64,000 nt of DNA, from NCBI RefSeq assembly GCF_003111645.1, contig NZ_CP022187.1:682001-746000 (forward strand). The letters run 5' to 3'. The notes beneath the pieces were generated by a model. It saw only the letters and a program-made list of their open reading frames with translations, was not told the origin of the DNA and searched no databases. Origin of the DNA: Parazoarcus communis. Its GTDB lineage: Bacteria; Pseudomonadota; Gammaproteobacteria; Burkholderiales; Rhodocyclaceae. Below are positions 1-64,000 of this stretch, in pieces. The stretch's first letter is position 1, and each line of letters begins with the position of its first letter. The position numbers and the translations under genes are program-made.

Positions 1-301
1 CCGTGCGGTTGGCTTCCAGCACGGTCGCCTTGATGCCGTATTCCTGCGCCAGGAAGATGGCGGTCGTCAGGCCCGTGAAGCCGGAGCCGATGATGGCGAC
101 GTCTACATCGATGTCATGGGTGATCGGACCATCGTCCGCGGGCGGCTCGCCGGCGGTGCCGATCCAGTAGGTCGGTGCGTACTCGCGGCCCTGGCCGGGC
201 GTTGCGGAGACCAGGGGGTCGTAGGCGGGATCGTAAGGTTTGGAGGGGGGAGTGGCGCGGCCTTCGGCGGCGGCGCTCACGTTGGCGGTAGCAGCGTCCA
301 T
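1..301 (-). CDS. FAD-dependent oxidoreductase (DAO family), N-terminal part
   Basis: This is the N-terminal 100 residues of a gene that runs off the left edge. The start ATG at 299-301 is preceded by an AAGGA ribosome binding site. After a roughly 65-residue leader comes a Rossmann dinucleotide-binding segment, VAIIGSGFTGLTTAIFLA, followed by an acidic/basic strand end (VLEANRT), the usual N-terminus of glycine/D-amino-acid-oxidase-like flavoproteins. No substrate can be read from this fragment. It is the last visible gene of a minus-strand run (MocR regulator, NTF2-like protein, oxidoreductase), so the regulator may control it. The family call is solid; the specific function is unknown. Confidence 0.8.
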   Translation of the reverse strand, partial: MDAATANVSAAAEGRATPPSKPYDPAYDPLVSATPGQGREYAPTYWIGTAGEPPADDGPITHDIDVDVAIIGSGFTGLTTAIFLAQEYGIKATVLEANRT

Positions 302-339
302 GCTCGGATTCCTTGATTCAGTGTGACGTGAATCCGCGC

Positions 340-726
340 TCAGGCTACGGATACTGGCGGACGATCCTTGCGGAATGCATTCTTGACCGCGATCTTGCCG
401 TCACGGAACGTGAAGATATCGACCATGCGTGCTTCGATGCGGGTGCCGTCGGCCTTGGTGCCGACGAAGGTGGTTTCGCTCACACCGCGATTGCCATCGA
501 CGAAGTGGTCGCCGTCGAGCCACGCCGCGTCGGGGAAGGTCTGCCAGGCCAGCATGAAGCCTTCGCGCACTGCCTCGCGGCCAACGAAACTGCGGCCGAG
601 CAGGTCGGGGCCGCCGACCGCGTGGAAGGAGCAGTCATCGGCCATGAAGCTCATCAGGGCGTCGATGTCGTGACGGTTCCAGGCGTCGCCGAAGGCTTCC
701 AGAAGGGCAGTGGTGGGTTGGGTCAT
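340..726 (-). CDS. NTF2-like / SnoaL-like nuclear transport factor 2 fold protein
   Basis: A 128-residue protein starting MTQPTTALLEAFGDAWNRHD. The ATG at 724-726 follows a GGAGAGAG ribosome binding site; a longer in-frame extension lacks one. The N-terminal helix, the 'MSFMADDCSFHAVGG' strand and the closing 'MVDIFTFRDGKIAVKNAFRK' strands are typical of SnoaL-like polyketide cyclase or isomerase-like domains, which form a cone-shaped small-ligand pocket. The 38-base gap to the downstream flavoprotein suggests co-transcription. It may act on the oxidoreductase's substrate or product, but this is inference. No catalytic assignment is possible. Confidence 0.75.
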   Translation of the reverse strand: MTQPTTALLEAFGDAWNRHDIDALMSFMADDCSFHAVGGPDLLGRSFVGREAVREGFMLAWQTFPDAAWLDGDHFVDGNRGVSETTFVGTKADGTRIEARMVDIFTFRDGKIAVKNAFRKDRPPVSVA

Positions 727-892
727 GTTCTCTCTCCGTGATGGTGCTGGGCTTGTCTGTTGCGCCGGTGGCCGAGAACGGTGTCTCTGGCCATCGACAA
801 CGTGGGTACAGGTTAAGGCCCTTGCGGAGGACGACGTAGGACCAGTTGGGGTGAATCGTTTGGTCCAGATAAGGCTTTGAAGAATATGGAAA

Positions 893-2395
893 TTATTCTG
901 AAGTTTGCAGATTTGCGACAACGCCGGCCAGGCATTTGATGCCAGCGTCGATGTGCTCGACCGGAATCGAGGAGAAGCCGAGGCGGAAGTAGTTTCTCGG
1001 GGGCGGTTCGGACATGAAGAATACGCTGCCGGTCTCGATCAGGATGCCGTGTTCGAGGGCCTGCTCTGCGAGTACATTGGCATCGAGCCAGGGAGGGCCT
1101 TCCACCCAGCACGACGAACCACCCGAGATCGGCACATGGCGAAAAGCCGGAAGATGGCTCGCCAGTGCCGCCGTCAGTGCGCATGCCCGTTCGTTGTGCG
1201 CCGTCGAGAGCCTGCGCAGCAGCGAGTCGTGGTGACCGAGCGAGAGAAAGATCGCGAACGCGCGCTGCATGTAAGCCGCAGGGTGACGAAGGTTCAGCCG
1301 CCGCACACCGCGCAGTTCGCGGATGAGCTCGGCCGGGCCGACCACGTATCCCAGGCGCATGCCCGGCGCGAGGCTCTTGGACAGACTGCCGATGTAGATC
1401 ACGCGGTTGTTGCGGTCCAGGCTCTTGAGCGCGGGCAGGGGTTCGCCTTCAAACGGGTTCTCGCTGTCGTAGTCGTCTTCGATGACGATGAAGTCTGCTT
1501 CCTCGGCCATCTTCAGCAAGGCCTCGCGACGTTCGAGCGGCATGGTGACCGTGGTCGGACACTGGTGGCTGGGCGTGACATAGACGTAATCGCAGCGCTT
1601 GAGCCGGTCGTCAATAATCAGGCCCTGCTCATCTATTGCAAGGCTTTCCATGCGCTTTGTGCGGCTGCTGAAAATGTTGCGCGCGTCGGGGTAGCCGGGG
1701 TCTTCCATGCCGACCGGCGTGTCACTGCTGGTCAGCAGATCGGCCAGCAGATACAGCGCCTGCTGGGTGCCGACGGTGATCACGATCTCGTCGTCCGACG
1801 CCCGTACCCCGCGTCGCGGCAACACCCTGGTACGGATCTGGCGCACGAGGGATTCGTCGTCGCGCAGTATCATGTCCTGCGCCCATTCGCTGATCTCGAG
1901 CACGCTGAGCGTTTTCATGCAGCACTCGCGCCAGTCGGCGGTGGGGAACAGGGTGGGGTCGAACTGACCGTAGACAAAGGGGTAGGGGTAGGTCTGCCAG
2001 TCCGCCCGCTTGCAGATGTTGCGCTGGGTGGAGGGCTGGAAGCGGAAGCGACGGCTCCAGTCGGGCGCACCGGCAGGGCTTGCGATCGGCGTGAGGTCGG
2101 TCTTCCCCGCACGCCCTTCGAGGATGGCGGGGTTGACGAAATGGCCCTTGCGCTCCAGCGACAGCAGGTAGCCCTCGTCGACCAGTTGCTGATAGGCGAT
2201 GACCACGGTGTTGCGCGCAACGCCGATGTGCGAAGACAGTTCGCGGCTGGAGGGAATCGGCTCGTCGAGTGGAATCTGGCCGTCGAGAATGGTCGCGACC
2301 AGCATCTGACGAATCTGGCCCTGCAGGCTCATCGCGCTGTTGGCTTCGCGCTGCATGAACTGCTTCCACATCGCGGAGGTGGGGCGAATGCTCAT
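893..2395 (-). CDS. MocR-type transcriptional regulator (GntR wHTH fused to aminotransferase fold)
   Basis: A 500-residue protein. Residues about 20-90 form a GntR winged helix (SSRELSSHIGVARNTVVIAY), and residues about 130-490 form a fold-type I aminotransferase domain with the PLP-binding lysine K340 in SLSKS and the upstream EDDYDSENPFEG segment. This is the MocR/PdxR/GabR/TauR architecture, in which PLP or its amine adduct is sensed. I chose the ATG at 2393-2395 because the longer frame extends without family similarity. It lies 166 bases upstream of the NTF2-like gene on the same strand and probably controls that cluster. A TauR-like role in taurine metabolism is conceivable because of nearby sulfonate genes, but nothing in the sequence proves it. 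Confidence 0.88.
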   Translation of the reverse strand: MSIRPTSAMWKQFMQREANSAMSLQGQIRQMLVATILDGQIPLDEPIPSSRELSSHIGVARNTVVIAYQQLVDEGYLLSLERKGHFVNPAILEGRAGKTDLTPIASPAGAPDWSRRFRFQPSTQRNICKRADWQTYPYPFVYGQFDPTLFPTADWRECCMKTLSVLEISEWAQDMILRDDESLVRQIRTRVLPRRGVRASDDEIVITVGTQQALYLLADLLTSSDTPVGMEDPGYPDARNIFSSRTKRMESLAIDEQGLIIDDRLKRCDYVYVTPSHQCPTTVTMPLERREALLKMAEEADFIVIEDDYDSENPFEGEPLPALKSLDRNNRVIYIGSLSKSLAPGMRLGYVVGPAELIRELRGVRRLNLRHPAAYMQRAFAIFLSLGHHDSLLRRLSTAHNERACALTAALASHLPAFRHVPISGGSSCWVEGPPWLDANVLAEQALEHGILIETGSVFFMSEPPPRNYFRLGFSSIPVEHIDAGIKCLAGVVANLQTSE

Positions 2396-2472
2396 GGGTT
2401 CTTGGTCGGGGTCATGACTGGGATGAGGATTATCCCGTCCCAGGCGCCGGCAGGATATTGCCGAAAACGTTG

Positions 2473-2499
2473 ATGGCGGGGGACTTGCGCCCCCGCCAT
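2473..2499 (-). terminator. Perfect GC hairpin after thiG
   Basis: A 10-bp perfect stem (ATGGCGGGGG / CCCCCGCCAT) with a 7-base loop starts 5 bases beyond the thiG stop. On the minus strand a short T-stretch (GTTTT) follows a few bases later. It probably ends the thiCSG transcript, with some uncertainty because the U-tract is short and not immediate. Confidence 0.6.
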
Positions 2500-2503
2500 G
2501 CAA

Positions 2504-3337
2504 TCAGGCCATCAGACCGGCCATCGGGGAGGACGGAGAGGCGGAGAAGCGTTTCGGCATGCGCCCGGCGAGATAGGCGTTGCGCCCGGCACGCACGGCG
2601 TCGCGCATGGCCAGCGCCATCCGGATCGGGTCCTGCGCCTTGGCGATCGCGGTGTTCATCAGCACGCCGTCGCAGCCGAGTTCGAGCGCGATGGCCGCAT
2701 CCGACGCGGTGCCGACACCCGCATCGACGATCACCGGCACCTTGGTCTGCTCGATGATCAGCGACAGGTTCCACGGATTCAGGATGCCCATGCCCGAGCC
2801 GATCAGCGAGGCCAGCGGCATGATCGCCACGCAGCCCATGTCTTCGAGCATCTTTGCCTGGATCGGGTCGTCGCTGCAGTAGACCATCACGTCGAAGCCG
2901 TCCTTGATCAGCGTTTCGGCTGCCTTCAGGGTTTCGGGCATGTTGGGGAACAGGGTCTTCTCGTCGCCGAGCACCTCCAGTTTCACCAGCGAGTGCCCAC
3001 CCAACAGTTCGCGCGCCATCTGCAGCGTATAGACCGCGTCCTTGGCGTTGAAGCAGCCCCCGGTGTTGGGCAGGATGGTGAATTGCGAGGGCGGCACCGC
3101 GTCCAGCAGATTGGGTTCGTGCTGGTGCTGGCCGATGTTCACCCGGCGGATGGTCACGGTGACGATGGACGTGCCGCTGGCATCCACTGCGGCGCGGGTT
3201 TCGTCAAAGTCCCTGTACTTGCCGGTGCCCACCAGCAGGCGCGACCCATAGGTCTTGCCGGCGATGGTGAGCTGGTGGTCGGTGTTGCTTTCGGTGTTGC
3301 CGGCTTCGTTGGCCGTGGGCAGGTCATTGAGCTGCAT
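2504..3337 (-). CDS. thiG: Thiazole synthase ThiG
   Basis: A 277-residue protein that forms the thiazole phosphate moiety of thiamine from 1-deoxy-D-xylulose 5-phosphate, dehydroglycine and ThiS-thiocarboxylate. Family marks are [10 protein letters not shown], the Schiff-base lysine in LVKLEVLGD (K119), [13 protein letters not shown] and [15 protein letters not shown]. The first roughly 20 residues are a short unconserved extension. The start at 3335-3337 has a GAGGAG ribosome binding site. It is the last gene of thiC-thiS-thiG; the 16-base gap to thiS indicates an operon. Confidence 0.97.
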
Positions 3338-3353
3338 GTTTGTCTCCTCGTGT

Positions 3354-3563
3354 TCAGCCACCGCCGATGGCGTGAACGATTTCGATTCTGTCGTCGGCCT
3401 GCAGGTGACGATTGGGCCACTCGGCACGCTTGACCACCTCGCGGTTGATCGACACCGCCAGGCTCTTCCCTGCGAGGTCGAGCGAGGCGATCAGGTCTTC
3501 CAGGCTCTGCGTGGTGGCAGCGGGGCGCGACTTGCCATTGAGTTCGATCTGGATCAGGGGCAT
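3354..3563 (-). CDS. thiS: Sulfur carrier protein ThiS
   Basis: A 69-residue ubiquitin-like protein that carries the thiocarboxylate sulfur used by ThiG. The NGKSRPA start, the hydrophobic core and the C-terminal IGGG tail fit the family, whose functional end is a di-glycine. The tail has three glycines, so the terminal residue is still Gly. The start codon lies one base after the thiC stop codon, so translation is probably coupled to thiC. Confidence 0.93.
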
Positions 3564-3564
3564 G

Positions 3565-6584
<3,020 letters not shown>

Positions 6585-6668
6585 GGTGTCCTTGTCCGGG
6601 TCTCTGTCGGGGCCGGAGGTGTGTCTGGCGGGTGAAGGTCATGGCCTTCCCCGTCCGCGTGTCTGGGT

Positions 6669-6720
6669 GCCCCGGCGTGGCCGGGGGCTTGCAGGCACAT
6701 CCCCGAGTGGGGACGTGCCT
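6669..6720 (-). terminator. Two strong hairpins between xsc copy 1 and the exporter gene
   Basis: Two adjacent inverted repeats sit in the 146-base gap: 6693-6720 (AGGCAC.TCCCC stem with a 4-base loop, one mismatch) and 6669-6688 (GCCCCGG / CCGGGGGC). Neither is followed by a U-tract on the minus strand. They may attenuate or stabilise the xsc transcript rather than fully terminate it. This matters for whether thiCSG is expressed from the xsc promoter. Confidence 0.5.
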
Positions 6721-6730
6721 TGGTTCAGTC

Positions 6731-8551
6731 TCAGACGTAGTCCTTGTACTTGTCGAGGTGACGCACGGGCTTGGACAGTGCATCGCGGCGGAAGGGGTCG
6801 CCGAGCTCACGGGTACACATGATCTCGATGATGGTGGTCTTGCCTTCGTTCATCTGCATGTCGATGGCCTTCTTCAGCGCGGGGCCGACATCCTCGATCT
6901 TGTCGACGGTGATGCCCTCGGCGCCCATGGCGCGGGCGATCTCGGCGAAGGACTGGTTGTCGAGCTCACCGGCGACGAAGCGGCGGTTGTAGAAATCGAC
7001 CTGGTTCTTCTTCTCCGCACCCCACTGACGGTTGTGGAACACCACCGCGGTGACCGGAATGTTGTGACGCACGCAGGTCATGGTCTCCATCAGGCTCATG
7101 CCCCAGGCACCGTCGCCGGCGTAGGACACGGCCGGACGATGGGGCGCGGCGACCTTGGCACCGATGATGGTGGGGAAGGCGTAACCGCAGTTGCCGAAGC
7201 TCATCGCCGCGAAGAAGGAGCGCGGCTTCTCGAAGCGCAGGTAGCTGTTGGCCACCGAGTTGATGTTGCCGATGTCGGTCGACACCATCACGTCCTCGGG
7301 CATCGCCTTCTCGAGCTCACGCAGCACCTGACGCGGATGCAGATAGTCGCCACCCTGGAAGGTCTTCTCCTTCGCGTTCTCCTCGATCATGTCGAGGCTG
7401 AAGGCATCCTTCTCGTGCGTCCACTCGTCGAGCTCCTTCTCCCACGCCGCCTTCTCGTCGGCGATCTTCTGCGCACGGGCAGCCTTGTCGGCATCGCACG
7501 CCAGGGTCTTGCCTTCCAGACGACGGGTCAGCGCCACGGCGGCCGCCTTCGCATCGCCGCAGATCCCGACCGAGATCTTCTTCACCAGGCCCAGCATCTT
7601 GTTGTCGGCGTCGATCTGGATGATCTTCGCGTTCTTGGGCCAGTAGTCCATGCCGTGCTGGGGCAGGGTACCGAAGGGGCCCAGACGCGAACCCAGCGCC
7701 ACCACCACGTCGGCCTGCGCCATCAGCTTCATCGCCGCCTTCGAACCCTGGTAGCCCAGCGGGCCGCACCACAGCGGATGGCTCGCGGGGAAGGAATCGT
7801 TGTGCAGGTAGCTATTGACCACCGGTGCGCCCAGGCGCTCGGCCAGGGCCTTGCACTCCTCGACCGCATCGGCCATCACCACGCCACCGCCGGAGATGAT
7901 CACCGGGAACTTGGCCGTGGCCAGCAGCGCTGCGGCCTCGTCGAGCGACTGCTCGCCACCGGCGCCCCGGTCCAGACGGGCGGGCTTGGGAATCTCGCAG
8001 GTAATGTCACCGTAGAAATAGTCACGCGGAATGTTCAGCTGGGTCGGGCCCATCTCGCTCATGGCGCGATCGAAACAGCGGCCGGTGTACTCGGCCATGC
8101 GGGCCGGGTGGGTCACGTGGCCCTGGTACTTGGTGAACTCCTGGAACATCGGCAGCTGGTTGCACTCCTGGAAACCACCCAGCCCCATGCCCATGGTGCC
8201 CGTCTCCGGGGTCACGATCACCACCGGGCTGTGGGCCCAGAAGGCGGCGCCGATCGCGGTCACGCAGTTGGAGATGCCGGGGCCGTTCTGGCCGATCACC
8301 ACGCCGTGGCGACCCGAGACGCGGGAGAAGCCATCGGCCATGTGGCCGGCGCCCTGCTCATGCACCACCGGGATCAGGCGGATGCCGGCCGGCGCGAAGA
8401 TATCCATCGCATCCATGAAGGCCGAGCCCATGATGCCGAACATGTCGGTCACGCCGTTCGAGACCAGGGTCTCGACGAAGGCCTCGGAAGGGGTCATGCG
8501 GGTGGGGCCGACGGGCACGGACCGGTTGGCTTGGCTGTTCTGATCGCTCAT
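6731..8551 (-). CDS. xsc: Sulfoacetaldehyde acetyltransferase, copy 1
   Basis: A 606-residue thiamine-diphosphate enzyme that cleaves sulfoacetaldehyde with phosphate to acetyl phosphate and sulfite. The N-terminal ThDP-binding half carries E65 in HEQGAGHMADG (the cofactor-activating glutamate) and the C-terminal half carries GDGAWGMS (479-481 and on) leading to VVFHNRQWG. Length matches the roughly 600-residue Xsc family. The start MSDQNSQ at 8549-8551 has a GGAG ribosome binding site. The protein is identical to copy 2 at 38346-40166, with only synonymous base differences noticed. A divergent IclR gene shares its promoter region. Glyoxylate carboligase or acetolactate synthase are the nearest alternatives, but the pta, exporter and ise context favours Xsc. 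Confidence 0.95.
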   Translation of the reverse strand: MSDQNSQANRSVPVGPTRMTPSEAFVETLVSNGVTDMFGIMGSAFMDAMDIFAPAGIRLIPVVHEQGAGHMADGFSRVSGRHGVVIGQNGPGISNCVTAIGAAFWAHSPVVIVTPETGTMGMGLGGFQECNQLPMFQEFTKYQGHVTHPARMAEYTGRCFDRAMSEMGPTQLNIPRDYFYGDITCEIPKPARLDRGAGGEQSLDEAAALLATAKFPVIISGGGVVMADAVEECKALAERLGAPVVNSYLHNDSFPASHPLWCGPLGYQGSKAAMKLMAQADVVVALGSRLGPFGTLPQHGMDYWPKNAKIIQIDADNKMLGLVKKISVGICGDAKAAAVALTRRLEGKTLACDADKAARAQKIADEKAAWEKELDEWTHEKDAFSLDMIEENAKEKTFQGGDYLHPRQVLRELEKAMPEDVMVSTDIGNINSVANSYLRFEKPRSFFAAMSFGNCGYAFPTIIGAKVAAPHRPAVSYAGDGAWGMSLMETMTCVRHNIPVTAVVFHNRQWGAEKKNQVDFYNRRFVAGELDNQSFAEIARAMGAEGITVDKIEDVGPALKKAIDMQMNEGKTTIIEIMCTRELGDPFRRDALSKPVRHLDKYKDYV

Positions 8552-8673
8552 GATGCGCTGTCTCCTGTTAGGGAAGGTTTTATATCGAAACCGGTACGAA
8601 TAGTTCCGATAAGTGAGATTGAGACGAACTTTAGGCTGGTGAGAGATGGGAGTCAACGACAAATTTCAAAAAA

Positions 8674-8690
8674 CGATACGACTTGTATCG
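8674..8690. promoter_or_regulatory. Palindromic operator candidate between xsc copy 1 and iclR
   Basis: A perfect inverted repeat CGATAC-N5-GTATCG lies 32 bases before the iclR start and about 120 bases before the xsc start. Related half-sites (TATCG at 8582-8586 and CCGATA further in) occur nearer xsc. A palindrome in a divergent IclR promoter is the expected place for autoregulation and xsc control. The site is fully conserved in copy 2. Binding is inferred. Confidence 0.55.
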
Positions 8691-8721
8691 GAAAAAGAAA
8701 CTGAACTATGATGGAACGGCC

Positions 8722-9570
8722 ATGAACGACACCACACACACCTCGCATCAGAGCGCCACGCAGCCGGAGATCGCCCGCATCGACGGGGATACGCCGACGC
8801 TGCGCCTGTTTGCGCTGCTCGAAGTGATCGCGCAGAAGAACCAGTTCTTCTCGCTGCAATCGCTGGTGGAAGAGACGGGGCTCCCGAAGCCGACGCTGCA
8901 CCGGATGCTGCAGCAGCTCGAGAGTGCGGGGATGCTGCAACGGGACGGCGACGGGCGTCACTACAGTACGGGGATGCGGCTGCGGCGCATGGCCGAGCAG
9001 CTGCTGCTGAACAACACGGTGCATGGTGCGCGGCGCGCGGTGCTGCGCCAGCTGGTCGATGAAGTGGGCGAGAGCTGCAACCTCACCGCGCTGTCGGGCA
9101 GCGAGGTGCTGTACCTGGACCGGGTGGAGACGCCGGCGCCGCTGCGCTTTTACCTGCACCCGGGCTCGAGGGTGCCGGCGCACTGTTCGGCCAGCGGGAA
9201 GCTGTTTCTGGGGCAGATGAGCCCGAGCCAGCGCAAACGCCTGCTCGAACACACGCCGCTGGAGAAATACACCGCACGCACGCTGACCACGTTCGAGGCG
9301 CTCGACGCGGAGGTGGAGCGGGTGAGCCGGGACGGGTACGCGTTTGACGACGAAGAGTTCCTGCCGGGGCTGTTCTGTCTGGCGGTGCTGGTGCCGAACC
9401 CGAACGGGCGCTCGAACACGGGGATCGCGATCCAGGCGCCGGTGATGCGGCTGAGCCACGACAAGGTGCTCAAGCTGCTGCCGGCCTTGCAGCGGGCGGC
9501 ACAGGCCATGGCAAAGATCGAGGCCGATGCCATGCCGGAGGCACGAAACGAAGCCGGGGCGGAAGGCTGA
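8722..9570 (+). CDS. IclR-family regulator of xsc, copy 1
   Basis: A 282-residue IclR-type regulator: winged helix at about residues 20-85 (LVEETGLPKPTLHRMLQQLE) and effector domain with the typical VPAHCSASGKLFLG and GYAFDDEEFLPGLFCLAVLV segments. The ATG at 8722 is preferred to the TTG at 8683 because it follows GGAACGG and because the longer frame overlaps the palindromic operator. It is divergent from xsc and shares its control region, so it probably controls xsc in response to a sulfonate-derived ligand. It differs from copy 2 only in the last few residues, which end RNEAGAEG here. Confidence 0.92.
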   Translation: MNDTTHTSHQSATQPEIARIDGDTPTLRLFALLEVIAQKNQFFSLQSLVEETGLPKPTLHRMLQQLESAGMLQRDGDGRHYSTGMRLRRMAEQLLLNNTVHGARRAVLRQLVDEVGESCNLTALSGSEVLYLDRVETPAPLRFYLHPGSRVPAHCSASGKLFLGQMSPSQRKRLLEHTPLEKYTARTLTTFEALDAEVERVSRDGYAFDDEEFLPGLFCLAVLVPNPNGRSNTGIAIQAPVMRLSHDKVLKLLPALQRAAQAMAKIEADAMPEARNEAGAEG

Positions 9571-9776
9571 GCGGCGCATCCGCGCCCTCACGACCCGTCC
9601 TTGAGTAAAGACGCACGTTCGCGGCAGCGAGCGTGCAGCAGACCCAGCGAAGGGTCGGACCAGGCGCCGCGGCGCTGGCGCCAGACAACATGGCGCCGGC
9701 GACATCGATCCGGGGTTCGACAGCAGATGAACAGCGCCGCGCACAGCTTGCGGCGACGATAACCGGAGAGACAGCA

Positions 9777-10754
9777 GTGACAGACATCACCCAGATTCGC
9801 CCCGCCCGCATGGTGTCGGTGCGTGAAGTGTTCGGCATCGATTCGGACCTTGAAGTCCCGGCCTTCGACGAGCGCGACGACCATGTACCCGAGATTGACG
9901 GCGCCTACCGCTTCAATCCCGACGTAACCCTGGCCATTCTGGCCGGCTTCAATCGCGACCGGAGGGTGATGGTGCAGGGGCTGCACGGCACCGGCAAATC
10001 CACCCACATCGAACAGGTGGCGGCACGCCTGAACTGGCCCTGCGTGCGGGTGAACCTGGATGGCCACATCAGCCGTCTGGACCTGGTGGGCAAGGACACC
10101 ATTGTCGTGCGCGACGGACTGCAGGTCACCGAGTTTCAGGAAGGCATCGTGCCGTGGGCCTTGCAGCGTCCGGTGGCGATGATCTTCGATGAATACGACG
10201 CCGGCCGGCCGGACGTGATGTTCGTGATCCAGCGCATTCTCGAGCGCGACGGCAAGTTCACCCTGCTCGATCAGAACCGGGTGATCCGCCCGCATCCCTA
10301 TTTCCGCCTGTTCGCCACCTCGAACACCGTCGGCCTGGGCAACCTGTCGGGCATGTATCACGGCACCCAGGTGCTCAACCATGCGCAGATCGACCGCTGG
10401 AACATCGTGGCCACGCTCAACTACCTGCCGCATGAGGAGGAGGTGGCGATCGTGCTCGCCCGCGTGCCGTCGAAGAACTACGACAAGGGGCGCAAGCTGA
10501 TCGCGCAGATGGTTCAGGTGGCGGATCTCACGCGCAAGGGTTTTGCTGCGGGCGATCTGTCGACGCTGATGTCGCCGCGCACCGTGATCACCTGGGCGGA
10601 GAACTGCGAGATTTTCCGCAACCCTGCGCTGGCTTTTCGCCTGTCCTTCCTCAACAAGTGCGACGAGGCCGAGCGCCCGATCGTGGCCGAGTACTACCAG
10701 CGCTGCTTCGGCGAGGAGCTGGATGAGTCCTGGATGCGCGAGGCGCAGTCGTAA
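9777..10754 (+). CDS. cobS: CobS-like AAA+ ATPase (cobaltochelatase subunit homologue)
   Basis: A 325-residue AAA+ protein closely resembling CobS of aerobic cobaltochelatase: SVREVFGID near the N-terminus, Walker A at 68-76 (GLHGTGKST), Walker [15 protein letters not shown], and [10 protein letters not shown] chose GTG 9777 because it follows GGAGAG and gives the family N-terminus. It overlaps the next gene by one base. CobS normally works with CobT and the large subunit CobN to insert cobalt; no cobN is in the window, so this pair may serve another metal-insertion or protein-remodelling job. Family is certain, the partner is not. Confidence 0.92.
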
Positions 10755-12493
10755 TGAACGCGACTGCCCAGCAACGGGCCAGGCGGCAGCAGAAGGTCGA
10801 GGAGTTGTGCGCAGCCACGCTGCGTGCAATGACCGGCGATCCGGCGCTGCATTACCGCGGCCGGCGATTGCACCAAGGCACGCGGCCGTTGCCGATGCAT
10901 GCGCCGCATCTGCGCGTCGATCCCGATCTGGATGACTTCGCCGACTGCCGTGCGGCCGCCGATGGCATGGCGCTGCGCCTGCTGCATTCCGACCCCGCGC
11001 TGCATCGCAGCCTGTGTCCGACGGGCGGAATCGAGCGCCTGGTCTTTGAATGGCTTGAGCAGCTGCGGGTGGAAACCCATGTGCCGGCGGATATGCCGGG
11101 CATGGCGGCCAACCTGCATCGGCGCTTCGAAGACTGGTCGCGCACCTTTTACCGCGAAGGGCTCACCGAAGGCCGCCTCGGCATCCTGCTGTACACCGTG
11201 GTGCAGATGGTGTGGTCGCGCCTCAACGCCAGACCGGTGCTGGAGGAAACCGAGGACTACATCGAAGGCACGCGCGCCTCGCTGGTGAGCACGCTTGGCA
11301 CGCCGCTGGCGGGCATGCGCCGCAACCGCGGCGACCAGCGCGCCTTTGCCGCGCACGCGCTGGAAGCCGCGCGAGTGGTGGGTGAAACCATGCGCGCCGA
11401 CATGGCCGAGGCTGGCGCCGAAGCCGACGAGGCCGACCCGGATGACGAGGAGGAAGCCAAGAGCCGCTTCGCCCTTCTGCTCGATTTCGACCAGGACGAG
11501 GGCGACGGCGACAACATCGCCTCAGCGACTACGGGCGAGTCGAAGGTGTTCGGTGACGCGGAGCAGGCCTATCGCGTCTACACAACGCGCTTCGATACCG
11601 AGGTTGCCGCCGGCACGCTGGTACGCAAGGCGCTGCTGCGCGAGTACCGCGAACGGGTGGACAAGCGCATCGCCGAACAGGGCGTGAATCTGCCGCGCCT
11701 GGCGCGCATGCTCGGTGCGATCCTTGCACAGCCCCAGCGCGACGGCTGGCTGTTCGGTCAGGAAGAGGGCACGATCGACGGCGCGCGTCTGTCGCAGTTG
11801 ATCAGTTCGCCGGCTGAACGGCGGCTGTTCCGGCAGGATCAGTACAAGCCCGCGGCGGACTGCATCGTTAGCTTCCTCGTGGATTGCTCCGGGTCGATGA
11901 AGACGCACGCCGAGCCGGTGGCGGCAATGATCGACCTGCTGATCCGTGCGCTTGAAATGGTCGGCGTGACGACCGAATTGCTGGGTTTCACCACCGGTGC
12001 GTGGAACGGCGGGCGTGCGGTCAAGGAGTGGATGAGCCATGGGCGGCCGGCCAACCCCGGGCGCCTCAACGAAGTCACTCACATGGTGTTCAAGGAGGCG
12101 GAACGCAACTGGCGGCGTTCGCGGGTGGACATGATGGCGCTGCTCAAGCCCGATCTCTTTCGTGAGGGCATCGATGGCGAGGCGGTGGACTGGGCCTGCA
12201 ACCGCATGCTCGCGCGCGACGAGGCACGGCGCATCCTGATCGTGATCTCCGACGGTTGTCCGGCCGACAGCGCGACCGGGCGTGCCAATGATGATTTCTA
12301 TCTCGACAACCATCTGAAGGATGTCGTCGCACGCCGCGAACAGCAGGGTGCGGTGGAGATTCTGGGGCTCGGTGTAGGGCTTGATCTGAGCCCGTTCTAC
12401 CGACGCTGCCTGGCAACCGACATGAGCCAGGCGCTGGACAACAATCTGTTCTACGAAATCGTTCAGCTCATCGGCGGGCGTCATCGGCGCTGA
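10754..12493 (+). CDS. cobT: CobT-like VWA-domain protein (cobaltochelatase subunit homologue)
   Basis: A 579-residue protein with an N-terminal helical region, an acidic linker (DEADPDDEEEAK, about residue 225) and a C-terminal von Willebrand A domain with an intact MIDAS motif DCSGSMK starting at D377 and ISDGCPAD further on. This is the CobT layout, the MIDAS partner of the CobS AAA ring. The start overlaps the cobS stop by one base (TAATG), so the two are translationally coupled. The operon contains no chelatase subunit. NorD-like VWA proteins are a remote alternative, but the CobS pairing argues for CobT. Confidence 0.9.
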   Translation: MNATAQQRARRQQKVEELCAATLRAMTGDPALHYRGRRLHQGTRPLPMHAPHLRVDPDLDDFADCRAAADGMALRLLHSDPALHRSLCPTGGIERLVFEWLEQLRVETHVPADMPGMAANLHRRFEDWSRTFYREGLTEGRLGILLYTVVQMVWSRLNARPVLEETEDYIEGTRASLVSTLGTPLAGMRRNRGDQRAFAAHALEAARVVGETMRADMAEAGAEADEADPDDEEEAKSRFALLLDFDQDEGDGDNIASATTGESKVFGDAEQAYRVYTTRFDTEVAAGTLVRKALLREYRERVDKRIAEQGVNLPRLARMLGAILAQPQRDGWLFGQEEGTIDGARLSQLISSPAERRLFRQDQYKPAADCIVSFLVDCSGSMKTHAEPVAAMIDLLIRALEMVGVTTELLGFTTGAWNGGRAVKEWMSHGRPANPGRLNEVTHMVFKEAERNWRRSRVDMMALLKPDLFREGIDGEAVDWACNRMLARDEARRILIVISDGCPADSATGRANDDFYLDNHLKDVVARREQQGAVEILGLGVGLDLSPFYRRCLATDMSQALDNNLFYEIVQLIGGRHRR

Positions 12494-12677
12494 TCGCATG
12501 CCGCATTTGAGTGTCAGGTGCTGGTCCAAGTGAATTCCCGGAACTGGCTCTACTGCGGGCTTGCGGCGTCCAGCTAAGCTCGGCACACAGCCAAAGGTGC
12601 CAGGACGTCCGCCCTGCATCGTAGTCGGCGGCATTCTGGCGTAACACTCCTCCACCCTTTCGCAACTCCGGACAAGC

Positions 12678-13523
12678 ATGCAACTCAAGACAGCCGGGAC
12701 CGATCCCGGGCGATCGCCGCCTTCGATGGCGCATCAGAGTCAGTCAGCGGATGTGCCTCGCCTCGGCAGGCCATTCTTGCTGGGCCTGCTGGTGGCGGTG
12801 CTGACGTTGCTGGCCATCATGCTCGGTTCGATGCCGTTCGGGAGCGGACGGCTTGCCGGCAGCCCGCCGCGCCAGACTGCGGCGATCCTCGGCGCTGTGC
12901 TCCTGTTCGTGCCGGTTCTGTTCTCGGTCACCAAGCGCGGGGGGCTGAGCGCTTGTCCGCCGGCGTGGTTTGTCGCCCACGTGCTTGCGAGTTCGGCGGG
13001 ACTGGCTCTGATCTGTTTCCATGGGCTGGGTGGCAGCCTGCTGTCGCCGCCGGGTGCAGTGCTCGGACTGCTGTTCTTCCTCGTGCTTCAGGGGACGCTG
13101 GCGCGCATCTTTCTGTCTGCCCGTTTCTCGCAGCAGTTCGGCTCGCGTGCGTCGAGCTTCCTGCGCGTCGATGGCGTCGACAGAGCGGCGCTTGCCGCCG
13201 TGATCGAGCGTAAGCGCGCACTTCTCGCGACCCTTGATCCGGCTGCCAGCGAGAGCGTGTTCTCGCCCAATCTGCGTCATGCGCTGCGGCATCCGCGGCT
13301 GACCCTGAAATATGCAAGGCTGGTCGCAGCAGAGTCGCGTCTCGTCGGGGCGCGCCGGCGGGCAGGCACGGTGCTGTCCTTGTGGCGTCGTGTTCACATT
13401 GCTGCCGCCATTGCCTTTGTTTCCGGCCTGATTCTGCATGTGGTGGTTGTCACGTTCTTCGCCGCTTATGCGGCCGGTGGCAGGGCGATCTACTGGTGGC
13501 ATCTCGCCGCGTGGGGGGCATGA
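12678..13523 (+). CDS. Di-heme b-type cytochrome membrane subunit (unassigned)
   Basis: A 281-residue membrane protein with about five hydrophobic helices. Two helices each carry an H-X13-H pair (HVLASSAGLALICFH and HIAAAIAFVSGLILH), the spacing expected for two b hemes stacked in a four-helix bundle. A cytoplasmic loop lies between the helices. Its stop overlaps the start of the molybdoenzyme gene (ATGA), so it is probably that enzyme's quinone-linked membrane anchor. I do not recognise a named family. The start at 12678 has a weak ribosome binding site; ATG 12726 is possible. Confidence 0.7.
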   Translation: MQLKTAGTDPGRSPPSMAHQSQSADVPRLGRPFLLGLLVAVLTLLAIMLGSMPFGSGRLAGSPPRQTAAILGAVLLFVPVLFSVTKRGGLSACPPAWFVAHVLASSAGLALICFHGLGGSLLSPPGAVLGLLFFLVLQGTLARIFLSARFSQQFGSRASSFLRVDGVDRAALAAVIERKRALLATLDPAASESVFSPNLRHALRHPRLTLKYARLVAAESRLVGARRRAGTVLSLWRRVHIAAAIAFVSGLILHVVVVTFFAAYAAGGRAIYWWHLAAWGA

Positions 13524-16462
13524 GCATGGCCCGTCTTGCCTTGAGCATCGATCTGGAGCGCTGTACCGGTTGCAGGAGCTGCGAGGCCGCCTGCAAGCAG
13601 GTCAACGGCCTGGGGCCGCACGAATACCGCAACAAGGTGATGTGGCTGGGCGCCCCCGAGGTGCCTGCGCTCGATTTTCTCACCGTCACGTGTCAGCAGT
13701 GCGAGCGTCCTGCCTGCGTGCGTGCCTGCCCGGTGTCGCCCAAAGCGCTCTCGCGCGATCCGGTAACCGGGGTGGTCAGCGTCGATACCTCTCGCTGCAC
13801 CGGGTGTGGCGAATGCGTACTGGCCTGTCCCTATGGTGCGATGGGCTACGACCCGGTCGATCACCACGCGGTGAAGTGCGATCTGTGTGCGCCGCGGCGC
13901 GCGCGCGGAGAGGGGCCGGCGTGTGCCAGCGTGTGCCCGACGCGTGCGATTACGTTTGGCGAGCGCGATTCGCTGGTCGCACGGGCGGAGCTTGCCGGAA
14001 AGCCGGTGCGCGACCATGACCATTTTCTGCAGGGGCCTGCAACCCTGTATCTCGACCGCAAGCAGGTTGCCGGCACAGCGTCGCCCGACCGCCTTGCACA
14101 TGCGCGTGCGCCTGCATTGCTCACGGATCAATCGACCCGGCAGCGCTTGACTGCGGCGCACACGCAAGCGCCATATCGGCTGGACAAGTCGGCGCCAGCC
14201 GATGAGGTCAAGCCGGGCGGCTGCCACATTTGCTTTAACGGCTGCACCCTGAAGTTCCATCTGCGCGATGGCGAGGTGGTGAATATTCTCGGCAACGATG
14301 AAGATCCGGTGTTTCAGGGCCGGATCTGTCCCAAGTCGCAGATGACCCTGCAGCTCTACAAACATCCAGCCCGCCTGACGCGACCCTTGAAGCGGGTTGG
14401 CGAGCGGGGCAGCGGACGCTTCGAGGAGATCAGCTGGGAGCAAGCCCTCGACGAAATCGCGCAGCGCCTGATGGCGGTGCGGACCGAGCACGGCGGCGAG
14501 GCCTTGGCAATCCACATGGGTACCCGCACCGGCGTGCTCAACATCATGGGTTACACACGGCTCTTTTCCCAGCTCTGGGGCACGCCAAACGTGCTGACCA
14601 CCGAGCCCTTCTGCGATGCGGGCAAAGTCGTCGCGCTGGAACTCACGCTGGGTTCGACCAGTGTCGGCAACATCTACACCGAGGATGACATCGGCAGCGC
14701 GCGTCTCTTCGTCTACTTTGGCGACAATCAGGCAGAGACCCGGCCGGTCAACTTCGGCATGGTGAATGACTGGCGCCTCACCAGTGGTGCCCGCATGGTT
14801 GTCATCGACCCTCGCCTTACTGCCACAGCGAGCAAGGCTGATGAGTGGCTGGCGATCCGTCCGGGTACCGACATGGCGCTGGCGCTGGGTCTGATCCACG
14901 AGATCTTTGCCACCGGGCAGCACGACCAGGCGTTCTGCGAGGATTGGGTGCAGGGGTGGAGGATCTGGCGCGATTTCGTCAATGCGCAGGGCTACTCCGC
15001 AGAGTGGGCCGCAAGCATCACCGATCTCGATGTCACGACCATCCGCACACTGGCGACCGCCATTGCGAGCGCCGACGGTTGCATGATCTTTGCCAGTCGC
15101 GGTGTCAACCAGCACAGCAACTCGGTGCAGACCAACCGGGTGCTCATGTTCCTTGCCGCGATGACCGGCAACTGGGGGCGTCGCGGCGGGGGCTACTTCA
15201 ACGTGGCTTCCGAGCCTGACTGGGTGATGGTGCCCGTGCCCGAGGCACGGCGCGCGCCGATCACGAGGTCGGCAGTGGGCCGCAGTCCGGTGGCGTGGCT
15301 CGATGGCATGCGCAAGGGCAGTCCTTACCCCATCAGGGCGCTGATCACCGGCAATAATCCGGCAGCACAGTGGCCGGGCGGATCTGCAGTGGAAGACGCC
15401 TTGAAGAGCCTCGACCTCCTGGTACATGTCGAATTGTTCAGGAACGAGACGTCTGCACTGGCCGACTATGTGCTGCCAGCGGCGAGCGGTATCGAGAAGG
15501 GTGGCATCAGTCGCCTTGCCGAGGATCGCCGCATTGTCTGGAACGACAGGATCATCGACCCGCCGGGGGAGGCGCGCTCGGATCACTGGATCTGGATCGA
15601 GCTCGGGAAGCGCTTCGGTTTCGAGGACGTGCTCAAGGACGAGTACAAGAATCCGAGCGTGTTCTGGGACGAGGTTTTCTGCCGCGCGACGCCCGATCTC
15701 AATGGCGTCACCATGGCACGCCTGAAGTCGACCCCATACCGCTGGGTACGCACACCGGTGGCGCATGAGGATGACCCTGAGCAAGGTACCTTGTATCTCG
15801 AAGGCACGACAGCGTTCGGCTGCACTGACGGACGACGGTTTCCCACCGCAAGCGGGAAGCTGGAATTCTGGAACGAGGCGCTTGAGGAGAGGTTTCTTGC
15901 GATCGGCTTGTCGGCATTGCCGGTTTTCTATACGGAGGCGGAGCAACTCATCGACTTGCCCCATCTCGCGCCGCACGGCGAGAAGGCGGAGATGCAGGTT
16001 TCACCGTTCTTCCATAGTCGCGCAGTGGTTGAAGGCGCGGTCTGGACCGCGGCGACTTCAGACTCGCCCGGCGCGAAGCTGCGTGCACAGGGGTTCGATA
16101 CCGAACTGGTGACCGGACGACCCACCGCACCCCATTTTCATTCGTGGACGCATTACTTCTGGCAAGCCCAGGAGATGTGGCCGGACCTGTACTGCCAGTT
16201 GCACCCCGACAAAGCCAGCCGGATCGGCGTCAGGGATGGGGGGCGGGTCTGTGTCGAAACCCCGCGCGGGACGATCGAGGCGCGGGCCTGGATCACGCCG
16301 GGCATCCGTCCCGACGCAGTGTTTGTGCCAATCGGCTGGGACAGAACGCAGCCCTTCCATCCCGCGGACTCGGTGAATGCGCTCACCGAGGGGGCGCTCG
16401 ATCCGGTGTCGCATCAGAGTAATCTGAAGCTGCACCTCTGCCGCGTGCGTGCGGCAACCTGA
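13520..16462 (+). CDS. Fused 4Fe-4S ferredoxin / molybdopterin oxidoreductase
   Basis: A 980-residue protein starting at ATG 13520, coupled by ATGA to the cytochrome gene. Residues 1-190 are a four-cluster ferredoxin of DmsB/PsrB type: C15-X2-C18-X2-C21-X3-C25, CQQCERPACVRACP, CTGCGECVLACP and CDLC...CASVCP. From residue 230 a molybdopterin (bis-MGD) catalytic chain follows, with its own cluster C235-X2-C238-X3-C242-X27-C270 and a probable molybdenum-ligand cysteine C365 (EPFCDAG). The C-terminal MGD-binding domain ends near 970. There is no Tat signal, so the enzyme should be cytoplasmic. The B-A order fusion replaces separate subunits. The substrate is unknown; sulfur oxyanions are one idea given the neighbourhood. 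Confidence 0.88.
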   Translation: MSMARLALSIDLERCTGCRSCEAACKQVNGLGPHEYRNKVMWLGAPEVPALDFLTVTCQQCERPACVRACPVSPKALSRDPVTGVVSVDTSRCTGCGECVLACPYGAMGYDPVDHHAVKCDLCAPRRARGEGPACASVCPTRAITFGERDSLVARAELAGKPVRDHDHFLQGPATLYLDRKQVAGTASPDRLAHARAPALLTDQSTRQRLTAAHTQAPYRLDKSAPADEVKPGGCHICFNGCTLKFHLRDGEVVNILGNDEDPVFQGRICPKSQMTLQLYKHPARLTRPLKRVGERGSGRFEEISWEQALDEIAQRLMAVRTEHGGEALAIHMGTRTGVLNIMGYTRLFSQLWGTPNVLTTEPFCDAGKVVALELTLGSTSVGNIYTEDDIGSARLFVYFGDNQAETRPVNFGMVNDWRLTSGARMVVIDPRLTATASKADEWLAIRPGTDMALALGLIHEIFATGQHDQAFCEDWVQGWRIWRDFVNAQGYSAEWAASITDLDVTTIRTLATAIASADGCMIFASRGVNQHSNSVQTNRVLMFLAAMTGNWGRRGGGYFNVASEPDWVMVPVPEARRAPITRSAVGRSPVAWLDGMRKGSPYPIRALITGNNPAAQWPGGSAVEDALKSLDLLVHVELFRNETSALADYVLPAASGIEKGGISRLAEDRRIVWNDRIIDPPGEARSDHWIWIELGKRFGFEDVLKDEYKNPSVFWDEVFCRATPDLNGVTMARLKSTPYRWVRTPVAHEDDPEQGTLYLEGTTAFGCTDGRRFPTASGKLEFWNEALEERFLAIGLSALPVFYTEAEQLIDLPHLAPHGEKAEMQVSPFFHSRAVVEGAVWTAATSDSPGAKLRAQGFDTELVTGRPTAPHFHSWTHYFWQAQEMWPDLYCQLHPDKASRIGVRDGGRVCVETPRGTIEARAWITPGIRPDAVFVPIGWDRTQPFHPADSVNALTEGALDPVSHQSNLKLHLCRVRAAT

Positions 16463-16484
16463 TACAACATGAAGGATAAGAGAA

Positions 16485-16853
16485 TTGGCGATCCAGGTCA
16501 TCGACTTCAACAACCCGGATACCATCGCGACCACGAGCCGGCTTGCCGACAGGCCCGACCGGGTCGTGGGGGGTGATCCGATTCACACCAACAGGGCGAT
16601 GTTCGACAGCGCGGACGGCGAACTCATTGCGGGCACCTGGACCAGCACGCCGGGGAAATGGCATGCATTCACCGACCGTGACGAGTTCTGCTACATCATC
16701 AGCGGACATGTTCGGCTGATTGCAGAAGATGGCAGCGCGCAGACGTTCAGGACCGGCGATGCGTTCCTGATACCGAACGGTTTTCGCGGTTTCTGGGATG
16801 TGGTTGAAACGACGACCAAGCACTACGTGATCCGCAGCTATAAAGCCGATTGA
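16485..16853 (+). CDS. Cupin-domain protein (small, cupin_3-like)
   Basis: A 122-residue single-cupin protein with a TTG start at 16485 behind AAGGATAAGAG; the ATG at 16469 is out of frame. Cupin motif 1 region is GTWTSTPGKWHAFTDRDEFCYIISG and motif 2 is GDAFLIPNGFRGFWDV. The WHAFTDRDEFCY pattern resembles the DUF861-type cupins, where metal ligands are reduced. It begins 22 bases after the molybdoenzyme and belongs to the same operon. It may bind a small carboxylate or metal; no reaction can be assigned. Confidence 0.8.
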   Translation: MAIQVIDFNNPDTIATTSRLADRPDRVVGGDPIHTNRAMFDSADGELIAGTWTSTPGKWHAFTDRDEFCYIISGHVRLIAEDGSAQTFRTGDAFLIPNGFRGFWDVVETTTKHYVIRSYKAD

Positions 16854-16879
16854 GGGCTGGCACACAGGAGAGACAGGCG

Positions 16880-17233
16880 ATGGCAAAGAAGAGAGTGGTG
16901 ACCCAGTTCGGGATGGGGAGCTCGATCCGCAGCAAGAACTACACCGAGGCCGCTGCGCGCGCGATTCGCGACGCGCTGTGGCACAACTCGCTGAACGTGG
17001 CAGAAGCCTTCGGCTTTCCGAAAACCGCGATGATCATCGACGTGGAGATCGGGGTGCAGAAACCGGAAGAGGTCGATACCTCGGCGCTGCACGGAATCTT
17101 TCCCTACGGTCAGCCCTCGATCACCGTGGTCAAGGGCGGGCTGGACATTCCGAAACCGCACACCGACGGCCTGACCGTGATTGCAAATGCCGCAATCATC
17201 GTATCGTTCGACATGGAGCCCGCAAATGACTGA
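16880..17233 (+). CDS. Lin0512-family protein, first paralogue
   Basis: A 117-residue protein starting MAKKRVVTQFGMGSSIRSKN behind a CAGGAGAGAC ribosome binding site. It matches the small Lin0512 (TIGR02058) family: a GMG-S/T turn, YTEAAARAIRDALWHNSL helix, and IDVEIGVQKPEEVD. The family has no established function. It overlaps the next gene by eight bases, and the two proteins are paralogues, so they may form a heteromer. The operon context is the cytochrome b/molybdoenzyme/cupin set. Confidence 0.8.
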   Translation: MAKKRVVTQFGMGSSIRSKNYTEAAARAIRDALWHNSLNVAEAFGFPKTAMIIDVEIGVQKPEEVDTSALHGIFPYGQPSITVVKGGLDIPKPHTDGLTVIANAAIIVSFDMEPAND

Positions 17234-17603
17234 GGCGATCACGGAGAAACGCATCATTCTCGAGATGGGTACCGGCAATGATCTCTACGGTGCCGACTAC
17301 ACCAAGGCTGCCATCCGCGCGGTACACGACGCGCTGCATCACTCGTCGATCGTGCTGTTCAAGTCGCTGGGCTACGATCACTTGAGCATGCGGGTGCAGG
17401 TCACGATCGGTGTGCAGGAGCCGGACAAGGTCGACACCGATCGCGTGGCTGCGGAGTTGCCGCGTGGCCGGGCAGAGGTGACGGCGGTGTTTGGCGGGCT
17501 GAACGTGCGGGATGACGAACAGGATACGACGCATGTGATCGCCACTGCGGCCGTCGAAGCCTATCTGCCGGTGGATGCGGCGGAGTGGAAGCTTTGCAGC
17601 TGA
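17226..17603 (+). CDS. Lin0512-family protein, second paralogue
   Basis: A 125-residue paralogue of the preceding protein: LEMGTGNDLYGADYTKAAIRA aligns with QFGMGSSIRSKNYTEAAARA, and VTIGVQEPDKVDTD with VEIGVQKPEEVDTS. Its start lies inside the preceding gene (eight-base overlap). It is the last gene of the plus-strand operon and ends one base from the convergent GGDEF/EAL gene. Function unknown. Confidence 0.8.
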   Translation: MTEAITEKRIILEMGTGNDLYGADYTKAAIRAVHDALHHSSIVLFKSLGYDHLSMRVQVTIGVQEPDKVDTDRVAAELPRGRAEVTAVFGGLNVRDDEQDTTHVIATAAVEAYLPVDAAEWKLCS

Positions 17604-17604
17604 G

Positions 17605-20229
17605 CTACCAGTCCTCGATCGGGATCGGTTTGCTGAAGAGGTAACCCTGGAACTGAGGGCAGCCGTATTCGACCAGCAGGGCATGCTGCGCCTCGGTTTC
17701 CACGCCTTCGGCAATGACGTTCAGGCCGAGCGACTGGCCCATGGCGAGCGTGGCGCGAACGATGGCGGCGTCGTTCTGGTCGGTGGTGATGTCACGAACG
17801 AAGGCCCGGTCGATCTTGACCTGGTCGAGGGGAAGGCGCTTCAGATACGACAGCGAGGAGTAGCCGGTGCCGAAGTCGTCGAGCGAAAAGGTGATGCCGA
17901 TTTCTTTCAACCGGCGCATGCGGTCGATGACGGTCTCGATCGATTCGAGCACGACGCTTTCGGTCAGTTCGAGCTTGAGGCGCTCCGGCCTCGCTCCCGT
18001 GGCGTCAAGCATGGCGATGACCTGATCGACGAAGTCCGCTTGCAAGAATTGCCGGGCGCTGACGTTCACCGCAATGCTCAGTTCCCTGGTGTCCGCATCG
18101 GCTTCCCACTGCTTGAGCTGGGCGCAGGCCGTCTTCAGCACCCAGTCGCCGATCGGAAGAATGAGGCCGCTTTCCTCGGCAACCGGAATGAAACTCGCAG
18201 GTGGCACCGGAGCGGCATTGCTCGGGTACCACCGGAGCAGGGCCTCGGCGCCGATCCGGGTTCCGCTGGAGTCGACCTGCGGTTGGTAGTGGAGCTGGAG
18301 TTCGCCTGCCTTCAGCCCCTGGCGTAGCGCGGTCTCCATCTGCATTCTTGCGTCGATGGCGGCCTGCATGTCGGCACTAAAAAAGCGGACGGCGTTCTTG
18401 CCGGCGCGCTTGGCTTGATACAAGGCGACTTCGGCCTGCTTGAGCAGACCGTCCACGCCGGTGTCTGCGCCTTGAAAGAGGGTGACCCCGATACTCGTGG
18501 TGCAGTCATACTGCTGCGCGCCCCTGCCGATGAAAAAAGGCTTCGACAGCGCAGTACGGCACTGCTCGGCGATGGCTCCGGCCTGCAGCGCGGCGGTGGA
18601 GAGTTCGGCGCCGAGGTTTTCAGCGATGATGACGTATTCGTCACCCCCGGGGCGGGCGACGATGTCTTCACGGCGAACATGGGTGCAAATCTGGTTGGCG
18701 ACTTCGATCAGCAACTCGTCGCCGGCGTCGTGCCCCTGGGTATCGTTGAGATCCTTGAAGCGATCAAGGTCAAGCACCAGCAGGGCGCCAATTTCGCCGC
18801 TGCGGCCGCTGACGCTCAACGCCTGCTGCAGGCGGTCCAGGAGCTGCCGCCGGTTGGGCAAACCGGTCAGACTGTCAAAGTAGGCAAGGTTGCGGATCTC
18901 CTCTTCGGCATGCTTGCGTTCAGAAACGTCCCGCGCGGTGCCGTAATACCTGAAGGGCTTGCCGTCCGCGTTGAAGTCTGTAGCGACGGTGATCTCCAGC
19001 CAGCTCGTGCTGCCGTCCGGGCGGAGCAGCTGGATGAAGGTGTCCGGAATGGTCTCGCCCGGAGAAACCGTCTCCATCTGTGAGCAAAGTGCGTCACCGG
19101 TTGCCTGGCTGTCGGGATGGATCCAGCTGCGCAGCGTGGCCCAGTCGCACCCTGTTGGCGCTTGGCCTGCGATGCGGAAGATCACGTCCGCCAAGTGAAT
19201 GCGCCCGCTCTTGACGTCGACGGACCAGTCGCCTATCCCGGCGATACTGAGCGCACGCTCCAGTTCCGATTTTCGCCGAGCCAGTTCGCGCCTCAACTGA
19301 CGGTTCCAGATCACCGCGCTCAGGTAGGCCAGGCTGACCACCGAAGTCAGGAACAGCAGCCACGGCAGCACGCGACTGGCGAGGCTGTGAGATTCCAGGC
19401 GGAACACCTGTTCGGAGCGCAGCGGCAACCAGCGTACGAAGATCGCCGCCCTCTCGTCCTCGGGAATCGCGAGCAGGGCATGGTCAATGAGTCTGGCCAG
19501 TTCGGGCCAGTCCTTTCGGACGGCAAAGCGCTGGCCGTTCCCGCTCATCTCAAACCCGGCATTGACTTTCAGGTTGGTGATGCCGCGTCGAATCGCCAGA
19601 AAACTGTTGACCCCCAGTGCGCCGACATAGGCATCTGCCGAACCGGTGGCGACGGCATCCAGACCTTCCTCGGGGTTGCCAACGAAGTGAGGATCGAGCC
19701 CGGGAGCGAGCTTGAGCGTCTGCCTGGCTGACGAATAATCACGTACTAGGGCGACGCGCAGATTCTCGAGTGCCTCGACCGACTTCAGCCTGGGCTCGTC
19801 GTTGCGGGTCATGATGACCAACGGCGTTGGCAGATAGATGCGGCTGAAGACGAAGTCGGCCTCGCGCTCGGGCAGCTTCACCATGGTGGCGATGGCGTCG
19901 ATTTGCCCCTGCTTCAAGGCTGCCATCAATCCCGGCCAGTCGAGATGGGTCTTCAGCGAGAAGCGGACGCCCAGCTTCTTTTCGATGTGTCCGAGAAAGT
20001 CGGGCACGACGCCCTGTGCGCGGCCTTGCTCATCCAGGAAGGAGTAGGGGCCGTAATTGGGGTCGATGCCCAGGCGGATGACGGGGTGCGCCGCCAGCCA
20101 AGCCGCGTCGGCGGACGACAGCGCGCGCGCCGGATCCGCGGTTGAGTCATCTGCAACTGCGAAGCCACTGAGAGCAAGGAAGAGCAGATACAGCAGCGAC
20201 GGTGTAATGGGAGGTAACGTCAATCTCAT
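17605..20229 (-). CDS. Periplasmic-binding sensor with PAS, GGDEF and EAL domains
   Basis: An 874-residue membrane protein. It has a signal peptide (1-26), a bacterial solute-binding type 3 domain (about 50-285, LGIDPNYGPYSFLDEQGR), a transmembrane helix (about 288-315), a PAS domain (about 325-435), a GGDEF domain with GGDEY at 528-532, and an EAL domain with EAL at 662-664 and DDFGTGYSS plus AEGVET intact. It should make or break cyclic-di-GMP in response to a periplasmic amino acid or other small ligand. GGDEY is a mild variant of the synthase motif; both activities could be retained. It is convergent with the Lin0512 genes. Confidence 0.92.
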   Translation of the reverse strand: MRLTLPPITPSLLYLLFLALSGFAVADDSTADPARALSSADAAWLAAHPVIRLGIDPNYGPYSFLDEQGRAQGVVPDFLGHIEKKLGVRFSLKTHLDWPGLMAALKQGQIDAIATMVKLPEREADFVFSRIYLPTPLVIMTRNDEPRLKSVEALENLRVALVRDYSSARQTLKLAPGLDPHFVGNPEEGLDAVATGSADAYVGALGVNSFLAIRRGITNLKVNAGFEMSGNGQRFAVRKDWPELARLIDHALLAIPEDERAAIFVRWLPLRSEQVFRLESHSLASRVLPWLLFLTSVVSLAYLSAVIWNRQLRRELARRKSELERALSIAGIGDWSVDVKSGRIHLADVIFRIAGQAPTGCDWATLRSWIHPDSQATGDALCSQMETVSPGETIPDTFIQLLRPDGSTSWLEITVATDFNADGKPFRYYGTARDVSERKHAEEEIRNLAYFDSLTGLPNRRQLLDRLQQALSVSGRSGEIGALLVLDLDRFKDLNDTQGHDAGDELLIEVANQICTHVRREDIVARPGGDEYVIIAENLGAELSTAALQAGAIAEQCRTALSKPFFIGRGAQQYDCTTSIGVTLFQGADTGVDGLLKQAEVALYQAKRAGKNAVRFFSADMQAAIDARMQMETALRQGLKAGELQLHYQPQVDSSGTRIGAEALLRWYPSNAAPVPPASFIPVAEESGLILPIGDWVLKTACAQLKQWEADADTRELSIAVNVSARQFLQADFVDQVIAMLDATGARPERLKLELTESVVLESIETVIDRMRRLKEIGITFSLDDFGTGYSSLSYLKRLPLDQVKIDRAFVRDITTDQNDAAIVRATLAMGQSLGLNVIAEGVETEAQHALLVEYGCPQFQGYLFSKPIPIEDW

Positions 20230-20413
20230 CGATAGGAATGTCCGGCGATTACTCGCACCAATCTGGGCTCTCGGTGATTCTACGTGGCTCGCACGTCATT
20301 GTCGGCCTTTATGGATTCGGGTTTGCCCTCGGCAGATGCCGAGTGTCTTCGCGCTCGCACCGCGCGGGCAGCCGGCACGAGCAAAGACTGCGCGTGGCCC
20401 AGGCGATGCCCGT

Positions 20414-21730
20414 CTACAAGTGCTTGCGCAGGACCGCGAGGTGGTGCCGGAATGCCCACGTCAGCGCTGCAGCGGTGAAGGCCAGCCACACGGGCAGCAG
20501 ACCGAGGGCGCCGGCCAGGCCTTCATGCGCGGAGCCGGTATCGCGATATGCGCGCAGGGCCATGGCGAAGAGCAGGCTCACGAAACCGTAGCCGAGGTTG
20601 AATGCCAGGCCCTTGAACGACAGCACGGTGGCACGATGGCGGGAATCCACCGCAGCATTCAGGTAGTGGGACACGGCGAATCCCACCGCAGCCATGGCTG
20701 CAGACAGGGGCAGGGCGAACAGCACGCCCCAGTGCGGGATGCCCAGCGCCACGCCCACCAGCCCCAGGAGTGCGAGCGCTGCGAGCGCGCCGTAAGTGCG
20801 CAGCATGTAGCCTGCGGTCACGAGTCTGCGTGCCATCGGCGCCACCACGATACCGATGCCTGCCATCGTGGCGCCGATGATGCCAAAGCTGGCTTCGGGC
20901 AGGTCGATCATGCGGTAGTAGGCACTGCCGAAGGTCATGAAGACACGGAGCACGCTGTCGATCAGCAAGCCGCCGATGATGACGAACAGCGCGAGCGGGT
21001 TGCGCGCAATCCAGCGTCCGGCGTCGAGCATCGATTCGACCGCCTGTCTGGTCGTCGGGATGGCGCCCCCTGACCTGCGGGCAGGCTCCTGCATGCGCAG
21101 GCAGACGATCAGGACGCCCAGCGCAGTGAGCAGATTGAGGTAGATCGGAAAGCGCAGCGTGGTGGCCTGATCCAGCGTAAACGCGAGGCCGGCGCTGGCC
21201 GCAAGGCCGTTGAGCAGGCTTGGGTCGTACACCGCGCTGCCGACCAGCATCGCGACCACCATACCGACAGCCCTCCACTGCATCAGCTGCGCAAGGACCT
21301 GCGGCCATTCCCGTTCCCGCCCTTCGTCCGCGAGGGCGTCAAACGCAAGTGACTCGTCGGCACCGCTGGCCATCGCTTCGGCCAGTCCGCTCAGGACACG
21401 GTTGAGCAGGCAGAACAGGAAAAGCAGAAGCCCGCCATTTTGCGGTGCAGCAGCGAGCACCAGCATTTCAGCTACCATGCAAAGGGCAGCTGCGAGGACG
21501 AGCGGCCGGCGGCCGATGCGGTCGGCGAGCACGCCGGATGGCACCTCTGCCAGCACGATGACCAGGGCCCAGACGAAATTGAGCAGGGTGTACTGGGTGG
21601 CCGTGAGGCCGAGGTCAAGAAACAGGACGGCCAGTACCGGATAGTAGAAGCGCGAATTGAACAGTACCCGGAACAGGACGAACAGGCGGCAATTCTGGTC
21701 GGCGATATGCTGTCCGGGGGGCGCACTCAT
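20414..21730 (-). CDS. Major facilitator superfamily transporter
   Basis: A 438-residue, 12-helix MFS carrier with the loop 2-3 motif GVLADRIGRRPLVL and a central cytoplasmic loop near residue 220. The N-terminus (MSAPPGQHIADQNCRLFVL) is soluble. No family-specific substrate motif is visible. It is divergent from the N-formylglutamate amidohydrolase-like gene and separated from the GGDEF/EAL gene by 184 bases. Confidence 0.85.
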   Translation of the reverse strand: MSAPPGQHIADQNCRLFVLFRVLFNSRFYYPVLAVLFLDLGLTATQYTLLNFVWALVIVLAEVPSGVLADRIGRRPLVLAAALCMVAEMLVLAAAPQNGGLLLFLFCLLNRVLSGLAEAMASGADESLAFDALADEGREREWPQVLAQLMQWRAVGMVVAMLVGSAVYDPSLLNGLAASAGLAFTLDQATTLRFPIYLNLLTALGVLIVCLRMQEPARRSGGAIPTTRQAVESMLDAGRWIARNPLALFVIIGGLLIDSVLRVFMTFGSAYYRMIDLPEASFGIIGATMAGIGIVVAPMARRLVTAGYMLRTYGALAALALLGLVGVALGIPHWGVLFALPLSAAMAAVGFAVSHYLNAAVDSRHRATVLSFKGLAFNLGYGFVSLLFAMALRAYRDTGSAHEGLAGALGLLPVWLAFTAAALTWAFRHHLAVLRKHL

Positions 21731-22109
21731 CGCGTCGTCCCTGCGGTTGGCATGCGGTACGGAATATTGCGCATTCTCCGGGTAACGCGATCAGGCATGT
21801 CCGAGCGTGCTGGATGTCGCATATGGATGGCTCGCTGGCGATGTCTGCCGTGGCGTGAAATCCCTGAAGGCAGGTACATGCCGGATGCGCCTTTCCGCGG
21901 GAATGTTCTGGGATCGAGTCAGCTTACCGGAAGCGTCGGGCAAGCGGGAGTGAGCGGATGCTGAACGTGCTTCGGGACACTATGTGCGAGAGCATACATA
22001 CCGATGCCGACTGGGTCCGTAGAATCAGAAGATGTGCGCAAGCAGCGGGGGCAGGCAAGGCGAACGGCTTCTTGGCCCCTCTCGATCCAGACTGTCAAGG
22101 ACAAGAAGC
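21731..22109. other. Divergent intergenic region without a gene
   Basis: 379 bases between two divergent start codons (MFS on minus, amidohydrolase-like on plus). Small frames here overlap in all directions and show no homology or ribosome binding sites that I trust. It should hold both promoters. I see no clear hairpin or operator. Confidence 0.5.
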
Positions 22110-22874
22110 ATGCTGGCAAGCACTCATGCCCGGGCACCGGGTGCATCAAGCGAAGGGGAGGAGATCCGGGACGCGTTGGTGATTACCTGCGAGCACGGGG
22201 GAAACCGGATTCCACCGGCCTACCGCGTGCTGTTCCGTTCGGAACAAGACCTGGTGGCCTCGCATCGCGGATTCGACGCAGGGGCGCTGGTGATGGCGCG
22301 GTCGCTGGCGAGGGCGTTTTCAGCGCCACTTGCATATGCGACGGTGTGCCGCCTGCTGGTCGACCTGAATCGCTCGGTCGGGCACCGGCACCTGCACTTC
22401 GAAACTGTTCGCAAGGCGCCACGGGCGGTGCGTGAGCACATTCTCGCGCGCTATTACCACCCTCATCGCGATGAGGTCGAGCGCCTGATCATGCAGACGG
22501 TCGAGCGCCGCGGGCGCGCGATTCACATCTGTTCGCACAGTTTCACTCCCGAGTTGAAGGGGCGCCCGCGAGAGGCCGATATCGGCTTGCTCTATGACCC
22601 TTCGCGGCCCGGTGAGGTGGCGTTGTGCGACCGCTGGAAAACAGCGCTTGAAGCGTGTGCACCGGAACTTGTGGTTCGCCGGAACTATCCCTATTCGGGG
22701 AAGGCGGACGGCGTGGCGTCCTGGTTCCGTGCTCGTCTCCCGGCCGATGTGTACGTGGGCATCGAACTGGAGCTCAACCAGAAACACGTGGACGCAGCAA
22801 ATCCGCAATGGAAGGCCCTGCGCAAGGTCGTGGTCGACTCGCTGCGGACTGCGCTTGCCGGCGAACGCCGGTGA
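22110..22874 (+). CDS. N-formylglutamate amidohydrolase family protein
   Basis: A 254-residue protein with the family's opening ITCEHGGNRIPPAYR (metal-binding E and H), LVDLNRSVGHRH, IHICSHSFTP and GIELELNQ segments. The family hydrolyses N-formylglutamate or related N-acyl amino acids. The ATG at 22110 follows AAGGACAAGAAGC. It lacks the histidine-degradation (hut) neighbours, so its substrate is uncertain. It lies 84 bases upstream of the transglutaminase-like gene, and the two are probably co-transcribed. Confidence 0.82.
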   Translation: MLASTHARAPGASSEGEEIRDALVITCEHGGNRIPPAYRVLFRSEQDLVASHRGFDAGALVMARSLARAFSAPLAYATVCRLLVDLNRSVGHRHLHFETVRKAPRAVREHILARYYHPHRDEVERLIMQTVERRGRAIHICSHSFTPELKGRPREADIGLLYDPSRPGEVALCDRWKTALEACAPELVVRRNYPYSGKADGVASWFRARLPADVYVGIELELNQKHVDAANPQWKALRKVVVDSLRTALAGERR

Positions 22875-22958
22875 ATCGTCAGACATGGCAGCTGACCGGG
22901 TTCGAGACCCGGTTCCCCGGGGCGCGGTCGGGCCTCATCTCAAGAATGGAGAAACACT

Positions 22959-23771
22959 GTGAAGATTCGCGTCGGTTACGAACTGATTTACGACTGCCCG
23001 CAGCCCACGCCGATGATTCTGTCGCTGAACGTGCATTTCAGCCGTGCGTCAGACCTGATCATTCCCGACCATCTGATTACCGATCCGTCGGTACCGGTCA
23101 CGGCCTATCGCGACCGCTTCGGCAACTGGTGCACCCGGATCGTTGCACCCAAGGGCCAGATCAGACTGACCGCCGATGCCTTGATCAACGACACTGGCGA
23201 GCCTGATCCGGTTGTGCCGGGTGCGCGGCAGGTTCCGGTTCAGGAACTGCCTGACGAGACCCTGGAGTTTCTGCTCGGAAGCCGGTATTGCGAAACCGAT
23301 CGTCTTTCGGACATCGCCTGGGGGCTGTTCGACAAGGCGCCGACGGGGTGGGGGCGTGTGCAGGCCATCTGCGACTACGTGAACAGGAACGTTTCATTCG
23401 GCTACCAGCACGCCCGCGCGACCAAGACCGCATGGGATGTGTTTCATGAACAGACCGGGGTGTGCCGCGATTACGCGCACCTCGCCATCGCGTTCTGCCG
23501 TTGCATGAATATTCCGGCGCGCTACTGCACCGGCTATCTTGGCGACATCGGCATGCCGCCACCCTACGAGCCGATGGATTTTGCGGGCTGGTTCGAGGCC
23601 TATCTCGACGGCAAGTGGTACACCTTCGATCCGCGCAACAACACCCCTCGTATCGGCCGCGTGCTGATCGCCCGCGGCTGCGACGCTGCGGATGTTGCCA
23701 TCAGCAACACCTTCGGGCCGAACACGCTGAAGAGCTTCAGGGTGTGGACCGACCAGGTGTTCAATGGCTGA
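22959..23771 (+). CDS. Transglutaminase-like cysteine protease-fold protein
   Basis: A 270-residue protein with a GTG start behind GGAGA. An N-terminal beta domain (1-110) precedes a transglutaminase core with the nucleophile in TGVCRDYAHLAI (Cys in VCRDYAH) and the Asp region WYTFDPRNN. The histidine that usually precedes the WxE strand is replaced: the sequence is DFAGWFEAYLDGKW. That substitution seems shared by a subfamily, from memory. It may cleave or modify peptides or be a non-catalytic fold. It follows the amidohydrolase-like gene. Confidence 0.8.
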   Translation: MKIRVGYELIYDCPQPTPMILSLNVHFSRASDLIIPDHLITDPSVPVTAYRDRFGNWCTRIVAPKGQIRLTADALINDTGEPDPVVPGARQVPVQELPDETLEFLLGSRYCETDRLSDIAWGLFDKAPTGWGRVQAICDYVNRNVSFGYQHARATKTAWDVFHEQTGVCRDYAHLAIAFCRCMNIPARYCTGYLGDIGMPPPYEPMDFAGWFEAYLDGKWYTFDPRNNTPRIGRVLIARGCDAADVAISNTFGPNTLKSFRVWTDQVFNG

Positions 23772-23778
23772 ACCGGCT

Positions 23779-23809
23779 GCAGCCCGGGGCCTTGACCAGC
23801 CCCGGCTGC
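23779..23809. terminator. Bidirectional hairpin between convergent genes
   Basis: The GC-rich stem GCAGCC(C)GGGGC / GCCCCGGCTGC has an 8-base loop and one bulged base. It fills the 42-base gap between the transglutaminase-like gene and the fusion kinase gene, which converge here. No U-tract is present. Confidence 0.55.
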
Positions 23810-23813
23810 ATGT

Positions 23814-26147
23814 CTAGTGGCGGCTCTGGATCTCGTCGATGTAACCGATCATGCCGGTGCGGATGTTGGCCGCATTGCCTTCGTCGGTGTCGATGTGCAT
23901 CGCCAGGCGGAACGCCGGGTTCACGCGGACGACGACGTCCCCGAAAATCAGTTCGCGCTCGCCCTTGATGCGCACGCGCACGACGTAGTTGTCGCGCACC
24001 CGGAAACGCAAGGCATCTTCCGGGGTCATGTGAATGTGGCGCTGCGCGCAGATCACGCCGCGCTCTATCGTGGTGCTGCCGACGGGGCCCTCAAGGGTAA
24101 TGCCGGGCGTGTTGGCGAGATCGCCTGACTGGCGGATCGGCGGCTGAATGCCGACCTTGAACTGCTCCGTCATCGCGATTTCCACCTGCGTTTCCTTGCG
24201 CGTCGGGCCGAGCACCCGGACGTTGGCAATGCGGCCTTTGGGGCCGACCAGGTGCACCTTCTCGGCGCAGGCAAACTGTCCCGGTTGCGACAGTTCATGT
24301 TCCGGCGTGAGCTGGTGACCGGGGCCGAAGAGCTTTTCCACATCGGCCTGCGACAGATGGACATGGTGGGCCGAGATCTCGATCGGGATCGGCGCCTCGG
24401 CCTGATCTTCCTTCATCGCCTGAATCAACTCGTTGCGTTCGATTGCACGCAGGCTTTCCCAGGCCACGAGCCGCTCGTCGTCGTTGGCGATCACGATAAT
24501 CGTGACCGGCGAGTCGTCAGCCGAAATGATCTTGTACGTGTCGAGCTTTCCGACGTTGCGGTTCTTCTCCTCGTCGAGCTTGATGCCCATGTAGCTCAGG
24601 CCCTGACACGCCAGGCTGCGCACCGTGGCGCTGGTTTCGCCGATGTCGCCAGTGAAGGTCAGCACATCGATCCCGCCCATTGCCGCCACATAGGCGCCGA
24701 TGTTCTTGCGGATCTGGTAACAGAAGGCCTTGTGCGCGAGGAGCGCACGATGGTGGCCCGCACTGGCAGCGACTTCGATCTCGTGAATGTCGCTGGAAAT
24801 GCCCGAGATGCCCTTGAGACCGCTCTCGGTGTTGATCAGGTCCGACAGCTGGGCCGGCGTCATGTCGTGGTGCTGCAGCAGCTGGATCATGACCGCGGGG
24901 TCGATGCTCCCCGAGCGACTGGGCATGATGAGGCCGTCGGTGGGCGTCATGCCCATCGTGGTGTCGACCGAACGCCCATGATCGATTGCGCACAACGAGG
25001 CGCCAATGCCAAGGTGGCAGGACACGATCTCGAGTTCGCCGAGGGGGCGCTTGAGGACCTCTGCAGCCTTCAGCGATACATACCGGTGCGAGGTGCCGTG
25101 AAAACCATAGCGGCGGATGCCGTCCTTCTTGTACAGATCGTAGGGCAGACCGTAAAGATAGGCGTAGGGCGGCAGGGTCTGGTGGAAAGCGGTATCGAAC
25201 ACGGCGACCTGAGGCACGCCGGGCAACTGCTTCATTGCCTCGCGAATGCCCTTGACGTTTGCCGGGTTGTGCAGCGGTGCGAATACCGAAAGCGCTTCGA
25301 TGTCTGCAATCACCGCGGGTGTGATCACCACCGAGCTGGAGAACTTGCTGCCACCATGAACCACCCGGTGGCCGACCGCACTCACGTCCAGCAGGTGAAA
25401 GGCAAAAGCCTCGCCGAGCAGGGCGCAGGACGCCTGCATCACCGCGAACAGATCTGAGAGCGGAAAGGGCTCACGCTCCATGCTGCGGCTCTGCGGCCCC
25501 ACGCTGACGCGGATATGAACACGGTCGCGGTCGGTATTGTCGATGATGCCGTGCACGTCCGAGTCAAGGTCGTGCGTGTCGTAGATGCCGAAGTGGATCT
25601 GGCTGATGCCGACGTTCAGCACGACGACCTTGCCCGCCGTGTTGGTTGCAAGCGACAGCGCATAGGGATCGTCCGAGCGTGCTCTGGCCTTGCACTTTGA
25701 CGCGACGAGGTCCGACGTCATGGTCCTGATGCGCTCGGCATGCAGGCGCGAGAGATAGGCGACGCACTTCGGATTGGTCAGTATGTACGCCTGGAAGACG
25801 TCCTGCGGAATCATCAGCACTAAGCAGCGACTGCCGGCAATGACGTCGGCCACGATGGGTTCGCCGGTGAGCAGCGAGATCACGCCGAACACGTCGCCTT
25901 CGTCCAGCTGGCTGATTACCGTGCGGGTGCCGGTGTTGTCGGAGACCGACACCTCGGCGGTCCCGCTGATCACGACGCCCATGAACCTTCCTTCGTCGCC
26001 GGTCTCGAGGATCGCCTCGTTGCCCTCGAAGGTCGCAAGACGGGACCTGGAGAGGATCTCCTCCACCTTGTCCGCGGGGAAGCTTTCGAACAGTCGAACC
26101 CGCTCGAGAAAGAACTGCTTCAGATCCGTTTCGCTCATACCCGTCAT
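23814..26147 (-). CDS. Triple fusion: cNMP-binding domain + acetate kinase + PduL phosphotransacylase
   Basis: A 777-residue polypeptide. Residues about 12-140 are a Crp/PKA-type cyclic-nucleotide-binding fold (GDVFGVISLLTGEP); the usual PRxA arginine is absent (PIVADV). Residues about 172-575 are acetate kinase-like: RVVHGG (R261), APLHNP (H293), FDTAFHQ (D318), YGFHGTSH (H350) and SRSGSIDPA (R411) are kept, but the phosphate motif NxGSSSLK reads NVGISQIH (178-185), HLGNG reads HLGIG (I381), and TNEE reads NDDE. Residues about 586-775 are PduL phosphotransacylase with both zinc HxH motifs (HVHL at 595-597, HIHM at 704-706) and HIDTDE intact. It could link acyl-CoA, acyl phosphate and acetate in one chain. 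The kinase may be impaired or repurposed. A second start is at 26138. Confidence 0.9.
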   Translation of the reverse strand: MTGMSETDLKQFFLERVRLFESFPADKVEEILSRSRLATFEGNEAILETGDEGRFMGVVISGTAEVSVSDNTGTRTVISQLDEGDVFGVISLLTGEPIVADVIAGSRCLVLMIPQDVFQAYILTNPKCVAYLSRLHAERIRTMTSDLVASKCKARARSDDPYALSLATNTAGKVVVLNVGISQIHFGIYDTHDLDSDVHGIIDNTDRDRVHIRVSVGPQSRSMEREPFPLSDLFAVMQASCALLGEAFAFHLLDVSAVGHRVVHGGSKFSSSVVITPAVIADIEALSVFAPLHNPANVKGIREAMKQLPGVPQVAVFDTAFHQTLPPYAYLYGLPYDLYKKDGIRRYGFHGTSHRYVSLKAAEVLKRPLGELEIVSCHLGIGASLCAIDHGRSVDTTMGMTPTDGLIMPSRSGSIDPAVMIQLLQHHDMTPAQLSDLINTESGLKGISGISSDIHEIEVAASAGHHRALLAHKAFCYQIRKNIGAYVAAMGGIDVLTFTGDIGETSATVRSLACQGLSYMGIKLDEEKNRNVGKLDTYKIISADDSPVTIIVIANDDERLVAWESLRAIERNELIQAMKEDQAEAPIPIEISAHHVHLSQADVEKLFGPGHQLTPEHELSQPGQFACAEKVHLVGPKGRIANVRVLGPTRKETQVEIAMTEQFKVGIQPPIRQSGDLANTPGITLEGPVGSTTIERGVICAQRHIHMTPEDALRFRVRDNYVVRVRIKGERELIFGDVVVRVNPAFRLAMHIDTDEGNAANIRTGMIGYIDEIQSRH

Positions 26148-26418
26148 CGCTCAAGTCCGCTGTCGCTATCTAGTCAGGCATCAGATTAGCAGCTTGTTGC
26201 ATTGCACAAAACCGATTCTTTGCTTTGGTCGTGAGCGAGTACATGAAAGCCTGCCCGTTTCATATGTGTGCTACCGAACTGTTTGCCGTCATAGGGGTGA
26301 CTAAGTTCACAGAGCGGATGCGAGGGTAACTTGGGGGAAGCGTGTGTTCTTCTTCCCTGGCCGGATTGCCCTTGATGAGAGACAGCTGATCCGCACCCTC
26401 ATCATTCAGGAGCTCAAC

Positions 26419-26733
26419 ATGAAACAGTTCGGCAAGTATCTCAGCGCACTTTTCCTGGCTTTCTCGTTATTGACCGTCGCGGGCTGCGCCAGCACCGACA
26501 AGAAGGCAGGTACGGGAGAATACGTCGACGACACCGTGATCACCGCCAAGGTGAAAGCGGCGATCTTCAATGAGCCAGCACTCAAGGTTGCGGAAATCAA
26601 CGTCGAGACCTTCAAGGGCGTTGTGCAACTCAGCGGGTTTGTGACTTCGCGCGCCATGGCGAACAAGGCGATTGAGGTGACGCGCGCGGTTCCCGGTGTG
26701 AGTTCGGTCAAGAACGACATGCTGATCAAGTGA
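26419..26733 (+). CDS. BON-domain lipoprotein (OsmY-like)
   Basis: A 104-residue lipoprotein: signal peptide with lipobox LTVAGC (mature N-terminus at the Cys, residue 23), then one BON domain (YVDDTVITAKVKAAIF, LSGFVTSRAMANKAIE, VKNDMLIK). The start at 26419 follows CAGGAGCT. BON proteins are envelope-associated, often stress-induced and phospholipid-binding. It stands alone, divergent from the fusion kinase gene across 271 bases that should hold both promoters. Confidence 0.9.
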   Translation: MKQFGKYLSALFLAFSLLTVAGCASTDKKAGTGEYVDDTVITAKVKAAIFNEPALKVAEINVETFKGVVQLSGFVTSRAMANKAIEVTRAVPGVSSVKNDMLIK

Positions 26734-26740
26734 TCGGCAT

Positions 26741-26776
26741 GCAAACGGGCGCAGGGCGGACCTGATGCCCGTTTGC
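26741..26776. terminator. Hairpin between BON lipoprotein and ferredoxin gene
   Basis: A perfect 10-bp stem GCAAACGGGC / GCCCGTTTGC with a 16-base loop lies between two convergent genes. It would serve both directions. Confidence 0.65.
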
Positions 26777-26778
26777 AC

Positions 26779-27495
26779 TTACTTGAGCTCGCTTGAAGTG
26801 CGCGTGTTCCGATAGCGCTCAATCATCTTCAGCGAGTTCGCGTACCCGTGGGCAATCTGCTCCGGGTCGTAGCGGTGACTTGAGCCGACCGGACAGCTTA
26901 ACCGGGCGACACAGCTTGCGGCGCAACGCGAGCCCGGCTGGCGGCGGTAGTCGATGCACCGGTCCAGGTCGAAATCACCACTTGCCATCGCCTGCGCAGG
27001 ACAGGCGGGAATGCAGGGTTTGTCCCGACACGTGTCACAGGGAGAAACGGTGTGCCGCGCCTGCGTGACCGGCAGTGCGGTGTCTGCAAGCAAGGCCACC
27101 CGGTAAGCGAACCAGGTGCCCCAGTCCTGATTGATGCCCACCTTGAACGGTGAGGCATGGTGCCAGCCGGCGAGGCTGCCAAGCGTCTGCAGGCCGACAG
27201 CTGTATGGCCAGGGTAAATGCGTTGATGGCCGCAGTCACCGAAGCAGGTGTTGAACCAGCGCGATACGGTCTGGACGCTGAAGTCATCGATTGGGTCGGT
27301 GCTGTCAGTGCCGGCCGCCCTGACGGCCGACCACAGCGCGGAGCCGGCATTGCCGATCAGAATGAGCTGGCGGAATTCCTGGCCGTCTTTCATCCCCTGC
27401 CGCAGTTGCGCGCGGATCGTCGTGGGCAGGGTGTCCACGTTGAAGACCGCCTGCAGGTTGAGGCCGACGCGGTCCAGTTCGCTGAAGTCGCACAT
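26779..27495 (-). CDS. QueG-like 4Fe-4S ferredoxin protein
   Basis: A 238-residue protein with a C-terminal cluster region CDTCRDKPCIPACPAQAM, then CIDY...CAASC...LSCPVG, like the ferredoxin half of epoxyqueuosine-reductase-type and reductive-dehalogenase-like proteins, without a cobalamin domain. MCDFSELDRVGLNLQAVF is taken as the start (27493-27495), two bases after the thioredoxin stop. Pairing with a thioredoxin points to a redox role. The specific substrate is unknown. Confidence 0.72.
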   Translation of the reverse strand: MCDFSELDRVGLNLQAVFNVDTLPTTIRAQLRQGMKDGQEFRQLILIGNAGSALWSAVRAAGTDSTDPIDDFSVQTVSRWFNTCFGDCGHQRIYPGHTAVGLQTLGSLAGWHHASPFKVGINQDWGTWFAYRVALLADTALPVTQARHTVSPCDTCRDKPCIPACPAQAMASGDFDLDRCIDYRRQPGSRCAASCVARLSCPVGSSHRYDPEQIAHGYANSLKMIERYRNTRTSSELK

Positions 27496-27497
27496 GC

Positions 27498-27830
27498 TCA
27501 CGCTGCAGACTCGAGCGCCTGGAGCGCCTGCACGATGTCTTCCTGCTTGCCAGGGCGCACGAGGCGGGCGATTTCCCGGCCTTTCCGCAAAAAAATCAGC
27601 GAGGGCCACAGCTTTACGCTGAAACTGCGCCCGAGCCGCCGACCGGGGCCGTCTTCGACCTTGATGTGGCGTACCCCGGCATGAGCGCTCATTGCTGCTG
27701 CAACCAGTGGCGCGGCCGCGTTGCAGTGACCACACCAGTCGGTACCGAAATCCAGCACGACGGCTTCGTCGAGTGCGTCAATTTCGTCGCGGGTGAGCTG
27801 GTGTTCCTTATACGGCAGGGTCTGGGGCAT
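27498..27830 (-). CDS. Thioredoxin-family protein
   Basis: A 110-residue thioredoxin fold with the active site WCGHC (TDWCGHCNAAAP), instead of the usual WCGPC, and the cis-proline region VKLWPSLIFLRKG. No signal peptide, so cytoplasmic. It ends two bases before the ferredoxin start; the pair is translationally close and should be co-expressed. It may reduce the neighbour's disulfides. Confidence 0.87.
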   Translation of the reverse strand: MPQTLPYKEHQLTRDEIDALDEAVVLDFGTDWCGHCNAAAPLVAAAMSAHAGVRHIKVEDGPGRRLGRSFSVKLWPSLIFLRKGREIARLVRPGKQEDIVQALQALESAA

Positions 27831-27941
27831 GGAGTCAGTCCGGTCAGGAGAAGCAGGCTGACAGGATAATGCATCCATGAACTTCGGTCTGAATGCACCC
27901 GGGCAGGATGCGGCTTTTCAGATGCCCGGGTGATCAGGCGC

Positions 27942-29267
27942 TCAGGCGCAACCGGGGATGGCTTCCAGAAGCGATTCGCGACGCTTGCGGCGTCCGATCC
28001 ATGACGCAGACAGGGCGCTGACGAGGCCGGCAAAGGCGACGTAGGCGCAGATCAGCCACGGGTCACCGTTACCCTTCTGCAGCAGATAGGTGGCGATGAT
28101 CGGGGTGATGCCGCTGGCGAAGATGCCCGAGAATTGATACACGAAAGAGATGCCCGAGTAGCGGATCCTGGGGTTGAACAGTTCGGCAAACAGCGCGGCT
28201 TCCGGTCCGTAGATCGACGCGTAGAACACGCCGAACGGAATGATGATCGCCATCCAGACCACCAGCATGTTGCCGTTGCTGTTCTGCATGAACCAGAAAC
28301 CGGCAAAGGCGGACAGACCCGTCAGCAACGAGCCCCAGAAGTAGATCCGGGTGCGCCCGATACGGTCGGAGAGTCTGCCGAAAAAAGGAATGGTGAAGAT
28401 CATCACCAGCGCAGCGGCCATGACGCCCAGCAAGGCATCGGTCCGGCTCAGGTGCAGCGTCTGCGTGAGGTAGGCAATCGAGAACACGCCGAAGATGTTG
28501 AAGAACACCCCGTCGATATAACGTGCCCCCATGCCGGCCAGCACATTGCCAGGGTATTTTGTGATGACCTCCTTGATCGGCAGTTTGATCTCTTCGCCGG
28601 AAGCCTTCGCTTCGGCAAATTCCGGTGTCTCCATCACGTTCAGACGGATGTACATGCCCACGGCGACGAGCAGGAAGGAGAGGATGAAGGCGATTCGCCA
28701 CCCCCAGGAGAGGAACTGCTCATCGCTGAGCATCGAGGACAGTCCGGCCACCACGCCCGAGGCAAGGCACAGCCCCAGCGCCAGACCAATCTGCGGGATG
28801 CTGGCGTAGAAGCCACGTTTTTCCTTGGGTGCATACTCGAAGGCCATCAGTACCGCACCGCCCCATTCGCCGCCGAGGCCGATGCCTTGTGCGATGCGCA
28901 GGATGAGCAGCAGGATGGGCGCCCAGATGCCGATCTGATCGTAGGTCGGGACGAGGCCGATCAGTACCGTGGCGACGCCCATGATCATCAGGGTCATGAC
29001 CAGCATGCTCTTGCGTCCAAGCTTGTCGCCAAAATGGCCGAAGATCACCCCGCCAAGCGGACGGCTCAGGAAGCCGACGGCAAAGGTACCGTAGGCCAGC
29101 ATGGTGGAGACCAGCGGGTCGCTGGAGGGGAAATAGAGTTTGTTGAATACGATGCCTGCGACGACACCGTAGAGGAAGAAGTCGTACCACTCGATGGTGG
29201 CGCCGATGAGACTGGCGCTGACGACGCGCCTGACTTCCTTTGGATCGTTCTTGGGTGATTGTTTCAT
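27942..29267 (-). CDS. MHS-family MFS transporter, probable isethionate carrier
   Basis: A 441-residue 12-helix carrier of the metabolite:H+ symporter group. The diagnostic opening is SLIGATIEWYDFFLYG, followed by GGVIFGHFGDKLGRKSMLV and LRIAQGIGLGGEWGGAVL. Isethionate clusters of Cupriavidus-type bacteria use an MFS carrier (IseU) in place of a TRAP system; this protein is a candidate. An operator-like element shared with the iseJ-iseR promoter lies 117 bases upstream of its start, which supports the same regulon. Substrate is inferred. Confidence 0.82.
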   Translation of the reverse strand: MKQSPKNDPKEVRRVVSASLIGATIEWYDFFLYGVVAGIVFNKLYFPSSDPLVSTMLAYGTFAVGFLSRPLGGVIFGHFGDKLGRKSMLVMTLMIMGVATVLIGLVPTYDQIGIWAPILLLILRIAQGIGLGGEWGGAVLMAFEYAPKEKRGFYASIPQIGLALGLCLASGVVAGLSSMLSDEQFLSWGWRIAFILSFLLVAVGMYIRLNVMETPEFAEAKASGEEIKLPIKEVITKYPGNVLAGMGARYIDGVFFNIFGVFSIAYLTQTLHLSRTDALLGVMAAALVMIFTIPFFGRLSDRIGRTRIYFWGSLLTGLSAFAGFWFMQNSNGNMLVVWMAIIIPFGVFYASIYGPEAALFAELFNPRIRYSGISFVYQFSGIFASGITPIIATYLLQKGNGDPWLICAYVAFAGLVSALSASWIGRRKRRESLLEAIPGCA

Positions 29268-29383
29268 TTCTTGTCTCCGGGAATGCTTTGGCCAACATTC
29301 AGGTCTGTGTTTTGTTTTCCCTGAGCGAACGCGGCGCGATCAATTTACCGCAGGTGCGTGTTTCATTTTCGCGGCATTTTAAA

Positions 29384-29424
29384 TGAAACGCGACGTTCCA
29401 CATACAGGAATAGAGACTATTGAT
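29384..29424. promoter_or_regulatory. IseR-type composite operator upstream of the MHS carrier
   Basis: TGAAACGCGACGTTCCA (29384-29400) matches 14 of 17 bases of the perfect palindrome at 35327-35343. After 9 bases ATAGAGACTATTGAT (29410-29424) matches 14 of 15 bases of 35354-35368. The spacing differs by one base. A further TTTCA half-site lies at 29361-29365. This is the only other copy of the pair I found in the window. Confidence 0.6.
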
Positions 29425-29950
29425 GATCTGATAAGCGGCACCAAGATCGATTGCGTCGATGCGTCGAAACTGAAACGCAAAATGGATCCGGCACACCAGA
29501 ATCAGAGCCAGTCTCATTCATGCCATTCAGGTTTCAGTCAGCTTTCGCCGGCATCCTGGGCCAGGATGCAATATGCGCACGGCGCCGCACGGCCGCAATG
29601 AAGCGCGGAACAGATCGCGAAAGCCAGACGGGTACCTGCGGATGGCGGGCGGAGTCCGCGCGCGTCATTCATCCCGAGCGAGGTGAAGTGCTCTGCAGCG
29701 CCAGGATGCGACCGGGCGGCCTTTGCTCAGTGAATCCGCTCAGTGAATCCGAGGTCTGAGCTGCGAGCCGGCCCTGCGCATGCAGTCGCCAAGGCGTTCG
29801 TGGATCGCCTTGTCGACAGGTGGTGAGCAGTTCATGTTCATCCTGAGTGCCGCCGTGCTTTGCATGAATGTGCCTGGCAGCGGGCGCATGCTTGCAGATT
29901 GCATGAGTGATGCCGGCAGCAGCGTTACGGCAAGCCCAGCCTCGACCGCC
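29425..29950. other. Gene-free stretch between operator and pseudogene
   Basis: About 525 bases without a convincing gene. Short frames on both strands lack ribosome binding sites and homology. It probably contains the lost 5' part of the dehydrogenase remnant and other decayed sequence. Nothing else is visible. Confidence 0.5.
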
Positions 29951-30371
29951 GCCGCAAAGCGCGCAGAAGTTGAACAGATGGGGGCGGATCGTGTGATCGA
30001 GCGAGGTGTCAGCCTGCTCGATACGCTCGGACGCGACAGCCTTGATGGTCGTCATCGACCTGGTCGCCGGTGAGCAATGGCCCGAATTGCCGGATCTTCT
30101 GCGTCGGGGTGGCCGGTAAGCCGTGGCAGGTGCGATCGGTGGTCCGCTGCTTGTGCTCGACGTGCACACGCTGTATCTCAATCACCTGAGCTTCTTTGAC
30201 TGCACCTCGCAGCCGCGTGAAGTGTTCGAAAACCTGGACGGCTACATCGAGCGGGGCGAGATCCGTCCGCTCGTTTCCCGAACCTATCCGCTTGCAGACA
30301 TCGTGCGCGCGCAACAGGATTTCATGGACAAGAAGTCCGTCGGCAAACTGGTCCTGCTGCCGGCTGCATAG
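29951..30371 (+). pseudogene. Remnant of a zinc-type alcohol dehydrogenase / quinone oxidoreductase (MDR)
   Basis: This is the C-terminal roughly 140 residues of a medium-chain dehydrogenase, spread over two frames. KRAEVEQMGADRVIERG runs in frame to about 30046; a frameshift near 30047 moves to VVIDLVAGEQWPELPDLLRR; an in-frame TAA at 30117-30119 replaces the expected Tyr of GGRYAVAGA; then AVAGAIGGPLL...YIERGEIRPLVSRTYPLADIV...GKLVLLPAA completes the C-terminus. The NAD-binding and catalytic N-terminal part is missing. The gene is dead by three independent lesions. Confidence 0.85.
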
Positions 30372-30383
30372 ACCCGGAGCCCG

Positions 30384-30422
30384 AAAAAATGCGGCCACAG
30401 TGTTCTCTGTGACCGCATTTTT
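30384..30422. terminator. Bidirectional rho-independent terminator
   Basis: The stem ATGCGGCCACAG / CTGTGACCGCAT (one mismatch) with a 6-base loop is flanked by AAAAAA on the left and TTTTT on the right. It works in both directions: it ends the iseM transcript on the minus strand and the dehydrogenase remnant on the plus strand. Confidence 0.85.
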
Positions 30423-30442
30423 CATTGACCTGCCGAGTGAGC

Positions 30443-31729
30443 TCAGCCCGGCGTCGGGATCAGCCCCAGCGACAGCCACGGGACGAAGGCGATCAGCAGC
30501 CAGGAGATCACCAGTCCGGTCATGTACATCACGGCGAATCGTACGAGTTGCGAGTACGGAATGCCGGTGACGCCACTGGCAACGAACAGGTTCAGTCCGA
30601 AAGGTGGCGTGATGAAGCCGATGGCGGCACCGACAAGGAAGATCACCGAGAAGTGAACCGGATCGACACCGGTTGCAACCGCGATCGGGGCCAGGATCGG
30701 GGCAAAGATCACCGTGACGGGCAGGCTCTCGAGAATGCAGCCCGCAGCGAGCACGATGCCCATGCACACCAGCAGCACGACGGTTTCACCGTTGCCGAAC
30801 CAGGCCACGAAGGCAGCGACCGTCTCTGCCGCACCGAGCAGTGCGAACACCTGCTGCATCACGATCGATACTGCGATCATGGGTGCCAGCATGCCCGTCA
30901 GCTGGCCTGAGCGCAGCAGGATGTCGGGCAGTGCTTTCCACTTGATCTCACGCGTCAGCAGCAGACCGGCAACGAGGCAGAAGCCCACGGTGATCGCGGC
31001 CGCTTCGGTCGGCGAGAAGATGCCCGAGTAGATGCCGAAGATGACGATGAAGATCGCGAAGAAGCCGAGGTAAGCCTGCCGTGCCGTGCGGAACACGCGC
31101 TTCATGTCGAGCGGCGTAACCGAGCCCCAGCCGTGCTTGCGACACATCCACCAGCACACCGCCTGCATCGCGATCACCATCAGCATGCCGGGCAGGATGC
31201 CGGCGACGAACAGGTCGGAGATCGACAGGTTCATCAGGAAGCCATACACGATGAAGATGATCGACGGCGGAATGATGATCCCGACCGTGCCGCCTGCTGC
31301 TGCAGTTGCTGCGGCAAACCGGCTGTCGTAGCCGTCGGCCTTGAGCAGCGGATGCATGATGCCGCCGATGGTCGCCGTGGTGGCCGAGTTCGAGCCCGAG
31401 ATGGCCGCAAACAGCCCGCAGGAGCCGATCGTCGCCAGCCCCAGGCCGCCGCGCATCCAGCTCAGGCAGGCATGTGCAAAGTTGGCCAGGCGGGTGGCGA
31501 TGCCGGCGGCAGCAATCAGGTCACCGGTGAGGATGAAGAGTGGCAGTGACAGCAGGCCGAAGAAGTTGAGCCCTTCGAACAGCGTGACGCCGATGTTGGC
31601 CAGCGTGAAATCGATTACCAGCGAGACACCGGTTACCCAGAGCGCGATGACGAGAAAGATCGGCACGCCGACCAGGAACAGGCCGATAACGCCAAGCGAT
31701 ACGAGCGTGATAAGTATTGAGTTGTCCAT
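30443..31729 (-). CDS. iseM: TRAP transporter large permease (DctM family)
   Basis: A 428-residue membrane protein with about 12 helices, the ion-coupled channel of a tripartite ATP-independent periplasmic transporter. Typical stretches: ISGSNSATTATIGGIMHPLL, GGTVGIIIPPSIIFIVYG and GFITPPFGLNLFVASG. It is the last gene of the minus-strand run GMC dehydrogenase - DctP - DctQ - DctM, starting 9 bases after the DctQ stop with a GAGGAG site. By context it imports isethionate (IseKLM). The substrate is inferred; the family is certain. Confidence 0.93.
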   Translation of the reverse strand: MDNSILITLVSLGVIGLFLVGVPIFLVIALWVTGVSLVIDFTLANIGVTLFEGLNFFGLLSLPLFILTGDLIAAAGIATRLANFAHACLSWMRGGLGLATIGSCGLFAAISGSNSATTATIGGIMHPLLKADGYDSRFAAATAAAGGTVGIIIPPSIIFIVYGFLMNLSISDLFVAGILPGMLMVIAMQAVCWWMCRKHGWGSVTPLDMKRVFRTARQAYLGFFAIFIVIFGIYSGIFSPTEAAAITVGFCLVAGLLLTREIKWKALPDILLRSGQLTGMLAPMIAVSIVMQQVFALLGAAETVAAFVAWFGNGETVVLLVCMGIVLAAGCILESLPVTVIFAPILAPIAVATGVDPVHFSVIFLVGAAIGFITPPFGLNLFVASGVTGIPYSQLVRFAVMYMTGLVISWLLIAFVPWLSLGLIPTPG

Positions 31730-31738
31730 GCTTGCTCC

Positions 31739-32272
31739 TCAGTCTCCGCCGACGGTCTGGATGTCGACCAGGAAGGGTTCGCGGCGGCGAAAGCGGCCGA
31801 TGTCCTGCATGAGATTCTGCAGCGCCCGAATCATCAGGATTCCCCAGCCGACGGGCGTGGCGAGGTAGAACCACCATTGCATGACGTTGTCCGTGCCCTG
31901 CACGATCGAAAAGTTGTCATAGGCGAGCTGAGTCTGTTCGATGGTGAACCAGGCAACGATGGAGCCGAAACCGATCCACAGGATGGTGTCGAGCCACATC
32001 ATGGCGAACTGCATTCCGTAGGGCATGCGCAGGCGAAAGTCGTTGAAAACCAGATGTGTGCGTTTCTTGACGTTATAGGCACATCCAACCCACGCCACCC
32101 ACAGGAACAGGTAGATCGGGATCGACGTGCTCCAGGGAATCTGGGTGCTGAAGACATAGCGTTCGAAGACCGCATACACGATGATCAGGGCCATGCTGGA
32201 GTATGCGATGAGGATGAGTGTGCGTTCGGCGTTGCGGTCCAGCCACCGAAGTAGCGCCATCAGGTACGACAT
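31739..32272 (-). CDS. iseL: TRAP transporter small permease (DctQ family)
   Basis: A 177-residue protein with four hydrophobic helices (LILIAYSSMALIIVYAV first). The basic cytoplasmic R/K motifs and the position between DctP and DctM identify it as the DctQ subunit. Its start follows GGAGACATCCCC. It couples the periplasmic binding protein to the large permease. Confidence 0.88.
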   Translation of the reverse strand: MSYLMALLRWLDRNAERTLILIAYSSMALIIVYAVFERYVFSTQIPWSTSIPIYLFLWVAWVGCAYNVKKRTHLVFNDFRLRMPYGMQFAMMWLDTILWIGFGSIVAWFTIEQTQLAYDNFSIVQGTDNVMQWWFYLATPVGWGILMIRALQNLMQDIGRFRRREPFLVDIQTVGGD

Positions 32273-32356
32273 GGGGATGTCTCCAAAAACATGACGGTGG
32301 GCGCCGACCCCGCGCGGAGCGGAGTCGGCCGTGTGCTAGTTGAAGGCTTGTGCCAA

Positions 32357-33583
32357 TCAGGCGTTCTGCCACCAGCGGCGTGCCTTTACGTCGGCTACCG
32401 CGGTGTTCTTCGGGATCTCGCGCGCGATGTCGAAGATTTCCTTGTAAACATCCTGGCCACCCGACATCTTGGACAGACGCTCGCGCCACTCTTCCCACGG
32501 CTTGGGGTTGTACTCGGGGGAGCACATCTTTTCGGCCTTGAGAATTTCCGCATCGGAGAGCGTGGCCACACGCACCTTGTTCTTGCCGAACACGGTGTCC
32601 GGGCCGGGGTTGGGGACTGCACCAACGACGTCGATCAGTGCCTTTTCCTGCTCGCGCTGGGTGTATTGCTGGGCGGCGAACGAGGTTTCCATCACCACGT
32701 CCTGCAGGTTTGACGGCAGCTTTTCGAAGGTCTTGTTGTTCATTGCGGTGTGTTCCGTGCCGCAGAAGAACTTCAGATCCACCGCCTGCGACAGCACGGG
32801 CGCCATGTTGGCGTAGGCGGCTGCACCCATCCAGGTTTCTGCGCCATCGATCAGGCCTTGCTTGAGGCCGTCGAGGGTTTCTTCCCAGGAGATCGGTACC
32901 GGGTTGAGGTTCATCAGCTGCATCGCGATGCGCCCGAGCTGGGTGCCGGTGACGCGGTTCTTGGTGCCGGCGAGCTGCTCCACGCTGGTGATCAGCGGTG
33001 CGTCGGCGAATTTCTTGCCGAGCATGATGCCGCGCAGTTCGCAGTGGCTGTAAAGGAACTGGATGTTGTGACGCTTGCGCATCGGCTCGCGGAACAGCTT
33101 TTCGCTCTTCGGGTGATAGAGGAAGTAGTGCTGTGCGGCGCGCGACGGGAACATGTACGCGAAGTCGAGCACGTTGTAATACGGTGCCGCGCCAGCCGAG
33201 TTCTGCGTGCTGGCCGAGAACAGGTCGATGATGCCCTGCTGGGCCTTCTTGACGCAGTCGAGCTGGTTGCAGATGGCGTTGCTGCCGATGAAGTCGATCT
33301 TGAGCGCGCCGTTGCTGCGTTTCTCAAGTTCCTGCGCGAACCACAGCTGACCCGATTCCTGGATCTTCAGGTTTTCTTCGTTAAAGCCCGAAGCGCCGAA
33401 CTTGAGCGTCATCAGCGGGGTGCTCGCGTTGCGAGCGTCAGCCGTGGCGGCGGCGGCCTGCGCAACGCCTTCAAGGGTGAGCGGGCCAACGATGCCGGTT
33501 GCGGCAAGCACGGTTGACGTCAATCCGTAACGACCTGCGATGCGCAGGAATCCGCGACGATCAAGAGGTGTCTGATTGGCCAT
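32357..33583 (-). CDS. iseK: TRAP transporter substrate-binding protein (DctP family)
   Basis: A 408-residue periplasmic binding protein. A Tat-like signal ([10 protein letters not shown], residues 8-17) with hydrophobic stretch and AQA-type cleavage region precedes the mature protein. The DctP fold is seen in [10 protein letters not shown]-like and [14 protein letters not shown] segments and in the RVTGTQLGR loop near the usual carboxylate-binding arginine. ATG 33581-33583 is chosen for its GAGGAGAC site. It sits 73 bases after the GMC dehydrogenase. Isethionate as ligand is inferred from context. Confidence 0.9.
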
Positions 33584-33657
33584 TTGAGTGTCTCCTCTGG
33601 GTGGCATTTCGGGCTTCATTGCCCTTGTAAAAGTGGTGAGGCTGCTACTACGCTGGT

Positions 33658-35253
33658 TCAGCGTCTGTCTGCCTTGATCATGTCGGCCGCTTTCTCGGCA
33701 ATCATGATCGTCGGGGCGTTGGTGTTGCCCGATACGAGCTCGGGCATGATCGAGGCATCGACCACGCGCAGTCCGTCGAGGCCGTGCACCTTCAGGCGGT
33801 CATCGACAACGGCGAGGGGGTCGTGCCCCATCTTGCAGGTGCCTGCAGGGTGGTAGATGGACTGGCTGTAGCGTCGGGCCGCATCGAGCAGTTCGGCATC
33901 GGTCTGGAACTGCTCGCCGGGGACGAATTCGGAAATGATGTGCGGCTTGAGCGAGGGGGCCTGTGCGATACGGCGGGCAACCTTGATGCCGCCGATCACG
34001 ACCGGGTGGTCGCGTTCGTCCGACAGGTAGTTGGGATGGATCGCCGGGTACTCGAGCGGATCGTTGGACCTGATCTCGATGTGGCCGCGGCTGAAAGGAC
34101 GCAGCTGGCACACCGACGCGGTAAAGGCCGAGAACGGATGCGCGCCTTCACCGGGCTTGTCGGCGCTGAGCGGCTGCATGTGAAACTGGATGTCGGGGCG
34201 CTCTGCCTCGGGGCCGGAGCGGGTGAAAATGGTGACCTGGCTGGCGGCCAGCGTCAGCGGGCCGGTGCGCGACATCATGTACTGCATGCCGATCCACAGC
34301 TTGTGGATGGGGCTGTTCACTTCATCGTTGAGGGTGCGCTCACGCGTCTTGAGTACGAGGCGTACCTGGAGGTGGTCCTGCAGGTTGCGGCCTACGCCGG
34401 GCAGTTCGTGATGGAGGGCTACGCCGGCCTTGTTCAGCACGTCGGCTGGGCCTACGCCCGAGTTCTGCAGGATCTGCGGCGAGCCGATCGCGCCTGCGGC
34501 GAGAATGACTTCAGCACGTGCGCGTGCCGTGCACAGTTTTCCGCCCTGCATGTATTCGATGCCTGCAGCGCGCTTGCCCTCGAACAGGATACGGGTGGTC
34601 TGGGCGTGGGTTTCGACGATCAGGTTCGGGCGCTTGCGTGCAGGGCGCAAAAAGCCCTTTGCCGTGCTCCAGCGGAAGCCCTTGTGTGCGGTCTGCTGGA
34701 AGTAGCCTACGCCTTCCTGACTGGCGCCGTTGTAGTCGTCGTTCAGGGGGATGCCGATATCCTGGGCGGCGGCAATGAAGTGGTCGGCAATCGGACGCCG
34801 CAGGCGAAGGTCGGATACCTTGAGCGGGCCGCCGACGCCGTGGTATTCGCTTGCGCCACGTTCCTGGTCTTCGGATTTCCGGAAGTAGGGCAGGACGTCC
34901 TTGAAACTCCAGCCCTTGTTGCCCAGCGCTTCCCAGCGATCGTAATCCTCGTGCTGGCCGCGCACATAGAGCAGACCGTTCAGTGAGCTGGAGCCGCCCA
35001 GTACCTTGCCGCGCGGCCATTGCAACTGGCGCCCGGCGAGACCTTCGTCGGCCTCGGTGCGGTAGCACCAGTCATAGCGCGGGTCATGCATGGTCTTGAA
35101 GTAACCGACCGGGATGTGAATCCAGGGGTTGTTGTCGGGGCCGCCCGCTTCGAGCAGCAGAACCTTGCTCCTCGAATCCTCGCTCAGGCGGTTGGCGAGC
35201 ACGCAACCCGCCGAGCCTGCGCCAACAACGATGTAATCCACTTCGTGGGCCAT
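33658..35253 (-). CDS. iseJ: GMC oxidoreductase, probable isethionate dehydrogenase
   Basis: A 531-residue flavoprotein of the choline-dehydrogenase-like GMC family. The FAD-binding [19 protein letters not shown] is at residues about 6-24, the GMC signature [19 protein letters not shown] is near residue 80, and the C-terminal active-site histidine lies in [10 protein letters not shown] with [18 protein letters not shown] at the end. IseJ of this family oxidises isethionate to sulfoacetaldehyde. It heads the operon with the TRAP genes and is divergent from iseR, with xsc and pta nearby. Choline or another primary alcohol is the alternative substrate. Confidence 0.9.
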
Positions 35254-35326
35254 GAACGGTGTCTCCTGATTGCTCCGTTCGACATAGAGGGTTTCAACTC
35301 TAGGTGTCGAAGCCTGTTTTTGAAAG

Positions 35327-35368
35327 TGAAACGCTGCGTTTCATAAAAGCTGTATAGTGACTATTGAT
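35327..35368. promoter_or_regulatory. Composite palindromic operator of the iseJ-iseR divergent promoter
   Basis: TGAAACGCTGCGTTTCA at 35327-35343 is a perfect 17-base palindrome. ATAGTGACTAT at 35354-35364 is a second perfect palindrome, extended to ATAGTGACTATTGAT. The first overlaps the spacer of a possible promoter (TTGAAA ... ATAAAA) for iseR. Both lie between the divergent iseJ and iseR starts, the expected place for autoregulated IclR control. Confidence 0.65.
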
Positions 35369-35413
35369 CGAGGTATAAGAAAAACCAAGGCTAATCTGCA
35401 ATGGAGACAGAAA

Positions 35414-36265
35414 ATGAAACAGAATCGCGTTCATGCGGACCAGAATCGCACTGCAGCATTGCCTGATCCGGACGAATTCGATGAAACACTGTCCGAGCTC
35501 GACGGTGCCAATGAGGATGTGCGAAGACTGCGGCCACTCACCGTTCTGGAACTCCTCACCGAATCGACGCAACCGCTCACGCTGGCGCAACTTGCGGGCC
35601 TGATGCGCGTACCCAAGAGCACGCTGATGCGCTTGCTGCAGTCGATGGAGAAGCACGGTTACGTGCTGCACATGCCCGCCGAGAGAGGCTTCGTTACCGG
35701 GCCCCGTGCCAACACGCTGGCGCTGAAGACCTTGCGCGGAACCAACATGCGGCGGGCATGCAGGGCGGTGCTGCGCAACCTGGTCAACAGGCTTGGAGAA
35801 ACCTGCAACCTGACGGTGCCGGACGCAGGCCGGGTGCTCTATGTCGAACGTGTAGAAACGAGTGAGCCGCTGCGCATGCACCTTCCCCTCGGCACCTGGG
35901 TCCCGATGCACTGCACGGCCAGCGGAAAGCTCTTTCTTGCGTCCATGACACTGCTCGAGCGCCAGAGCATCCTGTCGCGCCAGGTGCTCGCCCGGCATTC
36001 ACCGCACACGATCATCGACCGCCAGGAGCTGGAGGCCGAGCTGGCGAAGAACATGAAGCGCGGCGTCGGGGTCGACAACGAGGAGTTCGTGCGCGGCATG
36101 ATTGCCGTATCGGTTCCGGTTCACGGACCCGACGGCAAGGTGGTTGCAGCGATTGCCTGTCATGCGCCGACTGCACGCCTGTCGCTCGACAATCTGTTCG
36201 AGAACGTGCCCCAACTGAGGTCTGCTGCCACCGAGATGGGTGCCATCCTCTTTCCGGAAAGCTGA
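35414..36265 (+). CDS. iseR: IclR-family regulator of the isethionate genes
   Basis: A 283-residue IclR regulator: winged helix at about residues 35-105 (LAGLMRVPKSTLMRLLQSME) and an effector domain (VPMHCTASGKLFLASM, VDNEEFVRGMIAVSVPV). The ATG at 35414 follows GGAGACAG. It is divergent from iseJ and shares a control region holding two palindromes, one pair of which recurs at the MHS carrier. It is clearly a different protein from the two xsc-linked IclR copies. IseR is the expected regulator of isethionate genes; the ligand is unproven. Confidence 0.88.
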   Translation: MKQNRVHADQNRTAALPDPDEFDETLSELDGANEDVRRLRPLTVLELLTESTQPLTLAQLAGLMRVPKSTLMRLLQSMEKHGYVLHMPAERGFVTGPRANTLALKTLRGTNMRRACRAVLRNLVNRLGETCNLTVPDAGRVLYVERVETSEPLRMHLPLGTWVPMHCTASGKLFLASMTLLERQSILSRQVLARHSPHTIIDRQELEAELAKNMKRGVGVDNEEFVRGMIAVSVPVHGPDGKVVAAIACHAPTARLSLDNLFENVPQLRSAATEMGAILFPES

Positions 36266-36291
36266 TACCCCGGACCCCGGCACGGATCGAT

Positions 36292-37053
36292 TCAGAATGC
36301 CAGTTCCGAGAGTGCCGACACCACCAGGCCTGCACCGATCAGGATCAGGATGCCGAAGGCAATGCGCCGCATCGTGACCTGTGCCAGCGGGGGCGGGTAG
36401 TGCCTGCCGGCCGCAGTGGCGAGTGCGACGAGCAGGGCGGCGATTGCGGCCAGGATCCAGATCTCGCGTGTAAGTTCGCCGTTGATCCCGAGATAGACCG
36501 TGCGTGTCGCCGACGTGAAGGCGAACACCAGCAGCAGCATGTGGCGCACGACAGCCAGATCCATCGGCTGGCGATAGAAGTGGAAGATCGCGGGGGGGCC
36601 GGCCATGCCGAAGAGACCGCCGAACAGGCCGGAGAACAGTCCACAGACGAAGAAGCCGCGGTCGGGCGAGCGTTCCGCGTGCTGCGTCGGGCGCAGGGCG
36701 AACACCACGCCGCTGTAGGTAATGACCGCGCCGAGCAGGAGTTTCAGAATGATTGATGCGGCGCTGTTCAGGTAGTTGAGCAACAGCACGCCGGCCACGA
36801 TTGACGGGATGACGCCGAGCAGCACCGCTCCTGCCGCCCGCCAGTCGACAAGGTGCATGCGCCCTGGCAGCGCCACGGCACTGTTGACCAGGGTGATCAG
36901 GCTGACGACCGCGGCGACGACCGGAACCGGCGCCAGCTCGAATCCACTCGTCGCGCCCATCACGATCATGCCGAGACCGAAACCGGTCACGGTCTGGATA
37001 TATGTCGCGATCGCAATCACAAACATGAGTGCGGTGAGGTGTTCGATACTCAT
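36292..37053 (-). CDS. tauE: TauE/SafE-family sulfite exporter
   Basis: A 253-residue protein with about eight helices, in two half-repeats carrying the TauE motifs TGFGLGMIVMG (about residues 23-33) and GGLFGMAGPPAIF (about residues 144-156). TauE of Cupriavidus exports sulfite formed by Xsc. It lies 75 bases downstream of pta on the same strand and converges with iseR. This window also encodes a YeiH-type exporter beside the other xsc copy. Confidence 0.87.
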   Translation of the reverse strand: MSIEHLTALMFVIAIATYIQTVTGFGLGMIVMGATSGFELAPVPVVAAVVSLITLVNSAVALPGRMHLVDWRAAGAVLLGVIPSIVAGVLLLNYLNSAASIILKLLLGAVITYSGVVFALRPTQHAERSPDRGFFVCGLFSGLFGGLFGMAGPPAIFHFYRQPMDLAVVRHMLLLVFAFTSATRTVYLGINGELTREIWILAAIAALLVALATAAGRHYPPPLAQVTMRRIAFGILILIGAGLVVSALSELAF

Positions 37054-37128
37054 TGTTTGTCCGCCCAGTTAGGTCAGACGCCCGGCGCGGTCCGGATGGG
37101 GCCGGTGCGGGCGTTCGGTGCCGACGCC

Positions 37129-38145
37129 TTATGCGGCAGCCGCCGATTTTGCTGTCAGTGCCTGCACCACGGTGACTGCGATGACGTGAAAGACGTCTTC
37201 GGCGCTGCAGCCGCGCGAGAGGTCGTTGGCGGGTTTGGCCAGGCCTTGCAGCAGAGGGCCGATGGCGACCGCACCCCCTACGCGCTCGGCCAGCTTGTAA
37301 CCGATGTTGCCGGCTTCGAGGTTGGGGAAGATCAGGACGTTGGCCTTGCCCTTGACCTGGGATGCCGGCAGCTTGCGGTTGGCGATCTCGGCGACGATGG
37401 CGGCATCGAGCTGCACATCTTCGTCGATGGCCAGCCCGGGCCGCTGTGTCTTCACCAGGCGCGACGCCTCGACCACCTTGTCTACCGCGGCGTGGCGGGC
37501 GCTGCCGCTGGTGGAGAAGGACAGCATTGCAACGCGCGGTTCTTCCATCAGCAGGTTGCGTGCGCTGTCCGCAGCGGCCATGGCGATCTCGGACAGTTCG
37601 GTTGCGTTCGGATCGACGACCAGACCGCAGTCGGAGAAGATCAGTCCGCCCTTGAGCGTATGAAAGGGCTCGCACAGCATCATCAGGAAAAAGCTGGATA
37701 CGAGCTTGAATGACGGGTTCACACCGATCACCTGGATCGCATTGCGCACGACATCCGCGGTGGTGCGGACTGCGCCCGATACGGTGCCGTCGGCGTAGCC
37801 GGTGCGTACCAGCAGGTTGGCGCAGACCAGCGGATCGCGTGCAGCAGTCTCTGCCTGCTCGGCGGTCATGCCTTTCTTGCTGCGCAACTCGAACAGGGTG
37901 CGGGCGAGCGCGGCCTGGTTGGGGGCGTCGGCCGGGTCGTGAAACTCGATGCCGTCTAGCGGCAGTCCATGCTCGGCTGCCAATGCGGTGCTGCGGTTGC
38001 GATCCCCGACCAGAATGATCCGGGCAATGCCTTCTCGGGTTGCACGTACGGCAGCCTCGAGTACGCGGGCGTCGTCACCTTCGGACAATGCAATCCGCGC
38101 GGGCGCGCTTTGCGCCTGCTCAATGATTCGGTTGAGCGCTTTCAT
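37129..38145 (-). CDS. pta: Phosphate acetyltransferase
   Basis: A 338-residue Pta of the short (catalytic domain only) type, which converts acetyl phosphate plus CoA to acetyl-CoA. PTA motifs: VKGKANVLIFPNLEAGNIGYK and the MSGAVRTTADVVRNAI-like active-site helix (SGAVRTTADVVRNA). The start has a GAGGAAC site. It is the usual partner of Xsc, removing its acetyl phosphate product. A rho-independent terminator separates it from xsc copy 2 upstream, so it probably has its own promoter in 38146-38345. Confidence 0.95.
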   Translation of the reverse strand: MKALNRIIEQAQSAPARIALSEGDDARVLEAAVRATREGIARIILVGDRNRSTALAAEHGLPLDGIEFHDPADAPNQAALARTLFELRSKKGMTAEQAETAARDPLVCANLLVRTGYADGTVSGAVRTTADVVRNAIQVIGVNPSFKLVSSFFLMMLCEPFHTLKGGLIFSDCGLVVDPNATELSEIAMAAADSARNLLMEEPRVAMLSFSTSGSARHAAVDKVVEASRLVKTQRPGLAIDEDVQLDAAIVAEIANRKLPASQVKGKANVLIFPNLEAGNIGYKLAERVGGAVAIGPLLQGLAKPANDLSRGCSAEDVFHVIAVTVVQALTAKSAAAA

Positions 38146-38185
38146 CAGTCTCGTTCCTCACGAAGTCCGGCTGTGGGAGGTGCAG

Positions 38186-38234
38186 AAAAAAATGCGCCGG
38201 AAACCCTGGTTAAGGGGGACCAGGACTTCCGGCG
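38186..38234 (-). terminator. Rho-independent terminator after xsc copy 2
   Basis: On the minus strand a long stem (CGCCGGAA and ACCAGG arms, 38195-38234) is followed by CAT and seven T residues (A-run at 38186-38192). It lies between xsc copy 2 and pta and should end the xsc transcript. A second perfect 8-bp hairpin (CTCAATCC / GGATTGAG) is at 38240-38271. Confidence 0.85.
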
Positions 38235-38345
38235 AAAAACTCAATCCAAGGAGGGATGGGTCTGGATTGAGCGGTGCAGACAGGGTGCAGCAACGGAGAC
38301 AATTGCCTGAGGGGTCAGCAATCGCCTCTGCATTTGCTCAGCAGG

Positions 38346-40166
38346 TCAGACGTAGTCCTTGTACTTGTCGAGGTGACGAACCGGCTTGGACAGTGCATCG
38401 CGGCGGAAGGGGTCGCCGAGCTCACGGGTACACATGATCTCGATGATGGTGGTCTTGCCTTCGTTCATCTGCATGTCGATGGCCTTCTTCAGCGCCGGGC
38501 CGACATCCTCGATTTTGTCGACGGTGATGCCCTCGGCGCCCATGGCGCGGGCGATCTCGGCGAAGGACTGGTTGTCGAGCTCACCGGCGACGAAGCGGCG
38601 GTTGTAGAAATCGACCTGGTTCTTCTTCTCCGCACCCCACTGACGGTTGTGGAACACCACCGCGGTGACCGGGATGTTGTGACGCACGCAGGTCATGGTC
38701 TCCATCAGGCTCATGCCCCAGGCACCGTCGCCGGCGTAGGACACGGCCGGACGATGGGGCGCGGCGACCTTGGCACCGATGATGGTGGGGAAGGCGTAAC
38801 CGCAGTTGCCGAAGCTCATCGCCGCGAAGAAGGAGCGCGGCTTCTCGAAGCGCAGGTAGCTGTTGGCCACCGAGTTGATGTTGCCGATGTCGGTCGACAC
38901 CATCACGTCCTCGGGCATCGCCTTCTCGAGCTCACGCAGCACCTGACGCGGATGCAGATAGTCGCCACCCTGGAAGGTCTTCTCCTTCGCGTTCTCCTCG
39001 ATCATGTCGAGGCTGAAGGCATCCTTCTCGTGCGTCCACTCGTCGAGCTCCTTCTCCCACGCCGCCTTCTCGTCGGCGATCTTCTGCGCGCGGGCAGCCT
39101 TGTCGGCATCGCACGCCAGGGTCTTGCCTTCCAGACGACGGGTCAGCGCCACGGCGGCCGCCTTCGCATCGCCGCAGATCCCGACCGAGATCTTCTTCAC
39201 CAGGCCGAGCATCTTGTTGTCGGCGTCGATCTGGATGATCTTTGCGTTCTTGGGCCAGTAGTCCATGCCGTGCTGGGGCAGGGTACCGAAGGGGCCCAGA
39301 CGCGAACCCAGCGCCACCACCACGTCGGCCTGCGCCATCAGCTTCATCGCCGCCTTCGAACCCTGGTAGCCCAGCGGGCCGCACCACAGCGGATGGCTCG
39401 CGGGGAAGGAATCGTTGTGCAGGTAGCTATTGACCACCGGTGCGCCCAGGCGCTCGGCCAGGGCCTTGCACTCCTCGACCGCATCGGCCATCACCACGCC
39501 ACCGCCGGAGATGATCACCGGGAACTTGGCCGTGGCCAGCAGCGCTGCGGCCTCGTCGAGCGACTGCTCGCCACCGGCGCCCCGGTCCAGACGGGCGGGC
39601 TTGGGAATCTCGCAGGTAATGTCACCGTAGAAATAGTCACGCGGAATGTTCAGCTGGGTCGGGCCCATCTCGCTCATGGCGCGATCGAAACAGCGGCCGG
39701 TGTACTCGGCCATGCGGGCCGGGTGGGTCACGTGGCCCTGGTACTTGGTGAACTCCTGGAACATCGGCAGCTGGTTGCACTCCTGGAAACCACCCAGCCC
39801 CATGCCCATGGTGCCCGTCTCCGGGGTCACGATCACCACCGGGCTGTGGGCCCAGAAGGCGGCGCCGATCGCGGTCACGCAGTTGGAGATGCCGGGGCCG
39901 TTCTGGCCGATCACCACGCCGTGGCGACCCGAGACGCGGGAGAAGCCATCGGCCATGTGGCCGGCGCCCTGCTCATGCACCACCGGGATCAGGCGGATGC
40001 CGGCCGGCGCGAAGATATCCATCGCATCCATGAAGGCCGAGCCCATGATGCCGAACATGTCGGTCACGCCGTTCGAGACCAGGGTCTCGACGAAGGCCTC
40101 GGAAGGGGTCATGCGGGTGGGACCGACGGGCACGGACCGGTTGGCTTGGCTGTTCTGATCGCTCAT
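38346..40166 (-). CDS. xsc: Sulfoacetaldehyde acetyltransferase, copy 2
   Basis: A 606-residue thiamine-diphosphate enzyme, identical in protein sequence to copy 1 as far as I can compare; the nine or so base differences are synonymous. E65 and GDGAWGMS are both present. It sits next to pta, tauE and the ise genes, so this copy is in the complete catabolic context. Start choice is as in copy 1. A divergent IclR gene shares its promoter. A terminator separates it from pta. Confidence 0.95.
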   Translation of the reverse strand: MSDQNSQANRSVPVGPTRMTPSEAFVETLVSNGVTDMFGIMGSAFMDAMDIFAPAGIRLIPVVHEQGAGHMADGFSRVSGRHGVVIGQNGPGISNCVTAIGAAFWAHSPVVIVTPETGTMGMGLGGFQECNQLPMFQEFTKYQGHVTHPARMAEYTGRCFDRAMSEMGPTQLNIPRDYFYGDITCEIPKPARLDRGAGGEQSLDEAAALLATAKFPVIISGGGVVMADAVEECKALAERLGAPVVNSYLHNDSFPASHPLWCGPLGYQGSKAAMKLMAQADVVVALGSRLGPFGTLPQHGMDYWPKNAKIIQIDADNKMLGLVKKISVGICGDAKAAAVALTRRLEGKTLACDADKAARAQKIADEKAAWEKELDEWTHEKDAFSLDMIEENAKEKTFQGGDYLHPRQVLRELEKAMPEDVMVSTDIGNINSVANSYLRFEKPRSFFAAMSFGNCGYAFPTIIGAKVAAPHRPAVSYAGDGAWGMSLMETMTCVRHNIPVTAVVFHNRQWGAEKKNQVDFYNRRFVAGELDNQSFAEIARAMGAEGITVDKIEDVGPALKKAIDMQMNEGKTTIIEIMCTRELGDPFRRDALSKPVRHLDKYKDYV

Positions 40167-40288
40167 GATGCGCTGTCTCCTGTTAGGGAAGGTTTTATAT
40201 CGAAACCGGTACGAAGAGTTCCGATAAGTGAGATTGAGACGAACTTTAGGCTGGCGAGAGATGGGAGTCAACGAAAAATTTCAAAAAA

Positions 40289-40305
40289 CGATACGACTTG
40301 TATCG
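40289..40305. promoter_or_regulatory. Palindromic operator candidate between xsc copy 2 and iclR
   Basis: Same CGATAC-N5-GTATCG inverted repeat as at 8674-8690, unchanged, although three substitutions occur elsewhere in the divergent promoter region. Confidence 0.55.
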
Positions 40306-40336
40306 GAAAAAGAAACTGAACTATGATGGAACGGCC

Positions 40337-41176
40337 ATGAACGACACCACACACACCTCGCATCAGAGCGCCACGCAGCCGGAGATCGCCCGCATCGACG
40401 GGGATACGCCGACGCTGCGCCTGTTTGCGCTGCTCGAAGTGATCGCGCAGAAGAACCAGTTCTTCTCGCTGCAATCGCTGGTGGAAGAGACGGGTCTCCC
40501 GAAGCCGACGCTGCACCGGATGCTGCAGCAGCTCGAGAGCGCGGGGATGCTGCAACGGGACGGCGACGGGCGTCACTACAGTACGGGGATGCGGCTGCGG
40601 CGCATGGCCGAGCAGCTGCTGCTGAACAACACGGTGCATGGTGCGCGGCGCGCGGTGCTGCGCCAGCTGGTCGATGAAGTGGGCGAGAGCTGCAACCTCA
40701 CCGCGCTGTCGGGCAGCGAGGTGCTGTACCTGGACCGGGTGGAGACGCCGGCGCCGCTGCGCTTTTACCTGCACCCGGGCTCGAGGGTGCCGGCGCACTG
40801 TTCGGCCAGCGGGAAGCTGTTTCTGGGGCAGATGAGCCCGAGCCAGCGCAAACGCCTGCTCGAACACACGCCGCTGGAGAAATACACCGCACGCACGCTG
40901 ACCACGTTCGAGGCGCTCGACGCGGAGGTGGAGCGGGTGAGCCGGGACGGGTACGCGTTTGACGACGAAGAGTTCCTGCCGGGGCTGTTCTGTCTGGCGG
41001 TGCTGGTGCCGAACCCGAACGGGCGCTCGAACACGGGGATCGCGATCCAGGCGCCGGTGATGCGGCTGAGCCACGACAAGGTGCTCAAGCTGCTGCCGGC
41101 CTTGCAGCGGGCGGCACAGGCCATGGCAAAGATCGAGGCCGATGCGATGCCGGAGAGCAGTCAGAGTAGCGCCTGA
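40337..41176 (+). CDS. IclR-family regulator of xsc, copy 2
   Basis: A 279-residue IclR regulator, identical to copy 1 except for the C-terminal tail (SSQSSA here). Same winged helix and effector domain, same start logic (ATG 40337 with GGAACGG). It is divergent from xsc copy 2 and followed, 53 bases on, by dadA on the same strand. Two identical regulators probably bind both xsc promoters. Confidence 0.92.
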   Translation: MNDTTHTSHQSATQPEIARIDGDTPTLRLFALLEVIAQKNQFFSLQSLVEETGLPKPTLHRMLQQLESAGMLQRDGDGRHYSTGMRLRRMAEQLLLNNTVHGARRAVLRQLVDEVGESCNLTALSGSEVLYLDRVETPAPLRFYLHPGSRVPAHCSASGKLFLGQMSPSQRKRLLEHTPLEKYTARTLTTFEALDAEVERVSRDGYAFDDEEFLPGLFCLAVLVPNPNGRSNTGIAIQAPVMRLSHDKVLKLLPALQRAAQAMAKIEADAMPESSQSSA

Positions 41177-41229
41177 GTCGGGGTTTCGGCAGGGACTGCA
41201 GGCAAGGCGCCCACAACAAGCGGAGATGC

Positions 41230-42534
41230 ATGATGAGAGTTGCGGTGCTGGGGGCCGGTGTGGTCGGCGTGGCGTCGGCCTGGTATCTGGCGCGAGCCGG
41301 TTTCGAGGTGACGGTGATCGACCGCCAGCCGGATACCGGGCTGGAAACGAGCTTCGCCAACGGCGGCCAGATTGCGGTGTCCCACGCCGAACCGTGGGCG
41401 AACCCGTCTACGCCGCTGAAAGCCCTGTCCTGGCTCGGCCGCGAAGATGCCCCCTTGCTCTTTCGTCTGCGTGCCGATCCGGCCTTGCTTGGCTGGACGC
41501 TGCGTTTCCTGCGCGAGTGCCTGCCGGGGCGCACGCGGCAGAACATCCGCCACATTCTGAATCTGGCCTCGTACAGCCGCCAGTGCCTCGGCAGCCTGCG
41601 GCGCGAACTTGCGGGTGAAGGCGGGCTGCACTACGACCATCTGGAGCGCGGGATTCTGCATTTCTATACCGATCCTGCGGAGTATCGGGCGGCGGTACAT
41701 GCGGCTGGCATCATGCGTGAGTTCGGTTGCGACCGAAAACTGCTCAGCGTGGACGAATGCATTGCGCTCGAACCGGCGCTGGCTTCAAGTGCGTCCGCGC
41801 TCGTTGGTGGCGATTACACCCGTGAGGACGAGTCGGGCGATGCCCATGTCTTTACCCGGCAACTCGCAGCGCATTGCCGGCGGATCGGTGTGCGTTTCAT
41901 GCTCGGCGACGGGGTCCGGGCGCTTGAGCGTAAAGACGAACGCGTAACCGCGGTGCTCACCGACACGGGCGGGCGCATCGAGGCCGACGCCTGTGTGGTC
42001 GCGCTGGGGAGCTACAGCCCGCTCTTGCTGCGCCCGCTCGGACTGCGTATTCCGGTGTATCCCGCCAAGGGCTATTCAGCAACGCTGGCCCTGGCGCCCG
42101 ATTCCGTCGCACCCACCGTCAGTCTCACCGACGACGGCCACAAACTCGTGTTCTCCCGTCTGGGCAATCGCCTGCGGGTCGCGGGTACAGCGGAATTCAA
42201 CGGCTACGACCTGTCGCTCAATCCTGCACGAAGCAATGCCTTGCTCGCGCGCACCCGCAGTCTTTTCCCTGATCTGCGCGAGACCAGCGAACCGGAACTG
42301 TGGTGCGGGCTGCGTCCGGTCACACCGTCCAGTGTGCCGCTGATCGGGCGCACGGCGCTGCCCAATCTCTGGCTCAACACAGGGCACGGCACGCTGGGCT
42401 GGACCATGGCCTGCGGCTCGGGCGCGGCGCTGGCTGATCTGCTGCGCTCAAGGGCGCCAGGCCTCGCTTTCCCGTTTGTCGGGCAGGATCACAGCGTGCG
42501 CGACGCGGCCGGAGAGCTGTCAGTCCAGCGCTGA
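41230..42534 (+). CDS. dadA: D-amino acid dehydrogenase small-subunit-like flavoprotein (DadA)
   Basis: A 434-residue FAD enzyme with VLGAGVVGVASAWYLARAG at the N-terminus and the DadA-typical C-terminal LNTGHGTLGWTMACGSGAAL. It closely follows E. coli DadA in layout (LETSFANGGQI, FGSYS-like ALGSYSPLLL). DadA oxidatively deaminates D-amino acids at the membrane. It follows iclR copy 2 by 53 bases. Taurine dehydrogenase large subunit is in the same COG, so a role in taurine oxidation is a possible alternative; no small subunit partner is present. Start could also be 41233. Confidence 0.85.
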   Translation: MMRVAVLGAGVVGVASAWYLARAGFEVTVIDRQPDTGLETSFANGGQIAVSHAEPWANPSTPLKALSWLGREDAPLLFRLRADPALLGWTLRFLRECLPGRTRQNIRHILNLASYSRQCLGSLRRELAGEGGLHYDHLERGILHFYTDPAEYRAAVHAAGIMREFGCDRKLLSVDECIALEPALASSASALVGGDYTREDESGDAHVFTRQLAAHCRRIGVRFMLGDGVRALERKDERVTAVLTDTGGRIEADACVVALGSYSPLLLRPLGLRIPVYPAKGYSATLALAPDSVAPTVSLTDDGHKLVFSRLGNRLRVAGTAEFNGYDLSLNPARSNALLARTRSLFPDLRETSEPELWCGLRPVTPSSVPLIGRTALPNLWLNTGHGTLGWTMACGSGAALADLLRSRAPGLAFPFVGQDHSVRDAAGELSVQR

Positions 42535-42565
42535 GCGCAGGCTCGGTGGTCCGGCGGAAACAGCT

Positions 42566-43105
42566 TCATTCGGCTGCCGGCGCATCCCCCTGGGCCGGGA
42601 ACAGTACGTCGGTATAGCCAAAACGGCTGAAATCACGAACCCGCATCGGGTACAGGGTGCCGATCAGGTGGTCGCACTCGTGCTGGACGACCCGCGCATG
42701 AAACCCGTCCACACAGCGGTCGATCGGTGTGCCGTCGGCATCGAAGCCCTGATAGCGCAGGCGGCGAAAACGCGGCACGATGCCGCGCAGGCCCGGCACC
42801 GACAGGCAGCCCTCCCAGTCCTCATCTTCTTCTGCGCCGAGCGGCGTGAGCACGGGATTGATCAGGATGGTGGGTGGAACTGCCGGTGCATCGGGGTAGC
42901 GCGCGCTGCGCTCGAAACCGAAAATCACCAGCTGCAATCCGACGCCGATCTGGGGCGCTGCGAGGCCGACGCCACCGGCCGCGGCCATGGTGTCGAACAT
43001 GTCGGCAATCAGGGTGTTCAGCTCGCGCGTGCCGAAGGCCTTCACCGGGGCGGCGGGCTGGAGCAGGCGTGGGTCGCCCATTTTCAGGATGCTGCGGACG
43101 GTCAT
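42566..43105 (-). CDS. def: Peptide deformylase
   Basis: A 179-residue protein with all three deformylase motifs: [10 protein letters not shown] (residues 45-54), EGCLSVPG (metal Cys) and QHECDHLIG (metal His pair with catalytic Glu). It removes the N-formyl group from nascent proteins. It is likely an accessory copy because the usual fmt partner is not next to it. It is convergent with dadA and followed upstream by the NnrU-like gene. Confidence 0.95.
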
Positions 43106-43134
43106 GGCGGTTTACTCGTGGTGGCGGTTATTCG

Positions 43135-43803
43135 TCATGGTGTGCGGGTTTGAGGATGGCTTATCGTTTCGAGTTCGCGCGCTTCGCCCGCGCTCAGGCG
43201 GCGACCCGGCAGCGGGAACAGGCCGGGGACCCTGGCCTGATACCGTACATAGGCTTCGCCATGGAAGCCGCGAAGCTTTCGTTCCTCGAACAGCGATCCG
43301 ATCCAGAGGTAGAGCGAGATGAACACGGTGCTCAGCAGTCGCGCCTCGTCCATGTCGCGGGTCCAGAGAATGACAAGTCCGAGTGCGTACCACGGATGGC
43401 GGACGTAGCGGTGCAGCGGCGAGAGGCGAAAGCCGCCGAGATCCTCCACGGCATGTTCGCGGCTGCGCCATTGCGCGAGACCGGTGAAGCTGCCCATGTC
43501 GTAATAGCGGCTCGAGACCGCGAAGCCGGCAAGCGCAGCCAGCGCGAGGGCGTTGGCCAGCCACGCGTAGATACCGGTCCATGCCCACAGCAGGGGGCCG
43601 GACCAGCTGAAGGTGAGCCATAGCGGCGGGACCAGCAGTACGATGCCGAGCAGGTTGAACAGAATGCGGTAGGACGGCATCAGCGCGGGCGCGTGACGCG
43701 CCACCAGGGCCTTGAAGCCAAGCGCGGCCAGCAGCGAGTGGATAGCGCCATAGGCGATCCAGCTCAGGCTCAGAATGATGATCTGCAGCGGGTCCAGGTG
43801 CAT
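43135..43803 (-). CDS. NnrU / isoprenylcysteine methyltransferase-like membrane protein
   Basis: A 222-residue protein with about five helices. The C-terminal part has RYVRHPWYALGLVI, EERKLRGFHGEAYVRYQARV and PGLFP, the pattern shared by NnrU and ICMT-like methyltransferases (the HGEAY...Y region contacts the cofactor in ICMT). The ATG 43801-43803 (MHLDPLQ) is chosen over a longer frame. It is 29 bases from def. Function undetermined. Confidence 0.75.
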   Translation of the reverse strand: MHLDPLQIIILSLSWIAYGAIHSLLAALGFKALVARHAPALMPSYRILFNLLGIVLLVPPLWLTFSWSGPLLWAWTGIYAWLANALALAALAGFAVSSRYYDMGSFTGLAQWRSREHAVEDLGGFRLSPLHRYVRHPWYALGLVILWTRDMDEARLLSTVFISLYLWIGSLFEERKLRGFHGEAYVRYQARVPGLFPLPGRRLSAGEARELETISHPQTRTP

Positions 43804-43861
43804 CGGGAAGTAATCGTCCTGTTTCCGGGCCGGTTTGTAGGTCGCAAGGTGTGAGCCGGGC

Positions 43862-44776
43862 TCACAGCGGCGGTGTGCCGTGCTCACTATAACGCGCTGT
43901 CTCGGCTTGCAGCCACAGGCGGAACTCGGTGAGCGCCACCCGCTCTGCCTTGCGCTCGGGCACGATCAGATAATAGGCGCGTTCGCTGCGCGCGCTGTGC
44001 GGGCAGGGCATGATCAGCTCGCCAGCATCCAGCTCCTGCCGGATCAGGAAGGGCGGGATCAGCGCCACGCCGAGCTGGTGAATCGCGGCCTGCGCCAGCA
44101 TCGAGAACAGTTCCAGTCGCGGTCCGCTCATGTCCTGCTCGACCCGCATGCCGAGCGACTCGAACCAGTGCCGCCAGCCGTAGGGGCGGGTGGTCTGCTG
44201 CAGCAGGGGGAGGGTGGAGATTTCCGCCGCGTTCATCACCGGCTTCACGCCCTTCAGCTTGGGGCTGCACACCGGCACCGGATTCTCGTGCATCAGAAAG
44301 TGGGCCTCGGTACCCGGCCATCCGGCGTCGCCAAAGTAGATTGCGGCGTCAAACTCGGTCTCGTCGAACAGGAAGGGGCGCGTGCGTGTGCTCATGTTGA
44401 CGGTGCTGTCGGGGTGGCGGGCGAGGAAGTCCGGCAGCCGCGGCAGCAGCCAGCGTGTGGCAAAGGTCGGCACCACCGCAAGCTCCAGCTTGGCGCCGCG
44501 TCCATGGTGCGACATCACCGACAGCGTGTCGCGTTCGACCGCGTCGAGCCGGGCCGAAATCTGCCGGCTGTAGCTCTCTCCGGCCTCGGTCAGACGCACG
44601 CCGCGCCGCGTGCGGCGAAACAGGCTGACGCCGAGGAAGTCTTCCAGAGACGCAATCTGACGGCAGACTGCACTTTGCGTCAGGGCCAGTTCATCGGCCG
44701 CGAGGGTAAAGCTTTCGTGCCGTGCCGAGGCGTCAAACGCTAGCAAGGCGGCGGTGCTGGGGATTTTTCTGCGCAT
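43862..44776 (-). CDS. gcdR: LysR-family regulator (GcvA-like), probable glutarate regulator
   Basis: A 304-residue LysR protein: HTH at residues about 8-65 (LALTQSAVCRQIASLEDFLG, RTRRGVRLTEAGE) and the GcvA-type effector domain (AIYFGDAGWPG). It is divergent from the glutaryl-CoA dehydrogenase gene across 183 bases that should hold both promoters. In Pseudomonas a LysR-type GcdR controls gcdHG; the same arrangement is seen here. Confidence 0.85.
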   Translation of the reverse strand: MRRKIPSTAALLAFDASARHESFTLAADELALTQSAVCRQIASLEDFLGVSLFRRTRRGVRLTEAGESYSRQISARLDAVERDTLSVMSHHGRGAKLELAVVPTFATRWLLPRLPDFLARHPDSTVNMSTRTRPFLFDETEFDAAIYFGDAGWPGTEAHFLMHENPVPVCSPKLKGVKPVMNAAEISTLPLLQQTTRPYGWRHWFESLGMRVEQDMSGPRLELFSMLAQAAIHQLGVALIPPFLIRQELDAGELIMPCPHSARSERAYYLIVPERKAERVALTEFRLWLQAETARYSEHGTPPL

Positions 44777-44959
44777 GGACGGTCTCTTTCCGGCGTGTCG
44801 TATTGAACCTGAGTCGGAATTACGGAGTGAATAGAACGCACAGCTTACTTCGAAATAGTCGTTTGCCGACAGCGCCGGGGAAGCCTAGTATCGATTCACC
44901 GGGCGGGGCAGACGATGCTGCCGCCAACAAACCACCAAGATTCGTTCAAGGAGATCCAC

Positions 44960-46147
44960 ATGGCTGCAGGCAAAACCGCGTTCGACTGGGCTGACCCCTT
45001 CTTTCTGGACGGCCAGCTGACCGAAACCGAACGTCTGGTGCGCGATGCTGCGCGCGCCTACTGCCAGGAAAAGCTGCTGCCGCGTGTGCAGGAAGCCTTC
45101 CGCCATGAGAAGACCGACCGCGAGATCTTCAACGAGATGGGCGAACTCGGCCTGCTCGGGCCGACCATCCCGGAGGAGTACGGTGGCGCCGGCATGAACT
45201 ACGTGTGCTACGGCCTGATTGCGCGTGAAGTCGAGCGTGTGGATTCCGGCTACCGCTCGATGATGAGCGTGCAGAGCTCGCTGGTGATGGTGCCGATCAA
45301 CGAATTCGGCAACGAAGCCACCAAGAAGAAGTATCTGCCCAAGCTCGCCACCGGCGAATGGGTGGGCTGCTTCGGCCTGACCGAGCCCAACCACGGCTCC
45401 GACCCCGGCAGCATGGTGACCCGTGCGCGCAAGGTCGACGGCGGCTATAGCCTGTCGGGCTCCAAGATGTGGATCACCAACAGCCCGATAGCGGACGTGT
45501 TCGTGGTGTGGGCCAAGGACGACGAAGGCCAGATCCGCGGCTTCGTGCTGGAGAAGGGCTGGAAAGGGCTGTCCGCACCCGCGATCCACGGCAAGGTCGG
45601 CCTGCGCGCCTCGATCACCGGTGAGATCGTCATGGACGAAGTGTTCTGCCCGGAAGAAAACGCCTTCCCGACGGTGCGCGGCCTCAAAGGCCCCTTCACC
45701 TGCCTGAACTCGGCGCGCTACGGCATCGCCTGGGGCGCACTCGGCGCGGCGGAAGCCTGCTACGAAACTGCGCGTCAATACACGATGGACCGCAATCAGT
45801 TCGGTCGTCCGCTTGCAGCCAACCAGCTGGTGCAGAAGAAGCTCGCCGACATGCTCACCGAGATCACGCTGGGTCTGCAGAGCTGCCTGCAGGTCGGTCG
45901 TCTGAAGGACGCTGGCAACGCACCGGTCGAGATCACCTCGATCATCAAGCGCAACAGCTGCGGCAAGTCGCTGGACATCGCCCGCATGGCGCGCGACATG
46001 CTTGGCGGCAACGGCATCTCGGACGAGTTCTGCGTAGCCCGCCACCTGGTGAACCTGGAAGTGGTGAACACCTACGAAGGCACGCACGACGTGCATGCGC
46101 TGATCCTCGGCCGCGCCATCACCGGCATCGCTGCGTTCAGCAACTGA
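44960..46147 (+). CDS. gcdH: Glutaryl-CoA dehydrogenase
   Basis: A 395-residue acyl-CoA dehydrogenase that oxidises and decarboxylates glutaryl-CoA to crotonyl-CoA. The catalytic glutamate E373 lies in TYEGTHD, the GcdH-type setting. Other marks: [14 protein letters not shown] and [17 protein letters not shown]. Start 44960 has a strong AAGGAG site. It is followed two bases on by the CoA-transferase and then by etfBA, which would accept its electrons. A generic acyl-CoA dehydrogenase is unlikely given the motif and neighbours. Confidence 0.94.
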
Positions 46148-46148
46148 T

Positions 46149-47369
46149 ATGGGCGCCCTCTCGCACATTCGCGTTCTCGATCTGTCGCGCATTCTGGCCG
46201 GCCCCTGGGCCGGACAGATGCTGGCAGACCTGGGGGCAGACGTGATCAAGGTCGAACGCCCCGGTGCGGGTGACGATACCCGTAGCTGGGGGCCGCCGTA
46301 CCTCAAGGATGAGGCTGGTGAGAACACCTCGGTGGCGGCCTACTACCTGTGCGCCAACCGCAACAAGCGCTCGATCACCATCGACATCACCTGTGCCGAG
46401 GGACAGGCGCTGGTGAAGAAGCTTGCGGCCGAGTCCGACGTGGTCATCGAGAACTTCAAGCTTGGCGGTCTGGCGCAGTACGGGCTGGACTATGCATCAC
46501 TGAAGGTGGTCAATCCGCGTCTGGTGTATTGCTCCATCACCGGCTTCGGTCAGGATGGTCCTTACGCGCCGCGTGCGGGCTACGATTTCCTGATCCAGGG
46601 CCTTGGTGGTCTGATGAGCCTCACCGGGCATCCGGATGGCGAAGAGGGCGGCGGTCCGATGAAGGTCGGTGTGGCACTGACCGACATCCTCACCGGGCTG
46701 TATGCCACCAACGCGATTCAGGCTGCGCTGGCCTGGCGTGAGCGGAGCGGCGAAGGTCAGTTCATCGACATGGCCCTGCTCGATGTGCAGGTGGCCTGCC
46801 TTGCCAATCAGGCGATGAATTACCTGACCACCGGCAACAATCCGAAGCGGCTCGGCAATGCGCATCCGAACATCGTGCCCTATCAGGATTTTCCGACTGC
46901 GGATGGCTACATGATTCTCGCCATCGGCAATGACGGGCAGTTTGCGCGTTTCTGCGCCGAGGCCGGTCAGCCCGAGCTTGCTGCAGATGCACGGTATGCG
47001 ACCAACAGGGCGCGTGTCGAGAATCGCGCAAGCCTGATTCCAGCGCTCAAGCGCCTGACCATCGAGCGCAGCACGGCCGACTGGATTGCGGCACTGGAGG
47101 CAAAAGCGGTACCCTGCGGACCGATCAACACCCTTGCGGACGTGTTTGCAGATCCTCAGGTGCAGGCGCGTGGGCTCAAGGTTGACATGCCGCACCCGGT
47201 CGCCGGGTCGGTTTCGCTGGTGGCAAATCCGATGCGCTTTTCGGCAACGCCGGTCGAGTACCGCTCGGCGCCGCCCGCACTCGGTGAGCATACCGGGCAG
47301 ATCCTGCAGGAAACACTTGGACTGAGTGGCGCCGAAATCGACGGCTTGCGGAGTGCCGGCGTCATCTGA
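46149..47369 (+). CDS. gcdG: CaiB/BaiF-family CoA-transferase (glutarate CoA-transferase)
   Basis: A 406-residue class III CoA-transferase: VLDLSRILAGPWAGQMLADLGADVIKVERPG at the N-terminus is typical, and the aspartate nucleophile falls in the family position near residue 170 (GVALTDILTG). It begins one base after the gcdH stop. With gcdH it should activate glutarate using succinyl-CoA or a similar donor (GcdG/SUGCT type). Confidence 0.88.
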   Translation: MGALSHIRVLDLSRILAGPWAGQMLADLGADVIKVERPGAGDDTRSWGPPYLKDEAGENTSVAAYYLCANRNKRSITIDITCAEGQALVKKLAAESDVVIENFKLGGLAQYGLDYASLKVVNPRLVYCSITGFGQDGPYAPRAGYDFLIQGLGGLMSLTGHPDGEEGGGPMKVGVALTDILTGLYATNAIQAALAWRERSGEGQFIDMALLDVQVACLANQAMNYLTTGNNPKRLGNAHPNIVPYQDFPTADGYMILAIGNDGQFARFCAEAGQPELAADARYATNRARVENRASLIPALKRLTIERSTADWIAALEAKAVPCGPINTLADVFADPQVQARGLKVDMPHPVAGSVSLVANPMRFSATPVEYRSAPPALGEHTGQILQETLGLSGAEIDGLRSAGVI

Positions 47370-47492
47370 ATGCGACCGCAACGGTCTTGCTGGTCATTGC
47401 TTAACGGTCGAGCTGGCGCAGTGGGCTTTGCCTGTCTGCGCCAGATCATTTTGTGCGAAGACCCGTTCAAACAAGAACGATGGAGATTGAGT

Positions 47493-48242
47493 ATGAAGAT
47501 TCTGGTCCCGGTCAAACGCGTTGTTGATTACAACGTGAAGGTCCGCGTCAAGGCGGACGGCAGCGGTGTGGACATCGCCAACGTCAAGATGAGCATGAAC
47601 CCGTTCGACGAGATCGCGGTTGAAGAGGCGGTGCGTCTGAAGGAAGCGGGCGTGGCCACCGAGGTGGTGGCGGTATCGTGCGGCGTGACCGCCTGCCAGG
47701 AGACGCTGCGCGCAGCGATGGCGATCGGGGCGGACCGCGGCATTCTGGTCGAGACCGATGTCGAGCTGCAGCCGCTGGCCGTGGCCAAGCTGCTCAAGGC
47801 GGTGTGCGACAAGGAAGGCCCGACGCTGGTGATCTGCGGCAAGCAGGCGATCGACGACGACGCCAACCAGACCGGCCAGATGCTGGCCGCGCTCAACGGC
47901 TGGCCGCAGGCGACCTTCGCCTCCAAGCTGACCCTGGCCGACGGCAAGGCCAGCGTGATGCGTGAAATCGACGGCGGTCTGGAGACCCTGGCGATCTCGC
48001 TGCCGGCGGTGGTGACCACCGACCTGCGCCTGAACGAACCGCGCTACGCCACGCTGCCCAACATCATGAAGGCGAAGAAGAAGCCGCTCGAGACGGTGAA
48101 GCCGGACGCGCTCGGCGTCGACGTCGCCCCGCGCCTGACCACGCTCAAGGTCTCCGAGCCGCCCAAGCGCAGCGCCGGTGTGCGCGTGGCCGACGTGGCC
48201 CAGCTGGTCGAGAAACTCAAGAACGAAGCGAAGGTGATCTGA
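47493..48242 (+). CDS. etfB: Electron transfer flavoprotein beta subunit
   Basis: A 249-residue EtfB starting [19 protein letters not shown] with the ETF beta signature ([23 protein letters not shown] region). It binds AMP and, with EtfA, accepts electrons from acyl-CoA dehydrogenases. It is 123 bases downstream of the CoA-transferase and 1 base from etfA. Confidence 0.96.
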
Positions 48243-48243
48243 C

Positions 48244-49173
48244 ATGTCCATTCTTGTAATTGCCGAACACGACAATCAGGCCATCAAGGCAGCCACCCTC
48301 AACACCGTCACTGCCGCCGCAGCGCTCGGCAGCGACGTGCATGTGCTGGTCGCCGGCAGTGCCTGCGGCGCAGCGGCCGAAGCCGCGGCGAAGATCGCCG
48401 GTGTGGCCAAGGTGCTGGTGGCCGATGCCGCTCACCTCGAAGCGCAGACCGCCGAGAACGTTGCCGAACTGGTGAAGGGTCTGGCTTCGGGTTACAGCCA
48501 CATCCTGGTTCCGGCCAGCAGCGCGGGCAAGAACATGCTGCCGCGCGTGGCAGCACAGCTGGACGTGGCCCAGATCAGCGACATCGTCGCCATCGAAGAC
48601 GCCGACACCTTCGTGCGCCCGATCTACGCCGGCAACGCGCTGGCCACGGTCAAGAGTGCGGACGCGATCAAGCTCATCACCGTGCGCACCACCGCGTTTG
48701 AAGCGGCGGGCGAGGGCGGTGCGGCCGCCATCGAAGCCGTCACCGCGCCGGCCGACCTCGGCATGGCCACGCTGGTGAGCCGCGAGATCGTCAAGAGCGC
48801 CCGTCCGGAACTGGGCGCGGCCAAGGTGATCGTCTCCGGTGGTCGCGGTGTGGGCAGCGGCGAGAACTACCACGCCATGCTCGAGCCACTGGCCGACAAG
48901 CTCGGTGCCGCCCTCGGCGCGAGCCGTGCCGCGGTCGACGCCGGCTACGTGCCCAACGACTACCAGGTCGGCCAGACCGGCAAGATCGTCGCCCCGCAGC
49001 TCTATATCGCGGTGGGCATCTCGGGTGCGATCCAGCACCTGGCTGGGATGAAGGACTCCAAGGTGATCGTGGCGATCAACAAGGATCCGGAAGCGCCGAT
49101 CTTCCAGGTGGCCGACTACGGTCTGGTGGGCGATCTGTTCAGCGTCATTCCCGAACTGACGAAGGCCGTCTAA
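48244..49173 (+). CDS. etfA: Electron transfer flavoprotein alpha subunit
   Basis: A 309-residue EtfA with the C-terminal FAD-binding stretch [12 protein letters not shown] and [16 protein letters not shown]. It forms the FAD-carrying half of ETF and passes electrons to the ETF:quinone oxidoreductase. It is the last gene of the glutarate operon and is followed by a strong terminator. Confidence 0.97.
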
Positions 49174-49235
49174 GCGGCTTCAACCCCCTTCGGCGGGCAA
49201 GCCTCCCTCCCTCTCCCGCTTGTCCGCTGTGTTTC

Positions 49236-49280
49236 GCGTCTGCCCTGACCGGTTTCCGGTCGGTGCAGACGCGTTTTTTT
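49236..49280 (+). terminator. Rho-independent terminator after etfBA
   Basis: A long stem GCGTCTGC...GACCGG / CCGGTC...GCAGACGC with a TTT loop is followed by seven T residues. It ends the gcdH-gcdG-etfBA transcript. Confidence 0.92.
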
Positions 49281-49531
49281 GTTCACGGGACGGATGCGAA
49301 ATCGCTGAAACATCAGAATGGAGTAATGGCGCTCGGTTTGTGCATGTCGTGGTCCGGTTGCGGCATTTGACGGCTGATCAGCCTGCGGCTGCGAGTGCGA
49401 ACGCTTCGCGCTGCGATGCGCGGACGGTGTTCGACGGGGTCGTTGCAGCTGTCGTGAGTGCACGGGATGCCATTTTTCTGATGTTCTCCCGCTGCGGATC
49501 TCCACAGGCGCGCGGCTGAGTGCTTTAACGT
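49281..49531. other. Intergenic region upstream of the chemoreceptor
   Basis: About 250 bases with no convincing gene on either strand. Short frames lack ribosome binding sites. Apart from the terminator before it and the promoter after it, I see nothing. Confidence 0.5.
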
Positions 49532-49558
49532 TAAAGTTACGTCCCACGTGGTCGTTAG
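49532..49558 (+). promoter_or_regulatory. Candidate sigma-28 (FliA) promoter for the chemoreceptor
   Basis: TAAAG at 49532-49536, a 14-base spacer, and GTCGTTAG at 49551-49558, compared with the FliA consensus TAAAG-N14-GCCGATAA (5 of 8 match in the -10 part). The chemoreceptor starts 42 bases later. The spacing is right but the -10 is imperfect. Confidence 0.45.
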
Positions 49559-49600
49559 CAGACTACGCGAAAAATAACAGAGCACTCAGGAGACCAGATT

Positions 49601-51622
49601 ATGCAGTTCCTCTTTGCGCCGGCCGTGCGCATGATGAACAGTTTGCGCTTTGCGACGCGCTTCATTCTCATCGGCGCTGCCGGGGGCATTCTCGTTGCCG
49701 GCTTGATGTTCCAGTTCCTGCAGTCAGTTGGCGAAAGGCTGCGGACGACGGTGGCGGAGCAAACGGGCGTGGAGCACGTCGTTGCCCTGCGCGAGACCAG
49801 CCAGCTGCTGGATCAGCACCTGCTGGCCTCATCACTGTTCTCTCTCGGCGAGTCTGCCTCGGAGAAGGATGCTGCTGCCTTGCGCGAGCGCATCGGCGTC
49901 GCGCTTTCCGCTGCGCGCAAGACCGGACTCGAAGGTGCAGGGCCGGATCTTGAGCAAGCGTGGCTGGCGCTCGAAAAGGAGTGGGACGTCTTCAAGTCGG
50001 TGATCGGTGCTTCGTCCACGCCGGAGATCCGCGAACTGCACCAGCGTTTCGGTGACCGACTTGCCGCCCAGGCGCGCCTGATTGCTGATCATGCGGGCTT
50101 GCCGCTCGACCCTGAGGTCGATACGAATTACCTCTACGACACCCTCGTCAACCGTCTGCCGCAACTCTTCGACGCGCTTGGACAGATCCGCCTCAAGGCC
50201 TCGAGCATTGCCAGCATTCAGATGATCGATGCTGCTGATATCGGGCGCCTGGAACGCCTGACCGCCGATGCCATTGCACAGCTCGCCCGCATTCGCGAGA
50301 ACACCGAGAAGATCGGCAAGGCGGCGCCCGCGTTCAAGCCGGCGCTGGACAAGGGCCTGGACGACATCCAGGCGGGGCTCGACCGCATGCGACGTGTGAT
50401 CGACGGGAGCCTCGTCAACGTTGCCGACATCAACATCCCGGTGGCAGAGGCACTGAGCAAGACCGATGCGCCCCGTCAGGCTGCGGCGGATCTCGAGAAA
50501 ACCGTTATCGCTGCGCTCACGGAGCGCCTCGCGGAGCGGGCCGGCGCGCTCTCGGATCAACGCTCGGTCAATCTGGGTCTTGTTGCACTCGGGCTCGCGC
50601 TTGCCGGATATCTGTCGATGGGCTCCTATCTCAGCCTGCAACAGGGGACCGCGCACCTGCTTGAAGGCGGACGGCGCCTTGCTGACGGCGAGCTTGCCTA
50701 TCGGATCGACGTCGGCAGCCGGGATGAGTTTGCGGATATCGCCGACAGCTTCAACCGCATGGCAGGGTCCTTCGGCGAAGTGATCAATACGCTGAAATCG
50801 AGCGCCGACAACCTGAGCAGGACGGCCGGCGCAATGAATGAGGCGACGCGTCAGGTTGCCGGCGGATCGGCCGAGCAAAGTCGCCTGACCCAGGAAACGG
50901 CGAGCTCGGCCAACGCGATGTCGGACAGCATCGGCGAGGTGGCGAGCAACGCCGGCGAGGTGGATCAGATTGCGCGCGACGGACGCACCAAGACCGACGA
51001 GGGTTACAAGGGGCTCACCCGGATGCAGGGTGAGATCGGCATCGTGCGCACGGCGGTGGAGCAGATTACGTCATCGGTGTCGGAGTTCGTGCGCACCACG
51101 CTCGAAATTCGCGGCATGACGGGGCAGGTTCGCGATATCGCCGAACAGACCAATCTGCTCGCGCTCAACGCTGCAATCGAGGCCGCACGTGCCGGAGAGC
51201 AGGGCCGGGGATTTGCGGTGGTGGCCGACGAGGTACGCAAGCTGGCGGAGAAGTCGGCCAGCTCCGCGAGCGAGATCGACCGTCTGACTCAGGCGATCAA
51301 CAGCCGGTCCAACGATGTCAGCGGTGCCATCCAGCGCGGGCAGGAGTCTCTGGCTGCCAGCGAGGGATTCCTGCAAGCCGTTTCGAGCCAGCTATCGTCG
51401 GCGAGCGAGTCGGTGGCGAAGACATCGGAGGGCGTGGACCTGATTACGGCTGCGATGCGTACCCAGGCCGATTCGGTGCGCAGCATCAGCGGCTACGTCG
51501 CGCGGATTGCCGACATGGCCGGGCAGAACGACGCTGCGGTGGCCAGTGCCGCGAGCGAGGCCGAGCGCCTGGAGCGGATGTCGGCCGAGCTGCGTAACCT
51601 GATCGCGCGCTTCAGGGTCTGA
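49601..51622 (+). CDS. Methyl-accepting chemotaxis protein
   Basis: A 673-residue receptor. It has a transmembrane helix at about 20-42, a periplasmic sensor of about 280 residues (helical, no named fold recognised), a second helix at about 325-345, HAMP (about 345-400) and a long cytoplasmic MCP signalling domain with the conserved hairpin tip [20 protein letters not shown]. There is no C-terminal pentapeptide tether (it ends LIARFRV). Start 49601 follows CAGGAGACC. The ligand is unknown. Confidence 0.93.
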
Positions 51623-51643
51623 TGCAGGGTCAGCCTCGCGGGT

Positions 51644-52279
51644 TCAGATCAGGTCGAGGGCCATTGCCAGGTAGTCGAAGAAGACGCTGTAGAGCACGAT
51701 TGGCAGTGGCAAGCCCGCCAGCAGTCCCAGCACGTAATGACCCAGTCCCACGCCCGACAGCGCCAGCGCGTAGTTCAGCGCAGGTGCAGTCTGGAACAGG
51801 GTGCGCAGCAGGAACTGGCTGCGGATGGGTTGTTTATCGAGACGCGTCAGCAGGCTGCGTGCGAGACGGTTGTCGATCTTGCGCAGGGCGCTGCCGCCCA
51901 AGCACCGGATGAGCACGAAAACGAGGGTGCAGGAGAGGACGGCTGCGACATAGGTAACGGCGGCGCCCCAGACCTGACCAAGCGACAGCACCGCGGCAGC
52001 GAGAAAGATCCAGCCCGGAATCTGAATCAGGTTGCCGAGCGCAAACAGCAGCACGAATGTTGCCGTGCCGCTTATCAGATGGCTCTCGAATTGCGCGCGG
52101 ATGACATCCAGCCCGAAGTGTTCGCGAATGCCGGTGATGTGCACAACGAGCAGGATCGTGGCGGTGAAGCTCAGCACGGCCAGCAGGCGGGCATGGCGTT
52201 TCAGCCATTGCATCGCGCCGTGAGCATGTGTGACCAGCGTGTGGGGTTCGGGAAGCGGTGCGCTGCCACGGCTGTTCAT
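51644..52279 (-). CDS. VTT-domain (DedA/TVP38-like) membrane protein
   Basis: A 211-residue protein with about five hydrophobic segments and the VTT core pattern: GNLIQIPGWIFLAAAVLSLG, a SCTLVFVLIRCLGGSALRKI stretch and FQTAPALNYALALSGV. The N-terminal 30 residues are cytoplasmic and basic. Four bases separate it from the upstream bufC stop, so it is the last gene of the bufferin operon. VTT proteins are lipid scramblase or membrane-homeostasis factors; a role in metal or bufferin handling is only suggested by position. Confidence 0.82.
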   Translation of the reverse strand: MNSRGSAPLPEPHTLVTHAHGAMQWLKRHARLLAVLSFTATILLVVHITGIREHFGLDVIRAQFESHLISGTATFVLLFALGNLIQIPGWIFLAAAVLSLGQVWGAAVTYVAAVLSCTLVFVLIRCLGGSALRKIDNRLARSLLTRLDKQPIRSQFLLRTLFQTAPALNYALALSGVGLGHYVLGLLAGLPLPIVLYSVFFDYLAMALDLI

Positions 52280-52283
52280 TTCG

Positions 52284-53114
52284 TCACCGCTCAGTCATCC
52301 GCCGAGGCATTGTCACCGCTTCGCCTGTGGCAACAGCGCTGATCAGTCCCTCGCTCAGCCAGCGTTGCAACCAGGGGCCAATGAAGCCGGCCGCATCCGG
52401 ATGGCGTTCGGCGAGCATGCTGCAACTCATCGCATAGCCATTGCCCGCGAGCAGCATGTCGAGCATGAAGTGCTCGGCTGCAGACAGCGAGCGGAAGCTG
52501 CTTTGTTTGTCATGGCGCCAGAACAGACAGGGCAATGCGTGTGGCAGGGCGCGGGCGGGCGGCGGTGTGCGCTGCTGGTCGAGGGCATGCCACACCTCGA
52601 TCGTGTTCCACGCAAATGTGGCAAGCGCGGTGCCGGGCGTGAAAATGAATTTCGCGTGCTCCCAGTCAGTGTCAGAGAGTTGCGTCAGCGGCGTCAGCGC
52701 GTCGGGCTGCAGGCGCGGGCGGTCGGGCGCATCGAAAGCGTCATGGAGCAGCCAGTCCATTCGCGCCAGTTCGCTCACTTCCGGATCGGCCGGCATCGAG
52801 CCCGCCAGGTCATCCGGAAAGCGGTGACCATAGTCGCGCAGGTTCGGGCTGAGCGACGGTGTCCGCTCGATGTAGCGCTCCGCCTCCCGTCCGAACTCGT
52901 CGTCGCCGAGATACATCCAGGTGCGTTCGAACACCGTTCCGAGTGCATCGCGCAGCCGTGCGCGATAGGCGCGATGATAGACCGCCAGCCTTGCATCCCG
53001 CGCGAGGCCGAAACTGCCATCGAGCAGGGGCAGCACGGGCGCCGTGTCCTTGCTGGTGTCGAGAATGTAGGCCTTCAGCCTGGCCTGGGTTTCCGCAAGG
53101 CTCATGTCGGACAT
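52284..53114 (-). CDS. bufC: BufC/HvfC-family peptide-modification chaperone (DUF2063)
   Basis: A 276-residue protein. The N-terminal DUF2063 domain (residues about 5-95: [28 protein letters not shown]) is followed by a C-terminal domain with [18 protein letters not shown]. In bufferin biosynthesis this partner forms a complex with the MNIO enzyme BufB and delivers the precursor. It starts inside the end of bufB (13-base overlap), so they are coupled. The start ATG 53112-53114 ([10 protein letters not shown]) is chosen for the overlap. Confidence 0.88.
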
Positions 53115-54001
53115 GGTGCGGGCTCCGGCGTGCTTGCGTCCGGCCTGCGGGCGCATGAGGCCGCAATGCGGCGCACGTGCGAAAGTTCCGTCAGCAAGTC
53201 TGGCAGCGGCGGAATGTCGTCGTCGCGTTCGATCATGCTGCTGACCGCACCGAATCGTCGCCATGCGGCTGCATAGAGATCGAAAACGGGATCGATGATC
53301 GCCGCGTCATGGGTGTCGATGATGAACCCGTCGACGTTCGAATGTCCGGCAAGATGGATCTGCTGCACCCGGTGGGCGGGCACCCCGTTGATGAACTGCA
53401 TGGGGTCGAAACCGTGATTCACGCTGCTGACGTAGATGTTGTTCACGTCGAGCAGGAGGTGGCAGTCTGCCTCGTTGGCGATGGCGGTGAGAAACGCCCA
53501 TTCGCTCATCGATGAGTCTGCATAGCTGAGATAGCTGGAGACGTTCTCGATCACCATTCTGCGTTCGAGCATGTCCTGTACCTGGCGGATACGCGTGACG
53601 ACGTGCCGGATCGCCTCTTCGGTGTAGGGGAGCGGGTAGAGGTCGTGCAGGTTCACACCGTGCGCGCCTGTCCAGCACAGATGATCCGAAATCCATGCCG
53701 GCTCGATGCGTCTGGCAAGCGCCTTCAGGTCGCTCAGATATTGCCGGTTCAAGGGCTCTGTCGAGCCAATCGACATCGATACGCCATGCATCACCAGCGG
53801 ATAGTCACGACGGATCGCGTCGAGCATGGCAAGCGGCTTTCCGCCTTGCACCATGTAGTTCTCGGAGATGATCTCCAGCCAGTCGACGGCCTGCGGTGCG
53901 CTGAGGAATTCGGCGTAATGCACCGGGCGCAAGCCCAGCCCAAAACCCAGCGTGGGGACGCGCCGGTCTGTCTCAAGGGCAGGCAGCGACTGCGTGTTCA
54001 T
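53102..54001 (-). CDS. bufB: MNIO-type RiPP maturase BufB (DUF692)
   Basis: A 299-residue TIM-barrel multinuclear non-heme iron-dependent oxidase. Metal and active-site motifs of DUF692 are present: [47 protein letters not shown] and QIHLAGH. In bufferin pathways it modifies precursor cysteines to thiooxazole. The next upstream gene is the bufferin precursor, 76 bases away. The start at 53999-54001 is chosen; ATG 54026-54028 (MHEPTGD) is a longer alternative. Confidence 0.92.
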
Positions 54002-54077
54002 TTTCTGATCACCTGTGGGTTCGTGCATGGCGTCGGGTGTCAGGGGGCGTGTCATCCCCCTGGCACCCGGGCGGGCA

Positions 54078-54362
54078 TTACTTGATGTCGCCAATCGTGC
54101 CCTTGGCGTCCAGGCACTCTGCGGCCTTCATGCCCTTGAACCCGTGCCCCTTGCACGAATTCATGCCCTTGCAATCGTGCTGGGCTGTCTTGCAGTCTGC
54201 CTGGCCCTTGCATGCGTTGATGCCGTAGCAATGCACAGTGTCGTTCGCTGCAATCGCTGCACCGCTTGAGCCTGCCGGTGCGTCGGCGGCAAATGCGACG
54301 GAGGATGCGGCAAAGGCTGCGGCCATGGCTGCCATGCGGGCGCCGTTGATCATGTTGGACAT
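54078..54362 (-). CDS. bufA: Bufferin-type periplasmic metallophore precursor (DUF2282-like)
   Basis: A 94-residue secreted precursor. Signal peptide to about residue 26 (VAFAADA), then a Cys-rich mature part with six cysteines in [13 protein letters not shown] and [11 protein letters not shown] plus a last AAEC. Tandem C-K-G and paired glycines are typical of bufferin precursors of the BufA2-like kind. It is the first gene of the bufABC-VTT operon, and the modified peptide is expected to bind Cu(I) or another metal in the periplasm. Confidence 0.9.
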
Positions 54363-54606
54363 AGGTGTCTCCTCGGTATCGATTGGATTTGAATGGCCCC
54401 GGAACTCAGCGCTTCCTGGCTGAAATCGGCCGGGCACTGATTGGTCGACAGTCGGGGGCGAAACCTTACGGGCGATGCCGAAAAAAACCTCCGCCGCACG
54501 TTCTGGCTGTGGTCGTCAATGCGCCAATCGCGAGACATACATGAGCGGGAAGGGGGGACGGATGGCTGAGCGGGTTCGCAAGGAAACCGCCCATGCATCC
54601 GTCCGT

Positions 54607-54632
54607 GGCTGTTCCGCAAGCCTGGAACAGCC
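54607..54632 (-). terminator. Perfect hairpin after the carboxylesterase gene
   Basis: A 9-bp perfect stem GGCTGTTCC / GGAACAGCC with an 8-base loop starts 12 bases beyond the esterase stop on the minus strand. There is no U-tract, so termination is uncertain. The rest of the 282-base gap between the esterase and bufA holds no gene I can support and probably the bufA promoter. Confidence 0.4.
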
Positions 54633-54644
54633 CAGGGAAAACCG

Positions 54645-55364
54645 TCAGCGCGCAGCCATGCCAGCGAATGGAAGCGTGTGCAGCCACGCCTGAATGTCCT
54701 GCAACTCGTCCATGGTTACGGTGTGATCGGCAGGGTAGTCGTGCCACGCGACTGCGAGACGGTGGCTGCGCAGCAGGTCGCAGGACTTGCGCCCGAAATC
54801 GCAGGGGATCACGTTGTCGTCGCGGCCATGGGCCATGAACACCGGTGTGCTCCGGCTGGCCTCCTCAAGTTCGTCGGCCAGCGTATCGGCCAAGGGGACG
54901 TAGGTGGACAAGGCCATGATGCCGGCGAGCGGTGACTTGCGGCGCAGACCGACATGCAGCGCAATGGCGCCGCCTTGCGAAAATCCGGCGAGCACAATGT
55001 TGCTGTCCGGGACACCACGGGCGTTCTCGCGCGCAATGAGCGCTTCGATCTGGGCCGCCGATTCGTGCACGCCCCTGGGGTCTTCGCGGCGCTGAGAAAA
55101 GTCCGCCGACACGATGTCATACCAGGCTCGCATCACGTACCCGCCATTGATCGTCACCGGTCGCGGTGGCGCGTGCGGAAACACGAAACGGATGGCGGGC
55201 AGGTCGTGGAGGTCGAGCGCGCCGACGACGGGTTCGAAGTCATGTCCATCGGCACCGAGTCCGTGGAGCCAGATGACCGTAGTGACCGGGTTCGGGCCGG
55301 TTTCGATTTCGACTGCAGGTAGCAGGGGTACTTGCCCCGAGGGGCTCGGTGGTACGGCGTTCAT
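54645..55364 (-). CDS. Phospholipase/carboxylesterase (alpha/beta hydrolase)
   Basis: A 239-residue hydrolase with the family triad: nucleophile Ser in GFSQGG, Asp in AHGRDDNVIP and His in YPADHTV, and LHGLGADGHDF for the oxyanion region. It hydrolyses short-chain esters or acts as a lysophospholipase or acyl-protein thioesterase (APT1-like). No signal peptide. The direct neighbours are the bufferin genes (co-directional) and a secreted protein; it is probably independent. Confidence 0.9.
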   Translation of the reverse strand: MNAVPPSPSGQVPLLPAVEIETGPNPVTTVIWLHGLGADGHDFEPVVGALDLHDLPAIRFVFPHAPPRPVTINGGYVMRAWYDIVSADFSQRREDPRGVHESAAQIEALIARENARGVPDSNIVLAGFSQGGAIALHVGLRRKSPLAGIMALSTYVPLADTLADELEEASRSTPVFMAHGRDDNVIPCDFGRKSCDLLRSHRLAVAWHDYPADHTVTMDELQDIQAWLHTLPFAGMAAR

Positions 55365-55413
55365 TGCCTTGCTCCAGTTGAGATTACGGTGTCAGGCCGT
55401 GTCGAGGAAGTGC

Positions 55414-56061
55414 CTATCTCGGGAAGCTCGAATTGCACTGTGCGATACAGCGCGAGTACGCCGCATCACAAGCCGCATCGCTGCGACCGGCGACACCACC
55501 CTGACAGGACAGCGAGGCGTCTGCACAGCGACGGGTACAGGTATTCCAGTCGTCCTGGCCCGGGCCGGGCACATGCAGGGAGGGCGACAGGTGGCGCGGG
55601 CAGGAGCGCAGGTCGATGCGGCGGATCGGGCCCGGCAGTCGGGACCACTCGTCGGCGCTGAAATCGAGCGCGTCCTGCAGCGGACCGAGGTCTTCAGGCT
55701 GGATCAGCCCCGAGCGCAGCAGCGTGCTTGCAGCCCAGCAGTCGGCCCTGCGTGCGCCAGCGGGCGTGCGTTGCGCGCTGGCGGGCAGGCCGAGGTTGAG
55801 GCGGGAGCATTCGTGGGCGAACAGAAACAGCTGGCCGCGTTCATCCAGGCGCGGAATGGCCGCATGGTTGTAGCGGATGACCGGTCGTCCGCCCTCGATC
55901 CGCGTGCTGACGGCTGACGGCAGGGTCGGATCGGGGACTGCGACGACCATGCGGCCCTTCGCATCCACACATCCGCCGTAGAGCGTCTGATCCTGCGCGT
56001 GGCTTGCGTTGCCCAGAAGAGCGCTACACCATAGCGCCATGATCAATAGCAGTCTGCCCAT
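55414..56061 (-). CDS. Secreted Cys-rich protein of unknown function
   Basis: A 215-residue protein with a signal peptide (LLLIMALWCSALLGNASHAQ) and many cysteines after it. The C-terminal 45 residues contain two CX3C pairs (CTRRC and CIAQC) linked by CX6C-like spacings, suggesting a disulfide-stabilised helical hairpin. HECSRL in the middle could be metal binding but is not HExxH. The start at 56059-56061 follows a weak GGGATAC site. I do not recognise a family. Confidence 0.7.
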   Translation of the reverse strand: MGRLLLIMALWCSALLGNASHAQDQTLYGGCVDAKGRMVVAVPDPTLPSAVSTRIEGGRPVIRYNHAAIPRLDERGQLFLFAHECSRLNLGLPASAQRTPAGARRADCWAASTLLRSGLIQPEDLGPLQDALDFSADEWSRLPGPIRRIDLRSCPRHLSPSLHVPGPGQDDWNTCTRRCADASLSCQGGVAGRSDAACDAAYSRCIAQCNSSFPR

Positions 56062-56268
56062 TGTTGTCGTATCCCTTGCGCATGTGGCCTGGAACAGGCT
56101 CGCATGTTCGAGGATACGCCAGCATCCGCCCGGAATGAAGCCGGTGAAGCGGGAAGGGCAGGGGGAGAATTCATCGATGAGTGATCTGCAGGGCGCGAAA
56201 TGTGGCTTCGGCTGTACATCGCATGCGGGGACAAGGGGCGTGACGCGAGGCGCCGGCGGATGCGGCCG

Positions 56269-56775
56269 ATGAACGGTATTCGTTATCGGAACATGGTTTC
56301 GGGCGATCTCTCCGCAGTCATGGCCGTGCAGACCGAAGCCTACGGAGACGGCTTCATCGAGGGTGTCGAGGTGATTGCAGCGCGTCTCGAAGCGGCACCC
56401 GAGACCGCCTGGGTGGCCGAGGATGGCTACGGTGTCTGTGCATATCTGGTGGGCTACCCTTCGATGGAGGGTCGGATGACTTCGCTGGGGGGCTTGTTCC
56501 GCGTAGCGCCCGTGGCGGACTGCCTTTATCTGCACGATCTGGCCGTCTCGCCGCGGGCCGCCGGGCGCCGCGTCGGTCCCTCGCTGGTGCGCAAGGCGCT
56601 CGGCTTTGCCCAGGATGCGAGACTGAAGTCATCCACGCTGGTTTCGGTGCAGGCGTCGAGGGCATTCTGGTTGCGTCAGGGGTTTTGCGTTGCCATGCCG
56701 GATGCAGAGGAGTCGGCAAAGCTGGACAGCTATCCCGGCGATGCAGTGTACATGGCGAGGCGACTCGGGCCATGA
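56269..56775 (+). CDS. GNAT-family N-acetyltransferase
   Basis: A 168-residue protein with the GNAT core: YLHDLAVSPRAAGRRVGPSLVRKAL is the acetyl-CoA-binding motif A, followed by LVSVQASRAFWLRQGF. Upstream strands ETAWVAEDGYGVCAYLVGYP complete the fold. The substrate is unknown. The ATG at 56269 (MNGIRYRN) is chosen; the ATG nine bases upstream is possible. It is divergent from the Cys-rich secreted protein. Confidence 0.88.
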   Translation: MNGIRYRNMVSGDLSAVMAVQTEAYGDGFIEGVEVIAARLEAAPETAWVAEDGYGVCAYLVGYPSMEGRMTSLGGLFRVAPVADCLYLHDLAVSPRAAGRRVGPSLVRKALGFAQDARLKSSTLVSVQASRAFWLRQGFCVAMPDAEESAKLDSYPGDAVYMARRLGP

Positions 56776-56887
56776 TCGCAAGCGCGGGTGGGCCGGCGCC
56801 GCCCGAAGCGGATGCCCGCGCAGCCGCATGTGGGGACTGCAATCCGGATGCTGTGACACGTACTGTTTCTGTCCTGGGGGTGGATGA

Positions 56888-57343
56888 ATGGAATCGCGTT
56901 TTCTCAACGATCTCTCGCCGGGCGACCGCTTTGTCTGTGGCGGCGTCACGCTTACCGAGGCCGAGATCATCGGTTTCGCCCTGCACTACGACCCGCAGCC
57001 ATTTCACCTCGATGCCGGGGTCGCTGCAGATTCCATCTATGGCGGATTGATCGCAAGTGGTTTTCAGGTGGTGTCGCTGTGCTTTCGTATGTTCATACAG
57101 CAGGGGGTCCTCGCCGAATCGAGCATGGGTTCGCCCGGGATCGACGAACTGCGGTGGCTGGCACCGGTGCGGCCCGGCGACACGATTCGCACCGAGGTCG
57201 AAGTCGTCGAGTTGCGCCCCTCGCGTTCCAAGCCGGACCGGGGCATTGCGCGACTGGCGTACCGGGCGCTCAATCAGCGCGATGAAGTGGTCTCGAGCTT
57301 TTTCGTGAATCACCTGCTGCGGACCCGCAGCGAAGCGGAGTAG
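56888..57343 (+). CDS. MaoC-like hydratase/dehydratase
   Basis: A 151-residue hot-dog fold protein. The MaoC hydratase motif YDPQPFHLD (catalytic Asp and His) is present, with GGLIASGFQVVSLCFRMF and LRWLAPVRPGD. It would hydrate an enoyl-CoA or (R)-3-hydroxyacyl-CoA. The neighbours give no pathway. The start ATG at 56888 follows GGGGGTGGATGA. Confidence 0.9.
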   Translation: MESRFLNDLSPGDRFVCGGVTLTEAEIIGFALHYDPQPFHLDAGVAADSIYGGLIASGFQVVSLCFRMFIQQGVLAESSMGSPGIDELRWLAPVRPGDTIRTEVEVVELRPSRSKPDRGIARLAYRALNQRDEVVSSFFVNHLLRTRSEAE

Positions 57344-57375
57344 ACCGTAAAACAGGGCGGGAGCCGGGCAGGCGA

Positions 57376-57389
57376 TTGACCGGGGTCAT
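57376..57389. promoter_or_regulatory. FNR/DNR-type box upstream of nnrS
   Basis: TTGAC-N4-GTCAT (TTGACCGGGGTCAT) is close to the FNR/Anr/Dnr consensus TTGAT-N4-ATCAA in arrangement, with C/G in place of T/A in the half-sites. It lies 62 bases before the nnrS start. Oxygen- or NO-responsive control would suit this gene. Confidence 0.55.
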
Positions 57390-57451
57390 TTTTGTTCGCG
57401 CCGGGGTGAGGTGTAATCGGGCATCAAGACACCACTCCCGCAGAGATCATC

Positions 57452-58639
57452 ATGGCCCTGATTCCCCTCGAAGAGCCGACTACCCGGCGTATTCCCGCCG
57501 ACACTTTCTCGCTTTTCGCACTCGCCTTTCGCCCCTTCTACCTGCTGGCGGCAACGCTGGCCGTGGTCGCGATTCCGCTGTGGGTGCTCGTTTTTCTGGG
57601 GGTGCTCTCGACGCCGATACCCGGTATCTGGTGGCATGCACACGAGATGATCTTCGGGTTCGCTGCAGCGGTGATCGTCGGCTTTCTGTTCACCGCCGGC
57701 CGCAACTGGACAGGCATCGACACCCCGGCAGGCGGTCAGCTTGCCGGCCTCGCCGGGCTGTGGCTTGCAGGCCGGTTGGCAATGGCCTTCGGCAGCGGCT
57801 GGTGGGTGGCCGTCGTTGATGTGGCTTTTCTGCCGGTCGCAGCGGCGCTGCTGCTGCGTGTGCTGATCAAGGCCAGAAGCTGGCGCAATTATTTTCCCGG
57901 CGTCCTGCCCCTGCTGCTCGGTGCGGCCAATCTGCTGTTTCACCTTACCGTGAATGGCGCGGTGGCCATCGAACCGCTGATGGGGATTCACATCGCGCTT
58001 GGGCTGGTGGTGGTGCTTGAGATCGTCATCGGCGGGCGTGTGATTCCGATGTTCACCTTCAACTCGATGCGTGGCATCCGTCAGTGGCGCAATGCGCGCT
58101 TTGATCTGGTTGCGGCGCTGGTTGCCGGGCTCGCGCTGATGTTGTGGGCAACGGGTGCGACTGGCTGGGCGGGCGGCATCTCCCTGATCGCGGCGCTGCT
58201 GCAACTGGTGCGCTGGGGCGGCTGGAATCCCTGGGCAACGCGCAATACGCCCTTGCTGTGGATCCTGCACGCTTCCTACCTGTGGATTCCGCTCGGTCTG
58301 GCGCTGCTTGCCGCTTCGCAGTGGGGGCTGGTGGCACGGTCAGCCGGGGTTCATGCACTGGCGATCGGTGCCACGGGCGGCCTGATCATCGGCATGATGA
58401 CCCGCACGGCGCTTGGGCACACCGGGCGCATGCTGGTCGCCGGACGGCTGGAGGCGTTTGCCTATGGCCTGGTGCAAGTGGCCGCTGTCGCGCGGGTGCT
58501 GACCGTGGCCTTCATTCCGGCGGCTGCGATCGGTGGCATCCACCTCGCTGCCACGACCTGGGCGCTGGCGTTTGCGCTCTACCTGTGGCGCTACACGCCG
58601 TTTCTGCTCTACGCGCGGGTGGACGGTCGGGCCGGGTGA
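57452..58639 (+). CDS. nnrS: NnrS-family heme/copper membrane protein
   Basis: A 395-residue protein with about 12 membrane segments, beginning after 20 soluble residues (TFSLFALAFRPFYLLAAT). Family stretches: IWWHAHEMIFGFAAAVIVGF with the conserved His pair, VVLEIVIGGRVIPMFTFN and GMMTRTALGHTGR. NnrS is linked to nitric oxide metabolism and stress in denitrifiers. An FNR-type box precedes it, consistent with that role. Convergent with marR. Confidence 0.93.
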   Translation: MALIPLEEPTTRRIPADTFSLFALAFRPFYLLAATLAVVAIPLWVLVFLGVLSTPIPGIWWHAHEMIFGFAAAVIVGFLFTAGRNWTGIDTPAGGQLAGLAGLWLAGRLAMAFGSGWWVAVVDVAFLPVAAALLLRVLIKARSWRNYFPGVLPLLLGAANLLFHLTVNGAVAIEPLMGIHIALGLVVVLEIVIGGRVIPMFTFNSMRGIRQWRNARFDLVAALVAGLALMLWATGATGWAGGISLIAALLQLVRWGGWNPWATRNTPLLWILHASYLWIPLGLALLAASQWGLVARSAGVHALAIGATGGLIIGMMTRTALGHTGRMLVAGRLEAFAYGLVQVAAVARVLTVAFIPAAAIGGIHLAATTWALAFALYLWRYTPFLLYARVDGRAG

Positions 58640-58686
58640 GCTTGGCGCAATCGCACTGCCCGCCCTGCATCGCGCCACACCGGGGG

Positions 58687-59211
58687 TCAGGGCGTGCCGC
58701 TGTCCAGCGATGTGAGGTGGCGCTTCAGGCGGTTCAACAATTCGAGGAGTTGCGTCTTTTCAGCGTGGTCGAGCCCGCTGAACAGCTCGACGACCCAGCC
58801 TTCGTGTGACTTCGCCATCTGGCGGAAAGCCTTCTTGCCGGCCGGGGTCAGATGGACGGAGTAAGCGCGGCGATCGCGCGGGTCGTCGCGGCGCTCGACG
58901 AGGCCTTCTTCGACCAGCTTGTCGGTCAGGCCGGTGACGTTGCCACCGGTCACCATCAGCCGGCGAGACAGTTCGCGCATCTTCAGACCATCCGGGTTAC
59001 GGTCCAGCTGGGCCATCAGGTCGAAGCGGGGGAGTGTCGACTCGAAGCCCGTGCGCAACTGATTGCGCAGGCGGGACTCGACGATGTTGGTGCAGGTCAG
59101 CAGGCGCAACCACACCCTCAGTGCCTCATGATCATCGTCGGTCGCACGTGTCTCATGGTCGATGGTTTCCGGATCCTGGTCGGCGGAAAGGTCGTGTTGG
59201 GCTAGCGTCAT
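58687..59211 (-). CDS. MarR-family transcriptional regulator
   Basis: A 174-residue winged-helix regulator. The DNA-recognition part LKMRELSRRLMVTGGNVTGL and the wing VERRDDPRDRRAYSVHLTPAGKK are typical MarR. It is the final gene on the minus strand after the hydrolase and liv genes, 139 bases behind the hydrolase. It may control that set. The region 59290-59313 (ATCAT ... ATGAT in an AT-rich tract) is a possible operator. Confidence 0.9.
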   Translation of the reverse strand: MTLAQHDLSADQDPETIDHETRATDDDHEALRVWLRLLTCTNIVESRLRNQLRTGFESTLPRFDLMAQLDRNPDGLKMRELSRRLMVTGGNVTGLTDKLVEEGLVERRDDPRDRRAYSVHLTPAGKKAFRQMAKSHEGWVVELFSGLDHAEKTQLLELLNRLKRHLTSLDSGTP

Positions 59212-59289
59212 GGTGGTACCTGCTTGAAATGCAACAAACGGCCAGGGGCAGCCGGGTGATGGCGTATTTTACTCCTTGAAACCGGCTAA

Positions 59290-59313
59290 ATCATTTACGC
59301 CTAAATTTATGAT
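59290..59313. promoter_or_regulatory. AT-rich inverted repeat upstream of marR
   Basis: ATCAT at 59290-59294 and ATGAT at 59309-59313 frame an AT-rich tract in front of marR. MarR proteins usually bind AT-rich palindromes in their own promoter. The repeat is short, so this is a weak candidate. Confidence 0.3.
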
Positions 59314-59350
59314 GAAAAAGTTTGTTTGCGGCTGAAGGCCTTTCCGCGAT

Positions 59351-60247
59351 TCAGTCCGACAGTCCGTCGAACAGCTCGATTGTCGCTTCGAAGAGCGCCG
59401 AGTCGGGCCGGCCGAAGGCGTCGCACAGGGTGAGATGGTCATCTTCGGGCATCGCAACCGCACCTTTCCACACGGCTGCCCAGCCATTCTCAAGCAGGGC
59501 GAGCTGGCGCCGGAATTCGGCACTCTCCTTGCCGCCAACCGCGCCCAGCAGGGGTGCATCCGTCGCAGGCTGAAGCAGGATGGGGCTCAGCGTGGCGACA
59601 CGCTCGGGGTTGAAGTCGAGATCGGCGTCGAGCACCGGCACCGACGCCAGCGGCGCGAGATCGACGACCGGGCTGAGCGCAATGCCCGCTGCGACGAGGT
59701 GCTGCGGGAGGTCGGGGGCGAGCGCGGGCCAGTCGGTTGCCATGGCCATGCAGGTGAGATGTCCGCCCGCGGAGTGGCCCGATACCACGATGCGCCTGGC
59801 GTCGATGCCGTAGTGCGCTGCCTTGCGATACAGCCAGGCGATGCTGCGCCGGGTTTGCGCGGTGATTTCGTCCAGTGTGGTGGCCGGTGCGAGTCCGTAG
59901 TTCACTACCGCGACGGCGATACCGCGCTCAATGAAGGGCGGTGCGATCCACGAGAAATCGTCCTTGTGCAGACGCTTCCAGAATCCGCCGTGAATGAACA
60001 CCAGCAAGGGGTGCGGGCCCTCGCCGTGCGCCGGCAGGAAGAGGTCGAGGGTCTCGGCTGCGGCCGGACCGTAGCGCAGGTCGAGTTCGGCGGGATGGGC
60101 TGCACGCGCTTCCTTGCCGCGCACACCCCAGGCGGCGAGGCTGCCGGCAAAATCGGGCACGCGAATACTGACGTCGTATTCGCGCGCGAAATCGGTGCCG
60201 GGTGGGGGCTGCAGCCGATCGGGCAGCGAGGTGGGGTCAGACGCCAA
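59351..60247 (-). CDS. Kynurenine-formamidase-like alpha/beta hydrolase
   Basis: A 298-residue alpha/beta hydrolase with the HGGFWK oxyanion-hole motif and GHSAGG nucleophile elbow, the layout of arylformamidase-type and carboxylesterase-like enzymes; His is probably in PEDDHLTL. A TTG start (60245-60247) behind GGGAG gives an 11-base overlap with livF, while the ATG further up would lie deep inside livF. The coupling means the hydrolase acts on something the ABC system imports, perhaps an amide or ester of a branched carboxylate. The substrate is inferred. Confidence 0.8.
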   Translation of the reverse strand: MASDPTSLPDRLQPPPGTDFAREYDVSIRVPDFAGSLAAWGVRGKEARAAHPAELDLRYGPAAAETLDLFLPAHGEGPHPLLVFIHGGFWKRLHKDDFSWIAPPFIERGIAVAVVNYGLAPATTLDEITAQTRRSIAWLYRKAAHYGIDARRIVVSGHSAGGHLTCMAMATDWPALAPDLPQHLVAAGIALSPVVDLAPLASVPVLDADLDFNPERVATLSPILLQPATDAPLLGAVGGKESAEFRRQLALLENGWAAVWKGAVAMPEDDHLTLCDAFGRPDSALFEATIELFDGLSD

Positions 60248-60947
60248 GGTAACGCTCCCAGAGTTCAGGTTCGGCCGCGAGTGCGTCGTTGTCGCCGCTC
60301 CAGGGGCTGCGGCCCTTTTCGATGAAGGCATGGTGATCGGCAACCCGCATCAGTTCGTTGAGGTATTTGTCGATCACCAGAATGGCCTGTCCGCTGCGCT
60401 TCAGGCGTCCCAGCACTTGCCAGATCTCGCGCCGGATCAGCGGTGATATTCCCTCGGTGGCTTCGTCAAGGATGAGCAGGTGCGGATTCGTCATCAGCGC
60501 GCGGCCGATTGCGAGCATCTGCTGTTCGCCACCGGAGAGCTGGTTGCCCATGTTCTGAGCCCGCTCGGCGAGCCGGGGGAAGAGGGCGTGGATACTCTCC
60601 AGTGTCCATGGATCGGCGCGGCCGCTGCGGTTGGCGGCGAAGGCCAGCAGGTTCTCCTTGACCGTAAGGTTCGGGAAGATCTGCCGCCCCTCGGGTACCA
60701 GTGCCAGCCCCATCTGCGCAATGCGCTCGGTGGGCTGGCCGTCGATGCGCTCACCGAGGAAACGGATCTCGCCCGACCACGCCGGCAACTGGCCGAACAC
60801 CGCGCGCAAGGTCGTGGTCTTGCCCATGCCATTGCGCCCAAGCAGCGTGGCCGCCTCGCCCGGCTGTACCTCGAGGTTCATGCCGAACAGTACCTGGCTG
60901 GCGCCGTAGCCGGTTTCGAGGTTCTCGATCGATAGCAGGCTGCTCAT
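60237..60947 (-). CDS. livF: Branched-chain amino acid-type ABC transporter ATPase LivF
   Basis: A 236-residue ABC ATPase of the LivF type: Walker A GRNGMGKTT, ABC signature LSGGEQQML and Walker B LLILDEATEG. It is the second ATPase of the liv operon. It overlaps the hydrolase gene by 11 bases and livG by four (ATGA). Confidence 0.95.
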   Translation of the reverse strand: MSSLLSIENLETGYGASQVLFGMNLEVQPGEAATLLGRNGMGKTTTLRAVFGQLPAWSGEIRFLGERIDGQPTERIAQMGLALVPEGRQIFPNLTVKENLLAFAANRSGRADPWTLESIHALFPRLAERAQNMGNQLSGGEQQMLAIGRALMTNPHLLILDEATEGISPLIRREIWQVLGRLKRSGQAILVIDKYLNELMRVADHHAFIEKGRSPWSGDNDALAAEPELWERYLGV

Positions 60948-61717
60948 TGCACGGCCTCCGTTTCGGCTGACTCATCGTCGCCCAGGTAGGCGGAAATGAC
61001 CTGGGGATCGTTGCGGATCTGCTCGGGTGTGCCGCTGGCGATGACCGCGCCCGCGACCAGCACCGACACGCGGTCGGCGAGGCGGAAGACGGCATCCATG
61101 TCGTGCTCGACGAGGATCAGGGTATGGTCCTCGCGCAGGCTGTGGATCAGTTCGCCCATGCGTTTCGATTCTTCCGGGTCGGTGCCGGCCATCGGCTCGT
61201 CGAGCAACAGCAGACGCGGTTTGCACGCGAGCGCCATGCCGAGTTCGAGCGCGCGCTGTTTGCCGTGCGACAGGGTGCCGACGATCTGCTCCATGACGTC
61301 AATCAGTCCGACGCGGCGTGCGGCGTCCTCGGCGCCTTCATCAAGGTCGGACTCGTCCGCCACCGTGCCAAGAAAGTCGAACGAGTGTCCTGTGCGCGCC
61401 TGCACGGCGAGCGCCAGGTTCTCGCGCACCGTGAGCCTGGGCAGCAGGGTGGTGATCTGGAACGAGCGCACGATGCCGGCGCTTACCCGCTTGTGGATCG
61501 GCAGACGGGTGATGTCGCGCCCTTCGAACAGGATGCGGCCACTGTCAGGGGCGAGCTCGCCGCACAGCTGTGCCAGCAGGGTCGTCTTGCCCGCGCCGTT
61601 CGGCCCGATCAGCGCATGGATCTCGCCGGTGCGGATCTCGAGATTGCAGTGATCGGTCGCCACCAGGCCACCGAAGCGTTTGACGAGTTCCTGCACTTGC
61701 AGAATCGTGTGGCTCAT
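60944..61717 (-). CDS. livG: Branched-chain amino acid-type ABC transporter ATPase LivG
   Basis: A 257-residue ABC ATPase with Walker A GPNGAGKTT, the LivG-type signature LSHGKQRALE and Walker B LLLLDEPMAG. It overlaps livF and livM by four bases each, showing translational coupling. Confidence 0.95.
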   Translation of the reverse strand: MSHTILQVQELVKRFGGLVATDHCNLEIRTGEIHALIGPNGAGKTTLLAQLCGELAPDSGRILFEGRDITRLPIHKRVSAGIVRSFQITTLLPRLTVRENLALAVQARTGHSFDFLGTVADESDLDEGAEDAARRVGLIDVMEQIVGTLSHGKQRALELGMALACKPRLLLLDEPMAGTDPEESKRMGELIHSLREDHTLILVEHDMDAVFRLADRVSVLVAGAVIASGTPEQIRNDPQVISAYLGDDESAETEAVQ

Positions 61718-62751
61718 CGCGCATTCTCCTCGCCAGCGGATTTCCCGGGCACGGCAGCGGGCGCTCGTCGCGCTGCCAGGATGCGTTCGCGCAGGCTCAT
61801 GACCCCGTTTGGCGCAACCAGCACGATGAACAGCAGCAGGGCGCCCAGGATCAGGTTCCAGTGTTCGGTGTGAGTCGAGATCGTTTCTTCCAGCAGCAGG
61901 AAGATGGCCGCGCCGGTGATCCCGCCCCAGAAATAGCCCGACCCGCCAATGATCACCATCACCATCAACAGGCCGGACTGATGCCAGGTCAGTGTGTGCG
62001 GCGTCACCCCCATGCTGAGGTTCGCCAGTAGTGCGCCGGCCAGGCCGGCCAGACCGCCCGACAGCACGAAGGCCATCAGCTTGAGGCGGAAGACCGGGTA
62101 GCCGATGGCGGCCATGCGGCGCTCGTTCTCGCGGATCGCCACCAGGGCGCGGCCAAAACGCGAGGCCACGAGGCGGTAGAGGAGAACGAAGGCGAGACCC
62201 GCGGTAAACAGTACGAAGTAGTAGAAGGCGAGATCGCTTTCGAGTGACAGGCCGGGAATCTCCGAGCGCGCACTCAGTGGCAGTCCGTCGTCACCGCCGA
62301 ATTCGGGCAGGGACACCGCCAGGTAATAGAACAGCTGGGCGAAGGCCAGCGTGATCATGATGAAGTACACGCCGCGGGTACGCAGGCTGATGACGCCGAT
62401 CACCAGCGCGGCGAATGCCGCCAGCCCGACTGCAGCCGGAATCGCGACCCAGGCGGCGACCACGCCGTACTTGGCGAGAATGGCCACCCCATAGCCCCCT
62501 GCGCCCAGAAAGGCAGCGTGACCGAGGCTGATCATGCCGCCGTAGCCGAGAGCGAGATTGAGCGCACTGGCCGCCAGCGCCAGGATGAGCACACGGCTGC
62601 CGATACTGATGTAGAAGGGCTCGCCCAGCGAACTCATGATCAGCGGGTAGATGGCAAGGGCGAGGACCACGGCGATGGCCGTCCACGGGCCAGGCAGTCC
62701 GGCCAGCAGCGGCGTTTCGGGTGTGCGAAGGTGTGCGGATGTCGGGTTCAT
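61714..62751 (-). CDS. livM: Branched-chain amino acid-type ABC transporter permease LivM
   Basis: A 345-residue permease with eight to ten helices and the LivM segments LNLALGYGGMISLGHAAFLG and SLRTRGVYFIMITLAFAQL. A signal-like N-terminal extension lies before the first helix. The ATG 62749-62751 is chosen (MNPTSAHLRT); it follows livH by five bases. Confidence 0.93.
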   Translation of the reverse strand: MNPTSAHLRTPETPLLAGLPGPWTAIAVVLALAIYPLIMSSLGEPFYISIGSRVLILALAASALNLALGYGGMISLGHAAFLGAGGYGVAILAKYGVVAAWVAIPAAVGLAAFAALVIGVISLRTRGVYFIMITLAFAQLFYYLAVSLPEFGGDDGLPLSARSEIPGLSLESDLAFYYFVLFTAGLAFVLLYRLVASRFGRALVAIRENERRMAAIGYPVFRLKLMAFVLSGGLAGLAGALLANLSMGVTPHTLTWHQSGLLMVMVIIGGSGYFWGGITGAAIFLLLEETISTHTEHWNLILGALLLFIVLVAPNGVMSLRERILAARRAPAAVPGKSAGEENAR

Positions 62752-62756
62752 GTCGG

Positions 62757-63677
62757 TCAGCCTCGCGCAGGGAACAGGCCCTGAGGCCGGAAGAAGAGGA
62801 CGCATACCATCAGCAGGCTCACCATCATCGACGCCAGCGTGGGCCCAAGCGTGGCGGCCGTGGCGGAGTCGACGACGAGCTTGAGGCCGAAGGTGAGCAG
62901 AAGCCGGCCGAGGGTGTCGATCATGCCGACCAGCAGCGAGCCGACAAGCGCGCCGCGCATGGAGCCGATGCCGCCGATCACGATCACCTCGAATGCCGGA
63001 ATCAGGATCGATTCACCCATGCCGACCGAGACCGCCAGCAAGGGGCCGAGCAGCGCGCCTGCAAGTGCGCACAGTGCGGCGCCGAGCGCAAAGACGAAGG
63101 TGAACAGGGGCTTGATCCGGACGCCCATCACTGCGGCCATCTCCGGATTGGAGGCCCCGGCACGCATCCACATGCCGATACGGGTGCGGTTGACCAGCAG
63201 GTAGAGCCCGAGCGCGACGATCAGGCCGACGACGATGATGAGCATGCGGTAGGCCGGGTAGTACAGCTCGTCGGCCACCAGTTCGAGCGGGCCGGACAGG
63301 CTCTCGGGCATGCCGATCATCAGGGGCTGAGCGCCAAAAATGATCTTGATCGTTTCGTTCGCGATCAGGATCAGCGCGAACGTGGCCAGCACCTGCGACA
63401 GGTGACTCATCCGCTGCAAACGCCGGTAAAGCACCCGTTCGAGAATGGCGCCGATCAGCGCAGTGGCGATGATGGCCAGCAGCAGGGCCGGGAAGAAGCT
63501 CTGGAACGCCTGGTAGAAGGCTGCGGCGAGGAAGGCGCCGATCATGTAAAGCGAACCGTGGGCCAGGTTGATGAGGTCCATGATGCCGAACACCAGCGTC
63601 AGCCCGGCGGCCAGGAGGAACAGCATCAGCCCGTACTGCAGGCCGTTGAGCGCTTGTTCGAGAATCAGGTAGAGCAT
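62757..63677 (-). CDS. livH: Branched-chain amino acid-type ABC transporter permease LivH
   Basis: A 306-residue permease opening LEQALNGLQYGLMLFLLAAG, with GIMDLINLAHGSLYMIGAFL, the usual LivH EAA-type region and GGIGSMRGALVGSLLVG. It partners LivM in the membrane. The upstream gap to the binding protein contains a hairpin. Confidence 0.94.
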   Translation of the reverse strand: MLYLILEQALNGLQYGLMLFLLAAGLTLVFGIMDLINLAHGSLYMIGAFLAAAFYQAFQSFFPALLLAIIATALIGAILERVLYRRLQRMSHLSQVLATFALILIANETIKIIFGAQPLMIGMPESLSGPLELVADELYYPAYRMLIIVVGLIVALGLYLLVNRTRIGMWMRAGASNPEMAAVMGVRIKPLFTFVFALGAALCALAGALLGPLLAVSVGMGESILIPAFEVIVIGGIGSMRGALVGSLLVGMIDTLGRLLLTFGLKLVVDSATAATLGPTLASMMVSLLMVCVLFFRPQGLFPARG

Positions 63678-63875
63678 GGATGACCTGCCGGAAGTCAGGA
63701 GGCACGCTCAGATACACCATGGCCCGTGCGGGCGCTGGCGGGTCTGTTCAGTGCTGTGGTGAGAGAAAGCCGGTAAGGCAGGCCAAGGGCGATGATGGAG
63801 AACGATCCGCCCTCCGCCTGCGCGTACATGGCCGCCACGATGATGGTCCACAAGCCGCGCGGACGCTGCAGACAG

Positions 63876-63902
63876 GGTGCGCCGCCCTCGCGGGGGCGCA
63901 CC
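63876..63902 (-). terminator. Hairpin between the binding-protein gene and livH
   Basis: A GC-rich stem GGTGCGCC / GGCGCACC (27 bases overall) lies 10 bases beyond the binding-protein stop, with no U-tract. Such hairpins between a binding protein and its permeases often protect or attenuate the transcript. The rest of the 234-base gap shows no gene. Confidence 0.5.
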
Positions 63903-63911
63903 GCAGCCGCA

Positions 63912-64000
63912 TTACATCTTGCACTCTTTGGCGTAGGCGTCGGTGTGCTTGTCCATGACCTTGCCGACGTACTTGTTGCTGACCGATCCGTCGGCGTTCT
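63912..64000 (-). CDS. Branched-chain-type ABC transporter substrate-binding protein, C-terminus
   Basis: The last 29 codons of a gene that runs off the right edge, ending SNKYVGKVMDKHTDAYAKECKM with the stop at 63912-63914. Its position directly upstream of livHMGF and the conserved AKECKM-type end indicate the periplasmic binding protein of this ABC system. It is too short to name the ligand. Confidence 0.72.
   Translation of the reverse strand, partial: NADGSVSNKYVGKVMDKHTDAYAKECKM

Follow-up and report, generated by a model that had tools for sequence, protein, structure and literature searches.

Passages of a study of the Methanosarcina thermophila acetate kinase (AckA) describe N211, G239, G331 and R285 as surrounding the nucleotide and name the PHOSPHATE1 residues as important; single changes of N211, G239 and G331 lower the activity 6- to 200-fold, and single changes at several such sites reduce the activity without abolishing it (PMC4390882). 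According to sections of a second paper, R91 and R241 bind the carboxylate of acetate, E384 is regarded as a metal ligand, and the E385A change at the equivalent of the metal residue in P. gingivalis abolishes the activity (PMC6461089). The roles of the zinc ligands and the phosphate arginine of PduL are given in parts of a third paper, which also notes two-domain Ack-PduL fusions together with a channelling idea (PMC4784909); the passages of PMC4207490 that we consulted contain nothing on such fusions. In our literature search, which covered mostly papers free of subscription, none of the titles and abstract openings listed dealt with a clade of three-domain proteins with a cyclic nucleotide-binding (cNMP) fold, an acetate kinase domain and PduL, and acetate kinase, PduL and cyclic nucleotide-binding (domain) never occurred together in one publication found. 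The statement of the first-pass annotation that no protein of this architecture has been characterised is therefore in agreement with this search for the three domains, whereas two-domain fusions are in print. The Ack-PduL fusion is already known; the three-domain clade with altered kinase residues described here appears to be new.

The window, that is, the whole stretch of 64,000 nucleotides of Parazoarcus communis DNA that was analysed, contains one such gene of 777 codons on the minus strand (23814..26147). Its frame is free of internal stops, as the first-pass annotation had reported, and all three Pfam matches are above the curated cut-offs: cNMP_binding (PF00027, residues 39-124, 5.3e-17), Acetate_kinase (PF00871, residues 173-562, 5e-127) and PTAC/PduL (PF06130, residues 588-762, 8.5e-78); no further Pfam family was found on the 777-residue protein. 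PF00871 followed by PF06130 on one chain makes it an Ack-PduL fusion. The alignments of homologues begin mostly at residues 2 to 5 of the protein, commonly at residue 4, and translation may therefore begin at the ATG at 26138 and not at that at 26147. An AlphaFold2 model, made from a 14-sequence alignment, was poor (mean pLDDT 51, pTM 0.31).

A scan with one genome per species met 178 encoding stretches. The 80 best matches among them (71-87% identity) were used; these come from Azoarcus, Parazoarcus, Zoogloea, Dechloromonas, Azonexus, Thauera, Sulfuritalea, Propionivibrio, further Rhodocyclales and others. Together with genome matches, they gave 88 rows above 60% identity, which after the removal of 6 duplicate rows left 82 distinct proteins besides the query (the 83-sequence set). 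Adding 26 sequences from 25 loci, picked for divergence or duplication, brought the number of sequences to 109 and that of distinct members to 104, including the window's own protein. Among 297 sampled genomes of the window's family, 61 including the window's own matched at 1e-120; two of these (G781 and G935) were left out, since their matches were partial and crossed stops, and thus 59 genomes in 17 genera carry the three-domain gene. The nearest kin of the window's gene are in Azoarcus/Parazoarcus genomes. A search of plasmids matched 414 records, none of which covered 80% of the query.

A frameshift or an assembly error joining separate genes, the artefact envisaged in the first-pass annotation, was ruled out, since the same frame is found in the 82 distinct relatives from other assemblies (two cut by contig ends). 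The loss of many conserved residues might suggest a gene in decay, and this possibility, together with mis-assembly, is refuted by the intact frames of the 104 distinct members (two of them truncated at contig ends) and by the dN/dS ratios of 0.02-0.11 in the kinase and PduL domains; we consider its probability negligible. The ratios were obtained by the Nei-Gojobori method with our own script for five pairs (the window gene versus L006, L035, L057, L041 and L036; dS values reach 1.3 for distant pairs), and were 0.05-0.11 for the kinase domain, 0.02-0.05 for the PduL domain and 0.15-0.33 for the cNMP domain. The kinase domain is strongly constrained despite the loss of its ATP residues.

The acetate kinase-like domain (residues 173-567, 24447..25631, minus strand) is homologous over its whole length to M. 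thermophila AckA (1g99; 5e-96), and the numbering used below is that of the M. thermophila enzyme. The residues on the acyl-phosphate side are common to both proteins, whereas 1g99 uses ATP and all eight nucleotide and metal residues that we examined differ in the window protein. The substitutions listed in the first-pass annotation (NVGISQIH, HLGIG and NDDE) are present, and changes of the same kind beyond its list were found at G239 (to P), R285 (to H) and G331 (to D). On the minus strand, they lie in PHOSPHATE1 (NVGISQIHF, 25590..25616; N7 kept and S10, S12 and K14 replaced), PHOSPHATE2 (HLGIG, 25002..25016; H208 kept and N211 replaced), LOOP3 (PSR, 24915..24923; G239 replaced and R241 kept), LOOP4 (DIH, 24783..24791; the adenine-stacking R285 replaced), the ADENOSINE motif (FTGDIGET, 24633..24656; G331 replaced) and the metal-site DDE (24474..24482; E384 to D). 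These substitutions are normal within the clade, for which we found no characterisation.

The eight near-invariant ATP/metal residues (S10, S12, K14, N211, G239, R285, G331 and E384) are all absent from 93 of the 104 members, and the remaining 11 keep one, R285. For comparison, all eight are present in 43 of 52 ordinary acetate kinases, seven in 4 and six in 5; this non-random set consists of the best matches of the query in its own, relatives' and phylum genomes and includes the two-domain fusions L116 and L117. None of the members keeps any of the PHOSPHATE1 residues S10, S12 and K14: position 10 is L, I, V, H, M or R, position 12 is Q in 99 and R in 5, and position 14 is H in 84 and R in 20. 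Likewise, N211 (I in 78, V in 21, other in 5), G239 (P in 91, S in 6, A in 6, T in 1), G331 (D in 85, E in 11, R in 5, other in 3) and E384 (D in 97, N in 5, H in 2) are kept in no member, and position 285 is H in 90, R in 11 and A in 3. On the acyl-phosphate side, a complete set of nine residues was found in 103 of the 104 members. Taken singly, the acyl-phosphate residues R91, V93, H123, D148, F179, H180, P232 and R241 are kept in 104/104, as is E334; H208 is kept in 103 and N7 in 101. L122 of the acyl pocket, outside the nine counted, is kept in 95 and is otherwise Y, Q, M or F.

Since the eight residues had been selected after the changed columns were known, we extended the analysis to every near-invariant column of the kinase domain, taking a column as replaced when its residue is kept by at most 12% of the members (or 10% as a stricter limit) and using borders of the nucleotide/metal segments that we drew from the literature. 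At the 94% level, 25 of the 70 near-invariant columns are in nucleotide/metal segments, and all seven replaced columns fall there (P = 0.0004; 6/6 with the 10% limit, P = 0.0014). The enrichment was also seen at the 90% level (9/13, P = 0.007; 8/12 with the 10% limit, P = 0.017) and at the 88% level (9/14, P = 0.011). By these residue counts, the ATP/metal half of the site is replaced as a set and the acetate/acetyl-phosphate half has hardly moved. In one genome, the three-domain gene is present as a tandem duplicate (L158; G817:C59, frames at 3027 and 5529), and both copies have N7 changed to D and R at S11, a further drift on the nucleotide side.

The PduL domain (residues 588-762, 23862..24386, minus strand) was aligned with 5cuo, which we take to be the PduL of Rhodopseudomonas palustris (E 2.6e-50), and the correspondence of residues was set by motif on this alignment. 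The intact zinc motifs reported in the first-pass annotation hold for the whole clade: the zinc ligands H48, H50, E109, H157, H159 and H204 (H595, H597, E656, H704, H706 and H751 of the window protein) and the phosphate arginine R103 (R650) are kept in all 104 members, except for a gap at H204 in one contig-end sequence (103/104). The zinc ligands and the arginine are common to both proteins, whereas the R. palustris PduL is a stand-alone metabolosome enzyme and that of the window is fused. PduL is the most conserved part of the three-domain protein (the mean share of members with the window's residue in the 83-sequence set is 0.91, versus 0.81 for the kinase and 0.71 for the cNMP domain), and judging from its conserved site it is very probably active.

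The cNMP fold of the N-terminal domain (residues 13-145, 25713..26111, minus strand) is clear from PDB matches to the regulatory subunits of PKA and to CRP. The canonical phosphate-binding cassette of cAMP-binding proteins, with its glutamate and its arginine, is seen in these alignments. In the window protein, the cassette GVISLLTGEPIVADV (residues 88-102, 25842..25886, minus strand) is degenerate, and both usual residues are replaced. In the family alignment, the arginine column holds I, T, V, L, S, M, N or A and never Arg (0/104), although an Arg stands one residue earlier in 82 members; the glutamate is kept in 26 and absent in 78. The absence of the cassette arginine makes gating by cAMP doubtful, and these residues weaken the case for cAMP or another usual cNMP as the ligand. 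The fold probably serves assembly, or regulation by something other than plain cAMP. The cNMP part also gives a match to the NCBIfam model ActPatMycb56, with a score far under the cut-off of that model. Mycobacterial Pat consists of a cNMP domain and an acetyltransferase and binds cAMP. As in the window protein, its cNMP domain heads an acetyl-group enzyme, although the enzyme part is a different one.

A three-domain protein with an intact kinase part was found in one genome of the same phylum outside the window's class (L115). It is 54% identical to the window protein over residues 4-776, keeps all eight ATP/metal residues with canonical kinase motifs, and is encoded by the only PF00871 gene of its genome; in its cassette, the glutamate is kept and T stands in the arginine column. 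In a FastTree phylogeny of 93 kinase domains with a midpoint root, all 41 family tips formed one clade (0.82) with L115 as its sister (1.0). No other three-domain protein with an intact kinase was found among 398 genomes of the phylum, 300 of the window's order, 289 of the class of G348 and 199 of the order of G348, in searches with strict E limits that scored two, three or five candidates per genome and may thus have missed some. At least one further PF00871 gene is present in 55 of the 59 carriers of the altered form (kinase counts by eye); the carriers without one are G720, G731, G811 and G860 (98, 85, 91 and 59% complete, respectively). The eight-residue check covered those further kinases that were in the comparison set; among the genes checked, the other PF00871 gene of the window genome (L002, C1:2719274), which adjoins Pta-like stretches, is canonical at the checked residues. 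The simplest history, with one protein on the side of the ancestor, is that the ATP function of a three-domain acetate/acyl-phosphate enzyme disappeared where a further kinase could supply it, while the protein itself was retained for another use.

Two-domain Ack-PduL fusions with the kinase followed by PduL, the order of the window protein, were found in L116, L117, L184, a Polaromonas plasmid (L162) and a Sinorhizobium plasmid (L163), the order being read from Pfam for L116 and L162; for L117, L163 and L184 it was taken from their alignment with the query or from their printed translation. Unlike the window protein, L116 and L162 have no cNMP domain by Pfam, and unlike the window clade, L116, L117, L162 and L163 keep all eight nucleotide residues. 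In L116 and L162, the fusion gene adjoins a gene whose translation reads as a probable partial phosphoketolase; the Polaromonas plasmid copy also has ppk2, fabI, DUF3141 and a P-type ATPase as neighbours. In the Sinorhizobium plasmid, the match is split inside PduL and annotated as two genes. The matches excluded from the carriers (G781:C1:379546-381042 and G935:C84:2787-4598) consist of a 400-codon acetate kinase frame and, past stops, a PduL-like stretch; they are probably separate genes that lie side by side in a different genus of the family.

The first-pass annotation had pointed out that acetyl phosphate is also the product of the nearby Xsc. The xsc gene (38346-40271, minus strand) is about 12 kb from the three-domain gene and lies beside its own pta (37129-38145, minus strand). 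No Pta was found in the loci of 80 relatives, and Xsc had one weak match (L109), which at 27% identity is therefore another enzyme of that superfamily; a functional link is thus unsupported, although this is a weak test, since the relatives' loci (55 of 80 at full length) extend no more than 8 kb to either side of the target, short of the 12 kb that separate the genes here. In a comparison of 11 window genes with the 80 loci, no conserved neighbour was found, and identity above 50% was seen only in L041, from the same genus; an EAL/GGDEF gene of the window matched three loci at 35-39%. Within six genes of the target, 25 of the 80 loci had a gene of one cluster that reads by eye as GGDEF-type and 16 had one that reads as a sulfite reductase; since this count had crude ORF picking (antisense frames in GC-rich DNA) and no background control, we attach no weight to it. 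Scans for promoters and terminators gave nothing above chance. Genes for a TRAP transporter (DctM, DctQ and DctP), a GMC oxidoreductase, Pta and Xsc lie on one strand at 30443-40271 (minus), an arrangement that looks like a sulfonate-use cluster, the substrate being a guess; a large protein with solute-binding, PAS, GGDEF and EAL domains is encoded at 17605-20229 (minus). In L109 and G033:C1 (15448 and 26853), the three-domain gene has at a distance of about 12 kb or less another gene for acetate kinase, which is about 40% identical to the kinase part of the query.

We propose, with about even confidence, that the protein joins a PduL-type phosphotransacylase to an acetate kinase domain that does not use ATP/ADP and likely binds acyl phosphate as a sensor or a buffer. 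PduL would interconvert acetyl- or propionyl-CoA plus Pi with acyl phosphate plus CoA. The kinase fold, keeping the acetate/acetyl-phosphate half-site, would hold the acyl phosphate (or the acyl carboxylate and phosphate) made by the adjoining PduL, and the acyl phosphate sensed or stored there may set the output of PduL, or may be slowly hydrolysed. The loss of ATP use, the binding of acyl phosphate and the regulation are what we infer from the replaced and retained residues. A more specific version, which we regard as tentative, is a pseudo-acetate-kinase repurposed throughout the clade, in which an ATP-free receptor for acetyl phosphate would gate the PduL that shares its chain and produces its ligand; the acid at 331 and the Gln/His of PHOSPHATE1 may replace the phosphates of the nucleotide, and the cleft would close on acetyl phosphate alone. 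Against this, the near-fixed changes of S12 to Q and E384 to D hint that these positions have taken on a new function and have not simply lost one. Note that weak activity is possible, since N7, D148 and E334 are kept and the change of E384 to D is mild. No acetate kinase was among the listed matches of a search of the pseudoenzyme literature.

An active kinase with another phosphoryl partner, such as PPi/Pi, as in the Entamoeba acetate kinase, or poly-P, would lead from acyl-CoA by way of acyl phosphate to PPi or poly-P. Donor choice depends most closely on G331, and 96 of the 104 members have an acidic residue at this position, as putative bacterial PPi kinases also have Asp there according to passages of PMC5517563, and the near-fixed Q and frequent H of PHOSPHATE1 suggest a defined new site. 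The same passages, however, mark PPi kinases by a longer PHOSPHATE2 loop and an Asp beside position 331 (PMC5517563). The Entamoeba histolytica PPi-acetate kinase (4h0o) shares the replacement of G331 with all 104 members and has both of these marks, whereas the window protein has neither: the loop has no extra residue in the 83 aligned sequences or versus 1g99, and the residue before 331 is Gly (G500) in 104/104. Moreover, six residue types occur in the clade at each of positions 331 and 10, a variability more in keeping with the loss of a site than with a new, specific site. We therefore rate regulation above an alternative donor, which appears unlikely, if the least so of the alternatives.

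Hydrolysis, above which regulation was also rated, ranks slightly lower and is improbable. In a putative acyl phosphatase, no nucleotide would be bound and water would take the phosphoryl group, turning acyl-CoA into acid, Pi and CoA as an overflow or CoA-recycling valve. The intact D148, H180, R91 and R241 in 104/104, the adjoining intact PduL that would make the substrate and the strong purifying selection are consistent with such an enzyme, but the metal ligand E384 is changed, and we met in passing no precedent for an acetate kinase fold turned phosphatase. The first-pass annotation had offered either a ligand-gated acetate switch or a kinase that has become a sensor, and the latter fits the clade-wide loss of ATP/metal residues with the acyl side kept better than the former. 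For the switch, in which a cyclic nucleotide would control a fully active PduL and an ATP-dependent acetate kinase, the sister L115 speaks through its eight kinase residues and its cassette glutamate, and such an enzyme may have been the ancestor. In the window's clade, however, at most one of the eight nucleotide residues is left and the cassette is altered, as it is in L115 at the arginine, although the Arg that 82 members have one residue earlier may allow some anion binding; the switch thus seems the most doubtful of these three. The preferred reading remains that of an acetate kinase fold turned sensor or buffer beside a probably active PduL.

The NCBIfam ackA model (TIGR00016) accepts the three-domain protein (409.5 bits, cut-off 293.4), and metabolic models for relatives of Zoogloea, Dechloromonas, Azonexus, Thauera and Azoarcus should therefore not list the gene among the acetate kinases. 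Acetyl phosphate has a central place in metabolism and acts as a global signal, and dedicated protein sensors for it are, to our knowledge, little known. If the proposed reading is true, acetyl phosphate would have a protein sensor in this clade, and the living relative L115 would, by its residues, still be a kinase. The apparently ATP-competent L115 and the ATP-blind form would show which of the two halves of an acetate kinase is dispensable when selection maintains the other, and the two would form a pair for testing the change of an enzyme into a sensor.
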